64,000 nucleotides of DNA from Robertmurraya sp. FSL R5-0851 (lineage in GTDB: Bacteria; Bacillota; Bacilli; Bacillales; Cytobacillaceae). Each line of letters opens with the position of its first letter. The stretch's first letter is position 1. The stretch lies in assembly GCF_038002965.1 (NCBI RefSeq), contig NZ_JBBOOE010000001.1, positions 4,693,001 through 4,757,000 of the forward strand, written 5' to 3'. Below are positions 1 through 64,000 of this stretch, piece by piece. A model generated the notes under the pieces. The model made no database searches and was not told the origin of the DNA. It saw nothing but the letters and a program-made list of their open reading frames with translations. The position numbers and the translations under genes are program-made.

Positions 1-682
1 GAATTTATTAATTATAGAAGATGACAAAGTCCTCTCGGAATCCATTAAGGAAACCACCAAGGAAATGTTTCAGATTGAACAAGCATTTGATGGTGAAGAA
101 GGATTGTACTTAGCGGAACAAAATATTTTTGATGTGATCATATTAGACATCATGATGCCTCATATGAATGGATACGAGGTACTTGAGGAACTGCGAAAGA
201 AGAATATTACGACGCCTGTGATTATCCTGACGGCAAAAGACGGCATAGATGATAAGATCAAAGGATTTAAGGTGGGGGCAGACGATTACTTAGTCAAACC
301 CTTTCATCGCGAGGAGCTTTTGCTGCGCTTAGAAGCGATGGTACGACGTTCGGTTGGCTCCTTCAAAGAGAATATCCTGTCCTTTAAAGAATTACATTTA
401 AACTTAAAAAATAAAACGGCGTCGATTGGGGAAGAAGTGATAAAACTCAATGGAAAACAATTCGATTTACTTGAGTATTTAATCAATAATAAAAATACGA
501 TCTTAACGAAAGAGCAGATTTTTGATCGAATATGGGGATTTGAGTCAGATACGTCAACGACGGTTGTGGAAGTGTATGCTAGTAACTTACGCAAAAACTT
601 AAAAAAATACGATTATGATCAATATATCAAAACTTTTCGTGGGCTAGGCTATATGCTTTCAGAAGGTGAAGGAAATGTTTAA
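1..682 (+). CDS. OmpR/PhoB-family response regulator (5' end cut by 2 bases)
   Basis: This is a DNA-binding response regulator that would be phosphorylated by the kinase encoded just downstream. The reading frame is open from base 2 and starts NLLIIEDD. The G at base 1 is probably the last base of the ATG, so only two bases of the gene are missing and the protein is about 227 aa. The receiver domain covers roughly residues 1-115, with acidic residues D8/D9, phospho-acceptor D50 in LDIMMP and lysine in VKPF. A winged-helix effector domain follows (about 130-225, ending TFRGLGYML). The stop overlaps the kinase start region, so the two genes are translationally linked. The target regulon cannot be read from the sequence. 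Confidence 0.93.
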   Translation, partial: NLLIIEDDKVLSESIKETTKEMFQIEQAFDGEEGLYLAEQNIFDVIILDIMMPHMNGYEVLEELRKKNITTPVIILTAKDGIDDKIKGFKVGADDYLVKPFHREELLLRLEAMVRRSVGSFKENILSFKELHLNLKNKTASIGEEVIKLNGKQFDLLEYLINNKNTILTKEQIFDRIWGFESDTSTTVVEVYASNLRKNLKKYDYDQYIKTFRGLGYMLSEGEGNV

Positions 683-1970
683 GGAGAAAATCTTCCGTAG
701 CCAACAGCTCAAATTCATGATCTTTAACCTTATTGCCTTTACGATCATTTTTACGATTTTTGGAATTATTATTTTCAGCCAGGTTCAAGGGACGTTATTT
801 AAAAAGACGGACGAAGAACTTTTAATGGTAAAAGAGAAACATATGAGTGAATTCTCAGATATAACTAATGGAGACCGACCTTTAGATAGTATCGATCGTA
901 CTCCTCCGAATAATGACCAAAGGGCAATCAAAAACCCACGTATTTTTATCTTAAATTGGGATAAAGATGGTGAAATTATTGAGGGAGATCAAATCGGATC
1001 ATTATTTTACGAAAGTTATTTACAAGACTTTACTCTAGATAAAAATAATCTTGATACGGTAACCAATATAACAATAGACGATCAATACCACTTTCGATAT
1101 TTGCTATTTGAAGATACAAACGAAGATGATGAAGTGGCCTATGTACAATTAATGATCAATACCGACGCGGAAGAAACCATCATCAATAACTTCCAAAAGC
1201 TAATCATTATTTTTTCTATTGTCTTTATCGTCCTTTCTATTTCAGCCAGTTATATTTTATCGAAAAAGATGATGCAACCGATTATTCTATCATGGAAAAA
1301 GCAAGCTGAGTTTGTGGAGAATGCCTCACATGAATTACGAACACCTTTGACCATTATTCAAAATAAACTCGAGCTTTTGTTAACTTCTCCTCAGGAGAAA
1401 ATAGCGAACAAGTTTGAAAATATTGCGCTAAGCTTATCCGAAACTAGAAGACTATCAAAGCTTACTTCTGATTTATTAACCCTTGCTCGTGCTGATTCTG
1501 CTGAAACACAGCTGGTGAAGCAATCCATTCATGTGGATACCTTCGTGAAAAACGTTTGTGCTCCTTATATTGAAATTGCAGAATCACAGGACAAGCATTT
1601 ATGGCTCCAATTGAATTGCGACATAAAAATGGAAGCCGATGAAGTCCGTCTGCATCAACTTCTCGTCATTTTGCTTGATAATGCGTTAAAGTATACCGGC
1701 GAAAATGATAGTATTGGTGTGAAAACGTATGAAGAAGACCACAAAATTGTATTTGAAGTGAGTGATACGGGGATCGGGATCAAGGAAGAAAATATGAAAT
1801 ATATTTTTGACCGCTTCTATCGCGAAGATAAAGCTCGTTCGAGAGAAACGGGTGGAGTCGGCCTAGGATTATCTATTGCTCACTGGATTGTTAAGCAGCA
1901 TGAAGGAACAATCAAGGCAAGTCAAAATAAAAACAAAGGAACCACCTTTAAAGTGAAATTACCAAAATAG
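675..1970 (+). CDS. Sensor histidine kinase, partner of the upstream response regulator
   Basis: This is a membrane sensor kinase of about 431 aa. I chose ATG 675 over the in-frame GTG at 666 because a purine-rich GAAGG/GAAGG stretch lies 5-8 bases before it. Two membrane segments (about 12-36 and 175-197) bracket an extracytoplasmic sensing region of about 135 aa. A HisKA domain with H219 in SHELRTPLT follows, then an ATPase domain with N-box LDNALKY, G1 DTGIGI and G2 GVGLGLSIA. No HAMP or PAS domain is evident. It overlaps the regulator gene by 8 bases and is followed by a terminator, so the pair forms a complete operon. The signal it senses is unknown. Confidence 0.93.
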   Translation: MFKEKIFRSQQLKFMIFNLIAFTIIFTIFGIIIFSQVQGTLFKKTDEELLMVKEKHMSEFSDITNGDRPLDSIDRTPPNNDQRAIKNPRIFILNWDKDGEIIEGDQIGSLFYESYLQDFTLDKNNLDTVTNITIDDQYHFRYLLFEDTNEDDEVAYVQLMINTDAEETIINNFQKLIIIFSIVFIVLSISASYILSKKMMQPIILSWKKQAEFVENASHELRTPLTIIQNKLELLLTSPQEKIANKFENIALSLSETRRLSKLTSDLLTLARADSAETQLVKQSIHVDTFVKNVCAPYIEIAESQDKHLWLQLNCDIKMEADEVRLHQLLVILLDNALKYTGENDSIGVKTYEEDHKIVFEVSDTGIGIKEENMKYIFDRFYREDKARSRETGGVGLGLSIAHWIVKQHEGTIKASQNKNKGTTFKVKLPK

Positions 1971-1997
1971 AAGATCACATATGTGGTCTTCTTTTTT
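1971..1997 (+). terminator. Terminator of the two-component operon
   Basis: An inverted repeat AAGATCACAT/ATGTGGTCTT is followed directly by a run of T on the plus strand, right after the kinase stop codon. Confidence 0.75.
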
Positions 1998-2007
1998 AAA
2001 ACAAAAT

Positions 2008-2039
2008 AAAGGCATGGATTGTTTTAACCCACACCTTTA
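2008..2039 (-). terminator. Terminator of the cellobiose-type PTS operon
   Basis: On the minus strand a 10-bp stem with two wobble pairs (AAAGGTGTGG with CCATGCCTTT) is followed by TATTTTGTTT. It lies 20 bases after the IIA stop codon. Confidence 0.55.
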
Positions 2040-2059
2040 ATCATATTTGACTATTATCA

Positions 2060-2386
2060 TTAGCCAGATACCTTTTCTAACTTAATCGTCTCATATAAAT
2101 CCACAAATTCTGTTGCTAAATCCTTCATGGTAATGGCATTCATGAGATGATCCTGTGCGTGAACCATTAATAGAGAGATTTCTACTTTTTCTCCTCTGAT
2201 TTCACCCTGGATTAATGATGTTTGAACATGGTGTGCCTCGTTTAGGGCATCTGCCGCTTCTTGCAACTTTGCTCGGGCTTCAGTAAAGTCTCCACGCTTC
2301 GCAGCTGCAATTGCCTCCATTGAGCAGCTCTTCCCATTTCCACCATGTAAAATAATCTGAAATATCGTTTCCTCCATAGATGCCAT
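2060..2386 (-). CDS. PTS lactose/cellobiose-family IIA component
   Basis: This is the cytoplasmic phosphocarrier of a lactose/chitobiose/lichenan-class phosphotransferase system. It takes phosphate from HPr and passes it to the IIB protein encoded at 3835-4143. Its 108 aa are typical of the family. The segment LMVHAQDHLM holds the expected phospho-histidine (H76) and the second conserved histidine (H80). A GGAGGG ribosome site lies 7 bases before ATG 2386. It is last in a IIB-IIC-IIA operon and is separated from IIC by a strong hairpin. The exact sugar (cellobiose, lichenan oligomers or N,N'-diacetylchitobiose) cannot be fixed, because no glycosidase gene sits next to it. Confidence 0.93.
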   Translation of the reverse strand: MASMEETIFQIILHGGNGKSCSMEAIAAAKRGDFTEARAKLQEAADALNEAHHVQTSLIQGEIRGEKVEISLLMVHAQDHLMNAITMKDLATEFVDLYETIKLEKVSG

Positions 2387-2406
2387 TTTAAAACCCTCCG
2401 TATAAA

Positions 2407-2438
2407 ATTAGTCTCACATGTACTCATGTGAGACTAAT
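2407..2438 (-). other. Intercistronic hairpin between PTS IIC and IIA genes
   Basis: A perfect 13-bp inverted repeat (TTAGTCTCACATG / CATGTGAGACTAA, loop TACT) lies between the IIC stop and the IIA ribosome site. It has no good T-run in the direction of transcription. It therefore looks like an mRNA-stabilising or processing hairpin that could set different levels of IIA and IIC, rather than a full terminator. Confidence 0.6.
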
Positions 2439-2460
2439 TGTTTTTATGTCTTGATATGAA

Positions 2461-3792
2461 TTAGCTCACTTTAGATGAATTATTTGCTCCGCCTTCTTCT
2501 TGTTGCTTCATCTTATCCCACATTCTGAAGAACGGGAAGTAGATAGCTAAAGCGATAACGACGTTGACAGCCTGCATAACCGCTCCTGAAATTTTACCTC
2601 CAGTTGCAAGGTATCCACCGATAATTGGCGGCGTTGTCCAAGGAATTGCAATACCTGCTGGCTTCGCAACTAAACCTAATTTCATAGAGTAGTAAGTCAC
2701 AATGATTAACACGATTGGTGTTAAGAAGAATGGTACGATTAGTAATGGGTTCATTACGATTGGTGTACCGAAAATGATTGGCTCGTTGATCATGAATGTA
2801 CCAGGACCAGCCGATAATTTACCAAGCGCCTTCATTTGTTGGCTCTTTGCCCAGAAAAGCATGAGCATAGCTAGACCAAATGTAGCACCAGTACCACCAA
2901 TGTTGACGAATACTTCAAAGAATTGTGATGTAAAGATATTTGGTAATTCTTCACCAGCACGGAACGCAATTTGGTTTTCTTCTGTAGCCATTAACCATAC
3001 TGGGCTTAGTACACCTGCAACGATGTTTGTTCCGTGTAGACCTGCTGACCAAAGCATCATAATAAGCATGTAGGCTACAATGGAACCGATTAAGCTTCCG
3101 CCTAATAATCCAAGCGGCTTACCAAGTACTAATTGAACTACGTCGTGAATACTACTAATTCCAAAATATTCAATCACTAAGCGAAGGAAGAAGATAATAC
3201 TGATAACAATAAAACCAGGAATAAGTGCAATAAACGATTTACTTACTGCCGGTGGTACACTATCTGGCATTTTAATAACGATATTTTTCTTAAGAATAAA
3301 GTTATACACTTCTGTTGAGAATAAACCGATTAAGATCGCAACGAAAAGTCCTTTACTTCCCATAAATGCAACTGGAATCGCTCCTCCAACTGCAATGGCT
3401 TCCGTTGCTCCATCTGGAGTAAACGGTACATTGAAAGGTGTAGCTAGTAAGAACGCACACAGTGAGATAACCCCAGCTGTAATGGCGTCAATGCCATAAC
3501 GCTCAGCTAGACGATACGCAATACCGAATGCTGCGATAAGACCCATCATGTTAAACGTTGCATCGGTTGGATACATTAATTTTGCTAGCCATTGATCACC
3601 GAACACACTTGCCATGAAATCAGCATAACCAGGAATTGGTAGGAAACCTAAGATTAGGAATACAGAACCGATAATAATCATTGGCATTGCTAGGATGATT
3701 CCATCTTTTAAGGCACCTAAGTGTCTTTGTGCCGCTAATTTACCAGCAAAAGGCATAAACTTTGATTCAAGGAAACCTAGAAATTTATTCAT
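2461..3792 (-). CDS. PTS cellobiose/lichenan-family IIC permease
   Basis: This is the membrane transport subunit that moves a beta-glucoside-type disaccharide across the membrane while it is phosphorylated. The protein of about 443 aa has roughly ten hydrophobic segments and family signatures such as PGTFMINEPIIFGTPIVMNP, which contains the conserved glutamate of the substrate site, and a C-terminal PWTTPPIIGGYL region. ATG 3792 follows a GTG at 3795, and both are served by AAGGGAA about 8-11 bases upstream. It lies between the IIB and IIA genes. The nearest family matches by eye are LicC/CelB-type permeases. Confidence 0.93.
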   Translation of the reverse strand: MNKFLGFLESKFMPFAGKLAAQRHLGALKDGIILAMPMIIIGSVFLILGFLPIPGYADFMASVFGDQWLAKLMYPTDATFNMMGLIAAFGIAYRLAERYGIDAITAGVISLCAFLLATPFNVPFTPDGATEAIAVGGAIPVAFMGSKGLFVAILIGLFSTEVYNFILKKNIVIKMPDSVPPAVSKSFIALIPGFIVISIIFFLRLVIEYFGISSIHDVVQLVLGKPLGLLGGSLIGSIVAYMLIMMLWSAGLHGTNIVAGVLSPVWLMATEENQIAFRAGEELPNIFTSQFFEVFVNIGGTGATFGLAMLMLFWAKSQQMKALGKLSAGPGTFMINEPIIFGTPIVMNPLLIVPFFLTPIVLIIVTYYSMKLGLVAKPAGIAIPWTTPPIIGGYLATGGKISGAVMQAVNVVIALAIYFPFFRMWDKMKQQEEGGANNSSKVS

Positions 3793-3834
3793 CACGTTTC
3801 ATTCCCTTCTCTACTTAGAGAGTATTTAATAGAA

Positions 3835-4143
3835 TTACTTATTTTTTAGAGCTACTGCTGTTTTTAATACTTCTGCACCATTACACATTCCGTAGTGGAT
3901 TGGGTTAATAGAATCAACTGGGATATTCTTTTCTTTTCCTAGTTGTTGCATTTGAGGTAAAAGGTAACGAACTTGTGGTCCAAGAAGAAGTACATCCGCT
4001 TGATCAATGTTCGCTTTTACTTGATCCGCACTTACTGCCCAGATCTTTGAGTCAAGTCCTTGATCTTTTGCAGCCGCTTCCATTTTTGTTACTAGTAAAC
4101 TTGTAGACATACCTGCCGCACAGCATAATAGAATGTTCATCAT
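3835..4143 (-). CDS. PTS cellobiose/lichenan-family IIB component
   Basis: This small cytoplasmic phosphotransfer subunit of 102 aa has its active-site cysteine in the N-terminal P-loop-like motif [11 protein letters not shown] (C8, preceded by C7). It receives phosphate from IIA and donates it to the sugar bound by IIC. It is the first gene of the PTS operon, with AGGAGGAA before ATG 4143. The operon carries a perfect cre site 111 bases upstream, so it is probably under CcpA catabolite repression. No dedicated regulator gene of the LicR or antiterminator type is visible beside it. Confidence 0.93.
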
Positions 4144-4253
4144 AAATTCCTCCTAAAGTGTTTTAATTGCTTATTAGTTAGTTTAATAAATCAGAGATAA
4201 GTTCTTTTGATGAAGAAGATGTGTTGTTATCTTCTTGTTGATTTCATATTACA

Positions 4254-4268
4254 TTGAAAGCGATTTCA
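4254..4268 (-). promoter_or_regulatory. cre (CcpA-binding) site of the PTS operon
   Basis: TTGAAAGCGATTTCA matches every position of the Bacillus cre consensus WTGNAARCGNWWWCA. It lies upstream of the IIB gene, in the region where the operon promoter should be. Repression by CcpA in the presence of preferred sugars is inferred from this match. Confidence 0.8.
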
Positions 4269-4431
4269 TTTATATCTATCTTTTTTCCGTATCTCAACGG
4301 AAAAAATTATTACTACTATTTTACTAGCTTTCCTTTTCAAAAAATTTCAATTGTAAATTCCATTTAAGGTTTGTTTAAGGTTGCCCACCGATAATGTGAA
4401 TCAAGCCGCTAACATAAAGGAGTTGAACAGA

Positions 4432-5130
4432 GTGAAGGCAATGATGCTAAATGGCGTTCAAGGAAGATATGAACTTAAGCATGAAATCACAAAAATGGAT
4501 TGCTACTTATTAAGAAGCAAGTTACAGCATGTGATGACGGCTGACCCAAACGCTAATAATGACGGGAAATACTTAATCCGAAGTGTATACTTCGATAATT
4601 TTGATAATAAAGTTCTTCAACAAAAGAAGGAAGGCTTTTTCGAACGAGATAAGTTCCGTGTTCGTCTGTATGACCATAACACAAGCTACATTAATCTCGA
4701 AAAAAAGAGCAAACGAAACAATATGACCTATAAACAAAAATGTCGTATGACCATTGAGGAATACGAAAAGGTAAGAATCGGTGACATCGCTTGGATGGAA
4801 AATGATTCACGACCTTTGATGAGAGATTTATATATGCAAATGAATCTCCTGCAGATCAAACCCGTGACCATTGTGGATTACGAGAGAGAGGTTTTTATTT
4901 ATGAGTATGGGAATGTCCGAGTCACATTCGATAGCTCCGTTAAGACAAGCTTCCGAAACAATGATCTATTAAATCCAGATGTACCAATGGTGGAAACAAC
5001 CCCTGGTATTGTCATTTTAGAAGTAAAATACGATGAGTTTTTACCTGATGTCATCAAGCAGTTAGTTCAGCTTCATGACAGACGAAGAGGCACTTATTCA
5101 AAATATCAAATAAGCCGTATGTTCGGTTAA
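4432..5130 (+). CDS. VTC-domain protein (polyphosphate polymerase-like)
   Basis: This protein of about 232 aa has a VTC-type tunnel domain over its whole length. Visible family features are RYELKHEI near the N-terminus, the basic/acidic strands YLIRSVYFDN, RDKFRVRLY and LEKKSK, a central VDYEREVF, and the late ILEVKYDEFLP. In yeast Vtc4 this fold makes polyphosphate from ATP; bacterial members are much less studied. The GTG start at 4432 is chosen because AAAGGAG precedes it by 9 bases. An upstream in-frame TTG at 4381 has no ribosome site. It is followed 20 bases later by a DUF4956 membrane protein, a common partner. A CotH-like kinase gene often found with such pairs is absent. Confidence 0.85.
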   Translation: MKAMMLNGVQGRYELKHEITKMDCYLLRSKLQHVMTADPNANNDGKYLIRSVYFDNFDNKVLQQKKEGFFERDKFRVRLYDHNTSYINLEKKSKRNNMTYKQKCRMTIEEYEKVRIGDIAWMENDSRPLMRDLYMQMNLLQIKPVTIVDYEREVFIYEYGNVRVTFDSSVKTSFRNNDLLNPDVPMVETTPGIVILEVKYDEFLPDVIKQLVQLHDRRRGTYSKYQISRMFG

Positions 5131-5150
5131 CAATATTGGAGGAATAGAAA

Positions 5151-5834
5151 ATGGATACAATTAATTTTCAGGATATTTTTAAGTCTAAGTTTCTTGAACA
5201 AACGAGCAGCTTTTCAATCGTCGATTCCTTAATTGGATTATTCGCATCATTAGTCATTGGTCTCTTTATCTATTGGGTATATAAAAAGACGTTCACAGGT
5301 GTGATCTATTCACACACCTTTAATATCTCACTTATTGTTATGTCAATGGCCACATCATTAGTCATTATCGGTATCTCATCTAATGTATTATTATCACTTG
5401 GTATGGTTGGTGCCTTATCCATCGTTCGTTTCCGTACACCGATCAAAGACCCAATTGATATCGTCTACTTGTTCTGGGCTATTATTGTAGGTATTCTTAG
5501 CGGAGCTGGCTTTGTGCCACTTGCTGTTCTTGGTTCACTACTCATTGGAGCCATTCTAATCTTCTTTGGAAATCGTATTAAAGTGGAAAATCCATATCTA
5601 TTAGTCGTACGATACAATGGCCACTCGATTGAAAAGTCATTAGAACATGTCGTATCAGAGAATTCGAAAAAGCATACGATTAAATCAAAATCCGTAATGC
5701 CAGGTAATGAGTATGAAGTCACTTATGAAATCCGCGTAAGGGAAAATGACATGAGCTTCATCAACAATATTTCCGAAATGGATGGAGTAAGATCCGCCAT
5801 TATGCTGAGTTATGATGGGAATTTTACAGCATAA
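5151..5834 (+). CDS. DUF4956 membrane protein, partner of the VTC-domain protein
   Basis: This 227-aa integral membrane protein has a short cytoplasmic N-terminus, about four to five hydrophobic segments (about 24-45, 57-80, 82-98, 105-142) and a soluble C-terminal domain of about 80 aa. The family signature GALSIVRFRTPIKDP sits in the loop after the third segment. GGAGGAAT precedes ATG 5151. DUF4956 proteins are typically encoded beside VTC-domain proteins, and a joint role in polyphosphate or surface phosphate chemistry is inferred from that pairing. No catalytic motif is recognised in this protein itself. Confidence 0.85.
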   Translation: MDTINFQDIFKSKFLEQTSSFSIVDSLIGLFASLVIGLFIYWVYKKTFTGVIYSHTFNISLIVMSMATSLVIIGISSNVLLSLGMVGALSIVRFRTPIKDPIDIVYLFWAIIVGILSGAGFVPLAVLGSLLIGAILIFFGNRIKVENPYLLVVRYNGHSIEKSLEHVVSENSKKHTIKSKSVMPGNEYEVTYEIRVRENDMSFINNISEMDGVRSAIMLSYDGNFTA

Positions 5835-5837
5835 CTC

Positions 5838-5984
5838 GAAAAGCGGAAGTGCTTTGATCAGCCCCGACAAGCATAAGACGAAGACCGCAGGAAGGCCTGC
5901 CTTCTGGAGGGGTTTGGCTTATGACCTAGGAATAATGGCTTTAGATTATTCCATCGAGGGGCTAAGCACTGGAGCTAGACAACA
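5838..5984 (+). repeat. Intergenic repeat, family 2 (full-length copy)
   Basis: A 147-base element begins CGAAAAGCGGAAGTGCTT and ends GCACTGGAGCTAGAC. The ends are partly complementary, and an internal arm AGCATAAGAC / GGCTTATGACC also pairs, so the RNA or single strand would fold into a long imperfect hairpin. A shorter relative lies at 54192-54242 in the opposite orientation. I recognise this as a common unexplained intergenic repeat type of Bacillus-group genomes. It carries no gene; a short open frame through it looks accidental. Confidence 0.7.
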
Positions 5985-6014
5985 CCTTAATAACAATATC
6001 TCTTAACTTTGAAA

Positions 6015-6047
6015 AAGGAGATTGCCCTTCCCCCCGGCAATCTCCTT
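6015..6047 (-). terminator. Terminator of the secreted Ig-like protein gene
   Basis: A perfect 12-bp stem (AAGGAGATTGCC / GGCAATCTCCTT) has a C-rich loop and is followed on the minus strand by TTTTTC. It may act in both directions, since VTC/DUF4956 transcripts also converge here. Confidence 0.8.
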
Positions 6048-6056
6048 ATATATATT

Positions 6057-6632
6057 TTAACGGTTATAAATTACATATTGATATGGAATACGAATTTTAC
6101 CCTCAGATGAGCTTACATCCAAGTAACCGCTAACGAAAGTTGGTGTACCTTCTTGGCCACTTGCATGAGTACCATGTTTCACCACTTCTACCGTAATATC
6201 CATACTTTTTTTAGCAGGAATGGTTACTTCCATATCAGTCACTTTTACATTTTCATCATTGCTAATGGTATATGCTAACTCCTCGTTAGTTGGGTTCGTT
6301 AACGTAACGGTCATCTTATACGTTTGATTTCCAACCGGGCGAACTAATCCAAAGCTTAAGGAGGACGGGTAGGCTAACACTGATGGATTCACCGCATTAT
6401 TCAGGTCCATTAGATCTCCCTCCACTTTTAATGGATCAGAGATTGTTCCCTCAAAGGAAGCAATTTGTGCATCTCCAAACTGTATAAAAGCATTCTCACT
6501 GTCTACGGTAACAGAAGATTGCCCCTCATCATTTTTCACTATCGCTTGAATTGGGACAGCTGTTGTAAATATCCACAGAGTAATTAAGAGAACTCCCAAA
6601 ATACTTTTTATGTTCTTAGCTATCTTCAACAA
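6057..6632 (-). CDS. Secreted protein with one Ig/Fn3-like beta domain
   Basis: This 191-aa protein has an N-terminal signal sequence (basic KIAKNIK, hydrophobic core to about residue 25, likely cleavage after PIQA). After about 60 aa without recognised features comes a beta-rich domain. The pattern SLSFGLVRPVGNQTYKMTVTL, then an asparagine-rich turn, TVEVV and GYLDVSSSEGKIRIPY resembles the Fn3-like domain at the C-terminus of Vpr/C5a-type subtilases, here standing alone with no protease. The start is the TTG at 6632, because AAAGGAGG lies 6 bases upstream and no ATG is better placed. No sortase motif is present, so it is probably released or held non-covalently. The function is unknown. Confidence 0.7.
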   Translation of the reverse strand: MLKIAKNIKSILGVLLITLWIFTTAVPIQAIVKNDEGQSSVTVDSENAFIQFGDAQIASFEGTISDPLKVEGDLMDLNNAVNPSVLAYPSSLSFGLVRPVGNQTYKMTVTLTNPTNEELAYTISNDENVKVTDMEVTIPAKKSMDITVEVVKHGTHASGQEGTPTFVSGYLDVSSSEGKIRIPYQYVIYNR

Positions 6633-6649
6633 GTAATCCTCCTTTAAAA

Positions 6650-6739
6650 CTAGCTTTCTATATAACTATCTAGTAAAAACTACTAGAAATTTGCGTACTA
6701 GTTTAATTTCTAGGAATGAGAACTTTCCCCTTTGACTAG
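6650..6739 (-). promoter_or_regulatory. Cluster of CTAG half-palindromes upstream of the secreted protein gene
   Basis: Six CTAG tetramers occur in 90 bases (6650, 6670, 6683, 6698, 6710, 6736), several in the form AACTAGT or TTCTAGT, just upstream of the secreted protein start. The density is well above chance and the spacing is irregular. They could be operator half-sites for an unknown regulator. No protein is assigned. Confidence 0.35.
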
Positions 6740-6878
6740 TTTTGTCTCATCTTGAAAATAATTTTGCCGAAATAACACCTTTTCTGTAGTAAAAATGGAA
6801 ATTCGTGTATTTATTGATATATATGCTCGAACATTATAGAATACAAGAAAAGAAAATGTAATTAATAGGAGGTTCAAC

Positions 6879-7172
6879 ATGATACAACGTACTGTATTAT
6901 TAAAGTTCGCTGAAACAACAACACAGGAACAAATGGAAGAAGTCATCAAACGCTTTAAAGCATTGGAAAAAGTAATTACTGGAGTAGTTGAAGTTCAAGC
7001 TGCATTCAATCTTTCTGAAAAGAGTAAGGAATATCAAGTGATTCTTATGGTTCGTTTCGAAAACGTGGCTGCTGTAGAGGCCTATACAATAAATGAACAA
7101 CACCAAGAAGTGGCTGCCTTCATCCGCGAGGTTGGAAGACTTGATAGCATCGGTGTAGATATTGAGATTTAA
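6879..7172 (+). CDS. Dabb (stress-responsive A/B barrel) family protein
   Basis: This 97-aa protein fits the dimeric alpha-beta barrel fold. It has a first strand with MIQRTVLLKF, a helix rich in Glu/Lys (about 15-30), a middle strand YQVILMVRFENVAAVEAY, and the late EQHQEVAAFIREV, where the HQ/HP-type motif of the family normally occurs. Dabb proteins are small cytoplasmic proteins with varied or unknown roles, and a stress link is only by family name. AGGAGG precedes ATG 6879. A terminator follows directly, so it is probably transcribed alone or from a promoter in the AT-rich gap upstream. Confidence 0.8.
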   Translation: MIQRTVLLKFAETTTQEQMEEVIKRFKALEKVITGVVEVQAAFNLSEKSKEYQVILMVRFENVAAVEAYTINEQHQEVAAFIREVGRLDSIGVDIEI

Positions 7173-7180
7173 GAATTTAT

Positions 7181-7210
7181 GCCCCACAATAGGAATTGTG
7201 GGGTTTTTTA
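7181..7210 (+). terminator. Terminator of the Dabb-family gene
   Basis: The stem CCCCACAAT / ATTGTGGGG is followed by TTTTTTAT on the plus strand, immediately after the stop codon at 7172. Confidence 0.85.
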
Positions 7211-7234
7211 TAAGTATAGAAATGAGGAGTTTTT

Positions 7235-8143
7235 ATGAAAATTGGAATCATTGGATTAGGAGATATCGCAAAAAAAGCATATATACCCGTTCTTTCTGAA
7301 AAAGAAGGAATTGATCTTGTCCTTTGTACGAGAAATGAAGAGACACTTACTCGACTTTCAAACAAATACCGTGTTCAAGAAACAGCGAAGACGATTGACG
7401 AATTACTTTCAAAAGAAATTGATGCTGCCATTGTTAGCACAGCGACAGAGGGACATTTTGAAATAGCAGAAAAGTTGCTTGATCATGGGATTCATACATA
7501 CATTGATAAGCCCATATCCATGAACTTTCATGAAACAGAGAGAATTGTTAGGCTAGCTAAGGACAAGGGGAAAATTGCCATGGTTGGTTTTAACAGACGA
7601 TTTATCCCTCGTGTGAAAGAACTAAAGGAACACGGGAAACCAAACCTGATTATCATGCAAAAGAATCGCTTTGCAGCTCCTGATTATGTACGTAGATTTG
7701 TAGTAGAGGATTTTATCCATGTCGTTGATACGCTGCGGTTTCTTATGGATACTGAGGTTAAAGATGTAAAGATTGAGTATGTAAGAAGCGGTGACACACT
7801 AAATCAGCTCGTTATCCAGCTAATTGGTGATGGTTGTATAGCCATCGGAATCATGAATCGTAACGGTGGTGTAACAGAGGAAATCATTGAATATATGTGT
7901 GGGCATCAGAAATTTGTCGTGAACAGCCTAGTAGAAACCACCAGATATCATGATAAAGAAGTTAGCATAACAAAATTCGGTGACTGGGAACCGACGCTAT
8001 ATAAGCGTGGTTTTTACCAGCTTATGGACCATTTTATTGAATGCGTTCAAACACATTCTACACCAGACCCATCTATCGACGACTCTCTTATCACTCATGA
8101 GATATGCGAGAGAATTGTTAATATGATTGATTCGGAAGCGTAA
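7235..8143 (+). CDS. Gfo/Idh/MocA family oxidoreductase
   Basis: This is an NAD(P)-dependent oxidoreductase of 302 aa, probably acting on a sugar or sugar-like substrate. The Rossmann fold is visible as KIGIIGLGDIAKKAY (1-15), followed by LCTRNEE and the AIVSTATEGHFEIAEKLL region. The family lysine lies in IDKPISMN (about residue 90). The C-terminal substrate domain is present in full (GFNRRFIP to the end), although it is short for the family. GAGGAG precedes ATG 7235. The substrate is not predictable from the sequence, and no sugar-uptake gene is in the same operon. Confidence 0.85.
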   Translation: MKIGIIGLGDIAKKAYIPVLSEKEGIDLVLCTRNEETLTRLSNKYRVQETAKTIDELLSKEIDAAIVSTATEGHFEIAEKLLDHGIHTYIDKPISMNFHETERIVRLAKDKGKIAMVGFNRRFIPRVKELKEHGKPNLIIMQKNRFAAPDYVRRFVVEDFIHVVDTLRFLMDTEVKDVKIEYVRSGDTLNQLVIQLIGDGCIAIGIMNRNGGVTEEIIEYMCGHQKFVVNSLVETTRYHDKEVSITKFGDWEPTLYKRGFYQLMDHFIECVQTHSTPDPSIDDSLITHEICERIVNMIDSEA

Positions 8144-8190
8144 TCGATACAAAGCAAGGGCTTGTCCTTAATCCAGTAACCATCAATAGT

Positions 8191-8380
8191 AAAATAAACG
8201 GAGATTTTTCGGTTAAATGCAGAATGGAGCTCGTTTCGGGATAAATAAGGGAAGGTTTTCCGCTAATACAAAGGAAAATCCCCCTTTTTCGAATTTTTCA
8301 AGGCAATAGGCGGAATCTCTCCGTCTATTTTGCCTTTTTTAATAGGAAATACTAATTTAAACGGAATTTCTCCGTTTATC
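8191..8380 (+). repeat. Four-hairpin intergenic repeat, copy 1 (divergent)
   Basis: The gap 8144-8531 has no gene. It holds an element of about 190 bases with four short hairpins built on CGGA...TCCG cores, near 8195-8216, 8245-8266, 8306-8335 and 8357-8380. The last two are close to perfect (ATAGGCGGA/TCCGTCTAT, TAAACGGA/TCCGTTTA). The same unit order recurs at 29092-29276, 33258-33458 and 34682-34882, which defines a repeat family. Coding potential is nil. Confidence 0.75.
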
Positions 8381-8455
8381 AGCACAGGTGATCCCCAATC
8401 GATAGTACGGACCCTCTTGACCTAACAAGTTAATCTAATTACGTAGAAACGTTAA

Positions 8456-8489
8456 TAAGGACGTATGCTAATTCATACGTCCTTTCATT
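8456..8489 (-). terminator. Hairpin, probable terminator of the tre operon
   Basis: The perfect inverted repeat AAGGACGTATG / CATACGTCCTT lies downstream of treR. The T-tract is weak on both strands. A second hairpin (CCTTCTA/TAGAAGG, about 8501-8522) lies between it and the treR stop. Either could end tre transcription. Confidence 0.5.
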
Positions 8490-8531
8490 AGAAAACGGAA
8501 CCCTTCTATAAAACTAGAAGGCGGGTTCGCC

Positions 8532-9248
8532 TTATAGATGATTTCTTCTCGCAAAGTCGACAAAGCGGAATTTATCTGGTCTGTGTCTGGATTCGGTGTA
8601 CTGAAACAAACTCGCGTCATCCAGATACACATAATTTTTTATTATCACTATATTGTGATGACCATCTAAATCTAATAGCTTCCGGTCTTCCTCTGTCGGT
8701 TCTTCCACGATAATTTCTTTCTTCGCAAAGCTGATACTTAGCTGCAAGTCATTTTCAAGATAATCATAAATAGAGTGTTCACAAATTTCCCGTGTTAAAG
8801 CAGGAACGAATTTTTTATTCAAATAATCTTTATCTAAGATTACCTTTTCTCCACCCATTTCCCTCACCCGAAACACTTGCCAGACCTGGTCCTTGCTAGA
8901 CAAATTTAACTGTTTCATGATGAATGGATCTGGTTTTATCAAAGAGAGTTCATGAACTGTAGTGACCGGTTTTTGTCCCATTTTATCTGCTAGTTCTTTA
9001 AAACTGACTAGTCCAGAGACGGGAAAATCAACTTTTGTACTTTTAATGACAATCGAGCCCTTTCCGCGCACTTTTTGTATATACCCGTTTTGTGATAGTA
9101 GGTTAAGTGCCTTTCGGATCGTTTCTCTCGAGGTATTGTAACGGTCCTTTAACTCATGCTCAGAGGGCAAAAGTGTATTAGGGGCAATTCTCCCTGCTTC
9201 TATTTGCTGTACAATATCGTTATGGATCGTTAAATACTTATTTGTCAT
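8532..9248 (-). CDS. treR: Trehalose operon repressor, GntR family
   Basis: This 238-aa regulator has an N-terminal GntR winged helix (about 1-70: YLTIHNDIVQQIEAG, LLPSEHELKDRYNTSRETIRKAL, YIQKVRGKGSIV) and a C-terminal UTRA effector domain (about 90-235) ending in YTESRHRPDKFRFVDFARR. In B. subtilis TreR represses treP and is relieved by trehalose 6-phosphate. It is the last gene of treP-treA-treR and therefore autoregulated. Its likely operators are the two TTGTATATACA-type palindromes upstream of treP. ATG 9248 follows a GGAGT-type ribosome site. Confidence 0.95.
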   Translation of the reverse strand: MTNKYLTIHNDIVQQIEAGRIAPNTLLPSEHELKDRYNTSRETIRKALNLLSQNGYIQKVRGKGSIVIKSTKVDFPVSGLVSFKELADKMGQKPVTTVHELSLIKPDPFIMKQLNLSSKDQVWQVFRVREMGGEKVILDKDYLNKKFVPALTREICEHSIYDYLENDLQLSISFAKKEIIVEEPTEEDRKLLDLDGHHNIVIIKNYVYLDDASLFQYTESRHRPDKFRFVDFARRNHL

Positions 9249-9263
9249 GTTAAAAACTCCAGT

Positions 9264-10946
9264 TTACTTTTTTAAATAGTACACAACAGACTCATATGGT
9301 CTTAGCTTCATTTGCTTTATATCTTCTGAGGAGTCAGCATAGTTGGATAATAAAATCGTGCTAGTTACACCTTCCGTATCCACATGCTCTGGTAATTGAA
9401 ACTCTACTTCTTTGGAATAAAAATTATTCACGACTAGTAATTTTTCATTACCATTATCTCGTATATAAGCAAAAATAGCATCATGATTGGCTAAAAGCAA
9501 CTCATAATTTCCGTCTGTCACGATATCGTACTCTTTTCTTAACTGGATAAGCTTTTGATAATGATAGAAAACTGAATCTTGGTCGGCCATTGCCTTTTCT
9601 GCATTAATCTCTTTGTAGTTTGCTGCTGGTTGAATCCAAGGAGTACCCGTTGTAAAGCCTGCATTCTCCTCATCATTCCATTGAACAGGTGTTCTCGAAT
9701 TATCACGTGATTTTTGCTTTAAGATATCTAGAATATTTTGTTCGGCCATGCCTTTTCCTTTGAGAATCTCAAAGATGTTTAATGACTCCACATCACGATA
9801 CTCATTAATAGAAGTGAAATTGGGGTTAGTCATTCCAAATTCTTCTCCCTGATAAATATAAGGAGTACCCTGCATCATATGAATGACTGTGGCAAGCATT
9901 TTAGCTGACTCTTTATGATACTCCTTGTCATTTCCGAAACGCGACACCACTCTTGGCTGATCATGGTTACACCAGAATAAGGCATTCCAACCGCCACCCT
10001 TATTCATTTCCACTTGCCAGTCAGATAAGATTTGCTTCAACTTATAGAAATCAAAGTCTGCCTTTGTCCACTTCTCTCCATTTGGATAATCAACCTTTAA
10101 ATGATGGAAGCTGAAGGTCATATCCAACTCTTTTCGCTCTGGGTTTGTATACTTAATACAGTTATCAATAGAAGTAGAAGACATTTCTCCAACGGTCATG
10201 ATGTCATAGTGAGAAAATACCTCTTGATTCATTTCATGTAGGTACTCATGAATTTTGGGACCATCTGTATAGAATTTACGACCATCTCCAAGACCGGTTG
10301 ATCCATCATCATCTAAGAAGCGCTGATCCTTAGAGAGCAAATTCACCACGTCTAAACGGAAGCCGTCCACCCCTTTATCTAGCCAAAATTTCATCATATC
10401 GTAAACTTCTCGACGAACCGGTTCATGCTCCCAATTCAAGTCCGCTTGAGTCACATCAAACAAGTGTAAATAGTATTGATCGGTTTGTTCATCATATTGC
10501 CACGCATTTCCGCCGAACTTTGACTCCCAGTTGGTCGGAGCCCCGCCATTTTTCGCATCCTTCCATATATAATACTCACGGTACGGGTTGTCCTTTGAAG
10601 ACTTCGATTCAATAAACCATTGATGCTCCGTTGATGTATGGTTTACAACAATATCCATAATAATTTTAATCCCGCGGTTATGGGCTTCTTTTAATAAAGA
10701 ATCAAAGTCTTCCATCGTCCCATACGGCTCATAGATACGGAAATAATCACTAATATCATATCCATTGTCACGCTGTGGAGACTCATATATTGGTGTTAAC
10801 CAAACCACATCTACCCCAAGCGTTGCTAAGTAATCTAACTTCTCAATAATTCCCTTAATATCTCCTACACCATTTCCCGTCGTATCATTAAAGCTTTTTG
10901 GATAAATTTGATATACAACTGCTTTTTTCCACCAAGGTTGAGTCAT
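9264..10946 (-). CDS. treA: Trehalose-6-phosphate hydrolase (GH13)
   Basis: This cytoplasmic phospho-alpha-(1,1)-glucosidase of 560 aa splits the trehalose 6-phosphate delivered by TreP into glucose and glucose 6-phosphate. It is a GH13 (beta/alpha)8 barrel. Visible conserved regions are DIVVNHTS (about 98-105), GFRLDVVNLL with nucleophile D199, VGEMS with acid/base E254, and WCNHDQPR with D329. The C-terminal small beta domain is complete. It lies between treP and treR, 15 bases before treR, and length and motifs are normal for TreA. A hairpin separates it from treP and may lower its expression relative to the permease. Confidence 0.95.
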   Translation of the reverse strand: MTQPWWKKAVVYQIYPKSFNDTTGNGVGDIKGIIEKLDYLATLGVDVVWLTPIYESPQRDNGYDISDYFRIYEPYGTMEDFDSLLKEAHNRGIKIIMDIVVNHTSTEHQWFIESKSSKDNPYREYYIWKDAKNGGAPTNWESKFGGNAWQYDEQTDQYYLHLFDVTQADLNWEHEPVRREVYDMMKFWLDKGVDGFRLDVVNLLSKDQRFLDDDGSTGLGDGRKFYTDGPKIHEYLHEMNQEVFSHYDIMTVGEMSSTSIDNCIKYTNPERKELDMTFSFHHLKVDYPNGEKWTKADFDFYKLKQILSDWQVEMNKGGGWNALFWCNHDQPRVVSRFGNDKEYHKESAKMLATVIHMMQGTPYIYQGEEFGMTNPNFTSINEYRDVESLNIFEILKGKGMAEQNILDILKQKSRDNSRTPVQWNDEENAGFTTGTPWIQPAANYKEINAEKAMADQDSVFYHYQKLIQLRKEYDIVTDGNYELLLANHDAIFAYIRDNGNEKLLVVNNFYSKEVEFQLPEHVDTEGVTSTILLSNYADSSEDIKQMKLRPYESVVYYLKK

Positions 10947-10975
10947 CTTTGTAGCACCAGCCCTTATTTAATAGT

Positions 10976-11003
10976 AAAAGAGGAACAAAGAATTGTTCCT
11001 CTC
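10976..11003 (-). terminator. Intercistronic hairpin between treP and treA
   Basis: On the minus strand GAGGAACAA / TTGTTCCTC is followed by TTTTA. It sits between the treP stop and treA and could act as a leaky terminator or an mRNA processing boundary within the operon. Confidence 0.5.
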
Positions 11004-11007
11004 GACA

Positions 11008-12435
11008 TTATTTTCTTTTAAAAGATACTTTTCCAATATTCATCTTGGCAAATACAACCGTTAAGATGAACGGTACAACGACTGCAACAACCATAGCAAT
11101 AGCGAATGTTAACATATGCTGTGGTTGGATCGAAAGAATTCCAGGAAGACCACCCACTCCAATGGAGTTTGCCATAACATTGCTTCCTACCGAGATCACA
11201 GCTGCTACCAATGAACCAATCATGGCAGCTAGGAATGGGAAGCCGTATTTCAAGTTAATACCAAACATCGCTGGCTCTGTTACACCAAGATAACAAGAGA
11301 TAGCTGCAGGAATAGACACTTGCTTTTCCTCTTCGTTCTTTCTGTTAATATAAATCATCGCTAGAACAGCAGAACCTTGAGCGATATTTGATAAAGCGAT
11401 CATTGGCCAAAGGTTCGTTCCACCAAGTTCACTCATTAACTGTAGATCAATGGCATTCGTCATATGGTGTAAACCTGTAATAACAAGTGGTGCATAAGCA
11501 AATCCAAATACAGCTGCAAATAACCAGCCCACTGCAGAAGTTAAGCCAGAGTATACAACGTCAGAGATGAAAGAACCAATTGCCCAACCTACTGGACCAA
11601 GTACGGTATGTGCAATTAATACCGTTGGTACTAGGGCAAAGAATGGAACAACAATCATGGAAACCGCATTTGGAACGACCTTACGTAGTTTTAGTTCAAG
11701 GAATGAAAGAACTATACCTGCTAAAATCGCTGGAATCACTTGTGCTTGGTAACCAATCATGTCTATCTTGGCAAAGCCAAAATCCCAGAATGGTACTTCC
11801 GTTGCACCTGCCACACCATAAGCATTCAATAGCTGTGGTGATACAAGCGTAATCCCTAATACAATTCCTAAAATCGGAGTTGCTCCCATTTTTCTAGCAA
11901 CTGCCCATGTAATCCCTACCGGTAAGAAGTGGAAGATCGCTTCCCCAATTAACCATAGAAATGCATGAGTTCCAGCCCAAAATTGAGAAATCTCAATTAA
12001 AGACTTTGTTCCATCTTCAAACATTTTGATGTCACCGATTACATTTCGGAATCCAAGAATAAGCCCCCCAACAACGATGGCTGGAATTAATGGAGTAAAG
12101 ATATCTGCAAGGTGAGCTATCATTCTTTGAAGCCAGTTCATATTCTGCTTCGCTGCTTGTTTTGCATCTTCCTTAGACGTATCGCTAACACCTGCTATTT
12201 TAATAAATTCATTATAAAAGGACGATACTTCATTCCCAATAATCACTTGGAATTGTCCCGCTTGAGTAAAGGTTCCTTTTACAAGCTTAATGGACTCAAT
12301 CTTATCTATATCTGCTTTTTTTGGATCTTTTAAAACAAAGCGCATTCTTGTCACACAGTGGGTAACAACGGAAATATTATCGCTACCACCGATATGTTCA
12401 AGCAAGTCTTTTGCTGGTTGAGTATAATTACTCAT
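11008..12435 (-). CDS. treP: PTS trehalose-specific IIBC permease
   Basis: This trehalose transporter of about 475 aa phosphorylates trehalose during import. The N-terminal IIB domain (1-80) has its phospho-cysteine C27 in THCVTRMRF. A IIC membrane domain of about ten segments follows, with the glutamate-containing GVTEPAMFGIN signature. There is no IIA domain, so a separate glucose-type IIA must serve it, as in B. subtilis. I chose ATG 12435, which has GGGAGGAA 7 bases upstream, over a frame extension to 12465. It is first in treP-treA-treR, and the promoter region has two TreR-type operators and a perfect cre. Confidence 0.95.
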   Translation of the reverse strand: MSNYTQPAKDLLEHIGGSDNISVVTHCVTRMRFVLKDPKKADIDKIESIKLVKGTFTQAGQFQVIIGNEVSSFYNEFIKIAGVSDTSKEDAKQAAKQNMNWLQRMIAHLADIFTPLIPAIVVGGLILGFRNVIGDIKMFEDGTKSLIEISQFWAGTHAFLWLIGEAIFHFLPVGITWAVARKMGATPILGIVLGITLVSPQLLNAYGVAGATEVPFWDFGFAKIDMIGYQAQVIPAILAGIVLSFLELKLRKVVPNAVSMIVVPFFALVPTVLIAHTVLGPVGWAIGSFISDVVYSGLTSAVGWLFAAVFGFAYAPLVITGLHHMTNAIDLQLMSELGGTNLWPMIALSNIAQGSAVLAMIYINRKNEEEKQVSIPAAISCYLGVTEPAMFGINLKYGFPFLAAMIGSLVAAVISVGSNVMANSIGVGGLPGILSIQPQHMLTFAIAMVVAVVVPFILTVVFAKMNIGKVSFKRK

Positions 12436-12520
12436 TCGTATTCCTCCCTGGTAAAAAGTTACCAAACAATTTTATTATGAAACAAGTAAGGGAAATAAAT
12501 TCGCTTACATTTCGGAAAAC

Positions 12521-12532
12521 TTGTATATACAT
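12521..12532 (-). promoter_or_regulatory. TreR operator, downstream copy
   Basis: TTGTATATACAT differs by one base from the perfect palindrome TTGTATATACAA found 26 bases further upstream. It lies about 20 bases after the -10, where bound repressor would block elongation or help form a loop. Confidence 0.7.
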
Positions 12533-12536
12533 GTTT

Positions 12537-12551
12537 TGTTTACGTTTTCAT
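12537..12551 (-). promoter_or_regulatory. cre (CcpA-binding) site of the tre operon
   Basis: On the minus strand ATGAAAACGTAAACA matches all positions of WTGNAARCGNWWWCA. It overlaps the last bases of the -10 box and sits between the two TreR operators. A weaker cre-like sequence with one mismatch is at 12496-12510. Confidence 0.75.
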
Positions 12552-12578
12552 TCTAACTTGTATATACAAATCTGTCAA
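12550..12578 (-). promoter_or_regulatory. treP promoter with embedded TreR operator
   Basis: On the minus strand TTGACA (12573-12578) and TAGAAT (12550-12555) are separated by exactly 17 bases, a near-ideal SigA promoter. The spacer contains the perfect palindrome TTGTATATACAA (12558-12569), matching the B. subtilis TreR operator, so repressor and polymerase would compete. Confidence 0.8.
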
Positions 12579-12605
12579 TCTACTTTTCTAAAAAACGCGT
12601 ACATA

Positions 12606-12632
12606 AAAAAAAACGCCCGAGTTCGGACGTTT
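12606..12632 (-). terminator. Terminator of the KinB-like kinase gene
   Basis: On the minus strand ACGTCCGA / TCGGGCGT (one wobble) is followed by eight or more T. It begins at the kinase stop codon. Confidence 0.75.
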
Positions 12633-13842
12633 ATATAAGGGACGGAAAACGAATGGTAACGGTTGTTCCTTTTCCTTTTGTACTTTTGAAGCTTATTTTT
12701 CCTTTGTAATTCTCTGCGATATTATAACAAATCATCATTCCGAGGCCAGTTCCTTTACTCTTTAAAGAATAAAATGGAGTTCCAAGAGACTCAATTTCCT
12801 TCTCTGTCATCCCTTGACCATAATCAATAATATTAATTTCAACCATATCCTTTATTTTTGAAGCTGCCACTACGACCACATCACCAATATTCGATGCTTC
12901 GATTGCATTTTTAATAATATTTATGAATAATTGTTTCATCTCAATTGTATTAGCTGCGACATAGGAATCTTCTACAATTTGTAACTCGATTTGATTATCA
13001 TGTAATAGCCCGTAGGAATGGAGCAAATCGGTTACACTTTGAAGAACCTGCCTGATATTTACCGGTTCTAGCTCCTTTTCCTTCGCTGGCTTTGCAATCG
13101 ATAAAAATTGAGATATAACCTGTTCAGCTGTATTCAACTCATCTACCATTAAATGAAAATGTTTCTTCAACTCAGTATCTACTTCATTGGATTGCTCGTA
13201 AAACTGTAAAAATCCTTTAACTACTGTCAAAGGATTTCTGATTTCATGAGCAACTGCTGCTGCAAGTTGTCCAGTCGTCTTCAAACGCTCTGCCTGTTTT
13301 ATTTGTTGAAAATATAGTTGTTGTTTCTTTAAACGACCATAGGAAATATAAAAAATAAAGTAAATGATGGCTTGACTACCAAAAAAATTAATTATATTTC
13401 CCACTAGATCTTCTTGAATATAAGAATAATGAGCACCTTGATCAACAAGTATGATATATAGGAACGTCATTAGGATCGCAAAACTATTAAGTGCCAGTGA
13501 AAAGTAAAAGAGTTTTGGATCAAAAAATAAAATCGATATAGCTGGAACAAGACATAAAAAGATAAAGTTTGACCAGGTATCAGGATATAAAAAGAATAAT
13601 GAATAAAAGTACATAAATGATGTAATCATGATGAGCAATCGACAATAATGAGATGTATTTCTCGGGTACAACAATAAACAAACAGCAAAGAATGTGAGAA
13701 ATAATGCATGGAGAAAAAAAGCTGATCCATCTTGACTATAATATGGATTGTCTACTAATAGACCCATTAACATAATGGCAATAACAACAGTTATCGTAAA
13801 ATAATACAGTTTCTTATTAATTTCCGTATAAAGTTCCTTCAT
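12631..13842 (-). CDS. KinB-like membrane sensor histidine kinase
   Basis: This orphan histidine kinase of about 403 aa has around six membrane segments in residues 10-170 and almost no extracytoplasmic domain. It then has HisKA with H199 in VAHEIRNPLTVVKG and an ATPase domain with NIIKNAIEAS, DYGQGM and GTGLGM. Size, topology and kinase-core type match the KinB group, which feeds the sporulation phosphorelay. No response regulator gene is adjacent, consistent with a phosphorelay input. The start is ATG 13842 because AAAGGAG lies 6 bases upstream; the longer frame to 13908 has no such site. That it acts on Spo0F is inference from family resemblance only. Confidence 0.8.
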   Translation of the reverse strand: MKELYTEINKKLYYFTITVVIAIMLMGLLVDNPYYSQDGSAFFLHALFLTFFAVCLLLYPRNTSHYCRLLIMITSFMYFYSLFFLYPDTWSNFIFLCLVPAISILFFDPKLFYFSLALNSFAILMTFLYIILVDQGAHYSYIQEDLVGNIINFFGSQAIIYFIFYISYGRLKKQQLYFQQIKQAERLKTTGQLAAAVAHEIRNPLTVVKGFLQFYEQSNEVDTELKKHFHLMVDELNTAEQVISQFLSIAKPAKEKELEPVNIRQVLQSVTDLLHSYGLLHDNQIELQIVEDSYVAANTIEMKQLFINIIKNAIEASNIGDVVVVAASKIKDMVEINIIDYGQGMTEKEIESLGTPFYSLKSKGTGLGMMICYNIAENYKGKISFKSTKGKGTTVTIRFPSLI

Positions 13843-13939
13843 ACTTACTCCTTTAAACCAGGATTGCATTTCGGTTAATACGATTGTTCTCCCTATATAT
13901 ACTACCATAATTACCCTTTTGTTTTGGGAAAAATTTAAA

Positions 13940-13979
13940 CCAAAAAGAGAGTAGTTCGAAAAGTCTGCTACTCTCTTTT
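13940..13979 (-). terminator. Terminator downstream of proA
   Basis: AAAAGAGAGTAG / CTACTCTCTTTT forms a 12-bp stem flanked by A- and T-runs, so it can work in either direction. It lies between proA and the kinase gene, both on the minus strand. Confidence 0.75.
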
Positions 13980-13988
13980 TGACTATTT

Positions 13989-15236
13989 TTATTCTCTTAT
14001 TTGTCCGGTTCCTCGAACAATGTACTTGGTAGAGGTAAGAGCAGGTAAGCCCATTGGACCTCGTGCATGAAGCTTTTGCGTACTAATCCCTATTTCTGCC
14101 CCAAAACCAAATTCAAAGCCATCGGTAAATCTTGTAGAAGCATTGTGATATAGGGCTGCTGCATCAACTCTATTAAAGAATGTCTCTACATTCTCAGCAG
14201 TTTCTGAAATGATCGCTTCTGAATGCTTTGAGCCATAGCTAGCAATATGACTGATTGCTTCATCGACATGAGATACCACTCGAAGCGCTACTGTTAGGTT
14301 TGAGAACTCTGTTTCCCAATCTTCTTCAGTAGCAGGAAGTAAATCTTTATCCATTTGTCTTGCCTTTTCATCTGCGCGTATTTCCACCTTTTTCTCTTGT
14401 AACGCTTTTATTAAATCCTCTAGATGCTGATCTGCCCATTTTTGGTGAACAAGGATCGTTTCTGCCGCATTACACACAGATGGACGCTGAGTTTTCGCAT
14501 TAATGGCAATATCAATGGCCATTTTATGATTAGCACTTTCATCAATATAAATATGACAGTTCCCCACCCCAGTTTCAAGAACGGGAACGGAAGCATTATT
14601 TACAACGGATTGAATGAGGTTTGCTCCTCCTCTAGGGATGAGCACATCTAGGTACTCTGTTAACTTAAACATTTGGGAAGCTGTTTCTCTGCTTGTATCT
14701 TCTAGTAACTGCACCGCTTCCACTGGACATTCACTCTTTTCAAGTGCACGGTGAATAACTGCTACAATCGCTTTATTTGAATGAATCGCAGATGAACTTC
14801 CTCGCAACAACACCGCATTACCTGTTTTTAGGCAAAGACTTGCTGCATCAACCGTGACATTGGGTCTTGCTTCATAGATCATTCCGACAACTCCAAGAGG
14901 AACACGGACTTTCTCAATATGAAGACCATTTGGGCGATCCCATCCCTCTAGAATCTCTCCAACAGGATCTGATAAGGTAGCTACTTGTCTTACTCCTTCT
15001 GCCATGTCTTGAATACGTTCTTCCGTTAATTGGAGACGATCGAGTAAGTGATCTCCCATCCCGCTTTGCTTTCCAGCCTCAAGATCCTTCTTATTTTCTT
15101 GTAAAATAAAAGGGGTATCCTCTACTAACTGATTGGCAATAAGCAGCAATGCATCGTTTTTCTGGTTGGTGGTACAAAGAGCTAAGCTAGTTGCTAGAGT
15201 ACTTGCGAGACGTGCCTTTTCTAATAATTCTGTCAT
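13989..15236 (-). CDS. proA: Gamma-glutamyl phosphate reductase (anabolic copy)
   Basis: This NADPH-dependent enzyme of 415 aa reduces glutamyl 5-phosphate to glutamate 5-semialdehyde in proline synthesis. It has the aldehyde-dehydrogenase fold and the family signatures [17 protein letters not shown] and [12 protein letters not shown]. Its catalytic cysteine is in [14 protein letters not shown], and the C-terminal region [19 protein letters not shown] is complete. Its ATG overlaps the proB stop (ATGA), so translation is coupled. A second proA lies at 22754-24016. This copy is under the proline T-box and so serves ordinary proline supply. Confidence 0.96.
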
Positions 15237-16357
15237 CTTTGTTTCCTCTCCTTCGTAAAAGTAACCCAGTTATCTCTGTGAATAACTTCAATCCGATTAT
15301 GCATATTTACTATATTTGCTTCTTTACTTGAAAGTCCTTTAATTTTGGAAAGTTCATCAACTGTATAATTAATTTGCCCTTTTCCAATTAACTCACCTTT
15401 TTCATTCCATACCTCTACGACATCACCGCGCGTAAAGGAACCATCAACATGTTTGACACCTGCTGGCAAAAGGCTTTTCCCTTGATGAATGACAGCATGT
15501 TCCGCACCCGAATCAATATCGATTCGCCCAGCAATTTGTGAGTGAATGCCTATCCACTGTTTCTTACTTTTTAATGAAGTCCCTAGGTTATAGCCAATAT
15601 AGGTACCATCGCCCTTTCCAGTAACGATATCTAATAGCTTATCCGTTCCTTCTCCCTTGCCGATAAATACCTTTACACCGACAGATAAAGCCGTTTTGGC
15701 TGCCTCAAGCTTCGAACGCATCCCGCCTGTACCGACCTTTGAACCAGAACCTCCCGCAACCTCTAAAACTTCCTCTGTAACTTCTGGGAGGAAATTATAC
15801 TTTTTAGCGTTCGGGTCCTTACGTGGGTTTCCGTCATACAAGCCATTTATATCCGTAAGAATAATGAGCGTGTCGGCATGAATTAAACCACTAACTAAAG
15901 CAGAAAGCATGTCATTATCGCCAAATGTGAGTTCATCTACCGCAACCGAATCGTTTTCATTAATAATCGGTATAACCCCACGTTTTAATAGCTCAGATAA
16001 TGTGGAATAGGCATTATTGTATTGTTCTTGTTGGGAAAAATCATTTCTTGTTAGAAGAAGCTGGGCTGACACGATTCCTTCTTTTTGAAACTCTTCAAAG
16101 TAGCTTTGCATGAGTAAGCCCTGACCCACAGCGGCAGCCGCTTGCTTTCCAGCAATGGTCACAGGTCTTGTCTGATAGCCTAAAACTGAAAAACCTGCAG
16201 CCACAGCTCCTGAAGAAATAAGAATCACTTCGTTTCCTTCCTTCTTCAGCTTAGACAGTGCCGCCACATGCTCGGCGATCTTATTCTTTGATAGACCACC
16301 ATGCGAATTCGTTAATGAACTACTCCCGATTTTTACAACAATGCGCTGTTTAGCCAC
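15233..16357 (-). CDS. proB: Glutamate 5-kinase (anabolic copy)
   Basis: This enzyme of about 374 aa phosphorylates glutamate, the first and normally feedback-controlled step of proline synthesis. The amino-acid-kinase domain shows [39 protein letters not shown] and [14 protein letters not shown]-terminal PUA domain (about 275-365) is present. GTG 16357 is the preferred start, since GAGGGATGGAA lies just before it; an ATG at 16363 is too close to that site. It is first in proBA, directly behind a T-box leader with a proline specifier. The paralogue is at 21610-22740. Confidence 0.95.
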
Positions 16358-16389
16358 TTCCATCCCTCATTCTCTAAATTCTTCATCTA

Positions 16390-16635
16390 AATAAAAAAAC
16401 TCCTCCATCCTTAAAAGGACGGAAGAGTTAATCCGCGGTACCACCTTTTTAGCAACCTTAAAAAGGATGCCTCTCAAAACCCCGTAACGAGGGGAAACGG
16501 TTAGTTTTAGCTAACTGCTCAAGGACAGGTTCGATCTGTCAGCGGTGGCAGGGACTCTCAGCCTAGGACCCCACTCTCTTTACACATGTACAAGATGTAC
16601 TAATTCCTCTCATCGCTTCTTCGTTCATTTCTTTG
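16390..16635 (-). ncRNA. T-box leader of proBA (proline specific)
   Basis: The minus-strand leader has the T-box signature GGTGGTACCGCGG (complement of 16431-16443 region) followed by a terminator stem (CTCTTCCGTCC... paired with ...GGATGGAGGAG, then seven T at about 16391-16427). Stem I elements AGAGAG-type purine tract and GCTGAGAG are visible upstream. The likely specifier codon is CCT (16527-16529, complement), reached through GAA just before it, which reads as proline. Uncharged tRNA-Pro would therefore favour readthrough into proBA, in agreement with the genes. Confidence 0.93.
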
Positions 16636-16641
16636 CAGAAT

Positions 16642-16670
16642 ATTATAAATTCTAATGATCAACTCGTCAA
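16642..16670 (-). promoter_or_regulatory. proBA promoter
   Basis: On the minus strand TTGACG (16665-16670) and TATAAT (16642-16647) are spaced by 17 bases. Transcription would start near 16635, at the 5' end of the T-box leader. Confidence 0.8.
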
Positions 16671-16826
16671 GTTAATTTAGTAATAGAACAACCGTTCCAC
16701 TTTATACCATTTTTTAACAAACTAATTATATAGACCCATCAGATTATTTTATTAAAAGGTAGATGGATCCAAGAGAAATTTGTCGAATATTTTATAAATT
16801 AGGACTATATAATCAACTTTATAAAC

Positions 16827-16870
16827 CTAATAATTTTTTAACACCACCTTTACAATAACCATGCTATATT
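16827..16870 (+). promoter_or_regulatory. Possible PhoP-box promoter of the nucleotidase gene
   Basis: Hexamers CTAATA (16827), TTAACA (16838) and TTTACA (16849) recur every 11 bases, as in Bacillus PhoP boxes (TT-A/T/C-A-C/T-A repeats). A TATATT -10 (16865-16870) starts 10 bases after the last repeat, the spacing expected for a PhoP-activated promoter with no good -35. Phosphate-starvation control fits the encoded phosphate-releasing enzyme. The first repeat has one mismatch. Confidence 0.5.
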
Positions 16871-16922
16871 ACACCTTAGAGACCCTAAATATCTCAATAA
16901 TAGAATAAGGATGGATGGATCG

Positions 16923-19900
16923 ATGAAACTGCAAAGCAAAAAGAAAGGTAATAAGATTTTATCTAGCACACTTGCTCTCAGCATGATCGCAGCACCGTTA
17001 ATACCAACTAATGTACTTGCAGCAAAGTCTTCCGTTGAAAAAGTTCAATCAGAAGTTGAACTTCGAATCATGGAGACAACTGATATTCATACGAATCTAT
17101 TAGACTTTGATTATTACAAAAATGCAACTGCTCCAAAGTTAGGTTTAGCAAAAACGGCAACTCTTGTAAAAGAAGCACGAGCACAGGCAGATAACTCTGT
17201 ATTAGTAGACAACGGTGACCTCATTCAAGGGACTCCTCTTGGAACCTACAAAGCCAAGATCGATCCTTTAGAGGACGGAGAAGTTCACCCAGCTATTAAA
17301 GCCATGAACTTAATGGGTTATGACATGGCAACCCTTGGAAACCATGAGTTTAACTACGGTTTAGAATATCTTGATGAAGTTTATGATGATGCGGACTTTT
17401 CGTTTGTTAATGCGAACGTTTATGTGGATGATCATGATAACGATCCAACCAATGATGTAAATAAATATACACCTTATAAAATCGTTAATAAAAAAGTTAA
17501 AGATGAAAACGGCAAAACAGCTGTTATCCAAATCGGTTATATCGGTTTTGTCCCTCCTCAAATTAATGAGTGGGATAAAGCAAACTTAGATGGCAAAGTC
17601 ATTACAAAAAATATCGTAGAATCAGCTGAGCGTTTCGTACCAAAGATGAAGGAAGAAGGAGCTGATGTGATTATCGCAATGGCTCACTCTGGCTTTAGTG
17701 GAAGCGAAGCTAACTCAGAAGATACCGTCTATGCACTAAGTAAAGTTGATGGAATTGACGCCATTACATTCTCACACACTCATAAAGTATTCCCTGCAAA
17801 AGATGTTAGTTCATTAGATGCATTATTTAAAGGTGCGGATGGACAACCTCTACCTGGCGTAGACAATGCAAAAGGAACCATTAATGGCGTTGCAGCTGTG
17901 CAAGCTGGTTACGGTGGTGGAGCACTAGGTATTATTGACCTTACACTTCAAAAGATTAAAGGAAAATGGTCTGTTGCGGACTCTCAATCTTCTACACGTG
18001 CCATAGATACAGTAAAGCCAGACGAAAAAATTGTAAAAGCTGTAACAGCTGATCACGAAGCAACCATTGAATATGTAAACACTCCTATCGGAACAACAAC
18101 CGATGATATCTATAGTTATTTTGCTCTTGTGCAAGATGATCCATCTATTCAAGTGGTGACAAACGCACAAAAATGGTATGTAGAAAAGTATATTGGTCTA
18201 AATAAACCAGAATTAAAAGACCTTCCTATTCTTTCTGTTGGTGCGCCATTTAAAGCAGGACGAAATGGTTTTGAAGAATATACAGAAATTAAGAAAGGCG
18301 ATTTGACCATTCGTAGCGCTGGTGATTTATACCTTTACGACAACACTTTAAAGGCTGTGAAAGTAAAAGGATCGGTTGTTAAGGAATGGATTGAGATGAC
18401 TGCAGGGAAATTCAATCAAATTGATCCAGCCAAAACAGAGGAACAATCGCTTTTAAATCCATCCTTCCCTGTTTATAACTTCGATGTGATTGATGGAGTT
18501 GAGTATCAAATTGATGTAACACAGCCTGCTAAGTACGATACAAAAGGCAATCTAGTAAACCCAGAATCTAGCCGTGTCATAAACCTAGAATATAACGGTG
18601 AGCCAGTTGACCCTGAACAAGAATTTATTGTTGTAACAAACAACTACCGTGCTGGTGGTGGCGGTAACTTCCCTGGAGTAAAGGGCAGTGAACTAGTAGT
18701 TGATTCTGCAGATGAAAACCGTCAAATCTTAATGGACTATATCTCAGAAGAAAAAGTCATTACACCAACAGTTGATAACAACTGGTCAATCGCACCTATT
18801 TCTGGAGATGTGAATGTAACGTTTACCACTTCACCAAAGGCAGAGCAATACATTGGTGAAAATAGCCCATTCTCTTATACTGGTAAAACAGATGCAAGTG
18901 GATTTGGTATTTTTAATATTAACCTTAACCGCGGAGTGAAAGTTCAGCTCCTAGGTGTAAATGACTTACATGGTCAGCTAGATACGGTAACCAAATTGGG
19001 TACTTCATTGGCTGGACAAATTGAGTATACCGCTGGTGCGTTAAAACAAGAAGAGGCTACTAACCCTAATACATTAATCGTGCATGCTGGAGATATGATT
19101 GGAGGAAGCCCTCTTATTTCGGCTCTTTTCCAAGATGAACCAACAATTGAAGTACTAGAGGCAATCGGCTTTGATGCAGGCACTCTAGGAAACCATGAGT
19201 TTGATGAAGGAATTGATGAATTAAAACGAATCATCAACGGTGGAGACCATCCAAACGGTACCCCTGGTTATGACGGAATGAATTTCCCTCTTGTAGCAGC
19301 AAATGCTTATGATACAAGAGACGGTGAGTTAATTACTGAGCCATATACTGTACTTGAGACGGGTGGACAAAAGATTGGTGTGATCGGGGTTGTTACTCAA
19401 GAAACTCCATCTATGATTGTTAGAAAAGGCAATGAAACTCTCCAAATTACAGATGAAGTAGCAGCGATTAACAAGTACACAGCTGAATTAAAAGCACAAG
19501 ATATAGAAGCGATTGTTGTTCTTGCCCATAACCCTGCGGAACAAGAAGGATACACAGATGCATATGATGCCAGTAAAATTGCAGAACAAGTAAATGATGA
19601 GGTTGATATCATTTTTGCCGCTCACAATCATAAGTATGTGAATCGTGTTGTAGACAATAAGTTAATTGTACAAGCATATTCTTACGGCTCTGCTTTCTCT
19701 GATGTCGACCTAGAAATCGACCCTTTCACAGGAGATATTTTCAAAAAATCAGCTGAAATTAAAACGGTTTACCAAGATAAGTACACTCCAGATCCAGAAG
19801 TTGCTGCCATCATAGAAAAGTACAAAGAAAAGGTAGAACCTATTAAAGCACAGGTGGTTGGACAATCTCTTACTACCCTTGAAAAAGGATACCCAACGGT

Positions 19901-20429
19901 TGCTAGCCAAAATAGTGATTTGCCTCTAGGTAACTTAATCGCCGATGGAATGAAAGAGGCCATGGATTCTGACTTTGCATTAATGAACGGTGGTGGGGTT
20001 CGCTCTCCGCTTGAAGCAGGTGAAGTCACATATGGTGATCTATTCGCTATTCAGCCTTTTGGTAATGTCCTGAACAAAGTGAATCTAAGTGGTGCCGATT
20101 TACGTGTCATCCTAGATGAACAAATTACAACAAGAGGTCTTGACTATCATATCTCTGGATTCAAGTATACGTACACATATGACGATTCGGCAAAAATAGG
20201 AAAAGTCGTGGACATTACTTTACCAGACGGAACCCCAATTGACCCAACAAAAGAGTATAGTGTAGTTGTAAACAACTACATGTACGGCAATATCAGTACA
20301 AGCATTGGAAAGCTTTCTACCGATATGGAAGTGGGAGATGTGGATTTAGACGCGACCGTAAAGTTTGTTAAATCATTAACTTCCCCTATCGACTACAAGT
20401 CTGAAGGAAGAATTCAAAGAGTATATTAA
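16923..20429 (+). CDS. Secreted two-domain 2',3'-cyclic-nucleotide phosphodiesterase / 5'-nucleotidase
   Basis: This exported phosphate-scavenging enzyme of about 1168 aa resembles B. subtilis YfkN. The signal peptide is clear (KLQSKKKGNKIL, hydrophobic core, VLAA at about residue 34). There are two full metallophosphoesterase plus 5'-nucleotidase units. The first (about 45-620) has TTDIHTNLL, DNGDLIQG, GNHEFNYG, AHSGF and SHTHK. The second (about 670-1160) has VNDLHGQ, HAGDMIGG, GNHEFDEG, AHNPA and AAHNHK, then NGGGVRSPLEAGEVTYGDLF. Unlike YfkN it ends at RIQRVY with no sortase motif or wall anchor, so it is probably released. ATG 16923 is preferred over 16911 because AAGGATGG lies about 10 bases upstream. 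Confidence 0.9.
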   Translation: MKLQSKKKGNKILSSTLALSMIAAPLIPTNVLAAKSSVEKVQSEVELRIMETTDIHTNLLDFDYYKNATAPKLGLAKTATLVKEARAQADNSVLVDNGDLIQGTPLGTYKAKIDPLEDGEVHPAIKAMNLMGYDMATLGNHEFNYGLEYLDEVYDDADFSFVNANVYVDDHDNDPTNDVNKYTPYKIVNKKVKDENGKTAVIQIGYIGFVPPQINEWDKANLDGKVITKNIVESAERFVPKMKEEGADVIIAMAHSGFSGSEANSEDTVYALSKVDGIDAITFSHTHKVFPAKDVSSLDALFKGADGQPLPGVDNAKGTINGVAAVQAGYGGGALGIIDLTLQKIKGKWSVADSQSSTRAIDTVKPDEKIVKAVTADHEATIEYVNTPIGTTTDDIYSYFALVQDDPSIQVVTNAQKWYVEKYIGLNKPELKDLPILSVGAPFKAGRNGFEEYTEIKKGDLTIRSAGDLYLYDNTLKAVKVKGSVVKEWIEMTAGKFNQIDPAKTEEQSLLNPSFPVYNFDVIDGVEYQIDVTQPAKYDTKGNLVNPESSRVINLEYNGEPVDPEQEFIVVTNNYRAGGGGNFPGVKGSELVVDSADENRQILMDYISEEKVITPTVDNNWSIAPISGDVNVTFTTSPKAEQYIGENSPFSYTGKTDASGFGIFNINLNRGVKVQLLGVNDLHGQLDTVTKLGTSLAGQIEYTAGALKQEEATNPNTLIVHAGDMIGGSPLISALFQDEPTIEVLEAIGFDAGTLGNHEFDEGIDELKRIINGGDHPNGTPGYDGMNFPLVAANAYDTRDGELITEPYTVLETGGQKIGVIGVVTQETPSMIVRKGNETLQITDEVAAINKYTAELKAQDIEAIVVLAHNPAEQEGYTDAYDASKIAEQVNDEVDIIFAAHNHKYVNRVVDNKLIVQAYSYGSAFSDVDLEIDPFTGDIFKKSAEIKTVYQDKYTPDPEVAAIIEKYKEKVEPIKAQVVGQSLTTLEKGYPTVASQNSDLPLGNLIADGMKEAMDSDFALMNGGGVRSPLEAGEVTYGDLFAIQPFGNVLNKVNLSGADLRVILDEQITTRGLDYHISGFKYTYTYDDSAKIGKVVDITLPDGTPIDPTKEYSVVVNNYMYGNISTSIGKLSTDMEVGDVDLDATVKFVKSLTSPIDYKSEGRIQRVY

Positions 20430-20433
20430 AATC

Positions 20434-20472
20434 AAAGCTCTCAGGAGAGAATGTTCTCTTGAGAGCTTTTTC
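20434..20472 (+). terminator. Terminator of the nucleotidase gene
   Basis: AAAGCTCTCAGGAGA / TCTCTTGAGAGCTTT has one mismatch and is followed by TTTTCTTG on the plus strand, directly after the stop at 20429. Confidence 0.85.
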
Positions 20473-20519
20473 TTGTTCGTTTATTTAGTTATAACTTACC
20501 CTGATATATCAGAAAAATC

Positions 20520-20549
20520 TTGATATTTACGACTGACACGCGTTATATC
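20520..20549 (+). promoter_or_regulatory. Candidate promoter of the second proline operon
   Basis: TTGATA (20520-20525) and TATATC (20544-20549) are spaced by 18 bases, between the nucleotidase terminator and the proC start. No T-box motif GGTGG-ACCGCGG is present in 20473-20721, in contrast to proBA at 16 kb. The promoter call is weak by sequence alone. Confidence 0.35.
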
Positions 20550-20721
20550 ATGCTGAGAGGCTTTCTCGAGGCTACAACTCCATATATTAACGCTTACACT
20601 AACTAATTGGAAGAAATGCTCCTAACATTTCTTGAACCCCTTGAATATGGAAACCACCGTGTTAGTATTAAATTCTGAGATAAATTACGAACAAAAATAC
20701 GAACAAAATTGGAGAGATGAG

Positions 20722-21560
20722 ATGCTACACAATAAGAAAGTTGCCTTTATCGGTGCAGGTTCTATGGCTGAAGCAATGATTGCTGGTTTAGTTCAATCAG
20801 AAAGGATTACACCAGAAAACATTATTGCTACAAACCGTTCAAATGCTCAAAAGCTAACTGCACTTGAATCAAAGTATGGAATTAGAGGGATAAAACTTGA
20901 ATATTTACCGTTTGACCAAATAGATATTTTTATTTTGGCCATGAAGCCAAAAGATGTGGATCAAGCATTACACTATTTAAAACACCAAATTAAATCAAAC
21001 CAACTTATTTTATCCGTTTTAGCTGGAATTACAACAACATACCTAGAACAAAACCTTCATGATGACCAGCAAGTAGTTCGAGTGATGCCGAATACATCAA
21101 GTGCAATCGGTGAATCCACTACTGCCATATCCCCAGGTCATAAAACAACAGAAATTCATGTCTATGAAACGAAAGAGTTACTCAATTGCATCGGTTCGGT
21201 CTTTCAGATTGATGAGAAGAATATGGATATTTTCACAGGACTTGCGGGAAGTGGCCCAGCCTATTTTTATTATTTAATGGAGCATATGGAATTACAAGGT
21301 GCCAAAGCTGGCTTTGACATACAAACCACCAGGCAAATTATCGCTCAAACGATTGTCGGTGCTGCAAGAATGGTTCAGGAACAAGATGAAACACCTGCCG
21401 TTTTGAGAGAAAAAGTGACCTCCCTAATGGCACCACTGCTGCTGGCCTACAGGCATTAGATCTGAATGGTGGAGGAATAGCAATAGCTAAAGCGGTTGAG
21501 TTTGCTGCTAAACGTTCAAAAGAAATCAGCGAGCAGATTAAAGAAAGTCTCTTAGTTAGA
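20722..21560 (+). pseudogene. proH: Pyrroline-5-carboxylate reductase with a one-base frameshift
   Basis: This is the last enzyme of proline synthesis. The frame from ATG 20722 reads KKVAFIGAGSMAEAMIAGL, then VVRVMPNTSSAIGEST and the FTGLAGSGPAYFYYLMEHM signature as far as LREKVTS. It then runs into an early stop at 21457. One extra C in the CCC at 21422-21424 would restore PNGTTAAGLQALDLNGGGIAIAKAV, the normal family ending, to a stop at 21558 (about 279 aa, the usual length). The gene leads a proC-proB-proA operon like the osmostress proHJAA operon known from B. licheniformis. The defect may be real or a sequencing error in a C-run. No other proC is in the window. Confidence 0.88.
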
Positions 21561-21609
21561 TCCACTACAAATAAGTAAGGAAAGATAAATTTATATCAGG
21601 AGTGATAAA

Positions 21610-22740
21610 ATGACGACCCTTGAAAACAGGAAGAAACGGGTTGTAATAAAAGTAGGAAGCAGTTCTTTAACCAGTCGACATGGAGAAATTAGTCGGCGAA
21701 AACTGGAAAAATTAGCGGATGAGATTGCTCTTTTAAAGGATGCTGGACATGAAATCGTATTTGTATCCTCCGGAGCTGTGGCGGCTGGGTATCGTAAACT
21801 AGGCTGCATTAACCGCCCCACATCTCTCCCAGAGAAACAAGCGGCAGCCTCTATTGGGCAAGGACTACTAATTGAAGCCTATTCAGAGATTTTCTTATCC
21901 CACGGGTATATCGCCTCACAGATATTAATTACACGTAGTGATTTTTCAGATGAAACCCGCTATCACAATGTTCGAAACACACTAAACGTATTATTAGAAC
22001 GAGGAATTATACCTATTGTTAATGAAAACGACACTGTCACAGTCGACAGGTTAAAGTTTGGTGATAACGATACATTATCAGCTAAAGTGGCTGGTTTAAT
22101 TGAAGCTGACCAATTGATTATTTTATCTGATATCGAAGGACTATACGATTCAGATCCCCGCAAAAATGAACAGGCCAAACTTTTAGAAAAAGTATACGAA
22201 ATCACACCTGAAATTGAACAAGGTGCAGGTGGATCCGGAAGTGTGGTTGGAACAGGAGGCATGAAGTCGAAGATTGATGCTGTGAAAATTGCTATGGCTT
22301 CAGGTATTCGTACGTTTCTTGGTAAAGCCACCATTTCAAATATACTAAATGATGCTGTTCAAGGTACCGCCAAAGGAACATATTTCGAAGTTTCTACCGA
22401 GACGGTTAATTTAGATCAAAAGAAACAATGGATTGCCTTTCACTCCGGTCCAAAGGGAGAGATTTTCATCAACGAACACGGAAAACTCTCTATTGTTGAA
22501 TGTAAACAGAGCATTCTATCCTCCCATATTGAGAAGGTGAATGGACGGTTTGAAAAAGGTTCTGTTATTCGAATCTTAGACCACCAGGGCGAAAGAGTGG
22601 GATTAGGTGTAGTGAATTATTCAACGGAAGAACTTGAACGAATAATGAATTCTATAGGTGAAGAATTGAGTAATGATGAGGTTGTTCCAATCGAACACTT
22701 TGTTTGCGAATTAGAACTATCCCTACCTGTGGTCATATAA
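21610..22740 (+). CDS. proJ: Glutamate 5-kinase, second copy
   Basis: This second glutamate 5-kinase of 376 aa carries the same signatures as the copy at 15233-16357: [59 protein letters not shown] and a C-terminal PUA-like domain. Its sequence differs clearly from ProB, so it is a paralogue rather than a recent duplication. AGGAGTG precedes ATG 21610. In B. subtilis and B. licheniformis the analogous ProJ makes large proline pools under high salinity, outside T-box control. The same role is inferred here from operon order and the lack of a T-box. Confidence 0.93.
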   Translation: MTTLENRKKRVVIKVGSSSLTSRHGEISRRKLEKLADEIALLKDAGHEIVFVSSGAVAAGYRKLGCINRPTSLPEKQAAASIGQGLLIEAYSEIFLSHGYIASQILITRSDFSDETRYHNVRNTLNVLLERGIIPIVNENDTVTVDRLKFGDNDTLSAKVAGLIEADQLIILSDIEGLYDSDPRKNEQAKLLEKVYEITPEIEQGAGGSGSVVGTGGMKSKIDAVKIAMASGIRTFLGKATISNILNDAVQGTAKGTYFEVSTETVNLDQKKQWIAFHSGPKGEIFINEHGKLSIVECKQSILSSHIEKVNGRFEKGSVIRILDHQGERVGLGVVNYSTEELERIMNSIGEELSNDEVVPIEHFVCELELSLPVVI

Positions 22741-22753
22741 AAGGAGGAGTTAT

Positions 22754-24016
22754 ATGTCAGTAACTACAGAATTTACAAGTGTCGAAGCGCAAGCCATTGC
22801 TGCTAAAAAAGCAGCAAAAGTCCTTAGCCAACTATCAACTGCAGAAAAAAATGAAGTATTACATGTTTTAGCCGATGCATTAGAAAAAAAGACAAACGTG
22901 ATTTTAGAGGCAAATCAGCTTGATTTAGATACGGGTCGAGCCAAAGGCTATGACGCCGCCTACATGGATCGCCTGGCCCTCTCTAAAGAAAGAATATCGG
23001 AATTTGCAGAAGGTCTCAGGCAAGTAGCTACACTAGAGGACCCAACGGGGAAAATTCTATCAAGTTGGACATTAGATAATGGTTTATTAGTTGAAAAGGT
23101 ATCCGTTCCATTAGGTGTTATTGGGATGATCTATGAAGCACGTCCTAATGTAACCGTTGATGCCACCGGTCTTGCCCTTAAATCAGGTAATGCTATTGTT
23201 TTAAAAGGAGGATCATCTGCTTTATCATCAAACCAAGCGATCGTTCAAGTCATGCATGAAGCACTAGATCACACATTGGTCCCAGGAGAGGCTGTTCAAT
23301 TCATCGCAAGTACAAATCGCGAAGCTACTCAGCAGCTTTTCACTATGAAGGAACATATTGATGTACTCATCCCTAGAGGTGGTGCTTCTCTTATAAATGC
23401 GGTCGTAAATCAAGCAACCATTCCTGTACTCGAAACTGGAGTTGGAAACTGCCACTTATACATTGATGTTGAAGCAGATGTTGATAAAGCATTAAACATA
23501 CTCATTAATGCGAAAACGGACCGTCCTGCTGTATGTAATGCGTTAGAGACAGCTATTATTCATAAAGACTGGCTTATCAAAAACAAGAGTCATCTCGTTG
23601 ATATTTTTAATAAACATGGTATTACTGTTCATGGCGATGAAATGGCTCAAACTTATATTCCCAATGCGGTCCCAGCAACAGAGAAAGATTGGGCAAACGA
23701 GTATTTAAGCTTAGATTTAGCCATCAAAACCGTTAATAACGTCGAAGAAGCCATTGACCATATTGAAACATACGGAACCAAGCACTCTGAAGCAATTGTA
23801 ACTGAGAACAAAGAAACAGCGAAAAAGTTTATGAGTTTAGTAGATGCTTCCGCCCTATACCACAATGCATCCACACGGTTTACAGATGGCGGAGCACTTG
23901 GATTTGGAGCAGAGATAGGAATATCCACTCAAAAATTACATGCTCGCGGACCAATGGGTTTACCTGCCTTAACAACGGTGAAATTTATAATGTCTGGTAA
24001 CGGACAAATACGATGA
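22754..24016 (+). CDS. proA: Gamma-glutamyl phosphate reductase, second copy
   Basis: This 420-aa paralogue of the enzyme at 13989-15236 has [29 protein letters not shown], the catalytic cysteine region TDRPAVCNALETAI and the ending [25 protein letters not shown] lies 6 bases before ATG 22754 and 13 bases after proJ, so it is the last gene of the second proline operon. B. licheniformis calls the equivalent gene proAA. Together with ProJ it can make glutamate semialdehyde independently of proBA. The operon ends in a strong terminator. Confidence 0.94.
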   Translation: MSVTTEFTSVEAQAIAAKKAAKVLSQLSTAEKNEVLHVLADALEKKTNVILEANQLDLDTGRAKGYDAAYMDRLALSKERISEFAEGLRQVATLEDPTGKILSSWTLDNGLLVEKVSVPLGVIGMIYEARPNVTVDATGLALKSGNAIVLKGGSSALSSNQAIVQVMHEALDHTLVPGEAVQFIASTNREATQQLFTMKEHIDVLIPRGGASLINAVVNQATIPVLETGVGNCHLYIDVEADVDKALNILINAKTDRPAVCNALETAIIHKDWLIKNKSHLVDIFNKHGITVHGDEMAQTYIPNAVPATEKDWANEYLSLDLAIKTVNNVEEAIDHIETYGTKHSEAIVTENKETAKKFMSLVDASALYHNASTRFTDGGALGFGAEIGISTQKLHARGPMGLPALTTVKFIMSGNGQIR

Positions 24017-24020
24017 ACGA

Positions 24021-24073
24021 ACGAAAGGACGATCATGAGCACATCCCTCATCATGATCGTCCTTCTCGTTTTA
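24021..24073 (+). terminator. Terminator of the second proline operon (bidirectional)
   Basis: A 14-bp perfect stem AAGGACGATCATGA / TCATGATCGTCCTT has flanking AACGA/TCGTT extension and a T-rich tail. It also faces the end of the small membrane protein gene on the other strand. Confidence 0.85.
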
Positions 24074-24349
24074 TTACACCCATAACATAAATACAGCAAA
24101 GGCAATGACCCATACCAGCGGAACCAAATTAAAAATAACAGCAAGATTCTTTCTTTTTCGATGGAATACCCAAGAAAGAATCGAGCCAACAATGACTGCA
24201 ACTGGATATAAGGTAATAGTGATGACAAATAAAGAATTATAGAGACCTATGCCAGCATCAAAGCTCATAAAAGACATACCCCAAATAACAAACCAAGGCA
24301 GTAAAGATAGGACATAAAGAACTTGAGTAATAATCAAAAATGGCTTCAC
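24074..24349 (-). CDS. Small three-helix membrane protein of unknown function
   Basis: This protein of about 91 aa has three hydrophobic segments (about 5-25, 35-58, 68-90) and a basic loop HRKRKN between the second and third, which suggests a cytoplasmic loop. The start is probably GTG 24349, because GGAGGAG lies 7 bases upstream; the in-frame ATG at 24364 overlaps that ribosome site. I do not recognise the family. It is monocistronic between the proline operon and the ParR-like gene and ends in a shared terminator. Confidence 0.6.
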   Translation of the reverse strand: MKPFLIITQVLYVLSLLPWFVIWGMSFMSFDAGIGLYNSLFVITITLYPVAVIVGSILSWVFHRKRKNLAVIFNLVPLVWVIAFAVFMLWV

Positions 24350-24499
24350 TTGTATCTCCTCCATACAAACAATGACCTTATTAATTATGAAATCTTAATA
24401 CACAAAGTAAGTATATTACAAGATATATATAATCATTCGAGTGGCAAAAGGTTGTTAATACTTCCTGGGAAATTTTTTTAGGATAATAAATAATCCCTT

Positions 24500-24526
24500 C
24501 ATCTAGATATAGATAAAGGGATATGG
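24500..24526 (-). terminator. Terminator of the ParM/ParR-like operon
   Basis: ATCCCTT / AAGGGAT with an internal ATCTA/TAGAT arm forms a hairpin just after the ParR-like stop. On the minus strand it is followed by ATTTATTAT, a loose T-rich tail. Confidence 0.55.
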
Positions 24527-24531
24527 TATGA

Positions 24532-25116
24532 CTATTTATTCATTTTTGAGAGAAAGTCACCTAAGAGACTATCAAGGTCATTTTCGTAATCTTGGTCCTC
24601 GTCCGTTGCTTCTGGTTCTTCCTGGCTGATACTTTCCCAACTAAAGGCATCCAAATCGTCTTCTGACGCCTCGGGCTCTTTTGAAACAGCTATTTCAGGA
24701 ATTGGATCATTCAAATGTTCATCAAGATCAGATACCTCTTCCTGTAAATATAAGGCATCCGATATATCAAGAGCATTACTATTCAAGGACGCTAGCAAAG
24801 CGGTGGCTCGAACAGGATCTGTTAAAAGTTGGTACATGATACTTCCAAGCAAAGCCTCTGAATGCTCATGCTTTAACCAGTTTCGTTGGGATTTGCTTAA
24901 TTTATGAGGAATGGGAATCGTGATTGTTTCCTGCTCCTTAGACGAAGACTGGCTAACTCCCTGCATGACAAACTCCGCTATTTTACTAGAAAAATTTCTT
25001 CTTTCGGTTTCCTTCAACTTTTGTAAATACTTTAATAAATGATCAGGTGTATCAGATGGAATTCGAAAGGAGATTGCTTGGCCCCTCTTCACTTCATTGG
25101 AAGCTAATTTTTTCAT
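24532..25116 (-). CDS. ParR-like DNA-binding adaptor of an actin-type partition cassette
   Basis: This 194-aa protein is encoded 8 bases after the ParM-like gene. Its N-terminus (about 12-55) reads as one beta strand (QAISFRIPS) followed by two helices (TPDHLLKYLQKLKE, SSKIAEFVMQGV), a ribbon-helix-helix pattern typical of ParR centromere-binding proteins. A helical middle (80-120) is followed by a very acidic linker and a short amphipathic C-terminus DLDSLLGDFLSKMNK. In ParR proteins such a tail contacts the actin filament. I recognise the layout rather than a specific family. The predicted DNA target is the repeat array at 26429-26607. Confidence 0.65.
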   Translation of the reverse strand: MKKLASNEVKRGQAISFRIPSDTPDHLLKYLQKLKETERRNFSSKIAEFVMQGVSQSSSKEQETITIPIPHKLSKSQRNWLKHEHSEALLGSIMYQLLTDPVRATALLASLNSNALDISDALYLQEEVSDLDEHLNDPIPEIAVSKEPEASEDDLDAFSWESISQEEPEATDEDQDYENDLDSLLGDFLSKMNK

Positions 25117-25124
25117 ATGATCAC

Positions 25125-26300
25125 CTATGAATTCTTAACGGGTTCTTGGGCTTTCTTTGGCTTCTCGACTTTCCTTACATAATCCGTAATAAGCTTATAA
25201 TAGGCATTAGCCATCATCCAAATACTCTCTTTTTCATCTTCAAAAAATTCAATATTATAGCCATCTAAATTATTATTTAGTGTCTTAATATAGTCCTTTA
25301 ATACATGTGCACCGCCACCAACAAAATAACAGATTTCCGTTTGAGAGTTCTTTTGCCAAATATTCCTTAACAAACGGTATTGTTTTTTTGCTAGCTCTAG
25401 TAAAATCCGATCTGTTATGTCATGAACACTCGTACGGCTGCCTTTCACCATAATGTGATTGCGATCATTCTTTCTAGTAATAATTTCAACAACATCACGA
25501 CGACTATCTAACTCCACCCCGTGCTTTGTTCTTATTTCCTCTCTTATGGCTTCTAGAGATTCAGAAACGCCTAGATTGAACCCTTGTGCCTTATCATCAT
25601 CAACATTACGATTTTTAATCACTGCAATATCCGTGGATAGTCCTCCGATGTCCTGAATAAGAATTCTTTTATCAATTAAATCCTTATTAATAATCTTTAG
25701 CTGGGTATCCATCACAAGATTAATATAAGCTGCAAAACCTTCTGGATATATTTTCACTTCATTAAATTTAATATTTACTTTTAACCCTTGATACTTAGGT
25801 GTGACAAGAAATTCTACTTGGTGCACAGAACCGACTAATTTCGAACGGTATCCCGCATCCTTTCCTTCCTTTACTTCACGTAGTGGAAGACCCGTACCAA
25901 GCGTGTAATTGGCATCAATCACTTGTTTGGATCTAGGAAAAATACCCGAATTCTCTTCTTTCACCGCATCCATTGCCAAGGTAGCAAAAAGCATGACCAA
26001 TGTTTGGTCTTCTTCTGATTTGCTACTTCCAGGATCTAATTCTGTTGCATTGTTGCTTTTCGTTGCAAGATGGCCTACTCGGTAAATGGCATTATTGTCT
26101 TTTAGAGCAGGAGAATGCACTTTAATGTGGATGCCATCAAAGGGATTTTTACTATCCAGTTCCTCTATTCCAATGACCGGTCGATCTTCCGTATCCCTGG
26201 CAACAATATTAGGCATATTAATTTCATATTCCATCTCCCCAAAGATCGCTTTAATCGAGTCATTTCCAACATCTACTGCTGCAATTCTAGAGTTTGACAT
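25125..26300 (-). CDS. ParM/StbA-family actin-like ATPase
   Basis: This filament-forming, actin-like protein of 391 aa belongs to the plasmid-segregation (ParM/Alp) type rather than MreB or FtsA. Phosphate-1 motif AAVDVGNDSIKAIFG (about 6-20), phosphate-2 motif QDIGGLSTDIAV (about 217-228) and adenosine motif GGGAHVLKDY (about 342-351) are all present, so ATP binding is expected. AAGGGATGAT lies before ATG 26300. It is first in a two-gene operon with a ParR-like adaptor and is preceded by a dense repeat array, the full layout of a type II partition cassette. No replication gene, integrase or plasmid backbone is nearby, so the cassette is chromosomal. Confidence 0.88.
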   Translation of the reverse strand: MSNSRIAAVDVGNDSIKAIFGEMEYEINMPNIVARDTEDRPVIGIEELDSKNPFDGIHIKVHSPALKDNNAIYRVGHLATKSNNATELDPGSSKSEEDQTLVMLFATLAMDAVKEENSGIFPRSKQVIDANYTLGTGLPLREVKEGKDAGYRSKLVGSVHQVEFLVTPKYQGLKVNIKFNEVKIYPEGFAAYINLVMDTQLKIINKDLIDKRILIQDIGGLSTDIAVIKNRNVDDDKAQGFNLGVSESLEAIREEIRTKHGVELDSRRDVVEIITRKNDRNHIMVKGSRTSVHDITDRILLELAKKQYRLLRNIWQKNSQTEICYFVGGGAHVLKDYIKTLNNNLDGYNIEFFEDEKESIWMMANAYYKLITDYVRKVEKPKKAQEPVKNS

Positions 26301-26428
26301 AATAGATCATCCCTTCTCGTTTAATAGATTTATAGTTCATAGTTGCTGATTATTTCTATGTATCTTTCTATTAAAGCGTATAGGAAAATACTAGATTATT
26401 CAATGAACCTTGCTGAAAAGAAATGAAA

Positions 26429-26607
26429 TTGTAAACCTGTAAACAGCTTGTAAACAAATGGCTTTTTGTATACGTAATTGTAAACAACCACGACAAACAC
26501 GTATACATATGATTAAACTAGGATGCATACACTTTTGTATACATGTAAACATAAAAGCATACATGTTGTTTACATTAAGTAAACATGTATACGACTTTTG
26601 TAAACAA
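26429..26607. repeat. Centromere-like array of TTGTAAACAA / TGTATACA repeats
   Basis: About 14 copies of an 8-10 base pseudo-palindrome TTGTAWACAW lie in 179 bases upstream of the ParM-like gene. TGTAAAC-type units are at 26429, 26437, 26448, 26478, 26543, 26579 and 26598, with one inverted at 26567. TGTATAC-type units are at 26466, 26501, 26535 and 26585. Looser CATAC variants are at 26525 and 26557. Spacing is about 10-21 bases. The region has no coding sense. By position and repeat density it resembles parC of type II partition systems, where ParR binds repeats and also represses the promoter. Confidence 0.75.
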
Positions 26608-26642
26608 AGAGCTTGTTTCAGGTTAACACCCAGTAACATTCA

Positions 26643-26672
26643 AAAAGGTCCTACTTCAAGTAAGACCTAATT
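26643..26672 (-). terminator. Terminator of the DUF3231 fragment
   Basis: On the minus strand AGGTCTTACTT / AAGTAGGACCT (one mismatch) is followed by TTTTTG, directly after the stop codon region. Confidence 0.75.
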
Positions 26673-26677
26673 TGTAT

Positions 26678-27115
26678 TTATGATTTGTAATAAGGAGGAA
26701 TGCGTAACCATTCCTTCTGCTCTAAGTACTGTTTTACTTGTAACCCTGCAAGTGTTTTTTTCATAATAATCTTTGAAAAAAGTAACCCAACGTCTGCTCG
26801 TATGGACTCTGTAAGGCCTCTTGCAGCGTATGCGACACCACTTGCTAAGTTATATGACATTAAGTTAGCTAACTCTTCATCATTTAATTTGGCACCCTCA
26901 GGTATATCACGAAAATCTCCTACAGGTTTTTCTGGTGTATTTTTTGGTAGTGGGACTCCTTCTTTTATTAAGAATTCTCTTAACTCGTCTCTGATGGGAA
27001 TATGTACGTTCTCCTTTGAATCCAAGATGATCCTTTTTAATTCCTCATCCTGAGCTAAATTGTACCCTAGTTCCTCGTTGCGCAATGACGTTTCCGTACC
27101 TAATAAAAAAAACAT
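26678..27115 (-). pseudogene. DUF3231-family protein, probably missing its N-terminus
   Basis: This 145-aa frame matches the DUF3231 pattern as I know it: an N-terminal helix pair LLGTETSLRNEELGYNLAQDEELK, GVPLPKNTPEKP, and a second half ending ESIRADVGLLFSKIIMK...WLRIPPYY. Family members normally begin some 15-20 residues earlier, with a helix containing HLW. Here the start ATG falls at the point where the upstream GMC oxidoreductase breaks off, and the two frames overlap by 16 bases. A deletion has probably joined the two genes. GGAG lies 8 bases before the ATG, so a shortened protein might still be made. The function of the family is unknown. Confidence 0.6.
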
Positions 27116-28457
27116 AAGTTCACTCCATTTCTATGATCAACTTCATCGTCTGTAGTGATTAGTACATTCAACGTTTTTCTGTAATTCAACATTAAATCTT
27201 TTAATTTGCTTCCAACAATTTGATGATAAGATTCCCATTGAGACTGTTCCTTTTCATAGATACTCCATCCAAATTGACTAATTCCATAGGAAAGAGAAGC
27301 TGTTAGTCCTGGGCTCATACCGACCGTTTGCAAGGAACCTAATCCTGGTATATCCAGCCTTGCACCACATGTATGTCCAATAAAAGGATGGATATCAGGC
27401 TCACCTAAGATAGACATAAGGTCTTTTTCATTAAAGATTCCCGTTACCCAGTCCATATAGTGGTTCGTTAACCCCTTACCAACCCATGGATTTTCAGGAA
27501 GATTAGAATTTAACCAAAGTCGCGGGCTCTCTATGCTACCTCCAGCAAGAACAACCACCTTTGCTCTTAATTCTTCCTCTTCTCCTGTCCATGTATCCCT
27601 AATTCGGACTCCAGTCGCCTGTAACTCTCGTGAATGACCGGTATCTGTTAAGATTTTTATGGTAAACGAATTGGGCCTAATCGTGACATTACCAGTACTC
27701 AAAGCCAATGGGATGTAACTAACGGTTGTTGATCTCTTGGCAACTTTATCTACGGAAGGGCCATGTGGACAACCATTTATACAATGTCCACAGAGGGTAC
27801 ACCCTTCCATCCACGATAATTGTTCAAGTGAAACATTTACATTATTAAGATTCTTATTTAAGGGTAAGATCGCGTTGGGCTGTGGACGATAGCCAGGCCT
27901 TGTAACATTTAGTGTGGAGTTTAGCTGCCAGCCTTCTTTTTTTGCTCCATAATAAAATAATTCTTCCTTTGCCGTTGTTGGTGCAAAGTGAACCGGTAAT
28001 GTGGCTTCTACTTTTTCATAATAAGGAATGAGTTCTCGATAGGAAAGGGGCCATACTTGGTCAATAGCTACTGAATATGCACGAGGAGAATTAGCTGTAT
28101 AGTGCTGTGTGGACCCTCCCACACCCGCACTTTGCCAAATAATTTGCTTATGTGGTGATAGGCGTACCCATGGTGCCCGATCTCTATTTGCTGGGCCCCA
28201 TCGAAATCTACCTGTAACCAAATTATTCATATTGTCTTCATACTTGTTTAGTTGTTGCCTATAAAGAGTAATATCTAAATCATTTTTTCGGAACTTTCTT
28301 TTTCCCCAGATTGAAGATTGGGACTCGGCCACTTTTGATTTCCGTACCATGGGCCCGCTTCTACAATTAATACCTTTAATCCCTTTTCCCCAAGCTCCTT
28401 CGCTATTACTGCTCCACCACCTCCTGCACCAATGACTATAACATCTGGATTAGACAT
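27100..28457 (-). pseudogene. GMC-family oxidoreductase, frameshifted and 3'-truncated
   Basis: The start (ATG 28457, ribosome site GGGGGAA) encodes the FAD-binding VIVIGAGGGGAVIAKEL and EAGPWYGNQKWP, but the frame closes at 28275. One more A in the A6 run at 28283-28288 (T on the plus strand) would join it to the long frame NDLDITLYRQQLNKYEDNM and onward. The middle has SAGVGGSTQHY and a cysteine cluster CTLCGHCINGC. The protein breaks off after DDEVDHRNGV, about 130 aa before the normal end, so the C-terminal catalytic His/Asn region is missing. The gene is therefore inactive whatever the status of the frameshift. Its partner subunit gene lies directly upstream. Confidence 0.85.
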
Positions 28458-28825
28458 GATGATTCCCCCGGTTCTGGTAAGCTCACCAAAGGTACTTCTA
28501 ATCTTTCTAGCAAATTGATTGCCTTTAACCGCTCACTACGTGACAGAGTAGAGAATACCCCTTCTCTAGAAAATTCCGTTATAATTCCTTTTTCTATGTA
28601 CAATAGTTGAATAGCAGCCATATCTAATAAATCTGCTGTCTGTTTTGACAAAGGGATCGTTACTCCTTGATTTCCTGTAGAAGGCAAAGTCTGATCCAAA
28701 ACCGCTATAACATACCCATAAATCACTTCATCCATTGGAGAAGCCTGCAGAATGGCGTCCACTGCAGCTTGGATGGTTATCCTGGTATGAACATCAGGTA
28801 TTTCACTGTTTAAAGGTTTTATCAT
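28436..28825 (-). CDS. Small subunit-like protein encoded with the GMC oxidoreductase
   Basis: This 129-aa, mainly helical protein overlaps the GMC start by 22 bases. By position it corresponds to the gluconate 2-dehydrogenase subunit-3-like partners that accompany GMC oxidoreductases in Bacillus. Visible segments are ITIQAAVDAILQASP, YGYVIAVLDQTLP and LDMAAIQLLYIEKG, followed by SREGVFSTLSRSERLKAINLLE. There is no Tat or Sec signal from the chosen start, ATG 28825, which has GGGGGAAGGA 3-8 bases upstream. Since the large subunit is broken, this gene has probably lost its function. The family call rests mainly on context. Confidence 0.6.
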   Translation of the reverse strand: MIKPLNSEIPDVHTRITIQAAVDAILQASPMDEVIYGYVIAVLDQTLPSTGNQGVTIPLSKQTADLLDMAAIQLLYIEKGIITEFSREGVFSTLSRSERLKAINLLERLEVPLVSLPEPGESSCLIQML

Positions 28826-29091
28826 GTCCTTCCCCCTTACAAACAAAAATCCCCATCCTCTAATTTTATTTGGGAACTTGAAAGTATAGACTACATAATT
28901 TGAGGAAGCAAAAACCCGCACCATCTTAGTAACGGGTTCGGCTTTCGAGTACAAAAACTATTGGGAATTGATGTCCTGAAAGTGGTAGATAGGTGTTTGG
29001 ATATTCAAGTTAGAAAGACCAGTTATCTGAAAGAAAACACACTGTTGTTATTCATTGTTGAATTTTTCGAGGAGGTATGGGAATTCATAGA

Positions 29092-29276
29092 CTGAGAAAT
29101 TCCGGTTACTCTGCATAGTAGGGCTCAAGAAGCAGATATAAGCGGAAATATTCCGATTAACTTCTCTATATATACCTAAATCTAAAGATTAGGTTCATAT
29201 AAACGGAAAAACTCCATTTATATTGCGGGAAATGTTGGTATTTCCCAAAATAAACGGAATCTCTCCGTTTATTTTG
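29092..29276 (+). repeat. Four-hairpin intergenic repeat, copy 2 (divergent)
   Basis: The gap 28826-29346 has no convincing gene. Its right part holds a divergent copy of the four-hairpin element: a degenerate first unit (ATTCCGGTTA, about 29097-29107), then TAAGCGGAAATATTCCGATTA (29139-29159), TAAACGGAAAAACTCCATTTA (29199-29219) and TAAACGGAATCTCTCCGTTTA (29251-29271). The last is a perfect hairpin extended by AAA/TTT. Unit order agrees with the copies at 33258 and 34682. The left part (28826-29090) shows nothing I can assign. Confidence 0.7.
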
Positions 29277-29346
29277 GGTTCGTTCTATTTTGTACTTCAC
29301 AACCGAACTACTTACCTTTTTAGGTACAGGTTTTACTTGTAGAATT

Positions 29347-30519
29347 TTACTCAAATGTCCCTTTCACTAAAGGAGAGCCCTCTGTCACCATTAGTTGACC
29401 TTTTGCAATAACCGTTTGAATCGTTAATGTTTCTTTATCTAAAATTACAAGGTCCGCATCCTTCCCTTTTTGAATATTCCCTTTTTGAGAAAGTTTGAGA
29501 ACTTGGGCTGGATTTGATGTAATCACTGTAATTGCTTGCTCTAGAGGGATTTTCTCATTTAAGACTGCATCCCTTACCTCCCGGAATAACGAATCCGTTT
29601 TCCCCACTTTTAGCCCTTTAAATTCACCCATTTCATCAAAATAAGGAAGACTTGCCTGCCCATCTGATGAAAAAGTAATACTACTAATAGGGATGTCATT
29701 TTCGAGCATTAATCTTAAACCTGTCAAACACTTCACTTCCCCTTCTTCTAAAAATTGAGGAATGGTACTAGTCGTCAGGTCGACATACCCACCCTTTTTT
29801 GCATATGTAATACCTGCAGCAAATAATTCTTTATTACGATTAATATGAGTAGGGTGGAAATGTCTCGCAGGAATTTCTGTTTTCTCAATTATCTCTTCTA
29901 GCAATGATAGTTTTTCAATTCCATCCCCTACATGGATTTCTATAAGTCCAGCCTTCCCTGATAAAATCCCACCATTTCTAGCTGCTGTGGCAATTTTCAC
30001 TATTTCTTCAAACGTAGGCTGAGAGGAACGATGATCAGAAATGGCAATTTCTCCAACACCAATAATTTTGTCAATTAAAATTAGATCATCTTCAATTCTT
30101 GAGGTTAATGTCTTGACTGGTACTTGATAAGAGCCGGTATGGATATAACAGGTAACACCTTCTTCTTCTAGTGCTCGAGCCTTTGCTAGAAGGCTTTCCA
30201 TTCTCCTGGTTGTACCATCCGTGCCGAGTACACCAACAAGGGTAGTTACACCAGACATCGTTATATCTGTTAACATAATTTCTGGGGTTCTTGTTTTGAA
30301 TCCACCTTCTCCACCACCACCAATAATATGAACATGAGAATCAATAAATCCAGGCACGATAAGTTGACCAGATGCGTCAATCACTTCGATAGGGACAAAG
30401 GAAGTAGGATTGTTTATTTGCTCCTCTATAAAAGCAATTTTATCGTCAGCAATGAGGATATCCCTTACTCCAAGATAATTCGGTGCATATACCTCTCCGT
30501 TTTTTATTAACTTTAACAT
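29347..30519 (-). CDS. iadA: Isoaspartyl (beta-aspartyl) dipeptidase
   Basis: This amidohydrolase of 390 aa splits isoaspartyl dipeptides that arise from damaged proteins. The metal site is visible as the N-terminal FIDSHVHIIGGGGEGG. It is followed by the substrate and bridging segments GEIAISDHRSS and LIEIHVGDG, then FHPTHINR with further metal histidines and FSSDGQASLPYFD with the catalytic aspartate. The C-terminal NPAQVLKLSQKGNIQKGKDADLVILD is the usual amidohydrolase closing strand set. AGGAGTG lies before ATG 30519. It appears monocistronic. Length and motifs are normal for IadA. Confidence 0.92.
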   Translation of the reverse strand: MLKLIKNGEVYAPNYLGVRDILIADDKIAFIEEQINNPTSFVPIEVIDASGQLIVPGFIDSHVHIIGGGGEGGFKTRTPEIMLTDITMSGVTTLVGVLGTDGTTRRMESLLAKARALEEEGVTCYIHTGSYQVPVKTLTSRIEDDLILIDKIIGVGEIAISDHRSSQPTFEEIVKIATAARNGGILSGKAGLIEIHVGDGIEKLSLLEEIIEKTEIPARHFHPTHINRNKELFAAGITYAKKGGYVDLTTSTIPQFLEEGEVKCLTGLRLMLENDIPISSITFSSDGQASLPYFDEMGEFKGLKVGKTDSLFREVRDAVLNEKIPLEQAITVITSNPAQVLKLSQKGNIQKGKDADLVILDKETLTIQTVIAKGQLMVTEGSPLVKGTFE

Positions 30520-30742
30520 AGCTCTTCACTCCTAACTGTAAGTCAATATAAGCACATAAGAACTTTAAGTTTAGTATTAGTTGAAAGTAAACTAGGACAG
30601 GACGATTATATGTTTATTGTACAAAAATTACCCCAAAAGGTGTAAATTTCCCTTCTCCTTATATAAATTAACAATTCTTCAGTAGGTATGGTAAAATTCT
30701 TGGTAACAAAGCAATAATACAATAAAAAGTAGGTGTTATAGA

Positions 30743-31369
30743 TTGTCCTCTGAAAAAGAAGTAAAGCTTTATTTTGTACGTCATGGTGAGACTCAATATA
30801 ATATAGAAAAACGTATGCAAGGGTTTTGTGATTCCCCGCTTACTGAACGCGGAATCACTCAAGCTAAGTCTGTAGGAATGGGACTAGATGATATTGAATT
30901 TACTGCGGTGTATACTAGTGAAAGCCAACGGGTCATTGATACAGCCAAGTATGCAGTTGGTCACCGAAAGCTTCCAACTAAGACAGATCCACGCCTGAAA
31001 GAAATGAACTTTGGTGTTTTAGAATCACTATTAGAATCAGAAATCACCGAGCGGTATGGAAATATACTCCAACAATTATTTACCCTTAACGACCTAAATA
31101 TGGCTGCACCAGAAGGAGAAAGCTACTCCCAGCTTTATACACGAACAACCTCAGTCGTTAAAGAAATCATCGACAAGCACAAAAATGAAGGCGGAAATAT
31201 ACTCGTTTTCTCACATGGAGTGACAATCGGCAACTATTTAATGCAATTAACAAAAATGAGTGATTATCCGCACCATGATAATTGCAGTGTTTCTGTAATA
31301 AAGTATAGCAACGGTGAATTTAGTGTAGAAACGATTGCAGATACTTCTTTTAGGGACAGGTATCAATAA
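30743..31369 (+). CDS. Histidine phosphatase (phosphoglycerate mutase-like) family protein
   Basis: This 208-aa cytoplasmic phosphatase-fold protein has the catalytic motif YFVRHGETQYN near the N-terminus (phospho-histidine in RHG), the following MQGFCDSPLTERG, the acid residue region LKEMNFGVLE and the second histidine in VFSHGVTIGNYL. The start is TTG 30743, with AGTAGGTG upstream and no ATG in range. Substrate is not predictable, since members range from phosphoglycerate mutases to phosphatases of nucleotides, sugars or vitamins. It is transcribed alone and followed by a perfect terminator. Confidence 0.88.
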   Translation: MSSEKEVKLYFVRHGETQYNIEKRMQGFCDSPLTERGITQAKSVGMGLDDIEFTAVYTSESQRVIDTAKYAVGHRKLPTKTDPRLKEMNFGVLESLLESEITERYGNILQQLFTLNDLNMAAPEGESYSQLYTRTTSVVKEIIDKHKNEGGNILVFSHGVTIGNYLMQLTKMSDYPHHDNCSVSVIKYSNGEFSVETIADTSFRDRYQ

Positions 31370-31374
31370 TATAA

Positions 31375-31410
31375 AAACACCTCTATACGAATGGTATAGA
31401 GGTGTTTAAC
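31375..31410 (+). terminator. Terminator of the histidine phosphatase gene
   Basis: A 14-bp perfect stem AAACACCTCTATAC / GTATAGAGGTGTTT lies just after the stop at 31369. Confidence 0.8.
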
Positions 31411-31429
31411 TACTTTATTTTCCTTACTT

Positions 31430-31621
31430 CTACCACTCCTCCAAATCACCACTATCCCACATTTCATTAAATGTATCACTCATTGATGAAGCTAATTCCG
31501 AATCACTTACGGTTAAGAGGACTTCCTGGTTATCTTCTGCAGAGTCTTTTGTGTAGTTAAAGGATCCTGTTACGACGGTTTTACTGGTATATTTAGTGCC
31601 TCTAACTGATCGAATATTTTT
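31430..31621 (-). pseudogene. Remnant of a phospholipase D-like nuclease (C-terminal end only)
   Basis: In the gap 31370-31771 one minus-strand frame reads IRSVRGTKYTSKTVVTGSFN and continues YTKDSAEDNQEVLLTVSD up to MWDSGDLEEW and a stop. The TGSFN-then-NxE/NQE-LL pattern is the closing part of a PLD HxK(x)4D motif region. Upstream the frame is blocked by two stops (TAG TAA at about 31622-31627) and no start codon exists, so only about 60 codons of a once larger gene survive. The rest of this gap holds only terminators. Confidence 0.6.
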
Positions 31622-31721
31622 TTACTATCCCTTCCTAGTTTTTTCAATTGGCAATCTCCTTTGACTACTATCTATTACACTTTACACCATCTAACTTAAA
31701 TGAAACTTAAATGGATATTAT

Positions 31722-31762
31722 TCAAAAAAAAAGATGATACATAGATTTGTATCATCTTTTGT
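31722..31762 (-). terminator. Terminator of serA
   Basis: On the minus strand AAAAGATGATAC / GTATCATCTTTT is followed by TTTTT, ten bases after the serA stop. Confidence 0.85.
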
Positions 31763-31771
31763 AAACAGGAT

Positions 31772-32971
31772 TTAAATAAAACGTACCGTAACAATACCTT
31801 CAATCAAGCCGATTTTTTCTTCTAACTGAGGAATAATATCACTCGTTACATTGTTATCAATATCGATCATTGTATAGGCATATTCCCCTCTACTTCTGTT
31901 CACCATATCTGCAATGTTTAAGTCATAGCTTGATAGAGCTGAGGTGATCTTTCCAACCATTCCAGGAATATTTTTGTGGAAAGCTGCTACACGTTGTTTA
32001 CCTGAATATGGAAGAGTAGCGTTTGGAAAATTCACTGAGTTTTTAATATTTCCAGTCTCAAGAAAGTCCTTTATTTGGCGCCCCGCCATAATCGCACAAT
32101 TTTCCTCAGATTCTGCTGTTGATGCACCAAGGTGTGGAACACAAATGGTGTTTTCCATTTTCAGTACATTTTCATTAGGGAAATCTGTGATGTATTGACC
32201 CACGATTCCTTCTTCAAGTGCAACTGCCAAATCTATTTCGTTCACTAGTTCTCCACGTGAGAAGTTTAGAATATGAACACCTGGTTTCATAATACTGAAT
32301 GTAGCTTGATTAAACATTCCTTTTGTATCATCCGTTAACGGTGTGTGCACGGTAATATAATCAGCGTTTGCAAATAATTCTTCAATGGTTAAAGCACGTT
32401 GGACTGTACGTGATAAATTCCAAGCAGTATCAACAGAAATGAATGGGTCGAATCCAATTACATCCATGTCTAAAGCAATGGCATCGTTCGCTACAAGTGC
32501 TCCAATGGCACCTAATCCAATAACCCCTAAAGTTTTACCCTTAATCTCTTTACCTACAAATTGCTTTTTCCCAGCTTCCACAAGCTTTGGAACTTGGTCC
32601 CCTTCACCTTCTAAGGTCTTTGTCCATGACACACCAGCAAAAAGATTTCTTGATGAAGCCATTATTGTAGTTAAAACCATCTCTTTAACGGCATTTGCAT
32701 TTGCTCCAGGTGTATTAAAAACAACAATTCCTTGCTCTGTGCATTTGTCGACAGGAATATTATTAACACCTGCTCCAGCTCTTGCAATTGCTTTTAAATT
32801 ACTACCGAAATCCATTGAATGCATATTAAAGCTACGAGCAATGATCGCATCCGGATTTTCACAGTCATTGTCGACTGCAAAGTTATCCTTACGGAAGACT
32901 TTTAACCCGCTTTCTGCAATATTATTTAATGTTTTAATTTGGTTCACTTTTTTTAATGTAATTGGGCTCAT
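31772..32971 (-). CDS. serA: D-3-phosphoglycerate dehydrogenase with ACT domain
   Basis: This 399-aa enzyme belongs to the D-isomer 2-hydroxyacid dehydrogenase family and commits 3-phosphoglycerate to serine synthesis. The NAD fold shows GKTLGVIGLGAIGALVAN (about 146-163). Substrate residues lie in IIARSF and ARAGAGVNNIP, and catalytic Arg, Glu and His are expected in LNFSRGELV, DFPNEN and CVPHLGAST. A C-terminal ACT domain (about 325-399, NIPGMVGKITSALSSYDLNIADM) suggests serine control. It is the shorter SerA type (about 400 aa), different from B. subtilis SerA of about 525 aa. It lies behind a ZTP-type riboswitch with its own terminator. Confidence 0.93.
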   Translation of the reverse strand: MSPITLKKVNQIKTLNNIAESGLKVFRKDNFAVDNDCENPDAIIARSFNMHSMDFGSNLKAIARAGAGVNNIPVDKCTEQGIVVFNTPGANANAVKEMVLTTIMASSRNLFAGVSWTKTLEGEGDQVPKLVEAGKKQFVGKEIKGKTLGVIGLGAIGALVANDAIALDMDVIGFDPFISVDTAWNLSRTVQRALTIEELFANADYITVHTPLTDDTKGMFNQATFSIMKPGVHILNFSRGELVNEIDLAVALEEGIVGQYITDFPNENVLKMENTICVPHLGASTAESEENCAIMAGRQIKDFLETGNIKNSVNFPNATLPYSGKQRVAAFHKNIPGMVGKITSALSSYDLNIADMVNRSRGEYAYTMIDIDNNVTSDIIPQLEEKIGLIEGIVTVRFI

Positions 32972-33001
32972 ATTGTTTCTCCTTTTTTATTATAAATTTG
33001 A

Positions 33002-33110
33002 ACAAAAAGAGGCAAGGGTTATAACCCTTACCTCTGCCCAGGCGAACGGCTACGACACCATGTGCTCCCTCGCGGTTATCCGCGTTTCGCCAGTTACACA
33101 TAGTCTTTTT
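33002..33110 (-). ncRNA. ZTP (pfl)-type riboswitch upstream of serA
   Basis: The minus-strand leader reads TAACTGGCGAAACGCGG...CCGCG, then AGGGAGCACATGGTG, and closes with GCCGTTCGCCTGGGCAG. These are the conserved blocks of the pfl/ZTP aptamer (CUGGCG, GGGAGC, and CCGNNCGCCUGGGC, which pairs back onto CUGGCG). It runs into a terminator, AGAGGTAAGGGTTATAACCCTTGCCTCT followed by five T when read in two halves (33004-33036). ZTP binding would normally turn on genes of one-carbon and purine metabolism. Serine is the main one-carbon donor, so control of serA makes metabolic sense. Confidence 0.82.
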
Positions 33111-33119
33111 ATTTCTTAT

Positions 33120-33148
33120 ATTCTAACAATTTATTCACTAGCCATCAA
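33120..33148 (-). promoter_or_regulatory. serA promoter
   Basis: On the minus strand TTGATG (33143-33148) and TAGAAT (33120-33125) are separated by 17 bases and lie just upstream of the riboswitch aptamer. Confidence 0.7.
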
Positions 33149-33257
33149 GCATAAAAATTTTCTAATTTATACTTTTCTTACAAATCAAACTTTCTTTATT
33201 TCTGATGAGGTTTTCTGTATATCAATGCACTTAAATAAATAGCGTATAAGCGAAATA

Positions 33258-33458
33258 CAAATAACCGGAGTTTTTCCGGTTAAATACAGAAAGGAGCTAT
33301 TTTTAGGGTGTATAAGCGGAGATTTTCCGATTAAGCTGACCAAAATCCCTCATTTTCACGTTTTTTGAGTCAATAGACGGAATTTCTCCGTCTATTTAAC
33401 CAATATTCCAGCCAATTTATAAATTAAGCGGAATTCTTCCGTCTATTAATCAGACTGG
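33258..33458 (+). repeat. Four-hairpin intergenic repeat, copy 3 (identical to copy 4)
   Basis: This 201-base element is identical, base for base as far as I could read, to 34682-34882. It contains four hairpin units: AACCGG/CCGGTT near 33264, TAAGCGGA/TCCGATTA near 33311, AATAGACGGA/TCCGTCTATT near 33372 and AAGCGGA/TCCGTCTATT near 33425. It has no coding potential and no clear flanking target-site duplication. It lies upstream of the serA promoter. Confidence 0.85.
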
Positions 33459-33534
33459 CTATTTAACTTGTTCTCCCAAGCGGTAAGAACGGATCCTCAT
33501 GTCCCTTATGCGGGAATCAGCATGTTTTTATCGA

Positions 33535-33733
33535 CTAGTTGGGAAAGTATTTTTTAACCGTCTTGTCACTTAACTTCAAATGCTGCTCGACTTCAATAGT
33601 AACGGCTACCACACTTGCTTTAAAAACATCCTCTCACCATGGGTGTGACCTTCTTGTAAGCGTCGCAACCTTTCACCAGTTCTTACCTGCAAATGACTTT
33701 TATAAAGGCTTGGTATTCTTCCTCAAATCCCAT
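33535..33733 (-). pseudogene. Degraded gene fragment with an RTGERLRRLQEGH-type N-terminus
   Basis: Between serA and the zinc-ribbon gene, a frame with ribosome site GAGGAG and ATG 33733 encodes GFEEEYQAFIK. It needs one extra A in the AAAA run to continue as SHLQVRTGERLRRLQEGHTHGERMFLKQVW, and then meets an in-frame TAG. The RTGERLRRLQEGH stretch is familiar to me from a small Bacillus protein with a DUF559-like endonuclease domain. Only its first about 45 residues can be followed. The remainder to 33535 (EQHLKLSDKTVKKYF in another frame) looks like a helix-turn-helix but cannot be assigned. Confidence 0.45.
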
Positions 33734-33848
33734 AGCATTTCTCCTCATAATCTATCAATTAATCAAAATTCGCTGACAAACCACAAATGATTTAGCTAAA
33801 TTTGAGATCCCCTCTATCCTCAATATCCTCTAAAGAAGAAGATTATAA

Positions 33849-34310
33849 CTATTCCTCAATCGGAACCATAAAATCATAATCTGGAACTCCATACTTCGCA
33901 AACATCTTTTCTCGATACTCTTCAAATGACAAATAAAAATTTTCAGGCGGGTTTCCAAATAGGATCGAAAATTCCCCGTTTTCATGAGAAACTAAGTAGC
34001 TTTTATCTTGGTTAACATTCTTGTCCATGATTTTTGATTTTAATTCTTCTAATTGTGCGTCTGTTAGACTACAATTCAAAATCACGTTTTCTCTACTTCC
34101 GTCTTTATTTACCAATATACACATACCGTGCCCTTCACTCGTCTCTTCCTTATATTCAATATTTTCTTTCGTATATTTCTCAATTACTTTGTTGTAATAA
34201 TAACCACATCTCATACAAAAGGTGTGCTGCTCATGAGTTTTGTAATAATAATCTTCAAATGCAGAACGTCCACAACATGGGCATTTAATAGCGTACATAT
34301 TCGATGCCAC
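33849..34310 (-). CDS. Hypothetical zinc-ribbon protein
   Basis: This 153-aa soluble protein has an N-terminal zinc ribbon, CPCCGRSAFEDYYY followed 17 residues later by CMRCGYYYN, giving two CxxC knuckles. It continues into an alpha/beta region with a charged, Glu/Asn-rich sequence and ends in YDFMVPIEE. The start is GTG 34310, which has GGAGATGA upstream. I do not recognise a family beyond the zinc ribbon. A terminator is not obvious. It stands alone between gene remnants and repeats, which suggests a recently acquired or strain-variable gene. Confidence 0.65.
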   Translation of the reverse strand: MASNMYAIKCPCCGRSAFEDYYYKTHEQHTFCMRCGYYYNKVIEKYTKENIEYKEETSEGHGMCILVNKDGSRENVILNCSLTDAQLEELKSKIMDKNVNQDKSYLVSHENGEFSILFGNPPENFYLSFEEYREKMFAKYGVPDYDFMVPIEE

Positions 34311-34681
34311 GATGAATCATCTCCTATATATAATTTTTTAACTTCGAATAAATTTTTAGAATTAGCGGGTATTAATGTGAAGTAAAAAAGAGGTTAAATG
34401 CGTTTTGACTCGTGAAGGTAAAATAAGACATAAAAAATAAAAAAGAAAGGTGAGAAGAACGTGTTGCAGAGGAATTTGGGGATAGAGTTATTTTTAGTTT
34501 AAAAGTATTCTAAAATTTTTCAACCAATTTCTCTAAAAATTTCAATAAAATTTGCATCACTTCTATTTCTGCTGATGAAAATTGTATGTTTTAGCCTCCT
34601 CATCCTTAGAGGCATTTGACTTAAAAACTTCATTTTGCTTAAATAAGTTGTCTCGTCCTTACTCACATAACCTCCGACAAC
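34311..34681. other. Intergenic stretch with decayed sequence and one arm of a direct repeat
   Basis: No supportable gene is seen. A ribosome-site-like GAAAGGTGAG with GTG at 34460 opens only 13 codons. Bases 34593-34640 (AGCCTCCTCATCCTTAG then AGGCATTTGACTTAAAAAC) are an imperfect direct repeat of 34910-34959, the sequence covering the 3' end of rlmH. This brackets repeat copy 4. Confidence 0.5.
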
Positions 34682-34882
34682 CAAATAACCGGAGTTTTTC
34701 CGGTTAAATACAGAAAGGAGCTATTTTTAGGGTGTATAAGCGGAGATTTTCCGATTAAGCTGACCAAAATCCCTCATTTTCACGTTTTTTGAGTCAATAG
34801 ACGGAATTTCTCCGTCTATTTAACCAATATTCCAGCCAATTTATAAATTAAGCGGAATTCTTCCGTCTATTAATCAGACTGG
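34682..34882 (+). repeat. Four-hairpin intergenic repeat, copy 4 (identical to copy 3)
   Basis: This copy has the same 201 bases as 33258-33458, at an offset of exactly 1424, followed by further similarity (TATTTAAC) for a few bases. The identity implies recent duplication or gene conversion, since copies 1 and 2 are much diverged. It sits 70 bases downstream of the rlmH stop and is flanked by the imperfect direct repeats at 34593-34640 and 34910-34959. Confidence 0.85.
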
Positions 34883-34952
34883 ATATTTAACCTGAACTTC
34901 TGCTACTGTAGCCTCCCCATCCTTAGGAGAGGCATTTGGTTAAAAACCTCAT

Positions 34953-35432
34953 TTACTTATGATAAGGTTCATTCCTATTAATCCGGTAAGCCCGATACAC
35001 CTGCTCAAGCAGAATCAACCTCATTAATTGATGCGGGAATGTCATTTTAGAAAATGATAACTTTTCATCCGCACGGTTCAGTACATCCTTACTTAAGCCC
35101 AGTGAACCTCCAATTACAAAGGCAATTTTACTTTTTCCATATGTAGCTAACTTATCAATCATATCCGCCAGCTCTTCTGACGATCGTTGCTTTCCTTCAA
35201 TCGCCAGCGCAATGACGTATGTGTCTGGAGAAATTTTTGCTAACAGCCGTTCTCCCTCTTTATTCTTCACCTGCTCCATTTCAATGTCACTTAATTGCTC
35301 TGGAGCTTTTTCATCTGGAAGCTCAATCACTTCGACTTTGGCATATGCCGTTAGTCTTTTCAAATACTCATCGATACCTTGCTTTAAGTATTTCTCTTTA
35401 AGTTTGCCAATTGTTAATAATGAGATATTCAC
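34953..35432 (-). CDS. rlmH: 23S rRNA pseudouridine-1915 N3-methyltransferase
   Basis: This SPOUT-class methyltransferase of 159 aa modifies helix 69 of 23S rRNA on the assembled ribosome. The knot signatures are present: [15 protein letters not shown], the glycine-rich [11 protein letters not shown] and the C-terminal [35 protein letters not shown] region. Length is exactly typical. It is the B. subtilis yydA orthologue and keeps the same neighbour order (htrC, yyzF, rlmH). ATG 35432 follows a GAGGATGAAGTG ribosome-site region. Confidence 0.96.
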
Positions 35433-35457
35433 ACTTCATCCTCACTTTACGAACAAG

Positions 35458-35801
35458 ATATCCACAGAAGTTATCCACATGTCCACAATTTTCATCCACA
35501 TCTTGTATAGGATCATTTGTTCCCTACCATATATATAGCATCATTTCGACAATATTCACAGGTTGTTGATAACTCATTTCCCTCAACTTTCATTAAGGTT
35601 GGAAATGTCTCAAACTCATCTACGACCGTATCTATGGCAAGATCTACGTGTTCCTCACAGCAATAAATCATGTTATTTCCCTCCTTCAAGATTCTCCAAC
35701 TTCAACAAAATCCTATGTGGATATCTTATATATAGTTTATCCAAAACTTATCCACATTCCTTTCCCATCCTACCAAAACTATCATGAAATTTCTATCCAC
35801 A
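35458..35801. promoter_or_regulatory. DnaA-box cluster around yyzF
   Basis: Two perfect DnaA boxes TTATCCACA (35471-35479 and 35748-35756) are accompanied by one-mismatch boxes at 35458-35466, 35492-35500, 35564-35572 (reverse), 35716-35724 (reverse), 35737-35745 and 35793-35801, with weaker ones at 35479 and 35552. B. subtilis also has a DnaA-bound cluster at yydA (the rlmH gene), so this looks like a conserved DnaA reservoir or regulatory site and not an origin. Confidence 0.7.
35513..35671 (-). CDS. yyzF: CxxH/CxxC small protein
   Basis: This 52-aa protein starts MIYCCEEHVD and carries a CxxH-type motif (C4/C5 to H8) and a late CEYC, a likely metal-binding pair. It matches the small CxxH/CxxC family found next to rlmH in Bacillus (yyzF in B. 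subtilis). GAAGGAGGG lies 7 bases before ATG 35671, and the stop is TGA 35513. The function is unknown. The gene lies inside a DnaA-box cluster, with boxes both up- and downstream and one reverse box within it. Confidence 0.82.
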   Translation of the reverse strand: MIYCCEEHVDLAIDTVVDEFETFPTLMKVEGNELSTTCEYCRNDAIYMVGNK

Positions 35802-35805
35802 AAAA

Positions 35806-35836
35806 AGAAATGCAGACCGTAAGCCTGCATTTCTCT
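35806..35836 (-). terminator. Terminator of htrC
   Basis: On the minus strand GAAATGCAGG / CCTGCATTTC-type pairing around CTTACGGT is followed by TTTTTT, starting a few bases after the htrC stop. Confidence 0.65.
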
Positions 35837-35841
35837 CACAA

Positions 35842-37050
35842 CTATAACGTATTTCCACCCAGCTTTATCGTTGTTTCTTGAAGCTTTCCAGCACGGTAGA
35901 ATTTAATTTTCAGCTGATCTCCGACTTTCTTTTTATTATATAGATGCTTTCTTAAATCAATAACATCCTTAATTGGATCACCGTCCATTTCAACAATCAC
36001 ATCCAAATCTTCTAACCCTGCTTGTTCTGCAGGTGAATTTGGATCCACTGTCATTATTACCACTCCAGATGTTACATCTTCCGGAAGTTTCAGTGTTTCT
36101 TTCTGATGATACGCTGATACTTCATTTACTGATTGAAGTTGAATTCCCATGTAAGGTCGCTTTACTTCACCAAACTCCTCTAGGTCACTAATGATTGGCT
36201 CAGCAGACTTTATTGGAATGGAGAGACCAATTCCCTCAACAGAACTTTGTGCAATCTTCATCGAGTTAATACCAACCACTTGCCCACTAATATTAATTAG
36301 TGCTCCCCCACTATTACCTGGGTTAATCGCCGCATCGGTTTGGAGTACTTCAGCCTGCCAATCAATCGCTCCGTCTTGGTTAATATCAACAGGAATCGCA
36401 CGCTCTAAACCTGATACAATTCCTTGTGTAACAGAGCCTGAAAACGTTGCTCCAAGTGGATTTCCAATGGCGATCACTGGTTCACCAATTTTTAAGGCAT
36501 CAGAATCCCCAAACTCAGCAATGGTTTCAATTTTGCTTCCATCCACTTCAAGTACAGCCAAATCGGTCCAAACATCACTACCTCTTAGCTTGGCTTCAAG
36601 CTTTGTTCCATCAGACAATGTGACCTCAAGCGAGTTTGCCCCTTCTATTACATGATGATTTGTTACAACGTACGCTTTGCCATCCAATTTTTTATAAATA
36701 ACACCTGATCCTGATCCTGCTTCCTGTCTACTCGATTCTGACCAAAAACTTGTCGTTTGAAGGTTTGTAATTCCAACAACCGCATCTCCAGCTTTTTCTA
36801 CTGCCTTTGTTATATCTGTCACTACGTTTAGGCTAACATTTTCTGTCCTAACCGCGTCGTTGTTTGTTGTGCCTTCTTCTACATCCGAGTCTGTTGAATA
36901 TGGAAGAACACCAAAGCCAATTCGAGGCAAAGCAACCACAATAAGAAAAACACCTAAAATGGCTCCAACTAGACTTGCTAAAAAGTATCCTCCTCGATTT
37001 CCTTTTTGTTTTCTGTACCGTGTTTCGTAGTCTTGATCATAATAACCCAC
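35842..37050 (-). CDS. htrC: HtrA-family membrane-anchored serine protease
   Basis: This is a protein quality-control protease of the DegP/HtrA family (402 aa), anchored by one N-terminal membrane segment (about 22-45) with the catalytic part outside. The trypsin-like triad is readable: His in VVTNHHVIEG, Asp in WTDLAVLEVD and Ser in NPGNSGGALIN. A C-terminal PDZ domain (about 300-395, PYMGIQLQSV, DPNSPAEQAGLEDLDVIVEMDG) follows. It corresponds to B. subtilis HtrC (YyxA), the last gene of the wal cluster. Here a long double hairpin separates it from walJ, so it may have its own promoter. Confidence 0.93.
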   Translation of the reverse strand: MGYYDQDYETRYRKQKGNRGGYFLASLVGAILGVFLIVVALPRIGFGVLPYSTDSDVEEGTTNNDAVRTENVSLNVVTDITKAVEKAGDAVVGITNLQTTSFWSESSRQEAGSGSGVIYKKLDGKAYVVTNHHVIEGANSLEVTLSDGTKLEAKLRGSDVWTDLAVLEVDGSKIETIAEFGDSDALKIGEPVIAIGNPLGATFSGSVTQGIVSGLERAIPVDINQDGAIDWQAEVLQTDAAINPGNSGGALINISGQVVGINSMKIAQSSVEGIGLSIPIKSAEPIISDLEEFGEVKRPYMGIQLQSVNEVSAYHQKETLKLPEDVTSGVVIMTVDPNSPAEQAGLEDLDVIVEMDGDPIKDVIDLRKHLYNKKKVGDQLKIKFYRAGKLQETTIKLGGNTL

Positions 37051-37137
37051 GATTCACCAATCCTTTCAAACAATCATGATCTATGTAGTTTGTATCTATA
37101 TATATAATATAATCCCTTCTTGCTTGAGAATAAACCA

Positions 37138-37222
37138 AAAAGGTGACCCGAAAGTGAAGTGACCCCCAAAAGTTAAATTTCTACTCTAACTTTTGGGGTG
37201 CAGTACAAAGTCGGAATCACCT
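37138..37222 (-). terminator. Compound hairpin between walJ and htrC
   Basis: An inner stem CCCCAAAAGTTA / TAACTTTTGGGG with a short loop is enclosed by an outer pair AAAAGGTGA / TCACCTTTTT, overlapping the walJ stop region. On the minus strand the outer arm ends in TTTTT. It probably terminates the walRKHIJ transcript before htrC. Confidence 0.65.
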
Positions 37223-37223
37223 T

Positions 37224-38018
37224 TTATACCGCCGTTAACACAGTTGGAACTTTCGGATCGGTATCGTATAAATCAAATTGCTCTCCAATGATGATGCCCT
37301 TACTTTGAAGTGTTTGCTCAACAGCCATCTTTGCTAGATCCTTCATATTGTTATCCTGACTTAAATGAGCTAGATAAATACGCTTTGTTTGATCACCAGC
37401 TACTTCACTCATCGCAATAGCTGCATCCTCATTCGATACATGTCCAACATCACTTAAAATTCGGCGCTTAATACTCCATGGATACTTTCCCATGCGAAGC
37501 ATTTGAACGTCATGGTTGCTCTCAAAAACAAACACATCTGCGTTATGAATGATTCCCTTCATACGATCGCTAACATAACCTGTATCTGTAATTAAGACGA
37601 GCTTTTTTCCATCCTGATGAAATACATAAAACATGGGTTCAGCCGCATCATGAGACACCCCAAATGATTCAATATCCACTCCACCGAAGCTTTTTACCGT
37701 TTCCATATCAAAAGTAAATTTCTGCTCGACAGGAATTTCCCCAACTAAATGGTTCATAGCCGCCCATGTTTTAGCGTTAGCATAAACAGGAAGATTATAC
37801 TTTCTCGCTAATATTCCGACCCCTTTAATATGATCACTATGCTCATGGGTAACAAAAAGTCCAGACAACTTACTAATATCACGATCAATTTTTTGAAAAA
37901 GTGCTTCCATTTGCTTCCCACTTAGTCCTGCGTCTACTAGGAAGGATTGACCTTCCGATTCTACATAAATCGCATTCCCTGTACTCCCACTCGCTAGGAT
38001 ACTAAAATGCAATGACAT
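37224..38018 (-). CDS. walJ: MBL-fold exonuclease-like protein
   Basis: This metallo-beta-lactamase-fold hydrolase of about 264 aa is encoded with the WalRK system (YycJ). The metal motif is [16 protein letters not shown] (HxHxDH, about 58-63). Further ligands occur in [11 protein letters not shown] and [11 protein letters not shown], and the late STRI-like [10 protein letters not shown] matches the family. It starts at ATG 38018 with GGAG 9 bases upstream; an in-frame GTG at 38027 overlaps the ribosome site. In Bacillus the gene has been linked to DNA repair and to coordination of division with replication. Confidence 0.93.
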
Positions 38019-38019
38019 A

Positions 38020-38829
38020 CTATTCACTCCAATTATTTTCTTCGTCCTTTAGTTGAATGACTTGTCCTTCAAAGGCATTCACAAATAAATTCTCCCCTCC
38101 GTTTAACACAAAGCGCCACGCAGGTGTTAATACCTGTGAAGAAGTTAAACGAACAAGTGTGTAATAACCAAACTCGACTCTTTCTATCTTTGTTCCATAC
38201 GGTAAATAGCCATTTTCATAAAGTGTTTCTATCGCTTTGATGGGCTGAATAATTCTTTCATCTTCCGACAGCTCCTCGATTTTATCAAGGAGTGTTTGTT
38301 TATAGGAAACTACTTCATTATCGCTATTTAAATAGAACGTGATTTGGCCGCTTGGATTTTTATATAGTAGCTTTTCTTGGTACTGCTGATAGTAAGTAAT
38401 GCTTTTTTCGTTTTCATCTCTTCCCCAGTAACGATACTGGTCACCATTAATGACTGAGCCTTTTAAAAACGCATCTAATTCAGGTGGTTGACCTTTGCTA
38501 CTCACTTTTAGGGGTGTATCTAATTTGGATTCAATGTTTTGATTGTTCCTTATCGTAATGGTTTGACCGCTGAGTGTAGTATCAATAAGCATTTCAACCT
38601 CTTCCTCTGAAAACACCCTCGGTACCGTACTTAAGTACTTGTCCTTTTCAAAGTTTTTTGGAAGATCATTGTATGAGATTTCATCCGCCTTTAATCGGTT
38701 TTCTAAAGAAGGATTGGTCGCATATTCATACTTGGTTGCGGTACGTATCTTTAAGAATTCATTCATAAGATAGATATTTAAAACGAAAAAGGAAAGGATA
38801 AAGATGGTTTTTATTCTACTCCAATCCAT
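38020..38829 (-). CDS. walI: WalK regulator, two-component accessory protein
   Basis: This 269-aa protein has an N-terminal membrane helix (about 7-25, [20 protein letters not shown]) and a long extracytoplasmic domain of the YycI type. It forms a complex with WalH and restrains WalK kinase activity in B. subtilis. The late segments [16 protein letters not shown] and [11 protein letters not shown] agree with the family. It overlaps the walH 3' end by 14 bases and abuts walJ, so it is embedded in the operon. Confidence 0.92.
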
Positions 38830-40135
38830 GCTTTATCCCTCCATCTTCACTGCTGGGCACCATTTTCCACTCATCATTATACTTATAATACCAAGCAGGT
38901 TCTAAAAAAATTACATCCTGGCTATCCTTAGACATGTGATAGCCAATCGTAAGATCCTGAAGAAAATCAAGGTCAAAACCCTCTACATTTGTCAGTTGCT
39001 CTAGCACGTTTGTACCAGATGGCAGAGTGATTTCAGTGGCTTCCACTCTACTTCCTAACATAAAGTTACTTCGATAATACTTATTAATCTCACTAGCATT
39101 CCAGATTTGTAAAATTTCTGATACTCCATTATCGCCAAAAATTGGGTAACCACTTAAATCATATAAACGGAATAAAATCACCTGTTCCGACTGGTCCATT
39201 TCTACATATCGATAATTATCCGTCCAACCCCCATGGCTGTTAATAAAATCAATGCTCTTTTCCAGGAGATTTTCCGACTTCGTGGTTGTTCCACTCTCTA
39301 CATTTTCTGTTTTTAGATAGGAAACCGTATTGGTTTCATAATTGACACTCATCAATGTAGTAGTATCGGTATATTCTTCACCGAAGGAACTATAATTTTT
39401 GGACACTAAATTTGGGTCACTAAACAGAGCATCCCGAAGTTTTTCCGTTTGTATCTTCAAATATAGATATTTATATAAGGCAATTTTTACTGGATCTTTT
39501 CTAAGCATCGTAAAACTTTCCCGGTTAATTGGTTCATAAAGAGCAAACTTTTCATTCGCACTTATGTCCATTAAATAACGTTCTTTAAAGTCGTTAATAT
39601 AAGAGGCTGAAACATAGGCCCGAAGCACTTCTTGTTCTTTCGAGGAAATAAAATATACGACTCCTCCCTCTCTTGTTTCCGGCTCTAAATCAATAACAAT
39701 TCGGTCAAAGTTACTTTTAGGAATATCATTACTAGGTAATTGTAACGCGCTACGATACTCCTTTAAAGGAACAATATCAGGAAAAATAAGTTCTAAAGCA
39801 TTTTTATCATAAATAAACGACGGGATATTTTTCACTAAATCCGAAATATCTTCAAATTCACTAAATCCCCATAAGCTTAATTCTTTCATTGTTTGATCAA
39901 TTTCAAAGGAATCAAATGTACCATAGTGTTTCTCCCCTTGATGGAAAAACAGTCTTTCAGGACGGACAATTTTGCTCAATTCCTTTGTTTCACCAAGCGA
40001 TACCTCTTCAACGGTGTTTCCACTTTCCTTCAAAGTGTCATAATTGGGCTGATATGTCCACAACATCCACGTAAGAAGAATGCTAAAAACGACAAGAATT
40101 AATAGGACGATAGACTTTATCGTTTCATACTTCAT
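38816..40135 (-). CDS. walH: WalK regulator, two-component accessory protein
   Basis: This 439-aa YycH-type protein has an N-terminal membrane anchor (about 6-28, TIKSIVLLILVVFSILLTWMLW) and a large outer domain. Typical segments are RPERLFFHQG, YLKTENVESG and GYPIFGDNGVSEILQIW, with a closing FLEPAWYYKYNDEWKMV that parallels the end of WalI. With WalI it modulates WalK at the septum. The start ATG overlaps the walK stop by 4 bases. Length is normal. Confidence 0.93.
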   Translation of the reverse strand: MKYETIKSIVLLILVVFSILLTWMLWTYQPNYDTLKESGNTVEEVSLGETKELSKIVRPERLFFHQGEKHYGTFDSFEIDQTMKELSLWGFSEFEDISDLVKNIPSFIYDKNALELIFPDIVPLKEYRSALQLPSNDIPKSNFDRIVIDLEPETREGGVVYFISSKEQEVLRAYVSASYINDFKERYLMDISANEKFALYEPINRESFTMLRKDPVKIALYKYLYLKIQTEKLRDALFSDPNLVSKNYSSFGEEYTDTTTLMSVNYETNTVSYLKTENVESGTTTKSENLLEKSIDFINSHGGWTDNYRYVEMDQSEQVILFRLYDLSGYPIFGDNGVSEILQIWNASEINKYYRSNFMLGSRVEATEITLPSGTNVLEQLTNVEGFDLDFLQDLTIGYHMSKDSQDVIFLEPAWYYKYNDEWKMVPSSEDGGIKHGLE

Positions 40136-41970
40136 GTCCAGTCATCCTCCTCATTTCGATCATAAGGGAGGGTGAATGAGACCGTCGTCCCTCTCCCTTC
40201 CACACTTTCGGCCCAAATCTCTCCTCCATGGGCTTCTACCATTTCTTTTGCGATGGCTAGTCCCAGACCTGTCCCACCAAGCTTTCTAGTTCTTGCTTTA
40301 TCCACTCGGTAAAATCGTTCAAAAATCTGCTGAAGATTTTCACTTGGAATGCCCATTCCTTGATCACTAACACTAACTATAATATGATCTTCTCTTTCTT
40401 CCATTTTAAAGGTGATTTTTCCACCCTGTGGGGAATACTTCATGGCATTCGAAATAATATTATCAAGAACTTGTGTAAGCTTATCCTGATCTCCCTCAAC
40501 AAAGGCACCTTGCTCTAATAGTTTTCGTTCAAAAACAGTATTTTCGTCCTTTATAATCTCAAAACGATCAATAATTCGATTAAAGAAATCAACAAAATTA
40601 AGCCATTCCTTCTTTAGTCGATAATCCTTACTATCCATCTTAGAAAGTTGAAGCAAATCATTTACTAAACGTATCATACGTTCTGTTTCTGTTTGCGTAA
40701 CACTTAAAAAGTTTGGAGCGATTTCCTCGTCCTTCCAGGCACCATCTGATAATGCTTCTAAGTAACTTCTCATCGTCGTTAAAGGTGTCCGTAACTCATG
40801 TGACACATTGGCAACAAATTCTCGTCTCTCTAAGTCAATTTTCTCTTGTTCCGTAATATCATGAAGAACCGTTATTAGACCGTTCACAAATCCAGTTTCC
40901 TTTTGAATGACCGAAAAATTCGCCCGTAGAATCAGAGGCTTTGTAGCCGTGCTATAGTCCAAAATAAGTGACTCTTTCTCTACCAGTAAATCTTCAAACG
41001 TATAGTCTTCTTCTAAGCCTAGTAAAGACACAATAGAGCTAGACAGTATTGTTTCACGTGAAACGCTCAAGAGCTTTGCTGCAGGTTCATTAATGAGGAT
41101 TACACGTCCTTTTCGATCGGTAGCTACCACACCATCTGTCATATAGGAAAGAACAGATGTTAACTTTCGACGTTCTCCCTCAGTGGTTGCTTGTGCCTCT
41201 TGCAACTTTTTTGTGAGATTATTGAAAGTAATGGCCAATTGCCCAATCTCATCATATCCGAAAACTTTCACCTTTCGAGAAAAGTTCCCTTTTGCCATTG
41301 CCTGTGCTTGCTTTCGCATATCAGAAATAGGCCTTGTAATTGTTTGTGCAAGTAGAATTCCAAGTACTGCTGTAATCAATAATGCAATACCCGTTCCTGT
41401 GGCAAGAATATTATTAATGGTCTTCATTTGTGAATACACATTTTCTTTTTTCGCTACCAAGTAAATAGCACCAGTCACATCATCATCAGAACGAACGGGT
41501 GTAACTAAAATCCAAATCCGGTTTCCAGTCTGTGGATCTATTTGAGTAACATCTTCCCCTTCATCGGCAGAAGTAGCTATGACTCGTCTAATTAATGTAT
41601 CCGTAGATCTTTGACCTACGATTCCTTGATTATAAGGATCTGATGTGCCAATAATTCTTTGAGTACTTGCCTCAATTAAACGAACCTCTGAAATATCTGT
41701 CGTTTTCAAATCAGACAGTATCTTCTTTACAGCCTCTTCCAGAGTGGGTCCCTCATCATCGGTGTTACGTTCCTTGCCCAATTCTTCCCCTAAGTAATAG
41801 GCTAAAAGATTAACTCTCTCTTCAATAGAGGTTTCAAAATTTCTTAATAAGGTACTTTCAAGCTGCCTGACAAAATAGACACCGATAATTTGCATTGCAA
41901 TTAAAATTAACAATACATAAATCATTACAAACTTAAGATGAATAGATCGAAAGAAACCAACCTTTTTCAT
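40132..41970 (-). CDS. walK: Essential cell-wall sensor histidine kinase
   Basis: This 612-aa kinase of the WalRK system controls peptidoglycan hydrolases. It shows a first membrane segment (about 10-32), an outer PAS-like domain, a second segment (about 182-204), HAMP, a cytoplasmic PAS domain (about 265-370), HisKA with histidine in VANVSHELRTPLTTM, and an ATPase domain with NIISNAMKYSP, DQGMGIP and GTGLGLAIAKE. It lies 7 bases after walR. A parS-like sequence, TGTTTCACGTGAAACG, lies inside the gene at 41050-41065. Confidence 0.97.
   Translation of the reverse strand: MKKVGFFRSIHLKFVMIYVLLILIAMQIIGVYFVRQLESTLLRNFETSIEERVNLLAYYLGEELGKERNTDDEGPTLEEAVKKILSDLKTTDISEVRLIEASTQRIIGTSDPYNQGIVGQRSTDTLIRRVIATSADEGEDVTQIDPQTGNRIWILVTPVRSDDDVTGAIYLVAKKENVYSQMKTINNILATGTGIALLITAVLGILLAQTITRPISDMRKQAQAMAKGNFSRKVKVFGYDEIGQLAITFNNLTKKLQEAQATTEGERRKLTSVLSYMTDGVVATDRKGRVILINEPAAKLLSVSRETILSSSIVSLLGLEEDYTFEDLLVEKESLILDYSTATKPLILRANFSVIQKETGFVNGLITVLHDITEQEKIDLERREFVANVSHELRTPLTTMRSYLEALSDGAWKDEEIAPNFLSVTQTETERMIRLVNDLLQLSKMDSKDYRLKKEWLNFVDFFNRIIDRFEIIKDENTVFERKLLEQGAFVEGDQDKLTQVLDNIISNAMKYSPQGGKITFKMEEREDHIIVSVSDQGMGIPSENLQQIFERFYRVDKARTRKLGGTGLGLAIAKEMVEAHGGEIWAESVEGRGTTVSFTLPYDRNEEDDWT
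41050..41065. promoter_or_regulatory. parS-like site inside walK
   Basis: TGTTTCACGTGAAACG differs from the palindrome TGTTTCACGTGAAACA only at the last base and from the B. subtilis consensus TGTTCCACGTGAAACA at two positions. It keeps the CACGTG core and both GTTT/AAAC arms. Spo0J binding is expected from the sequence. Confidence 0.75.
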
Positions 41971-41977
41971 TTACTGA

Positions 41978-42685
41978 TTACTCCTGTTCAGGATTTCGCA
42001 AATAGTATCCAACCCCTCTTCTTGTCACAATCCATGTAGGGTGACTTGGGTTATCTTCAATTTTTTCACGGAGTCTTCTAACTGTTACATCGACTGTACG
42101 AACATCGCCAAAGTAATCATAGCCCCAAACGGTTTGCAGTAAATGTTCTCTCGTCATCACTTGTCCGATATGCTGAGCTAAGTAGTGAAGTAGTTCAAAC
42201 TCTCTATGAGTAAGCTCGATCATCTCCCCGCGCTTCGATACAATATAAGCATCTGGATGAATCGTCAATGAGCCTAGTTCAATCTCATTTGTCTCATCTT
42301 GTTCCTGCTGACTTATATTCGTTTGATGTCTTCTTAAATTTGCTTTCACACGAGCAATTAATTCTCTTGTACTAAATGGCTTTGTTACATAGTCATCTGC
42401 TCCAAGTTCAAGACCAAGTACCTTATCAATTTCAGAATCCTTAGCTGTTAGCATAATAATAGGCATTTCATATTTTTTACGTACTTCACGACATACTTCC
42501 ATGCCATCTCGTTGAGGAAGCATGATATCTAGTAAGATTAAGTCTGGCATAATTTCTTCTACCATCTTTAATGCCTCGTTACCATCATAGGCACAATATA
42601 CATCATACCCTTCCTTTTTTAAATTAAATTGAAGGATATCAGCAATCGGTTTTTCATCGTCGACAACAAGTATACGTTTTTCCAT
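41978..42685 (-). CDS. walR: Essential cell-wall response regulator
   Basis: This 235-aa OmpR-type regulator has a receiver with D9/D10, phospho-acceptor D53 in LLDIMLP, and [15 protein letters not shown] containing the conserved threonine/lysine. The winged-helix domain ends [15 protein letters not shown] and [11 protein letters not shown]. It activates autolysin genes and represses inhibitors in B. subtilis. It is the first gene of walRKHIJ. AAAGGAGC precedes ATG 42685. The M23 wall hydrolase encoded just upstream is a plausible target. Confidence 0.97.
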
Positions 42686-42820
42686 TTCATAGCTCCTTTT
42701 TTTGGGCTGTCTATTTATTTTATCTTCCGCTATTTTTACTGTTCATAGTCCTTACTTTATCATGATATGCCTATGAATTCACGTTTTTAGAAGGCAAATC
42801 ACTTCATTAAGAAATAGAAA

Positions 42821-42848
42821 ACCTCTAGTTTTCACTAGAGGTATTAAT
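42821..42848 (-). terminator. Terminator of the M23 peptidase gene
   Basis: On the minus strand ACCTCTAGT / ACTAGAGGT with loop GAAA is followed by TTTTC. It lies ten bases after the stop codon and separates this gene from walR. Confidence 0.75.
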
Positions 42849-42851
42849 ATA

Positions 42852-44327
42852 TTATCTATTTACATAATTTAGTGGGTTTACTAAACTACCATTCTTATAA
42901 ACTTCAAAGTGAAGATGAACACCTGTTGAATCTCCAGTTGAACCCATAACACCAATAGCTGAGCCCTTAACAACCGTTTGACCAACACTTACACTTATAG
43001 AAGCTAAATGTGCATAAACGGTACGCATCCCGTTATTATGATCAATGACAATTTTATTTCCATACCCGGCATCATACCCAGCAGATACGATTGTTCCATT
43101 GTCAGCAGCTTTAATAGTTCCACTACTAGGACGTGCAATATCTATACCTTTATGTTGTTTGCCCCATCTAAAGCCCATTTGGCTGGAAACATAACCGCCA
43201 TTTGCCGGCCACGCAAGGGATCCGTCTCCACGAGATGGAACAACTTTTGTCCCTTTTCTAACAATATAATTAACAGGTTCTTGAAGGATCTTTTCGCTCG
43301 TAACCTCTTGAGCTACACGGATACCATTTTGCTCGGAGACTTTATATGTTACCTCGCGAGCTCCTTCTTTCCCCTCTTGCTCTACTTTTGTATCGCCTTT
43401 ATACATAGCTCCATCTTCTATTACTTCATTAGCAAATGCGATGGTTTCCTTTTTTGCCTCTTCTTTTACAACTACTACTTGTAGAAGGGGTTGGAGGAAG
43501 GTTACATTTAATTCTTGCCCAATCTTTATTACACTATCTTCTGTCATACCCGGGTTAATGGATAATAACTGTGCCATGTCCATTCCATGTGCTGAGGCAA
43601 TTCCACCTAACACATCTCCCTCTTTCACAGAGTATTTCTTTTCTTCTAAAGTACCCTTAGTTAAAAAGGTAACTGCTTCCTCAACAGTTAATATTTTATC
43701 TGGTGTAACTTTCTCTACATTTTGTGAAACTTCTTTTGTGAATGAAACGTCTAATAGACGAACTTCATTTTCCTTTAGCGTAGGTAATACCTCTTCAGGA
43801 GTTGCCTTACGAGTTTCCAACTCTGTTAGTTGCTCCTGTGTAACATACTTTAGCTTTAAAGCATTTAACACCTGGTCCGCCTCAGCTTCACTTTTTAAGT
43901 AAGCTACTGCTTTTCCATCAATGACTAAGGCTGAAGCATTAGCTTGAACGGCCAGTTTACTTTGAATGATTTCTGCAACTTCTTCGTCACTTGTTTTAGC
44001 AGTAGAACCAAACACTTGCTCTGAAACATATGTAAGTTGTGAATCAACGGCTAAATCTAAATTTGTATACGATTGCTTAAACTCTTCTACTTTTTCATCT
44101 AGAATCTCTTGAACCACTTCTTTGTCAGAAACAGTACCAACGTATTCTTTATTCATATATACATAGTATACCGTGCTTAATTTTGAGCCATTAGCAGATG
44201 CTGAACCTACACCAAATGTAAGTGCTCCTAATGCCATTGCTGATATAGCTACCTTTTTTATTGTAGGTTTTAGACTATTAGATGTATTGATCGTTAGTTC
44301 GGAAAGTCTCTTATTGAAAAAACCCAT
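42852..44327 (-). CDS. Secreted M23 peptidoglycan endopeptidase with LysM and G5-like domains
   Basis: This 491-aa exported wall hydrolase has a signal peptide (basic start, then AISAMALGALTFGVGSASA, cleaved near residue 45). A YabE-like helical region is followed by a LysM motif (about 233-277, YSVKEGDVLGGIASAHGMD). A G5-like domain follows (about 285-365, KKETIAFANEVIEDGAMYKG, NYIVRKGTKVVP). The C-terminal M23 peptidase (about 375-491) has zinc ligands in HKGIDIA and HLHFEVY and a catalytic histidine in YAHL. It lies directly upstream of walR on the same strand and is a plausible WalR target. A TGTAAC-N5-TGTATA sequence at 44461-44477 is one base off the WalR box. Confidence 0.92.
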   Translation of the reverse strand: MGFFNKRLSELTINTSNSLKPTIKKVAISAMALGALTFGVGSASANGSKLSTVYYVYMNKEYVGTVSDKEVVQEILDEKVEEFKQSYTNLDLAVDSQLTYVSEQVFGSTAKTSDEEVAEIIQSKLAVQANASALVIDGKAVAYLKSEAEADQVLNALKLKYVTQEQLTELETRKATPEEVLPTLKENEVRLLDVSFTKEVSQNVEKVTPDKILTVEEAVTFLTKGTLEEKKYSVKEGDVLGGIASAHGMDMAQLLSINPGMTEDSVIKIGQELNVTFLQPLLQVVVVKEEAKKETIAFANEVIEDGAMYKGDTKVEQEGKEGAREVTYKVSEQNGIRVAQEVTSEKILQEPVNYIVRKGTKVVPSRGDGSLAWPANGGYVSSQMGFRWGKQHKGIDIARPSSGTIKAADNGTIVSAGYDAGYGNKIVIDHNNGMRTVYAHLASISVSVGQTVVKGSAIGVMGSTGDSTGVHLHFEVYKNGSLVNPLNYVNR

Positions 44328-44660
44328 TCTCTAATCCTCCTAGACTAGCGCAACAAAACACTTTTAGTGCTTTTAACTCTTTTTATTTTTACTTAGTTGC
44401 AAAATAAGCCTTCTTTACTTTACCATAAATAAGCCATCAAGAGTTTACTAGCACTTGATATGTAACATAATTGTATAATTAATGACATTATATTACAAAG
44501 GCTCGTCGAATGAATAGATTGGTAACTTCTGAAGAATTCCTAGCAAAACATTGATATAACAGCGTTTATTAATAGAAACGCTTTCATATTACTATAGATC
44601 ACCGAAATTTATTTCGACAAATTTCTTGGAAGAATTTTACTTGAATATTACATCTCTGTA
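44328..44660. other. Upstream region of the M23 peptidase gene
   Basis: This AT-rich stretch has no gene. It contains a near-WalR box (44461-44477, TGTAAC-N5-TGTATA, one mismatch) and a hairpin GCGTTT/AAACGC at 44567-44584. The promoter of the peptidase gene must lie here but cannot be fixed with confidence. Confidence 0.4.
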
Positions 44661-44665
44661 ACAAA

Positions 44666-44699
44666 AAAGAGGAATTTGTCATAGGACAAACTCCTCTTT
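44666..44699 (-). terminator. Terminator of the tRNA-Glu/tRNA-Phe transcript
   Basis: On the minus strand AGAGGAGTTTGTC / GACAAATTCCTCT (one mismatch, loop CTAT) is followed by TTTTTT, seven bases after the tRNA-Phe 3' end. Confidence 0.85.
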
Positions 44700-44705
44700 C
44701 ATAGA

Positions 44706-44778
44706 TGGCTCAGGACGGAATCGAACCGCCGACACAAGGATTTTCAGTCCTTTGCTCTACCGACTGAGCTACTGAGCC
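44706..44778 (-). tRNA. tRNA-Phe (anticodon GAA)
   Basis: The 73-base cloverleaf on the minus strand starts GGCTCAGTAGCTCAGTCGG and has anticodon loop CTGAAAA, T-loop GTTCGATTC and acceptor ending CTGAGCC plus discriminator A. CCA is not encoded. It lies downstream of tRNA-Glu, as in the B. subtilis trnY region near purA and walR. Confidence 0.96.
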
Positions 44779-44838
44779 GTATTTATGTATTTATAAAAAT
44801 TCCAACCTCTTGCCTTTGAAGAGATTGGAATAGTGTGA

Positions 44839-44910
44839 TGACCCCTACGGGATTCGAACCCGTGTTACCGCCGTGAAAGGGCGGTGTCTTAACCGCTTGA
44901 CCAAGGGGCC
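44839..44910 (-). tRNA. tRNA-Glu (anticodon TTC)
   Basis: The 72-base cloverleaf on the minus strand starts GGCCCCTTGGTCAAGCGG and has anticodon loop CTTTCAC, T-loop GTTCGAATC and acceptor end AGGGGTC plus A. CCA is not encoded. It is cotranscribed with tRNA-Phe, 60 bases upstream of it. Confidence 0.96.
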
Positions 44911-45015
44911 ATGTGTTAATTCGACATATTATGACGACGTTTTTTATATTAGCATAATAGCTTTATAGATTGCAATATGTATTTTATAAAAAATTTATTT
45001 TTTCCTAAATAAAAT

Positions 45016-45053
45016 ATTCGCCACTACTTTTAGTGGCGAATATTGAAATGAAA
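45016..45053 (-). terminator. Terminator of purA
   Basis: AATATTCGCCACTA / TAGTGGCGAATATT forms a 14-bp perfect stem followed on the minus strand by TTATTTAGG. It starts a few bases after the purA stop. Confidence 0.8.
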
Positions 45054-45057
45054 TGGA

Positions 45058-46392
<1,335 letters not shown>

Positions 46393-46404
46393 TCAAACAA
46401 GATT

Positions 46405-46434
46405 AGTTTACCAATTTGAACAGCTAAAAGTCAA
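46405..46434 (-). promoter_or_regulatory. purA promoter
   Basis: On the minus strand TTGACT (46429-46434) and TAAACT (46405-46410) are spaced by 18 bases, just downstream of the PurR-box-like pair. Confidence 0.5.
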
Positions 46435-46436
46435 CA

Positions 46437-46480
46437 AAACCCGAACGATTTTTGTAAGATTAATATTTTTTGTTCGTAAT
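46437..46480 (-). promoter_or_regulatory. Inverted PurR-box-like pair upstream of purA
   Basis: AACCCGAACGATTTTT (from 46437) and, inverted, AATTACGAACAAAA (complement of about 46467-46480) each carry the CGAAC core of PurR boxes. They face each other about 30 bases apart, centre to centre, upstream of the -35. This matches the arrangement at B. subtilis pur promoters. The exact spacing rule was not verified. Confidence 0.5.
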
Positions 46481-46499
46481 TATTTCTTGTTTCATAGAA

Positions 46500-46534
46500 A
46501 AAAGACTAGCCGGTTTGTAGCTAGTCTTTTATTA
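46500..46534 (-). terminator. Terminator of dnaB
   Basis: On the minus strand AAAGACTAGCTACAAACCGGCTAGTCTT forms a GACTAGC/GCTAGTC stem followed by TTTTC, ten bases after the dnaB stop. Confidence 0.8.
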
Positions 46535-46544
46535 TTCTAATCTA

Positions 46545-47909
46545 TTAAGCTCCAGGTGGAACACCATTATCATCAAAACGCCGCTCCAAGTTAACAAACT
46601 TATTATATTCTTTCACAAAAGCTAATGATACGGTTCCAGTCGGACCATTACGCTGCTTCGCAATAATGATTTCGATAATGTTCTTACTTTCCGATTCACG
46701 ATCATAATAATCATCACGATATAAAAAGGCAATTACATCAGCATCCTGCTCAATACTTCCTGATTCACGGATATCTGACATCATTGGACGCTTATCTTGA
46801 CGCTGCTCTACCCCACGGGAAAGCTGTGATAAGGCAATCACAGGTACTTTCAACTCACGAGCAAGAGCCTTTAAGGAACGGGAGATTTCTGATACTTCTT
46901 GCTGACGGTTCTCGCCAGAACGACCACTTCCTAGAATTAGCTGCAAGTAGTCAATTAGAATCATACCTAGACCATGTTCCTGCTTTAATCGGCGGCATTT
47001 CGAACGAATATCTGTAATTCTTACCCCTGGGGTGTCATCAATAAAGATACCAGCATTCGATAAGCTTCCCATAGCCATCGTTAGCTTACCCCAGTCCTCA
47101 TCTGTTAATGAACCCGTTCTAAGCCTTTGTGCATCAATATTTCCTTCTGCACAAAGCAAACGCATAACAAGCTGTTCAGCGCCCATCTCGAGACTAAAAA
47201 TAGCAATATTCTCACCGGTTTTCGATGCAACGTTTTGCGCAATATTTAAGGCAAAGGCTGTTTTACCAACGGATGGACGTGCTCCTACAATGATTAAATC
47301 ATTCCGTTGAAACCCTGCTGTCATACGGTCGAGCTCTGAGAACCCTGTTGCTAAACCCGTTACTTCACCCACGCGGTTATTCATGATTTCAATATTGTCA
47401 TATGTTCGGACAAGAACGTCCTTTATATTATGAAAAGCACCAGCATTTTTTCGACCGGATACTTCTAAAATACTTTTCTCTGCTTCCCCTAATAACACTT
47501 CAACTTCGTCTTCTCGTGTGTATCCATCCGTTGCAATCGTTGTTGCAGTACGGATCAATCGCCGAAGCAAAGATTTTTCTTCAACGATCTTAGCATAGTA
47601 CTCTATATTGGCAGCTGTCGGGACCGAACCAGCTAATTCACTTAAATAACTAACTCCACCAGTATCTTCAAGAAGCTTTGCAGCTGAAAGCTCTTCTGTC
47701 ACAGTTATTAGATCGACGGCTTTTCCTTTGTCGCTCAGCTGTAACATCATTTGAAAAATTTTCTGATGTGCCGCTCGGTAAAAATCATCAGGTATTAATA
47801 TTTCTGATGCCATTGTAAGAGAAGATGGTTCCAAAAATATCGCACCTAAAACCGCCTGCTCAGCCTCTATATTTTGAGGAGGGAGACGGTCAGCATATAA
47901 ATCATTCAT
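46545..47909 (-). CDS. dnaB: Replicative DNA helicase (dnaC in B. subtilis naming)
   Basis: This 454-aa hexameric helicase unwinds DNA at the replication fork. The N-terminal domain (about 8-110, PPQNIEAEQAVLGAIFL) and the RecA-type motor (about 180-445) are present, with Walker A GARPSVGKTAFALN, Walker B MILIDYLQLI and the arginine-finger region near the end. No intein is inserted. AAGGGAGG lies before ATG 47909. It follows rplI in the conserved rpsF-to-purA order. Confidence 0.97.
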   Translation of the reverse strand: MNDLYADRLPPQNIEAEQAVLGAIFLEPSSLTMASEILIPDDFYRAAHQKIFQMMLQLSDKGKAVDLITVTEELSAAKLLEDTGGVSYLSELAGSVPTAANIEYYAKIVEEKSLLRRLIRTATTIATDGYTREDEVEVLLGEAEKSILEVSGRKNAGAFHNIKDVLVRTYDNIEIMNNRVGEVTGLATGFSELDRMTAGFQRNDLIIVGARPSVGKTAFALNIAQNVASKTGENIAIFSLEMGAEQLVMRLLCAEGNIDAQRLRTGSLTDEDWGKLTMAMGSLSNAGIFIDDTPGVRITDIRSKCRRLKQEHGLGMILIDYLQLILGSGRSGENRQQEVSEISRSLKALARELKVPVIALSQLSRGVEQRQDKRPMMSDIRESGSIEQDADVIAFLYRDDYYDRESESKNIIEIIIAKQRNGPTGTVSLAFVKEYNKFVNLERRFDDNGVPPGA

Positions 47910-48037
47910 TTATAGTAACCTCCCTTTGCTTCTTAGAGGAAATGATGAAAACTAGAAAAAATGTGACCAGTAAAACGGGTCACATTTTGTTAGCTACTCT
48001 ATTTTATCATGAATATACCGAAATGGAACTTCCAAAT

Positions 48038-48487
48038 TTAGTTTACTTCTTTTACGTGTACGTTTAAAGTAGCTTGAACTTCGGTATGAAGCTTTACTGG
48101 TACCTTTGTATAGCCTAAAGCACGGATCGCATCTTCTAGTTCAATTTTACGTTTGTCAATTTTAATATTATGCTTTTTCTGCAACTCTTCTGCGATTTGC
48201 TTACTAGTAATTGAACCAAAAAGTCGTCCACCTTCACCCGCTTTTGCACTTAATTCGACTGTGATTTTTTCAATCGTTTCTTTTAGTTTTTTTGCTTCAG
48301 CAAGCTCTTCAGCAGCTACCTTTTCTTGCTTCTTTTTCTGTCCCTCAAGGGTGCTAACATTTGTTGAATTTGCTTCTACTGCAAGTCCCTGTTTAATCAA
48401 GAAATTTTGTGCATACCCATCGGCAACATTTTTCACTTCACCTTTTTTTCCTTTTCCTTTTACGTCCTTCAAAAAGATTACTTTCAT
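48038..48487 (-). CDS. rplI: Large ribosomal subunit protein bL9
   Basis: This 149-aa protein has the N-terminal rRNA-binding domain ([20 protein letters not shown], then [13 protein letters not shown]), a long charged connecting helix and the C-terminal domain with [16 protein letters not shown]. Its ATG overlaps the gdpP stop by four bases (ATGA), so the two are translationally coupled. Confidence 0.97.
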
Positions 48488-50457
48488 TCTTTCTTTCTCC
48501 CTTCCGTATACTCGTGAATGGCCGTTTGCAGTCTTTCTTCTGCTTCCTCAATCGTTACATCAGTCAGCTGTGTTGCTGCATTTGTTAAATGGCCTCCACC
48601 ACCTAGATTCTCCATAATAATTTGGACGTTTACGTCACCTAACGACCTGGCACTAATTCCAACCGTTTGATCTGATCGCTTCGAAATAACAAATGACGCT
48701 TGAATTCCGTCCATTGTCAGCAGGGTATCTGCCGTTTGTGCAATTAATATTTGGTCGATCATCTGCGTGTTACTTCCCTTTGCAATGGCGATCCCTTTTT
48801 TATAAAAATATACCGTTTCAATCAATTTAGCACGTTTCAAATAAGAATCCACATCTTCTTTTAAAAACTTTTGTACAAGAACCGTATCGGCCCCTTGTCC
48901 TCTTAAATAAGACGCTGCATCAAAGGTTCTAGCTCCCGTTCGAAGAGTAAAGCTTTTGGTATCAACGATAATACCAGCTAAAAGAGCTGTTGCTTCCAGC
49001 ATATCAATCTTTCCCCGTTTTGGCTGATATTCTAATAACTCGGTAACGAGCTCTGCTGTAGAGGACGCATATGGCTCCATATAAACAAGAAGCGGACTTT
49101 GGATGAAATCTTCTCCTCTTCTATGATGATCAATTACCACAACATGATCAATTTTTGATAATAAACGCTCTTCAATAACTAATGATGGTTTATGTGTATC
49201 TACGACCACTAAAAGCGTATCCTCCGTGGCAAGCTCTAGAGCCTGTTCTGGTGTCACAAAACGTTCAAACAATGATTCATGCTTTTTGATTTCCTCTAAC
49301 AATCTTTGAACACCGGTATCAATATCGTTTGGATTTAAGACGATATAAGCATCACGCTCATTCATTTGGGCAACCTTTTGTATACCTATTGAAGCTCCAA
49401 TAGCGTCCATATCCGGACTTTTATGCCCCATAATGATGACCTTGTCGCTTTCTGTAACAAGCTCCTTAAGAGCATGCGAAATGACCCTAGCACGTACTCT
49501 TGTCCGTTTTTCAACAGGATTCGTTTTTCCACCATAAAACTTTACCTTACCATTGGTTAACTTAATCGCCACCTGGTCGCCACCACGACCTAGCGCTAAA
49601 TCAAGACTTGATTGTGCTAACGAGCCTAACTCTGGCAGGGAGGAGACACCAGAACCTACTCCTATACTCAAGGTTAATGGAACATTTTGCTTTGAAGTCG
49701 TTTCTCTCACATCATCAAGGACAGAAAACTTTCCTTTCTCGAGCAATTGCATGATATTTTCATTGAATACAGCAATAAAGCGTTCAGATGTTATTCTTTT
49801 AAGGAACACTCCATTTTCCTGTGCCCACTTATTTAAAATAGATGTAACAAGGCTATTCAAACTACTTCTTGTCTGATCTTCCATCCCTTGCGTTAATTCA
49901 TCATAATTATCTAAGAAAATAATTGCAATGACGGTTCGTTCATCTTCATATAACTTTTCAATTTCTGTTTGTTCCGTTACATCAAAGAAGTACAACAGTC
50001 TTTCCTCAGGACGGTGAATGACTCTAAATTTACGCTCATGAATCGTGATGATTTCGGTTTCAACATCTTGCTTGATTAAAGGAATAAGTGATTCACCCAC
50101 ATCATAGAGCGACCTACCAACCAGTGTATCCTCTTCAAAGCATGAAGCTAAGAACGGGTTCGTCCACTCGATATAGTAGTCATCATTAATTAACATAATA
50201 CCGATTGGCATTTCCATGAGCGCTTCCTCGCCCACTTTTTTTACTCGATAGGACAATGTAGTTATGTATTCTTCCATTTCTTTTCTTTGTTTTCTTTCAA
50301 GCTGAAAGATATAGAAAAAGGGAAGGAATGCTACTATTAATCCGATTAAGCCTAGTAACCAATTGTACATAGCAATTAATCCGAGAAGCACCACTGTTAT
50401 GGCAATTAATGCGTAGATGGGGTAGCGAATCGATCGCTTTTCTAGATAAGAAGGCAT
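48484..50457 (-). CDS. gdpP: Cyclic di-AMP phosphodiesterase
   Basis: This membrane enzyme of about 657 aa degrades c-di-AMP. Two membrane segments (about 10-50) precede a PAS-like domain (about 80-145), a degenerate GGDEF domain (about 170-300, lacking a GGDEF motif) and a DHH-DHHA1 unit with [25 protein letters not shown] and a final GGGGH. ATG 50457 is the likely start, since GGGAGC lies 9 bases upstream; the longer frame to 50472 overlaps it. It corresponds to B. subtilis YybT and keeps its place between yybS and rplI. Confidence 0.96.
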
Positions 50458-50485
50458 AATTTCAGCTCCCACACAGTAGTGTATT

Positions 50486-51424
50486 TTATTGATTTTTGAT
50501 CCTTTTTCTTAAATCAAAGCCTAAATCAATTATACCTAATATCCGGACAATATAAAGTAATTGTGGAAATAACAAGACTCCAATTGTGAACATTATCGGT
50601 ACTGCCCTAGGAAACTTCTTTGCATGACTAAAGTAATAAATAAAGGCCAAACCTTGTAAAACCATTAACCATTGAAGCAAAAAGGCGATATTTACAATGG
50701 CCATAAAAGCAAAACTTCCCTCTTCAGGGTTAAAAATCATTGAAGCAATGATGGAAAATAAATAGATCCATAAAATACTTTTTGGCAACTGAAGATAGCG
50801 AAATGGTTTCCAGTTAGAAATTTCAACTTGAAAACGTTTTGCTATAGGAAAACTAACTAGTTGAATAAAGAATACGGCAAGAAAGGCAGCCATCACAAAC
50901 AAAGTTGGCTTCAAATACCTTCCCGCCTCTATTCCAGCAAGTAATTCTTCCATCTCCTTCTCATTTGGAGTTTGTCCTAATGATTCCATGATTGATAAGG
51001 AAGATTCTATGGAAGCTTTGGTTGCAGCTATCGTTTCATCAATAAAGTCGATTTGGAAAAAAGCGACTGAAATAGCATAAGTCAACACGACGGTGAATAG
51101 AAACGCTATAGAACCACCAATATAAATCGCTTCCCTGCTTTTCTTCTCTCTAATAAAGTCTCCCATCACTAAGCCTGTTAGACCAAAGGTAATGGCTAAT
51201 GGGATGGCAAATATTGTTCCCACTATTAGTGATAATAAAATAGAGGCTACAAAAAACACTAGCATACTTTTGCGGTCATTTTTATACGCAAAAAGAATAA
51301 AAGGTAATACCAAGAACAAATTGGTAACCATCCCTAATATGGGCATATATGTTGTTAACAAGAGAAGAGCTGCATAAATAGCTAGTAATAAAGCTCCTGT
51401 TGTTAACTGTCGAACATTCTTCAA
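50486..51424 (-). CDS. yybS: DUF2232 integral membrane protein
   Basis: This 312-aa protein has about eight hydrophobic segments and starts RQLTTGALLLAIYAALLLLTTYMP, typical of the YybS/DUF2232 family. It sits 28 bases upstream of gdpP in the same operon, as in B. subtilis. The molecular function is unknown. The fold of the N-terminal half resembles small-molecule (ECF-type) transporter subunits. No soluble domain is present. Confidence 0.88.
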   Translation of the reverse strand: MKNVRQLTTGALLLAIYAALLLLTTYMPILGMVTNLFLVLPFILFAYKNDRKSMLVFFVASILLSLIVGTIFAIPLAITFGLTGLVMGDFIREKKSREAIYIGGSIAFLFTVVLTYAISVAFFQIDFIDETIAATKASIESSLSIMESLGQTPNEKEMEELLAGIEAGRYLKPTLFVMAAFLAVFFIQLVSFPIAKRFQVEISNWKPFRYLQLPKSILWIYLFSIIASMIFNPEEGSFAFMAIVNIAFLLQWLMVLQGLAFIYYFSHAKKFPRAVPIMFTIGVLLFPQLLYIVRILGIIDLGFDLRKRIKNQ

Positions 51425-51515
51425 TCCCTCACCTCATTTAATTGCATCACTTCTATTTTATCTAGTTCTGGAGATGGATTCAACTCATACAGATTCGTCG
51501 TTATAGCTAAATATA

Positions 51516-51543
51516 AAAAAAGACACCACTATGGGTGTCTTTC
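51516..51543 (-). terminator. Terminator of rpsF-ssb-rpsR
   Basis: On the minus strand AAAGACACC / GGTGTCTTT (loop CATAGT) is followed by TTTTT, nine bases after the rpsR stop. Confidence 0.85.
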
Positions 51544-51551
51544 TCCGCTCA

Positions 51552-51797
51552 TTATTCACCAGTAACGTATGGTAGTAATGCCATAGTACGTGAACGCTTG
51601 ATAGCAACTGTTAATTTACGTTGGTATTTAGCGTTTGTACCTGTTACACGACGAGGTAAAATTTTACCACGCTCAGAGATGAATTTCTTAAGAAGATCTA
51701 CATCTTTGTAATCGATATGAGTGATTCCGTTTGCTGTGAAGAAGCAAACTTTACGACGCTTAGCGCGTCCACCTCTACGTCCTCCGCCCATTGCCAT
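51552..51797 (-). CDS. rpsR: Small ribosomal subunit protein bS18
   Basis: This 81-aa ribosomal protein has the typical basic N-terminus ([16 protein letters not shown]), the core [22 protein letters not shown] and [19 protein letters not shown]. It retains a single cysteine in VCFF, the zinc-independent form. It is the third gene of rpsF-ssb-rpsR, with AAAAAGGAGGGAA before the ATG. bS18 and bS6 pair on the ribosome. Confidence 0.97.
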
Positions 51798-51845
51798 GAG
51801 TATTTCCCTCCTTTTTATAATAAAAATCGTATTTTCAAGGATTTT

Positions 51846-52367
51846 TTAGAATGGTAAATCATCATCGGAAATATCGATTTGACCACCGTCATTTGCGAAT
51901 GGGTCTTCATCCATTCTAGTATAACCTTGGTTATTATTGTTGTTGTTTCTATATGGTTGATTCTGATTGTTATTCCCGTATGGTGAAGCTTCTCTTTGAC
52001 CGCCGAAGCCTCCTGCGTTCCCGCCAGGAGCAGAACCACCAGAAGCACCTCTTGGCTCCAAGAATTGAACACTTTCAGCTAATACTTCAGTGACATATAC
52101 TCGCTTACCATCTTGTCCATCATAGCTGCGTGTTTGAACACGACCGTCTACACCAGCAAGACTTCCCTTTTTCAAGAAGTTTGCTACGTTTTCTGCAGGT
52201 TTACGCCAAATCACACAGTTGATGAAATCCGCTTCTCTTTCTCCTTGCTGATTCGTAAACGTACGATTGACAGCAAGCGTAAAAGTAGCGACAGGAACAC
52301 CATTTGGTGTATAGCGTAATTCAGGATCTTTCGTTAATCGACCGACTAGAACAACACGATTCATCAT
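51846..52367 (-). CDS. ssb: Single-stranded DNA-binding protein
   Basis: This 173-aa protein has the OB fold (about 1-105: [51 protein letters not shown]). A glycine/asparagine-rich linker follows, with a run NNNNN, and then the acidic tip ISDDDLPF that recruits partner proteins. ATG 52367, followed by a second ATG, is chosen because AAGGGGGTTGA lies upstream; the frame to 52391 includes that ribosome site. It lies between rpsF and rpsR, as usual in Firmicutes. Confidence 0.96.
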
Positions 52368-52397
52368 CAGAATCAACCCCCTTTCTTCCACGTCTAA

Positions 52398-52413
52398 TGT
52401 TTCATGTGAAACA
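52398..52413. promoter_or_regulatory. Imperfect parS-like site between rpsF and ssb
   Basis: TGTTTCATGTGAAACA is a near-perfect 16-base palindrome that differs from TGTTTCACGTGAAACA by one base in the core (CATGTG for CACGTG). It lies in the rpsF-ssb gap. Binding may be weaker than at the sites in spo0J and walK. Confidence 0.5.
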
Positions 52414-52439
52414 TCACATTTAGAAGTAATTATCTATTC

Positions 52440-52727
52440 TTATTTCTCGTCTTTAGTAACCATGTGGCGGATAATATCTTCGCTAATTTTTGCTAAGCGA
52501 GAGAATTCTTCCACTGCAGCTGGATTAGAATTAACTTTAAGAATTTGGTAGTAGCCATCACGGAAATCATTGATTTCGTATGCAAGACGACGCTTACCCC
52601 ACTCTTTTGATTCAGTAAGTTCCGCACCATTATCAGTTAAGATTGTGTTAAAACGCTCAACTAAGGCTTTTTTAGCCTCATCTTCAATGTTTGGGCGGAT
52701 GATGTACATAATTTCGTACGCTCTCAT
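52440..52727 (-). CDS. rpsF: Small ribosomal subunit protein bS6
   Basis: This 95-aa ribosomal protein starts [20 protein letters not shown], contains [17 protein letters not shown] and ends at the usual length. ATG 52727 is set by AAGGAGGTGAACG just upstream; the open frame extends further but without a ribosome site. It is the first gene of rpsF-ssb-rpsR. The upstream leader may be the bS6:bS18-binding regulatory RNA. Confidence 0.97.
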
Positions 52728-52732
52728 CACGT

Positions 52733-52790
52733 TCACCTCCTTTTGGTCTAAACGGCCCAATTGGGCAAGGAGCAATATTCATTACTCACA
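52733..52790 (-). promoter_or_regulatory. Possible bS6:bS18 autoregulatory leader
   Basis: On the minus strand the leader reads GCTCCTTGCCCAATTGGGCCG, then TTTAGACCAAAAGGAG (split here for length). CCAATTGG-type pairing, a CCG next to the stem and the partner GCTCCTT for the AAGGAG ribosome site are features of the known rpsF leader motif. This is a motif-level reading only. Confidence 0.4.
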
Positions 52791-52856
52791 AGAAGAAATT
52801 ATACCACAGCAAGAAACGAAACACAAGGTTTGATTAAAGGCACTCTTGGTTTACAG

Positions 52857-53908
52857 TTAAGCATTCTTTTTTAAAGTGACTATTTTCTGCTTAATCGTTC
52901 GTTTACACTCACTGATTAATTCGTTGAAGATGCCTTCCCATGTTTGCTTTAGTGCATATTCTCTTGCGTTTTTCCCCATAATGAGCCTGCTTACTTTATG
53001 ATTGATTAATTGTTCCGTTTCCTTAATAAAATCCTGGTAAACTCCAGCCTCACATATCTTTCCTGTTTTGTTATGCTCTACAATTCCACTTACTCCTCCA
53101 CGATTAGAAACAATGGCAGGAGTTCCGCTTGCCAGCGCCTCTAATACTACGTTCCCAAATGTTTCTGTTTGTGATGGAAAAACGAATAAATCACTCGCTG
53201 CATAACAAGAAGCTAGCTCATTTCCACTTAAGTATCCCGTCATTGTTATATTTTTGTTCTCATTTGATAGACTAGATATCTCCCCAAAACTAGGACCATC
53301 CCCTACAATTAACCAATGGACGCTTTCTTTCCACTTTTCCGAGAAATGTTCAATCATTTTTTGTAATGTAAATAGGTCTTTTTCTGGTGCAAGTCTCCCT
53401 ACGTAAAGGAGAATTATGGGGGATTTTATATTATATTTCTCTCGAATGTTGACCGTTTGGTTAGAAGGTTGAAAAAGAGAGCAGTCTACCCCTCTCGTCC
53501 ATATAGATAGGTTCGTGAAGTCTTTTGTTTGGAGATGCGCTAATGTCTCCTGGGAGGGAACAAAAATTCGTTCTGAGGAAGAATAAAACCATTTTAAATA
53601 TCTCCACAGAATCGGAGATATCCAACTGAGCTTGTAATAATCCAGGTACTGGTCAAAGTGTGTGTGATAAGAAGAAATGATTGGAATATGTAACTTTTTA
53701 GCTGCATGGGAGCCTAGTACTCCCATCGTTAATGGCGTAGCCACGTGGATAAAATCTGGAGAAAAAGCTTGTACTCGTTCAAGGATGGTATTCGGCAGAG
53801 CCAATGCTGTTCGACACTCTGGGTAGATAAAAAAAGGAATGCTCATAAATTGGTGAACATAGGGATAAGGATTACTTCCCTCGAGTTCAGGTGCGAACTA
53901 CCTCTCTA
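52857..53908 (-). pseudogene. GT4-family glycosyltransferase missing its N-terminus
   Basis: The readable frame begins FAPELEGSNPYPYVHQF (from about 53906) and runs to the stop at 52857. It covers most of a GT4 glycosyltransferase: PECRTALALP, IHVATPLTMGVLG, YHTHFDQYLDYY, RGVDCSLFQP, YVGRLAPEKDL, and FVFPSQTETFGNVVLEALASG with the EX7E donor site. Homologues carry about 45-50 more N-terminal residues (a first Rossmann strand with DTFxPxxNGV). Here a TAG lies directly before FAPE, and the upstream DNA is a truncated PAP2 gene, so a deletion has fused the two. An internal ATG 53846 could start a shortened protein, probably inactive. Confidence 0.82.
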
Positions 53909-54078
53909 AGCTCTAACGGACCAAACAACCAAACGAATAAAGGTATTCCAATAGAGCAAAGAGCCCCTCCTAAATGAGTAACCCATCTAAAGATTTGAAT
54001 AAGGAATAACGGTTGCTTGTTTAATAAGTAGAATATGATTTCATCTGATTTTACAATCCAATCCATTGTTCGCTTCAC
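53887..54078 (-). pseudogene. PAP2-type phosphatase, N-terminal fragment
   Basis: A GTG start at 54078 with AAGGAGGGTG upstream opens a frame of 63 aa: MDWIVKSDEIIFYLLNKQ, then FRWVTHLGGALCSIG and LFVWLFGPLELRE. This looks like the first about 58 residues of a membrane PAP2-family phosphatase. The catalytic motifs (KX6RP, PSGH, SRX5HX3D) would lie further on and are absent. The frame breaks into the glycosyltransferase sequence near 53905 and stops at 53887. The family call rests on this short stretch and is moderately secure. Confidence 0.6.
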
Positions 54079-54156
54079 TTATACACCCTCCTTTCTAACG
54101 CTTTCAGTTTAAGTGGTAAACATTGAAACCAGATTGATTTACTGTTAAGAAAACGT

Positions 54157-54193
54157 AAAAAACCACCTTGATTTCTCAAGGTGGTTCTCATTT
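54157..54193 (-). terminator. Terminator downstream of ychF
   Basis: AACCACCTTG / CAAGGTGGTT (loop ATTTCT) is followed on the minus strand by TTTTTTACG. It lies after the short repeat that follows the ychF stop. Confidence 0.85.
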
Positions 54194-54242
54194 TATCCAG
54201 CTCCAGGCCTGTCGTGCGCTGAACAGGGCGCTTGCGCTTTTC
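54192..54242 (-). repeat. Intergenic repeat, family 2 (short copy)
   Basis: On the minus strand AGAAAAGCGCAAGCGCCC begins the element and GGCCTGGAGCTGGATAA ends it, the same ends as the copy at 5838-5984 but with only about 20 bases between them. It abuts the ychF stop codon. Confidence 0.65.
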
Positions 54243-55343
54243 TTATACATTAAAGCGGAAATGAATGATGTCTCCGTCTTTTACTTCGTATTCTTTTCCT
54301 TCTAATCGAACTTTACCAGCTTCTTTAGCAGCAGCCATGGTACCGCCAGCTAGTAAATCTTCATAAGCAACGGTTTCTGCACGAATGAACCCACGCTCAA
54401 AGTCAGAGTGGATAACTCCTGCACATTGAGGGGCCTTCATCCCTTTACGGAATGTCCATGCACGAACTTCCTGTACTCCAGCCGTAAAGTACGTTGCTAA
54501 TCCTAGTAAATGATAAGCCGCACGAATTAGCTGATCAAGACCCGATTCCTCGATACCCAGCTCAGAAAGGAACATTTCCTTTTCTTCCCCTTCAAGCTCA
54601 GCAATTTCTTCTTCAATCTTTGCACAAACGACAATGACTTGTGCATTGTCCTTTTCAGCAAACTCTCTCACTTTTTGTACGTATTCATTTGAAGACGGGT
54701 CCGCAACATCTTCTTCCCCTACATTAGCCACATAAAGAACCGGTTTAATCGTTAACAAATGAAGTTGTTTTACTACCTTCATTTGTTCTTCAGTAAACTC
54801 GACTGTACGAGCAGGCTTGTCCGCTTCAAACGCTTCCTTCAACTTTTCAAGGATTTCTGCTTCAAAAACAGCATCCTTATCTTTTTGTTTCGCCATTTTC
54901 CCAACACGCGCAAGTCTTTTTTCTACTGATTCAAGATCAGCTAAAATTAACTCAAGATTAATCGTTTCAATATCGTCAATTGGGTCTACCTTACCAGAGA
55001 CGTGAGTAATATTATCATCAGCAAAGCAGCGTACAACCTGACAAATGGCGTCCACTTCACGGATATGGGAAAGAAACTTGTTTCCTAAACCTTCCCCTTT
55101 ACTCGCACCCTTTACAATCCCAGCAATATCAGTAAACTCAAACGTTGTAGGTACCGTTTTTTTCGGTTGAACAAGCTCTGTTAATTTTTGTAGTCTTTCA
55201 TCTGGAACTTCTACAATTCCTACGTTCGGATCGATTGTACAGAAAGGATAGTTCGCTGATTCAGCTCCTGCTTGGGTAATCGCATTAAATAATGTAGATT
55301 TCCCTACGTTCGGCAAACCTACAATTCCTGCTGTTAGTGCCAT
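54243..55343 (-). CDS. ychF: Ribosome-associated redox-regulated GTPase/ATPase
   Basis: This 366-aa Obg-family nucleotidase binds ATP in preference to GTP and associates with ribosomes. Walker A is AGIVGLPNVGKSTLFNAIT and switch II is FTDIAGIVKGASKGEGLGNKFL. The coiled-coil and the C-terminal TGS domain (about 280-366, ending DGDIIHFRFNV) are complete. ATG 55343 is set by GAGGAG 7 bases upstream. It is the B. subtilis yyaF orthologue in its usual place. Confidence 0.96.
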   Translation of the reverse strand: MALTAGIVGLPNVGKSTLFNAITQAGAESANYPFCTIDPNVGIVEVPDERLQKLTELVQPKKTVPTTFEFTDIAGIVKGASKGEGLGNKFLSHIREVDAICQVVRCFADDNITHVSGKVDPIDDIETINLELILADLESVEKRLARVGKMAKQKDKDAVFEAEILEKLKEAFEADKPARTVEFTEEQMKVVKQLHLLTIKPVLYVANVGEEDVADPSSNEYVQKVREFAEKDNAQVIVVCAKIEEEIAELEGEEKEMFLSELGIEESGLDQLIRAAYHLLGLATYFTAGVQEVRAWTFRKGMKAPQCAGVIHSDFERGFIRAETVAYEDLLAGGTMAAAKEAGKVRLEGKEYEVKDGDIIHFRFNV

Positions 55344-55460
55344 CCAAGTCACTCCTCATTTATATATTCGCACCAAAATTCGTCGATACAACTATATCTA
55401 TTTGTTTCATTTTTTCTATTTTTAAAAGCCTTTAGCCTTAAACAATTATAGAGATATGAT

Positions 55461-55512
55461 AGCAAAAAAACAAGAACAAGAAGAATCCGCCTAAACGGCA
55501 GTTTCATCTTGT
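55461..55512 (-). terminator. Terminator overlapping the yyaE 3' end
   Basis: On the minus strand GAACAAGATGAAACTGCCG and CGG-ATTC-TTCTTGTTC form an interrupted stem, followed by TTGTTTTTTT. The left arm lies inside the last codons of the oxidoreductase gene. Confidence 0.7.
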
Positions 55513-57515
55513 TCTACTTTTCTAATATTTACTAAGCAATCATACAAAGTACTTCCCAGTCCGTTATCCGATTCCTCACTTGGGGTAAGAAGGTTGACCG
55601 ATCCTCCATACTTCTTCCAAATGCCCTCATCTATGTTAATGGTATTTGGATGTGCATTAGTAAGGATTTGAACATAGCCTTTTACCGCTCCACGCTCATT
55701 CCATACTTCTACAAAATCATTTTCTGCTAAATGAAGATCCTCTGCAATATTTGCTGCTAATTCAACTCGAAGCTTTGGTTGTTGAGCAAATAAATGATAG
55801 TGTTGAGAATGGTTTGAACGCATGGGATGAATAGTTAAGAGCTGATAAGGATATTTCTGAGCTAACTCAGGGCTAGTAATGATCGATTCATTAGGTAGGG
55901 ACAAAGATAAACGTCCATCCTCCCCCTGTTGGATCGCTCGATTAGAGACAAACTCATATTTGCCGCTTGGGGTTTTAAAATGAAAATCACTCCATGGAAC
56001 TTCATCTACTGGAAGTTCTACATGATAATTTTCTTTAAATGTTTGGAGCGTAATTCCTTTACCCTCTAAATGTTGAATGGCCATTGTCATCCATTCATCT
56101 CTAGAGTAGTTAAAATCCTCCCCAAAACCAAGTCGGTTAGCTAATTCTGTCCATATCCACAAATCTGATTTTGCTTCCCCAGGTGATTCCACAAGCTTTG
56201 GACCATAGTTAGCATAATGATGATACATGGAAGAATAATAGATGTCTTCCTCTTCAAATGCCGTTGTCGTCGGAAGAATATAATCAGCCATTTCTGCTGT
56301 ATCTGTCATGAACGAATCAATTACAACCACCGTATCAACAGAGGAAAATGCCTTTATCAACTCATTTGTATTAGGAACTTGTGCAATCGGATTTCCGCAA
56401 GTAACAATAATCATTTCAATTGTTGGGTTCACTGCTTCTAAAATCCCTTTTGCCTGCTTCATCATAGTAAAGTGGCGGGCTTCTTTCCGTCGCTCCGGTA
56501 ATGTTAATTCCCCAAACTGAAAGCTCTGTCCTACCTGCTTATTCGCATAATTTGCTCCACCACCGCGAATCCCAATGTTTCCACTTATAGCAACCAATGC
56601 ATCAATGAGACGAATGGTATTTCCCCCATTCCCGTAACGTTGCATTCCTAGGCCAAAATAAGTGGATGTGGGTCTATCACCGTATAAATGAGCAAGCTCT
56701 GTCATAACATCTATCGATACTTCCGTTATTCTACTAATCTCTTCAAGAGAAACGGTTTGAATTAATTCCTTCACATGAGTAAATCCAACCGTATATTTTT
56801 CAATAAAATCTATGTCAGCCCGTTCTAAACGTAGGAGCTCTTTCATGATACCTACTGCTAGAATTCCATCTGTGCCTGGCTTAACCGTAATATGTTTATG
56901 GGCTAGTTTCGCAGTTGCATTGTATAACGGGTCAATTACATAAAGTTTGGTTCCGTTACGTTTTGCTTCTTGTAGAGCAGAATAAAAATGCATATTCGTT
57001 CTAGCTACATTTCTACCCCATATCACGATATTTTTACTATTCAGTACATCTCCTGGGGCATGACTGTATGCATCACCAAAATCCCGGTTTTGTGCTTCAA
57101 TTCCAGCCCCCCAGCATAGTGAGCCCGTTAACTCTGTTACACCACCATAACCATTAAAAAACCGTTGATCGAGATTTTTCAACAAACCTCCATTGGCATA
57201 ATCATGGCTATGCAAAATAGAAGTGGTCCCCTTATTTTTCTTTAGCCAAGACATCTTTTCAGCCAATTCATCTAGTGCTTGGGCCCATGGTATTCTATGA
57301 AACTCACCATTTATCTTTTTTAAAGGGTAAAGAATTCGTTCAGCAGAATTGGTTCGTGCTTCAAGCATTCGACCCCTTCCACAGATTTTCCCTTTTGTAA
57401 TCGGGTGGGTTTCATCGCCTTCCACCCGAGTTACCCTTCCATCCTCGACTGTTACTTTAAATCCACAGCTGTCCCAGCAATTTAACGGGCATGCAGAAGT
57501 ATACGTGTTCGCCAT
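55491..57515 (-). CDS. yyaE: Molybdopterin-dependent oxidoreductase
   Basis: This cytoplasmic molybdoenzyme of about 674 aa belongs to the formate dehydrogenase/DMSO reductase superfamily. The N-terminal iron-sulfur motif CPLNCWDSCGF...GKICGRG (about 9-48) is complete. Cofactor-binding segments include GSLCWGAGIE, NIVIWGRNVARTN, VIDPLYN, FGLGMQRYGNGG and NPIAQVPNTNE. A C-terminal molydopterin dinucleotide-binding domain starts near 550 (LLTIHPMRSNHSQHYH). There is no Tat signal, so it stays inside. ATG 57515 has AGGGGGAT upstream. It matches B. subtilis YyaE in position. The substrate is unknown. Confidence 0.9.
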   Translation of the reverse strand: MANTYTSACPLNCWDSCGFKVTVEDGRVTRVEGDETHPITKGKICGRGRMLEARTNSAERILYPLKKINGEFHRIPWAQALDELAEKMSWLKKNKGTTSILHSHDYANGGLLKNLDQRFFNGYGGVTELTGSLCWGAGIEAQNRDFGDAYSHAPGDVLNSKNIVIWGRNVARTNMHFYSALQEAKRNGTKLYVIDPLYNATAKLAHKHITVKPGTDGILAVGIMKELLRLERADIDFIEKYTVGFTHVKELIQTVSLEEISRITEVSIDVMTELAHLYGDRPTSTYFGLGMQRYGNGGNTIRLIDALVAISGNIGIRGGGANYANKQVGQSFQFGELTLPERRKEARHFTMMKQAKGILEAVNPTIEMIIVTCGNPIAQVPNTNELIKAFSSVDTVVVIDSFMTDTAEMADYILPTTTAFEEEDIYYSSMYHHYANYGPKLVESPGEAKSDLWIWTELANRLGFGEDFNYSRDEWMTMAIQHLEGKGITLQTFKENYHVELPVDEVPWSDFHFKTPSGKYEFVSNRAIQQGEDGRLSLSLPNESIITSPELAQKYPYQLLTIHPMRSNHSQHYHLFAQQPKLRVELAANIAEDLHLAENDFVEVWNERGAVKGYVQILTNAHPNTINIDEGIWKKYGGSVNLLTPSEESDNGLGSTLYDCLVNIRKVEQDETAV

Positions 57516-57533
57516 ACTCATCCCCCTACTTCT

Positions 57534-57740
57534 CTAGCTCTCCGCTCTTTCTAACACTTTTTTCATCTTCCGTGAAAATTCCTTTCGAGGAATTAACACA
57601 CTATGGTCACAGCCGATACATTTGATACGGATATCCATGCCTAAACGAATGATTTTCCAACGATTGGCTCCACATGGGTGTGGCTTTTTCATTTCAACCA
57701 CGTCATTCAAGTTAAATTCCTTTTGCTCCAATGCTCTCAC
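57534..57740 (-). CDS. yyzM: DUF951 family small protein
   Basis: This 68-aa protein shows VVEMKKPHPCGANRWKIIRLGMDIRIKCIGCDHSVLIPR in two readable blocks, with the conserved HPCG and CIGC cysteines that define DUF951 and suggest metal binding. Its start overlaps the mscS stop (ATGA), so translation is coupled. B. subtilis yyzM occupies the same place. The function is unknown. Confidence 0.88.
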   Translation of the reverse strand: MRALEQKEFNLNDVVEMKKPHPCGANRWKIIRLGMDIRIKCIGCDHSVLIPRKEFSRKMKKVLERAES

Positions 57741-58636
57741 TCCAATTCATTTCCCCATGCCTTCTTAGAAGTAACCTCATCTTGACGTGAGTACATAACC
57801 ATACGAGGATAAGGGATTTCTATTCCATTTTGATCCAACCATTCTTTTAGTTCTTTGCGTAACAAGCGTGCTACAACAAAGTGTTTCATCGGTAATGTTT
57901 CTGCAGCTATACGCAAGACAACATCGGAGGCAGCTAAATTTTGCACTCCTAAAATCTCAGGTGTTTTAATGATATCCTCATATTTAGCAGGCATTTCTTG
58001 TAAGAGTTCAGAAATCACGGTTTCTGCCTTTTTAATATCACTCTCATACGAAATGCTTAAATCAACAACTGCCATACTATTATACAGAGAGAAGTTTGTT
58101 ACTTCCGTAATATTACCATTTGGTAAAATATGAAGTTCCCCTGTCCATGTCTTAATTTTTGTTGTTCGTAATCCAATCTCTTCAACTGTTCCCTCAAACT
58201 GTCCAATTCGAACAAAGTCACCAACTGAAAATTGATCTTCGAAAATAATAAAGAATCCTGTAATAATATCACGAACAAGGTTTTGTGCTCCAAAACCAAC
58301 GGCAAGTCCAACGATCCCTGCCCCTGCAAGCATCGCACTTACATCTATGGTTAATGTTGATAATATCATCATAAAGGCAATAAAGTACACTACATACGTT
58401 AGGATATTTTGTAGCAACTTTAAAAGAGTTGCCTCTCTTCGCTCCGATACACGTAATGGAGAACGAGTTCTGACTTTAAAGACATTTTCAATCATCACTT
58501 TTCCAACTTTTATGAAAATGCCTGAAAGGATAAAAATCGCAATAATCTTCAGTGCTCCTTCTCCTAAAGAAAGCCATAAATCTTCGTTCATTGCTTTTTC
58601 TTTTATATCATTTAATATTTTCTCCCAGTATTTCAT
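57737..58636 (-). CDS. Small-conductance mechanosensitive channel (MscS family)
   Basis: This 299-aa channel protein relieves turgor on osmotic downshock. Its first segment (about 28-47) and second (about 78-98) are followed by the pore helix GAGIVGLAVGFGAQNLVRDIITGF (two blocks, about 112-135). The beta domain follows (FEDQFSVGDFVRIGQFEGTVEEIGLRTTKIKTW, about 137-170), then the alpha/beta C-terminal domain ending EIPYPRMVMYSRQ. It is coupled to yyzM. The start ATG 58636 follows GAGGTGG. Confidence 0.92.
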   Translation of the reverse strand: MKYWEKILNDIKEKAMNEDLWLSLGEGALKIIAIFILSGIFIKVGKVMIENVFKVRTRSPLRVSERREATLLKLLQNILTYVVYFIAFMMILSTLTIDVSAMLAGAGIVGLAVGFGAQNLVRDIITGFFIIFEDQFSVGDFVRIGQFEGTVEEIGLRTTKIKTWTGELHILPNGNITEVTNFSLYNSMAVVDLSISYESDIKKAETVISELLQEMPAKYEDIIKTPEILGVQNLAASDVVLRIAAETLPMKHFVVARLLRKELKEWLDQNGIEIPYPRMVMYSRQDEVTSKKAWGNELE

Positions 58637-58883
58637 TAAACCACCTCATCATATATTGTTGGAGATTTTACTTATTTTATCAATTTCCATACTCCCTTTG
58701 TAGTATAAAGGGTTTCCTCCTTCAAATTACCTATACCCCTTCTACCAAAGAGTTCCCAAGACCTGCTTAGTAAAATGGAATTCCTCCTTCCAACTACCCT
58801 TTTTCCAAATTACATAAACAGTACGTATACAATTCGTTTTTCTTCCGTATACTGTTACTACAATTTACGAAGGAGTGGACCCA

Positions 58884-59522
58884 GTGAACTTGAAATCTAG
58901 CTTTTTTGATAAGAAAGAAGACAATGGTGCAAGGATTTCCTATGACGATCAACGTGCTTCTCACAAACTAGCAATTGAACTAGTTTCTATTCTACCAGTT
59001 GCTACCATTGAACGTCCGATTGTATTTGTTTGTATAGGAACTGACCGTTCAACAGGTGATTCATTGGGACCACTCGTCGGCACACTTCTTGAAGAGAAAA
59101 GACTGAACTCCTTTTACGTTTATGGAACCCTCGAGGACCCTATTCATGCGGTGAACTTAGCTGAAAAGCTTGAGGACATCAAAGCGAAACATTTTAATCC
59201 TATTATCATTGCGATTGATGCTTGCTTAGGTCGTCTCAAAAGTGTTGGTTTCATACAACTGGCAGATGGCCCTGTTAAACCAGGAGCTGGTGTAAATAAA
59301 GAACTTCCATCTGTAGGTGATTACCATATCACTGGAATTGTTAATGTGAGTGGATTTATGGAATACTTCGTCCTACAAAACACTAGATTGAACTTAGTTT
59401 TAAAAATGGCTAAAGTCATAGCGAATGGAATTTATCAAGCAAGTGTTACTTATCCACCTGTTAATAGGTGGATAAATATTGGAAACCACATAACGAAAGA
59501 CGCAATTAGTGGAAGAGAATAA
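58884..59522 (+). CDS. yyaC: Sporulation protein YyaC (DUF1256)
   Basis: This protein of about 212 aa is related to germination protease-like peptidases. The core reads IVFVCIGTDRSTGDSLGPLVG, then VYGTLEDPIHAVNL and IIAIDACLG, and ends VSGFMEYFVLQNTRL...VANGIYQA. GTG 58884 is the preferred start because AAGGAG lies 8 bases upstream; a GTG at 58875 overlaps that site. It is on the plus strand, against the surrounding genes, as in B. subtilis. Its presence supports a spore-forming host. Two GTATAC motifs at 58825 and 58847 lie upstream, the second within a possible -10 TATACT. Confidence 0.9.
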   Translation: MNLKSSFFDKKEDNGARISYDDQRASHKLAIELVSILPVATIERPIVFVCIGTDRSTGDSLGPLVGTLLEEKRLNSFYVYGTLEDPIHAVNLAEKLEDIKAKHFNPIIIAIDACLGRLKSVGFIQLADGPVKPGAGVNKELPSVGDYHITGIVNVSGFMEYFVLQNTRLNLVLKMAKVIANGIYQASVTYPPVNRWINIGNHITKDAISGRE

Positions 59523-59523
59523 C

Positions 59524-59560
59524 AAAAAGAGGCCTTTAATTAGAAGGCCTCTTTTTGTTA
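59524..59560 (+). terminator. Bidirectional terminator between yyaC and the DUF554 gene
   Basis: AAAAAGAGGCCTT / AAGGCCTCTTTTT forms a 13-bp stem flanked by A- and T-runs and serves both converging genes. Confidence 0.9.
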
Positions 59561-60274
59561 TCTTAGTATAGTTTCAACAAGTGACATGATGGTCACAATT
59601 AAAGCAACTACTAAAATACCTGGAAGCATATTGGCCACTCGTATTTTCGTAATTCCTGTAATATTTAATCCAATAGCAAGAATCATAATTCCGCCTGTAG
59701 CAGTCATTTCTGCGATAAAGCTAGTCATAAGTGCATCTGATACCAAACGATCAATCTGGGTAGCAAAAGCGGCTATAGCTCCTTGATAGAGCATGACCGG
59801 AATAGCAGAAAAAATAACACCGATTCCAAGAGTGGTTGTTAAAAATAGTGCAGTAAATCCATCAATAATGGATTTTGTATATAACACATCATGATCACCC
59901 CTAATGCCGCTATCAAGTGCACCAATAATAGCCATCGCACCTATTACAAAGATAAGCGTTGCCGTTACAAACCCTTCTGCAATACTTCCTTGCTGGGAGC
60001 TCCCTACCTTCCTCTCCAACCATGTACCTAGAGCATTCAACTTCCCATCTAAATCTAGCCATTCGCCAAGCACAGAGCCAATTACAAGACTAATGATGAC
60101 AATGAGAAAATTTTCACTTTTGAAACCCATTTGAAGTCCTAGCACAACCACTGCAAGACCAATACTAAACATAACTGTTGTTTTCATTGATTCTGGAATT
60201 CTATGAAGAAGCTTCCCCAACAATGCCCCTACCACTATCAATAATCCATTTACAAGAGTACCTAATAAAAACAT
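59558..60274 (-). CDS. DUF554 membrane protein (YdfK-like)
   Basis: This protein of about 238 aa has six to seven hydrophobic segments and starts MFLLGTLVNGLLIVVGALLG. It contains the family's GVIFSAIPVMLYQGAI and ATGGIMILAIGLNITGI segments. It is annotated as a putative membrane transporter in the family, without proven substrate. ATG 60274 with AGGTGGAT upstream is favoured over GTG 60283. It stands between two bidirectional terminators and so is monocistronic. Confidence 0.88.
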   Translation of the reverse strand: MFLLGTLVNGLLIVVGALLGKLLHRIPESMKTTVMFSIGLAVVVLGLQMGFKSENFLIVIISLVIGSVLGEWLDLDGKLNALGTWLERKVGSSQQGSIAEGFVTATLIFVIGAMAIIGALDSGIRGDHDVLYTKSIIDGFTALFLTTTLGIGVIFSAIPVMLYQGAIAAFATQIDRLVSDALMTSFIAEMTATGGIMILAIGLNITGITKIRVANMLPGILVVALIVTIMSLVETILR

Positions 60275-60341
60275 ACCATCCACCTATTATAATTATTTCG
60301 TTTCTCGAAAAAGCATGCTAACAATTTAGCATGAAATTCAC

Positions 60342-60373
60342 AAAAAAAACCATCCCATTTGATGGTTTTTAAA
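60342..60373 (-). terminator. Terminator of soj-spo0J (bidirectional)
   Basis: AAAAACCATC / GATGGTTTTT around CCATTT has flanking A- and T-runs and lies 14 bases after the spo0J stop. Confidence 0.85.
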
Positions 60374-60386
60374 ATATCTATTTTAA

Positions 60387-61244
60387 TTAGGATTCTTGAT
60401 TATTATTTAATAATTCGAGAATTCTTTCTAAATCATCTTTTGAGAAAAACTCTATTTCAATTTTCCCTTTATTTTTAGACTCTTTAATATTGACAGTTGT
60501 GCCAAATCTCTCACGCAAAAAGCCTTCACGTTCTTTAATAAAAACATTTTTCTCTGGCCTTGGCTTCTTTGTTTCACGTGGAACATTATCATTCAACTGT
60601 TGAATAAGTTGTTCTAACTGGCGAACATTTAAGCCTTCTTTCATTACTTTCTCAGCAATTAGAGGTAACTTTTCCTTCTTTCTAAGGCCAAGTAAGGCAC
60701 GACCATGCCCCATTGAAATCTTTCCATCTGAAATCAGCTGTTGGATTTTGGTTGGCAGTGTTAACAAACGGACGAAATTTGCAATATGTGGTCGACTCTT
60801 CCCTAGTCTTTTAGCCAACTGCTCCTGTGTTAAAGAGAGCTTTTCCATTAGTAACTGATAGGCTGCCGCTTCTTCTATCGGGGTCAAATCTTCTCTTTGT
60901 AAGTTCTCTAGTACAGCAAGTTCCATCATTTGTTGTTCAGTTAATTCTCGAATGACAACAGGAACTTTTTCAAGCCCCGCTTCTCTTGCTGCTCGAAAGC
61001 GTCTTTCACCAACAACAATATCATAGCCCTTTATACTTTTTCTAACGATTATAGGCTGTAAAATACCATGCTCAATAATTGACTGCTTTAGCTCTTCAAT
61101 TGCCTCTTGGGTAAAGATCTTTCTCGGCTGATAAGGATTAGGACGTATTTCTTTCAAACTAACATCCGTAATCGATTCCTGTTTGTTTGGCTCCTCGATG
61201 TTTGCAAAGAACGCATTTAACCCTTTTCCGAGTCCTTTAGCCAT
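60387..61244 (-). CDS. spo0J: Chromosome partition protein ParB
   Basis: This 285-aa ParB binds parS and forms a CTP-dependent sliding clamp that loads SMC and regulates Soj. The N-terminal part has IRPNPYQPRKIFTQEAIEEL, the CTP-binding GERRFRAAREAGL and ENLQREDLTPIEEA. The helix-turn-helix is TQEQLAKRLGKSRPHIANFVRLL (two blocks), and a C-terminal dimerisation domain is present. It overlaps soj by 8 bases. A perfect parS lies within the gene at 60570-60585, as in B. subtilis. Confidence 0.97.
   Translation of the reverse strand: MAKGLGKGLNAFFANIEEPNKQESITDVSLKEIRPNPYQPRKIFTQEAIEELKQSIIEHGILQPIIVRKSIKGYDIVVGERRFRAAREAGLEKVPVVIRELTEQQMMELAVLENLQREDLTPIEEAAAYQLLMEKLSLTQEQLAKRLGKSRPHIANFVRLLTLPTKIQQLISDGKISMGHGRALLGLRKKEKLPLIAEKVMKEGLNVRQLEQLIQQLNDNVPRETKKPRPEKNVFIKEREGFLRERFGTTVNIKESKNKGKIEIEFFSKDDLERILELLNNNQES
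60570..60585. promoter_or_regulatory. parS site inside spo0J
   Basis: TGTTTCACGTGGAACA is the exact reverse complement of the B. subtilis parS consensus TGTTCCACGTGAAACA. It lies within spo0J, the same location as the best-known B. subtilis parS. Confidence 0.93.
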
Positions 61245-61998
61245 GCGAAACCACTTCCTTTGCCAAATCTAAATAGACTTCTGCACCTCTAGATTTTGGA
61301 TCGTAAATGATAATCGGCTCCCCATGACTCGGTGCTTCACTTAAGCGGATATTTCGGGGAATAATGGTTTTGTATACTTTATCTTGAAAATACTTCTTTA
61401 CTTCTTCAATTACCTGTAGTCCAAGATTTGTTCTGGCATCTAGCATCGTAAGAAGGACACCTTCGATTTTTAAATCTTGGTTTAAATGCTTCTGGACGAG
61501 TCGAACGGTATTTAGAAGTTGACTTAACCCTTCAAGTGCGTAAAATTCACATTGAACAGGGATAATAACAGCATCTGAGGCAGTTAACGCATTTAAGGTC
61601 AATAAACCTAATGATGGTGGACAGTCGATAATAACATAATCGTAAGATCCTTTTACTTCCTCAAGTGCCCTTTTTAATCTCACTTCTCTTGATATGGTTG
61701 GAACAAGTTCAATTTCTGCACCTGCTAACTGAATCGTAGCGGGGATAGCATATAGGTTTTCAACGGATGTAGGCATGATAACTTCCTTTGCCTCCACGTC
61801 ATCCACTAATACATCATATATACATTGCTCCACGTCAGCTTTTTCAATACCAACACCACTTGTGGCATTTCCTTGTGGATCAACATCAACTAGCAATACT
61901 TTTTTCCCTATATATGCTAAGCAGGCACCTAGGTTTACAGAAGTTGTTGTTTTACCAACTCCTCCTTTTTGATTCGCAATGGCAATAACTTTCCCCAA
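61237..61998 (-). CDS. soj: Chromosome partition ATPase ParA
   Basis: This 253-aa ParA-type ATPase binds DNA as an ATP dimer and, with Spo0J, controls DnaA and origin segregation. The deviant Walker A is NQKGGVGKTTTSVNL, with DVDPQGNATSG and DCPPSLGLLTLNAL following. The start is TTG 61998, which gives the same N-terminus and length as B. subtilis Soj (starting GKVIAIANQKGG); GGTAGGTG lies upstream. It is cotranscribed with spo0J. The gap to noc is unusually long and carries two inverted repeats. Confidence 0.96.
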   Translation of the reverse strand: MGKVIAIANQKGGVGKTTTSVNLGACLAYIGKKVLLVDVDPQGNATSGVGIEKADVEQCIYDVLVDDVEAKEVIMPTSVENLYAIPATIQLAGAEIELVPTISREVRLKRALEEVKGSYDYVIIDCPPSLGLLTLNALTASDAVIIPVQCEFYALEGLSQLLNTVRLVQKHLNQDLKIEGVLLTMLDARTNLGLQVIEEVKKYFQDKVYKTIIPRNIRLSEAPSHGEPIIIYDPKSRGAEVYLDLAKEVVSHG

Positions 61999-62167
61999 TG
62001 GTGTCACCTACCTTTATCTTCAATAATAACATTTACATTTGAAAACTTTTAAAAAGACAATCACGTATTCTATTCTATCATGAAAAAGATAGGAGAATCA
62101 TATTTTTTATTTCCCAAGGGCGTTAATTGAAAAAAATAACAAAAATGAGGTACTTAGTAAAGTTCGA

Positions 62168-62290
62168 TTTCCGTTCCGGGTGGACGCTTTCCGCGGGCGG
62201 GGCCGAGCCGCTTCCCTCGCTACGCTCAGTCCAGGGTCTCGACTATCCCGCTTTTCCCGCAGGAGTCGCCACCCTCCACTCCAATCCAAT
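62168..62290 (+). repeat. GC-rich intergenic repeat, family 3, forward copy
   Basis: A GC-rich island of about 120 bases stands out in AT-rich DNA. It starts TTCCGTTCCGGGTGGACGCT, has TTTCCGCGGGCGGGGCC and GGGTCTCGACTATCCCGC inside, and ends GGAGTCGCCACCCTCCACTC. The ends are partly complementary (GGGTGG with CCACCC). A second copy lies in opposite orientation at 62505-62640. I recognise this as a widespread repeat type of Bacillus genomes with no known function. Short open frames through it are not genes. Confidence 0.8.
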
Positions 62291-62504
62291 AAAGTATTTG
62301 CTTATCATTTATTAAATTTAGTGGTGACCTACTATGATGAAGAAAAACCAATTCAGTTAGTCTAGCGACAGTTTGGGAAACTTATATAAAAGTAGCAGAA
62401 CTTTTGCTGCCATGAATTTAGAGAAATTGAAACTTGGACTTGGCTAGGTGCTTGATGATAACTCTAAAAGGGGTTTAAAACAAAGTTATAAGAGGATATC
62501 TGCT

Positions 62505-62640
62505 GAGTGGAGCGGAGGGTGCTTGACTCCTGGGGGATCAGCGGGACAGGAGAGACCCCGCAAGAGCGGTAGCGATGAGGAGGCTCACCGCCCGCCCCCC
62601 GGAAAGCAAGCACCCGGAGCGGAGATCAGCCTTTTCTCTA
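62505..62640 (-). repeat. GC-rich intergenic repeat, family 3, inverted copy
   Basis: Read on the minus strand it matches the copy at 62168-62290 block by block: CTCCGGGTGCTTGCTTTCCG, GGGGTCTCTCCTGTCCCGC, CAGGAGTCAAGCACCCTCCG. With its partner it forms a large interrupted inverted repeat (arms about 120-135, loop about 215) between soj and noc. The loop 62291-62504 holds no gene that I can support. Confidence 0.8.
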
Positions 62641-62649
62641 CCATCCAAA

Positions 62650-62690
62650 CAAAAAAATGACAAAAGGCAGCGAGAAGCTACCTTTTGTCG
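62650..62690 (-). terminator. Terminator of noc
   Basis: On the minus strand GACAAAAGGTAGC / GCTGCCTTTTGTC (one wobble) is followed by ATTTTTTTG. A second hairpin GAGAAGCT/AGCTTCTC at 62699-62722 lies closer to the noc stop. Confidence 0.8.
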
Positions 62691-62729
62691 ACAATCTGAG
62701 AGAAGCTCAACAAAGCTTCTCTTAATCTA

Positions 62730-63599
62730 TTATTTCTTTTTAGGAATTTTGATTGTTATTTGGTAGAAATCATCAAACTCTTCCTCTTCTGAGTTTAAGT
62801 TGATGCCACTATCAGAAACCATGGACAGAGATTGACGAATGGTATTAACGGCAATTCTAACATCTTTGCTAAAAGCCTTTCGCTTCGGTTTTGGCTTTTC
62901 TGACGTTTCAGCTAGAAGTTTCGCCACTCGATCTTCTGTTTGTTTTACATTTAAGTTTTTCTCAATAATTTCTTCTAGTAATTTTATTTGCTTCTCTGCA
63001 TCTTTCAAAGGAATGAGAGATCGCGCATGTCTTTCGGTAATTAATTTATTTAGTAGTGCTTCTTGTACCTCTTGCGGCAGCTTTAATAGGCGAAGCTTAT
63101 TGGCTACAGTGGATTGTCCCTTCCCTAGCCTTTGCGCAAGAGCTTCTTGAGTTAAATTGTGTAATTCCAATAGCTTCCCATAGGCAATTGCCTCTTCAAT
63201 TGGTGACAGTTCTTCTCTTTGAAGGTTTTCTATTAATGCGACAGAAGCCGTTTCTGTATCATTCATATTTTTCACAATGGCAGGGGCTTCATCCCAACCA
63301 AGCTTTTTCATCGCTCTCCATCTTCGCTCACCGGCAATGATTTCAAACGTACCTTCTTCAAATTCTCTTACAACAATTGGCTGGATGATCCCATGTATGT
63401 GAATCGTCCGTGAGAGTTCTTCAATTTTGTCCTCATCAAATACCGTCCTTGGCTGGAAGCGATTTGGAACAATTGAATCAATTGGTATTTTTTTTATCTC
63501 TTCATGATCTGCTTCGGTTAATACTTCAACCTGTTCTTCCGTCCCAGCTTGTCCCTCTTTTTCGCCTAGGCCAAAAAAGCGTGTGAAAGTCTGCTTCAT
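62730..63599 (-). CDS. noc: Nucleoid occlusion protein
   Basis: This 289-aa ParB paralogue prevents division over the nucleoid and binds its own NBS sites. It begins [16 protein letters not shown], the amphipathic membrane-targeting N-terminus typical of Noc. It continues with [47 protein letters not shown] and [23 protein letters not shown] (two blocks). ATG 63599 follows an in-frame GTG and AAGGTGGT. It lies directly before rsmG, as in B. subtilis. Confidence 0.96.
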
Positions 63600-63739
63600 C
63601 ACCCTGCACCACCTTTACGAAACTCCCTAATAATGTATTCTATAAAAAAAATCAAGTTCCTGCCCAAACATGCAATGATTGATTATTTTATCCTACATAC
63701 TTATTAAAAGTATGCCATAAAATGAGCTAAAATGTAACT

Positions 63740-64000
63740 CTATTCAATTGGTGTTTTATTCGGGGTCCCAGGTTTTCTAGGATATTTTTTTGGTGTCGCC
63801 TTTACCTTTTCTACAATAATAATATTTCTTTCACTTTCCTCGATAGGAAGTAAGAATGAATATGTTTCTTTCAAGGATCCTCCGAGTGTGGCAATTGCTT
63901 TTTTTCCAACTTCCAACTCATCTTTTGCATGAGCCGCCTTCATAGCTACAAAGGTTCCCCCTACCCTGACAAGCGGCAAGCAAAGCTCACTTAATACAGA
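63740..64000 (-). CDS. rsmG: 16S rRNA (guanine-527-N7) methyltransferase, C-terminal part
   Basis: The last 86 residues of RsmG (GidB) are present. The frame is open to the window end and reads [20 protein letters not shown], then [20 protein letters not shown] and [25 protein letters not shown] in two blocks. The closing [12 protein letters not shown] is diagnostic. The N-terminal and SAM-binding parts lie beyond base 64000. It precedes noc, so the window ends a few genes from oriC. Confidence 0.94.

Follow-up and report, generated by a model that had tools for sequence, protein, structure and literature searches.

Alp7A, Alp7R and alp7C make up the system of the Bacillus subtilis plasmid pLS20, and RacA is the origin anchor of sporulating B. 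subtilis. For the plasmid pSK41, the available part of one account describes parC as 10-bp repeats and the C-terminus of ParR as needed (PMC4911067). Chromosomal counterparts have also been reported: the available part of Ali et al. (2025, PMC12270681) presents ParM-fold proteins with an adjacent ParR-like gene that lie on chromosomes and are kept in relatives (Dh-cParM1, Cb-cParM and Bt-cParM). According to the same text, ParR of the Cb system binds a parC that lies on the chromosome and contains three palindromic repeats, and a figure legend states for Clostridium that no conserved cparC was identified.

The locus considered here lies in a window of 64,000 nucleotides (the whole stretch of DNA that was analysed) on a 4.76-Mb contig, C1, which is taken as the chromosome. 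It comprises a repeat array, a parM-like gene and a parR-like gene, in this order, as one unit between predicted terminators. The first-pass annotation had proposed the same order for an array, a ParM/Alp-like ATPase and a small partner; both open reading frames (391 and 194 aa) were found where it put them, and the computation bears out the three parts. Its reading of them as a ParM-ParR-parC-like cassette on the chromosome, close to ParABS, is likewise well supported; spo0J is 35 kb away. We believe, with a probability of roughly 0.57, that the cassette is a chromosomally domesticated ParMRC operon of the Alp7A kind, which would help to segregate or anchor the origin region as an auxiliary system.

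The parM-like gene (25125..26300, minus strand) encodes a 391-aa actin-like ATPase of the Alp7A family, as assessed by sequence comparison (Pfam, PHROG and a profile against solved ParM chains); both structure predictions concern ParR. The protein matches Alp7A_like_C (PF22128) at 9.8e-40, with 136 bits against a curated Pfam cut-off of 22, and also exceeds the cut-offs of MreB-like_C, ALP_N and the ParM C-terminal model (PF17989, PF21522, PF21523); four actin-like models thus place it in the ParM/Alp group, to which the ATPase of a type II partition system belongs. PHROG 691 (“partition protein”) is matched at 1e-41; among the NCBIfam models none reaches its cut-off, the best scoring 24 bits against 417. 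A profile built from nine relatives matches the solved ParM chains 4xhp, 4xe8 and 6ixw, and some orthologues bear the database name “Alp7A family actin-like protein”. The genome itself contains a single ParM match at E <= 0.001.

The likeness to Alp7A of pLS20 is at the family level, through the shared Alp7A_like_C domain; the pLS20 system is plasmid-borne, whereas the cassette is chromosomal. The ParMRC systems of pSK41 and R1 also have repeats upstream of parM followed by parR, but they are plasmid-borne and similar in sequence only remotely (1mwk, presumably the R1 ParM, matches at E 0.0009). Dh-cParM1 is another remote match (8x1i, E 0.0006), and Bt-cParM1/2 of B. tropicus (WP_001968526, WP_000025611) were compared only by their description in part of PMC12270681. 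The published cParMR pairs resemble the cassette in having a chromosomal ParM with an adjoining ParR-like gene; unlike the cassette, they are reported with neither an origin-linked location nor a conserved multi-site phased array in the available part of that paper.

B. methanolicus pBM69, Paenibacillus pHD05 and similar plasmids have ParMR pairs in the same gene order as the cassette; their ParM is 41-43% identical, and their ParR shows 32-43% identity across roughly half of its length. On plasmids such as pBM69, ParM is about 42% identical to the chromosomal protein, and the gene after parM shares 43% identity with the 194-aa ParR in its N-terminal half. pHD05 has four GTATAC/GTAAAC cores upstream. 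Plasmids of this type differ from the cassette in a shorter ParR with another C-terminus and in repeats that are few or different. Judged by sequence, kinship with plasmid-type ParMR is well supported, and the earlier suggestion of a “domesticated plasmid module” fits it; the description is nevertheless too weak, because roughly half of the genomes sampled in the order have kept the cassette, and it is tied to the origin region.

Considering that homologous pairs exist on plasmids, it is tempting to propose a centromere decoy, i.e., a partition-mediated exclusion by which the cassette interferes with incoming plasmids or phage-plasmids of the same ParMR family. The 116-kb IMG/VR contig G417 agrees with such a role, since its ParM is 79% identical and it also encodes a ParR-like protein whose C-terminal motif is similar; however, the plasmid ParMs are at best about 42% identical, the upstream repeats in two of the three plasmids read look unlike the array by eye, and a fixed place near the origin is not what exclusion would predict. 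A single search of the viral collection for close ParM relatives gave two contigs, a further point against exclusion, although rarity in that collection is uncertain, since a scan with the ParR alignment (0 of 174 candidates confirmed) missed even the ParR-like gene of G417. We consider exclusion quite improbable.

The parR-like gene (24532..25116, minus strand, 194 aa) is assigned by its adjacency to parM, the family alignment, a C-terminal motif and the plasmid likeness. The 80 named loci used below are the closest of 437 and hence biased to high identity; for this reason 22 divergent loci were added. A parR gene adjoins parM in all 80 and in all 22. The family alignment reveals a conserved N-terminal part of about 110 aa, a linker that is acidic and variable, and a highly conserved peptide at the C-terminus, DLDSLLGDFLSKMNK. 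The C-terminal motif is present in 80 of 80 named loci; a regular expression for the N-terminal motif matches 63, and the remaining 17 have L instead of I. The C-terminal peptide is consistent with the capture of ParM by a DNA-bound ParR, short of proof.

The partner had been described as ribbon-helix-helix-like with an acidic tail. The acidic linker is clear, but two AlphaFold models and two fold searches found nothing to confirm the RHH fold; the monomer models have two suitably placed helices and no strand (mean pLDDT 51.0 and 64.5). The suggested match of the 194-aa protein to the ParR fold was sought and not obtained: neither a profile nor a sequence comparison with solved structures retrieved a ParR. 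Its best Pfam matches are below the cut-off (DUF5329, 0.007; prok_STING, 0.08). For 79 family members, the counts are two for Arc (best 0.012), one for RelB (0.067), 14 for prok_STING and nine for DUF5329, all similarly weak.

The parC-like array (26429..26607), the repeat element beside the genes that a type II partition system has, contains 12 GTAAAC/GTTTAC/GTATAC cores upstream of parM (26431-26605), many of them inside near-palindromes of 8 bp, for example TGTAAACA and TGTATACA. All 12 fall in 26425-26610, compared to at most two in every other 186-bp stretch of the window and a maximum of three in 10,000 base shuffles. All 80 named loci have an array upstream of parM; in one of them (L052) there are no cores at -350..-90, but the array is displaced upstream, with seven cores at -559..-399. 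The cores in relatives are mostly spaced by 8, 11 or 12 bp, and 79 of the 80 loci show phasing close to 10.75 bp. The mean phasing score of these 79 at 10.75 bp is 4.76, the highest null value being 1.43; as the loci are related to one another, the 79 results are not independent tests. Each of the 22 divergent loci has 3-12 cores upstream of parM, the fewest (3 or 4) being in L132, L142 and L145. In 20 of the 22, the upstream regions contain 157 cores in 6.8 kb, whereas the frequency in other places is 0.2 per 340 bp.

When the upstream regions of the window and of 27 named loci (28 in all, out of 80 named loci plus the window) are aligned, a conserved non-coding block stands out at 26370..26428 (minus strand), lying between the array and the start of parM. 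It is a probable promoter of the cassette; no sigma-70-type site was called in it. The unit is bounded by terminator-like hairpins, one after parR (24493..24522, minus strand, a 13-bp stem with a T-rich tail) and one before the array (26646..26668, minus strand, a 10-bp stem followed by TTTTT); the latter probably ends the upstream transcription unit. Four terminator-like sites were found in the region where 1.5 are expected, and no Rfam family was found in the cassette region. A small hydrophobic open reading frame 3' of parR (24074-24364) recurs in only 2 of the 80 loci.

With an array directly upstream of parM, the cassette could also be an autoregulated actin cytoskeleton: the array would be an operator, the ParM filaments would serve cell shape or spore or envelope positioning, and the proximity to the origin would reflect gene dosage or history. 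A ParB match was found in 121 of 121 genomes, i.e., chromosome segregation already has an engine, and a spore gene, presumably yyaC, is present in 120 of the 121, which makes a spore-related role possible. However, 12 phased sites seem more than an operator requires, the linker and C-terminal peptide of ParR suit filament capture by DNA-bound ParR, and the origin side and strand are kept while the neighbours move. We find this cytoskeletal role rather doubtful. Sporulation as such is uninformative as a discriminator, the presumed yyaC being found irrespective of the cassette.

The linkage to the origin was computed. The reference point for the distance to the origin block is the gene at 60387..61244 (minus strand), whose translation was read and which we take to be spo0J (ParB). 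Distances come from 45 of the 70 cassette-bearing genomes, the other 25 having parM and spo0J on separate contigs. In 42 of the 45, parM is at most 135 kb from spo0J (the other three distances are 217, 290 and 775 kb); it is on the same side in 44 and on the same strand in 45. Draft contigs favour short distances; therefore, the 19 genomes with a shared contig above 3.3 Mb were counted apart, giving 16 within 135 kb and 18 on the same side, where random placement would put 6% within that distance. Two control genes, a serA-like neighbour and proA, were followed in 16 genomes assembled into no more than three contigs. Of the genomes from other genera than that of the window, five have the former, which is near the origin in one, while the best proA match is near it in 0 of 10.

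The side and strand are kept although the neighbours differ: the five neighbours toward spo0J recur in 2 of 80 loci (both flanks exceed 9 kb in 66 of the 80). Conservation in related chromosomes, which the first-pass annotation proposed to check, was found: of 397 genomes sampled from the order, 207 have a ParM orthologue (E <= 1e-100).

An origin-proximal centromere-like array in genomes with a spore gene might suggest a sporulation-specific origin anchor replacing RacA; both would act on the origin region, although the proteins are unrelated. RacA-like matches occur in 60 of 70 cassette-bearing versus 30 of 51 cassette-free genomes (kinship uncorrected), the opposite of what replacement implies, and the genome studied here has one as well. 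These matches are at E <= 1e-6, and none, B. subtilis included, reaches the curated cut-off of the profile. Since RacA-like matches co-occur with the cassette, we regard a RacA substitute as very improbable.

ParM and ParR genes are thus on a chromosome and kept in relatives, as in the published cParMR pairs. The lack of a ParM match in 190 of the 397 genomes at E <= 1e-100 means that the cassette is dispensable across species; the 207 with orthologues mean that it is no stray plasmid scar. ParM is under strong constraint: its identity exceeds that of Spo0J in 69 of 69 genomes, and four-fold sites are near saturation (0.21-0.46; random 0.26) at 86-93% ParM protein identity (the four-fold figures rest on the 80 named loci, the phasing figures on 79). 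Recent transfer as the reason for the high identity is rejected for most pairs by this near-saturation, though the ParM tree exhibits some family mixing, with Pullulanibacillus and Ureibacillus/Lysinibacillus placed among other genera.

Known plasmid homologues and the patchy occurrence in the order would also agree with an integrated-plasmid remnant or a selfish addiction module without a chromosomal function. We give this hardly any credence: the constraint on ParM disfavours it, synonymous sites being nearly saturated, each of the 102 examined loci has ParR next to ParM, and Pfam detects no replication or toxin family in five proteins from the cassette and its surroundings. The addiction or anti-loss device suggested earlier is unsupported, Pfam and NCBIfam giving no toxin-antitoxin family above the cut-off for ParM or ParR and no toxin family for three neighbouring open reading frames.

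We presume that the domesticated operon would work as follows. ParR dimers, if folded as in other partition systems, would bind the helically phased array along one face of the DNA, and array-bound ParR may repress the promoter of the cassette. Its C-terminal peptides on acidic linkers would capture and seed ParM filaments, whose ATP-driven growth would push or anchor the parC locus. Since parC is origin-proximal and copied early, the force would fall on the sister origin regions soon after their replication, and the cassette would thereby assist ParABS/SMC. The retention of the cassette in many related species suggests that an actin-like filament may help to move or anchor a bacterial chromosome.

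A broader proposal is tentative, and we hold it at somewhat less than even chances: a large part of the order would have a second, actin-powered engine of origin segregation, a long-kept parMRC with its centromere on one side of oriC near spo0J, which separates, aligns or anchors sister origins beside ParABS/SMC. If so, the chromosomes of spore-formers are segregated by a filament-driven mechanism in addition to ParABS and SMC; if not, a highly conserved bacterial actin has some other job. The locus offers a concrete test site, with a complete cassette and a candidate centromere near oriC in many species, and cassette-free relatives are natural controls. The claim of an undescribed system stands in part: chromosomal ParMs, including a Bacillus example, were reported in 2025 (PMC12270681, available part), but the order-wide, origin-tied, centromere-bearing form seems new.

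The genome has a second contig of 0.55 Mb, and service to it in trans is disfavoured, a second ParM and a GTAWAC triple cluster both being absent there. The own genome contains one further GTAWAC triple cluster, at C1:1901453.

The cassette lies on the larger contig (C1, 4.76 Mb) of a two-contig, 5.32-Mb genome, in which the window occupies C1:4693001-4757000. In minus-strand order, the first terminator-like hairpin (26668-26646, -) precedes the GTAAAC/GTTTAC/GTATAC cores of the array (26431-26605), and a non-coding block that is conserved lies between these and parM (26300-25125, -). Eight bases separate parM from parR (25116-24532, -), after which comes a second terminator-like hairpin (24522-24493, -). 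The first-pass annotation had described the three parts in this order (array, parM, parR), and we agree with it. A small hydrophobic ORF of 96 aa beyond the parR terminator (24074-24364, -) has no family above the cut-off; we place it outside the cassette because it recurs in only two of 80 loci (L031 and L033).

The 391-aa product of parM passes four actin-like Pfam models at the curated cut-off (the best is Alp7A_like_C, 9.8e-40) and matches PHROG 691 “partition protein”; it passes no NCBIfam model. The profile of nine relatives finds the solved ParM chains 4xhp, 4xe8 and 6ixw and, as a remote match, Dh-cParM1 (8x1i). For the 194-aa partner, no Pfam or NCBIfam family reaches the curated cut-off. 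It is strongly conserved in the N-terminal part (KRGQAISFR.PSDTPDH...) and in the last 15 residues (DLDSLLGDFLSKMNK), and in the alignment a variable acidic linker joins these two ends. PMC4911067 reports that ParR of pSK41 and R1 binds DNA by the N-terminus and requires the C-terminus for ParM; the layout of the 194-aa protein is that expected of ParR. The AlphaFold monomer has helices at 25-38 and 44-58 (mean pLDDT 64.5), the monomers contain no strand, and fold searches found nothing. The initial description of a ribbon-helix-helix-like protein with an acidic tail is thus retained as to the acidic stretch, which is a linker, and is not confirmed as to the fold.

Within 186 bp the array has 12 cores; elsewhere in the window no stretch of this length has more than 2, and 10,000 base shuffles give at most 3. 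The core spacing in the named loci is mostly 8, 11 or 12 bp. Averaged over 79 loci, the phasing score peaks at 10.75 bp with 4.76, while 100 randomised sets reach at most 1.43; the loci are related by descent and do not amount to 79 independent tests. Phasing near 10.75 bp nonetheless places most sites on the same face of the helix. The only occurrences of the GTAWAC triple pattern in the own genome are the array and an isolated GTATAC cluster of 34 bp (C1:1901453-1901486); the latter may be due to chance, since the reversed control pattern gives 2 matches. The large second contig (about 0.55 Mb) has neither a ParM match nor a GTAWAC triple cluster.

Some ParM match was found in 77 of 121 genomes (own included), and 70 of these 77 have orthologues with 79-100% identity; the closest named relatives, Robertmurraya, have a ParM 98% identical. 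In the order sample, a match at E <= 1e-100 was obtained for 207 of 397 genomes, spread over 55 of the 130 genera. As about half of this sample lacks the cassette, there is no general requirement for it. Among 299 genomes of the phylum sample, three have orthologues with at least 83% identity; they belong to the same order and include the own genome, and the next best ParM matches are 28-32% identical. A tblastn search of named genome contigs gave 437 relatives, of which the best 80 (the 80 named loci) all contain ParM then ParR, the C-terminal ParR motif and the array, which was established in 79 by the core count at -350..-90; the array of L052 is displaced from this stretch. As this choice favours close relatives, we fetched 20 divergent loci and considered them together with L111 and L112. 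ParR adjoins ParM in all 22, and each has 3 to 12 cores (the fewest in L132, with 3, and in L142 and L145, with 4); the 20 fetched loci contain 157 cores in 6.8 kb upstream vs 0.2 per 340 bp elsewhere in the same loci.

A ParM relative is present in 74 plasmid records, none at 60% identity or above; the best among the matches listed are about 40-43% identical. A relative of ParR, over about half of its length, is found in 22 plasmid records and adjoins ParM in pBM69 and pHD05. Upstream in pHD05 are four array-type cores; by eye, the repeats of pBM69 and of a B. subtilis plasmid look different. Extra ParMs accompany the chromosomal one in four genomes (G032:C4, G048:C2, G010:C100 and G049:C7); with 41-44% identity, they are as similar to the ParM of the window as plasmid ParMs are. 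A distant second ParM-like family, with 27-32% identity and reading frames about 400-440 aa long, is found elsewhere in many of the same genomes, including G008:C2, G032:C1, G047:C9 and G070:C1:2395629. Two IMG/VR contigs, 86 and 116 kb long (L124, L125, L129), carry a ParM 79% identical to the chromosomal one. The 116-kb contig has a replication-relaxation gene near parM and, distant from parM and close to the contig end, a ParR-like gene ending in GDFFAVMNK and adjoined by a phage-type integrase; no ParR was found on the 86-kb contig, which may be a fragment.

The ParM tree has 58 rows: 31 of the named loci, the window, the 22 divergent loci, one mobile element and three plasmids. It separates the chromosomal group from plasmid ParMs (100/100). 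Some families are mixed within this group (Pullulanibacillus; Ureibacillus and Lysinibacillus), so some transfer probably occurred. The ParM of the mobile element (L125) groups here as well, on a long branch that makes its placement unsure. All 69 genomes compared have a higher identity to the window in ParM than in Spo0J (medians 85 vs 75%). Four-fold codon third positions are 21-46% identical at 86-93% protein identity (the random expectation is 26%), which argues that the proteins are old and constrained and not recently spread.

parM and spo0J share a contig in 45 of the 70 cassette-bearing genomes, on the same side in 44 and on the same strand in all 45. The median distance is 62 kb, with 42 within 135 kb and exceptions at 217, 290 and 775 kb, draft contigs biasing these values towards short. 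In the 19 genomes with the shared contig longer than about 3.3 Mb, the side is the same in 18 and the distance is within 135 kb in 16, far above the approximately 6% that a randomly placed gene on a 4.5-Mb circle would give. Two control genes, named from their translations, were run in 16 genomes assembled into one to three contigs. Seven of these have a match to the serA-like gene, which in the window lies 5.5 kb from parM; in the five that do not belong to the window's genus, the gene is close to the origin once (G034) and at a distance of over 1.5 Mb four times. proA was matched in 12, and its best match outside the genus is within 135 kb of spo0J in 0 of 10, two of these being a more distant proA type; the cassette is within this distance in 13 of the same 16 genomes. 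Conservation at the locus, which the first-pass annotation proposed to check, does not extend to the local neighbours: of the 80 loci, two, both from R. korlensis, share the five genes that adjoin parM towards spo0J (both flanks exceed 9 kb in 66 of the 80).

Gene identity, layout and conservation were computed, and we infer all functional steps beyond them. The simplest mechanism would be that a ParMRC segrosome acts on the chromosome close to oriC. A role on sister origins would fit the place on the origin side, the early replication of the array and the orientation away from the origin. Since all 121 genomes have a ParB match, the cassette would be an auxiliary system. We rejected the proposal that it substitutes for RacA: RacA-like matches, all below the curated cut-off of the profile, occur in 60 of 70 cassette-bearing vs 30 of 51 cassette-free genomes (Fisher p 0.0013, uncorrected for kinship).

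Chromosome-encoded ParMs of Desulfitobacterium, Clostridium botulinum and others are reported in “Bacterial genome-encoded ParMs” (PMC12270681), which also treats Bt-cParM (B. tropicus). Unlike for the cassette family of the window, the available part of that text mentions neither origin linkage nor a conserved phased array; its supplement may already list a part of this family.

Two further observations concern the surrounding genes. A GMC-type oxidoreductase, named from translation (27100-28457, -), looks split, with the N-terminal GAGGGG motif on a 60-aa ORF (28275-28457) and the 416-aa remainder in a different frame. Two proBA-like pairs (13989-16363, -, and 21610-24016, +) are in opposite orientation with about 5 kb between them, and their ProA proteins are only about 54% identical.
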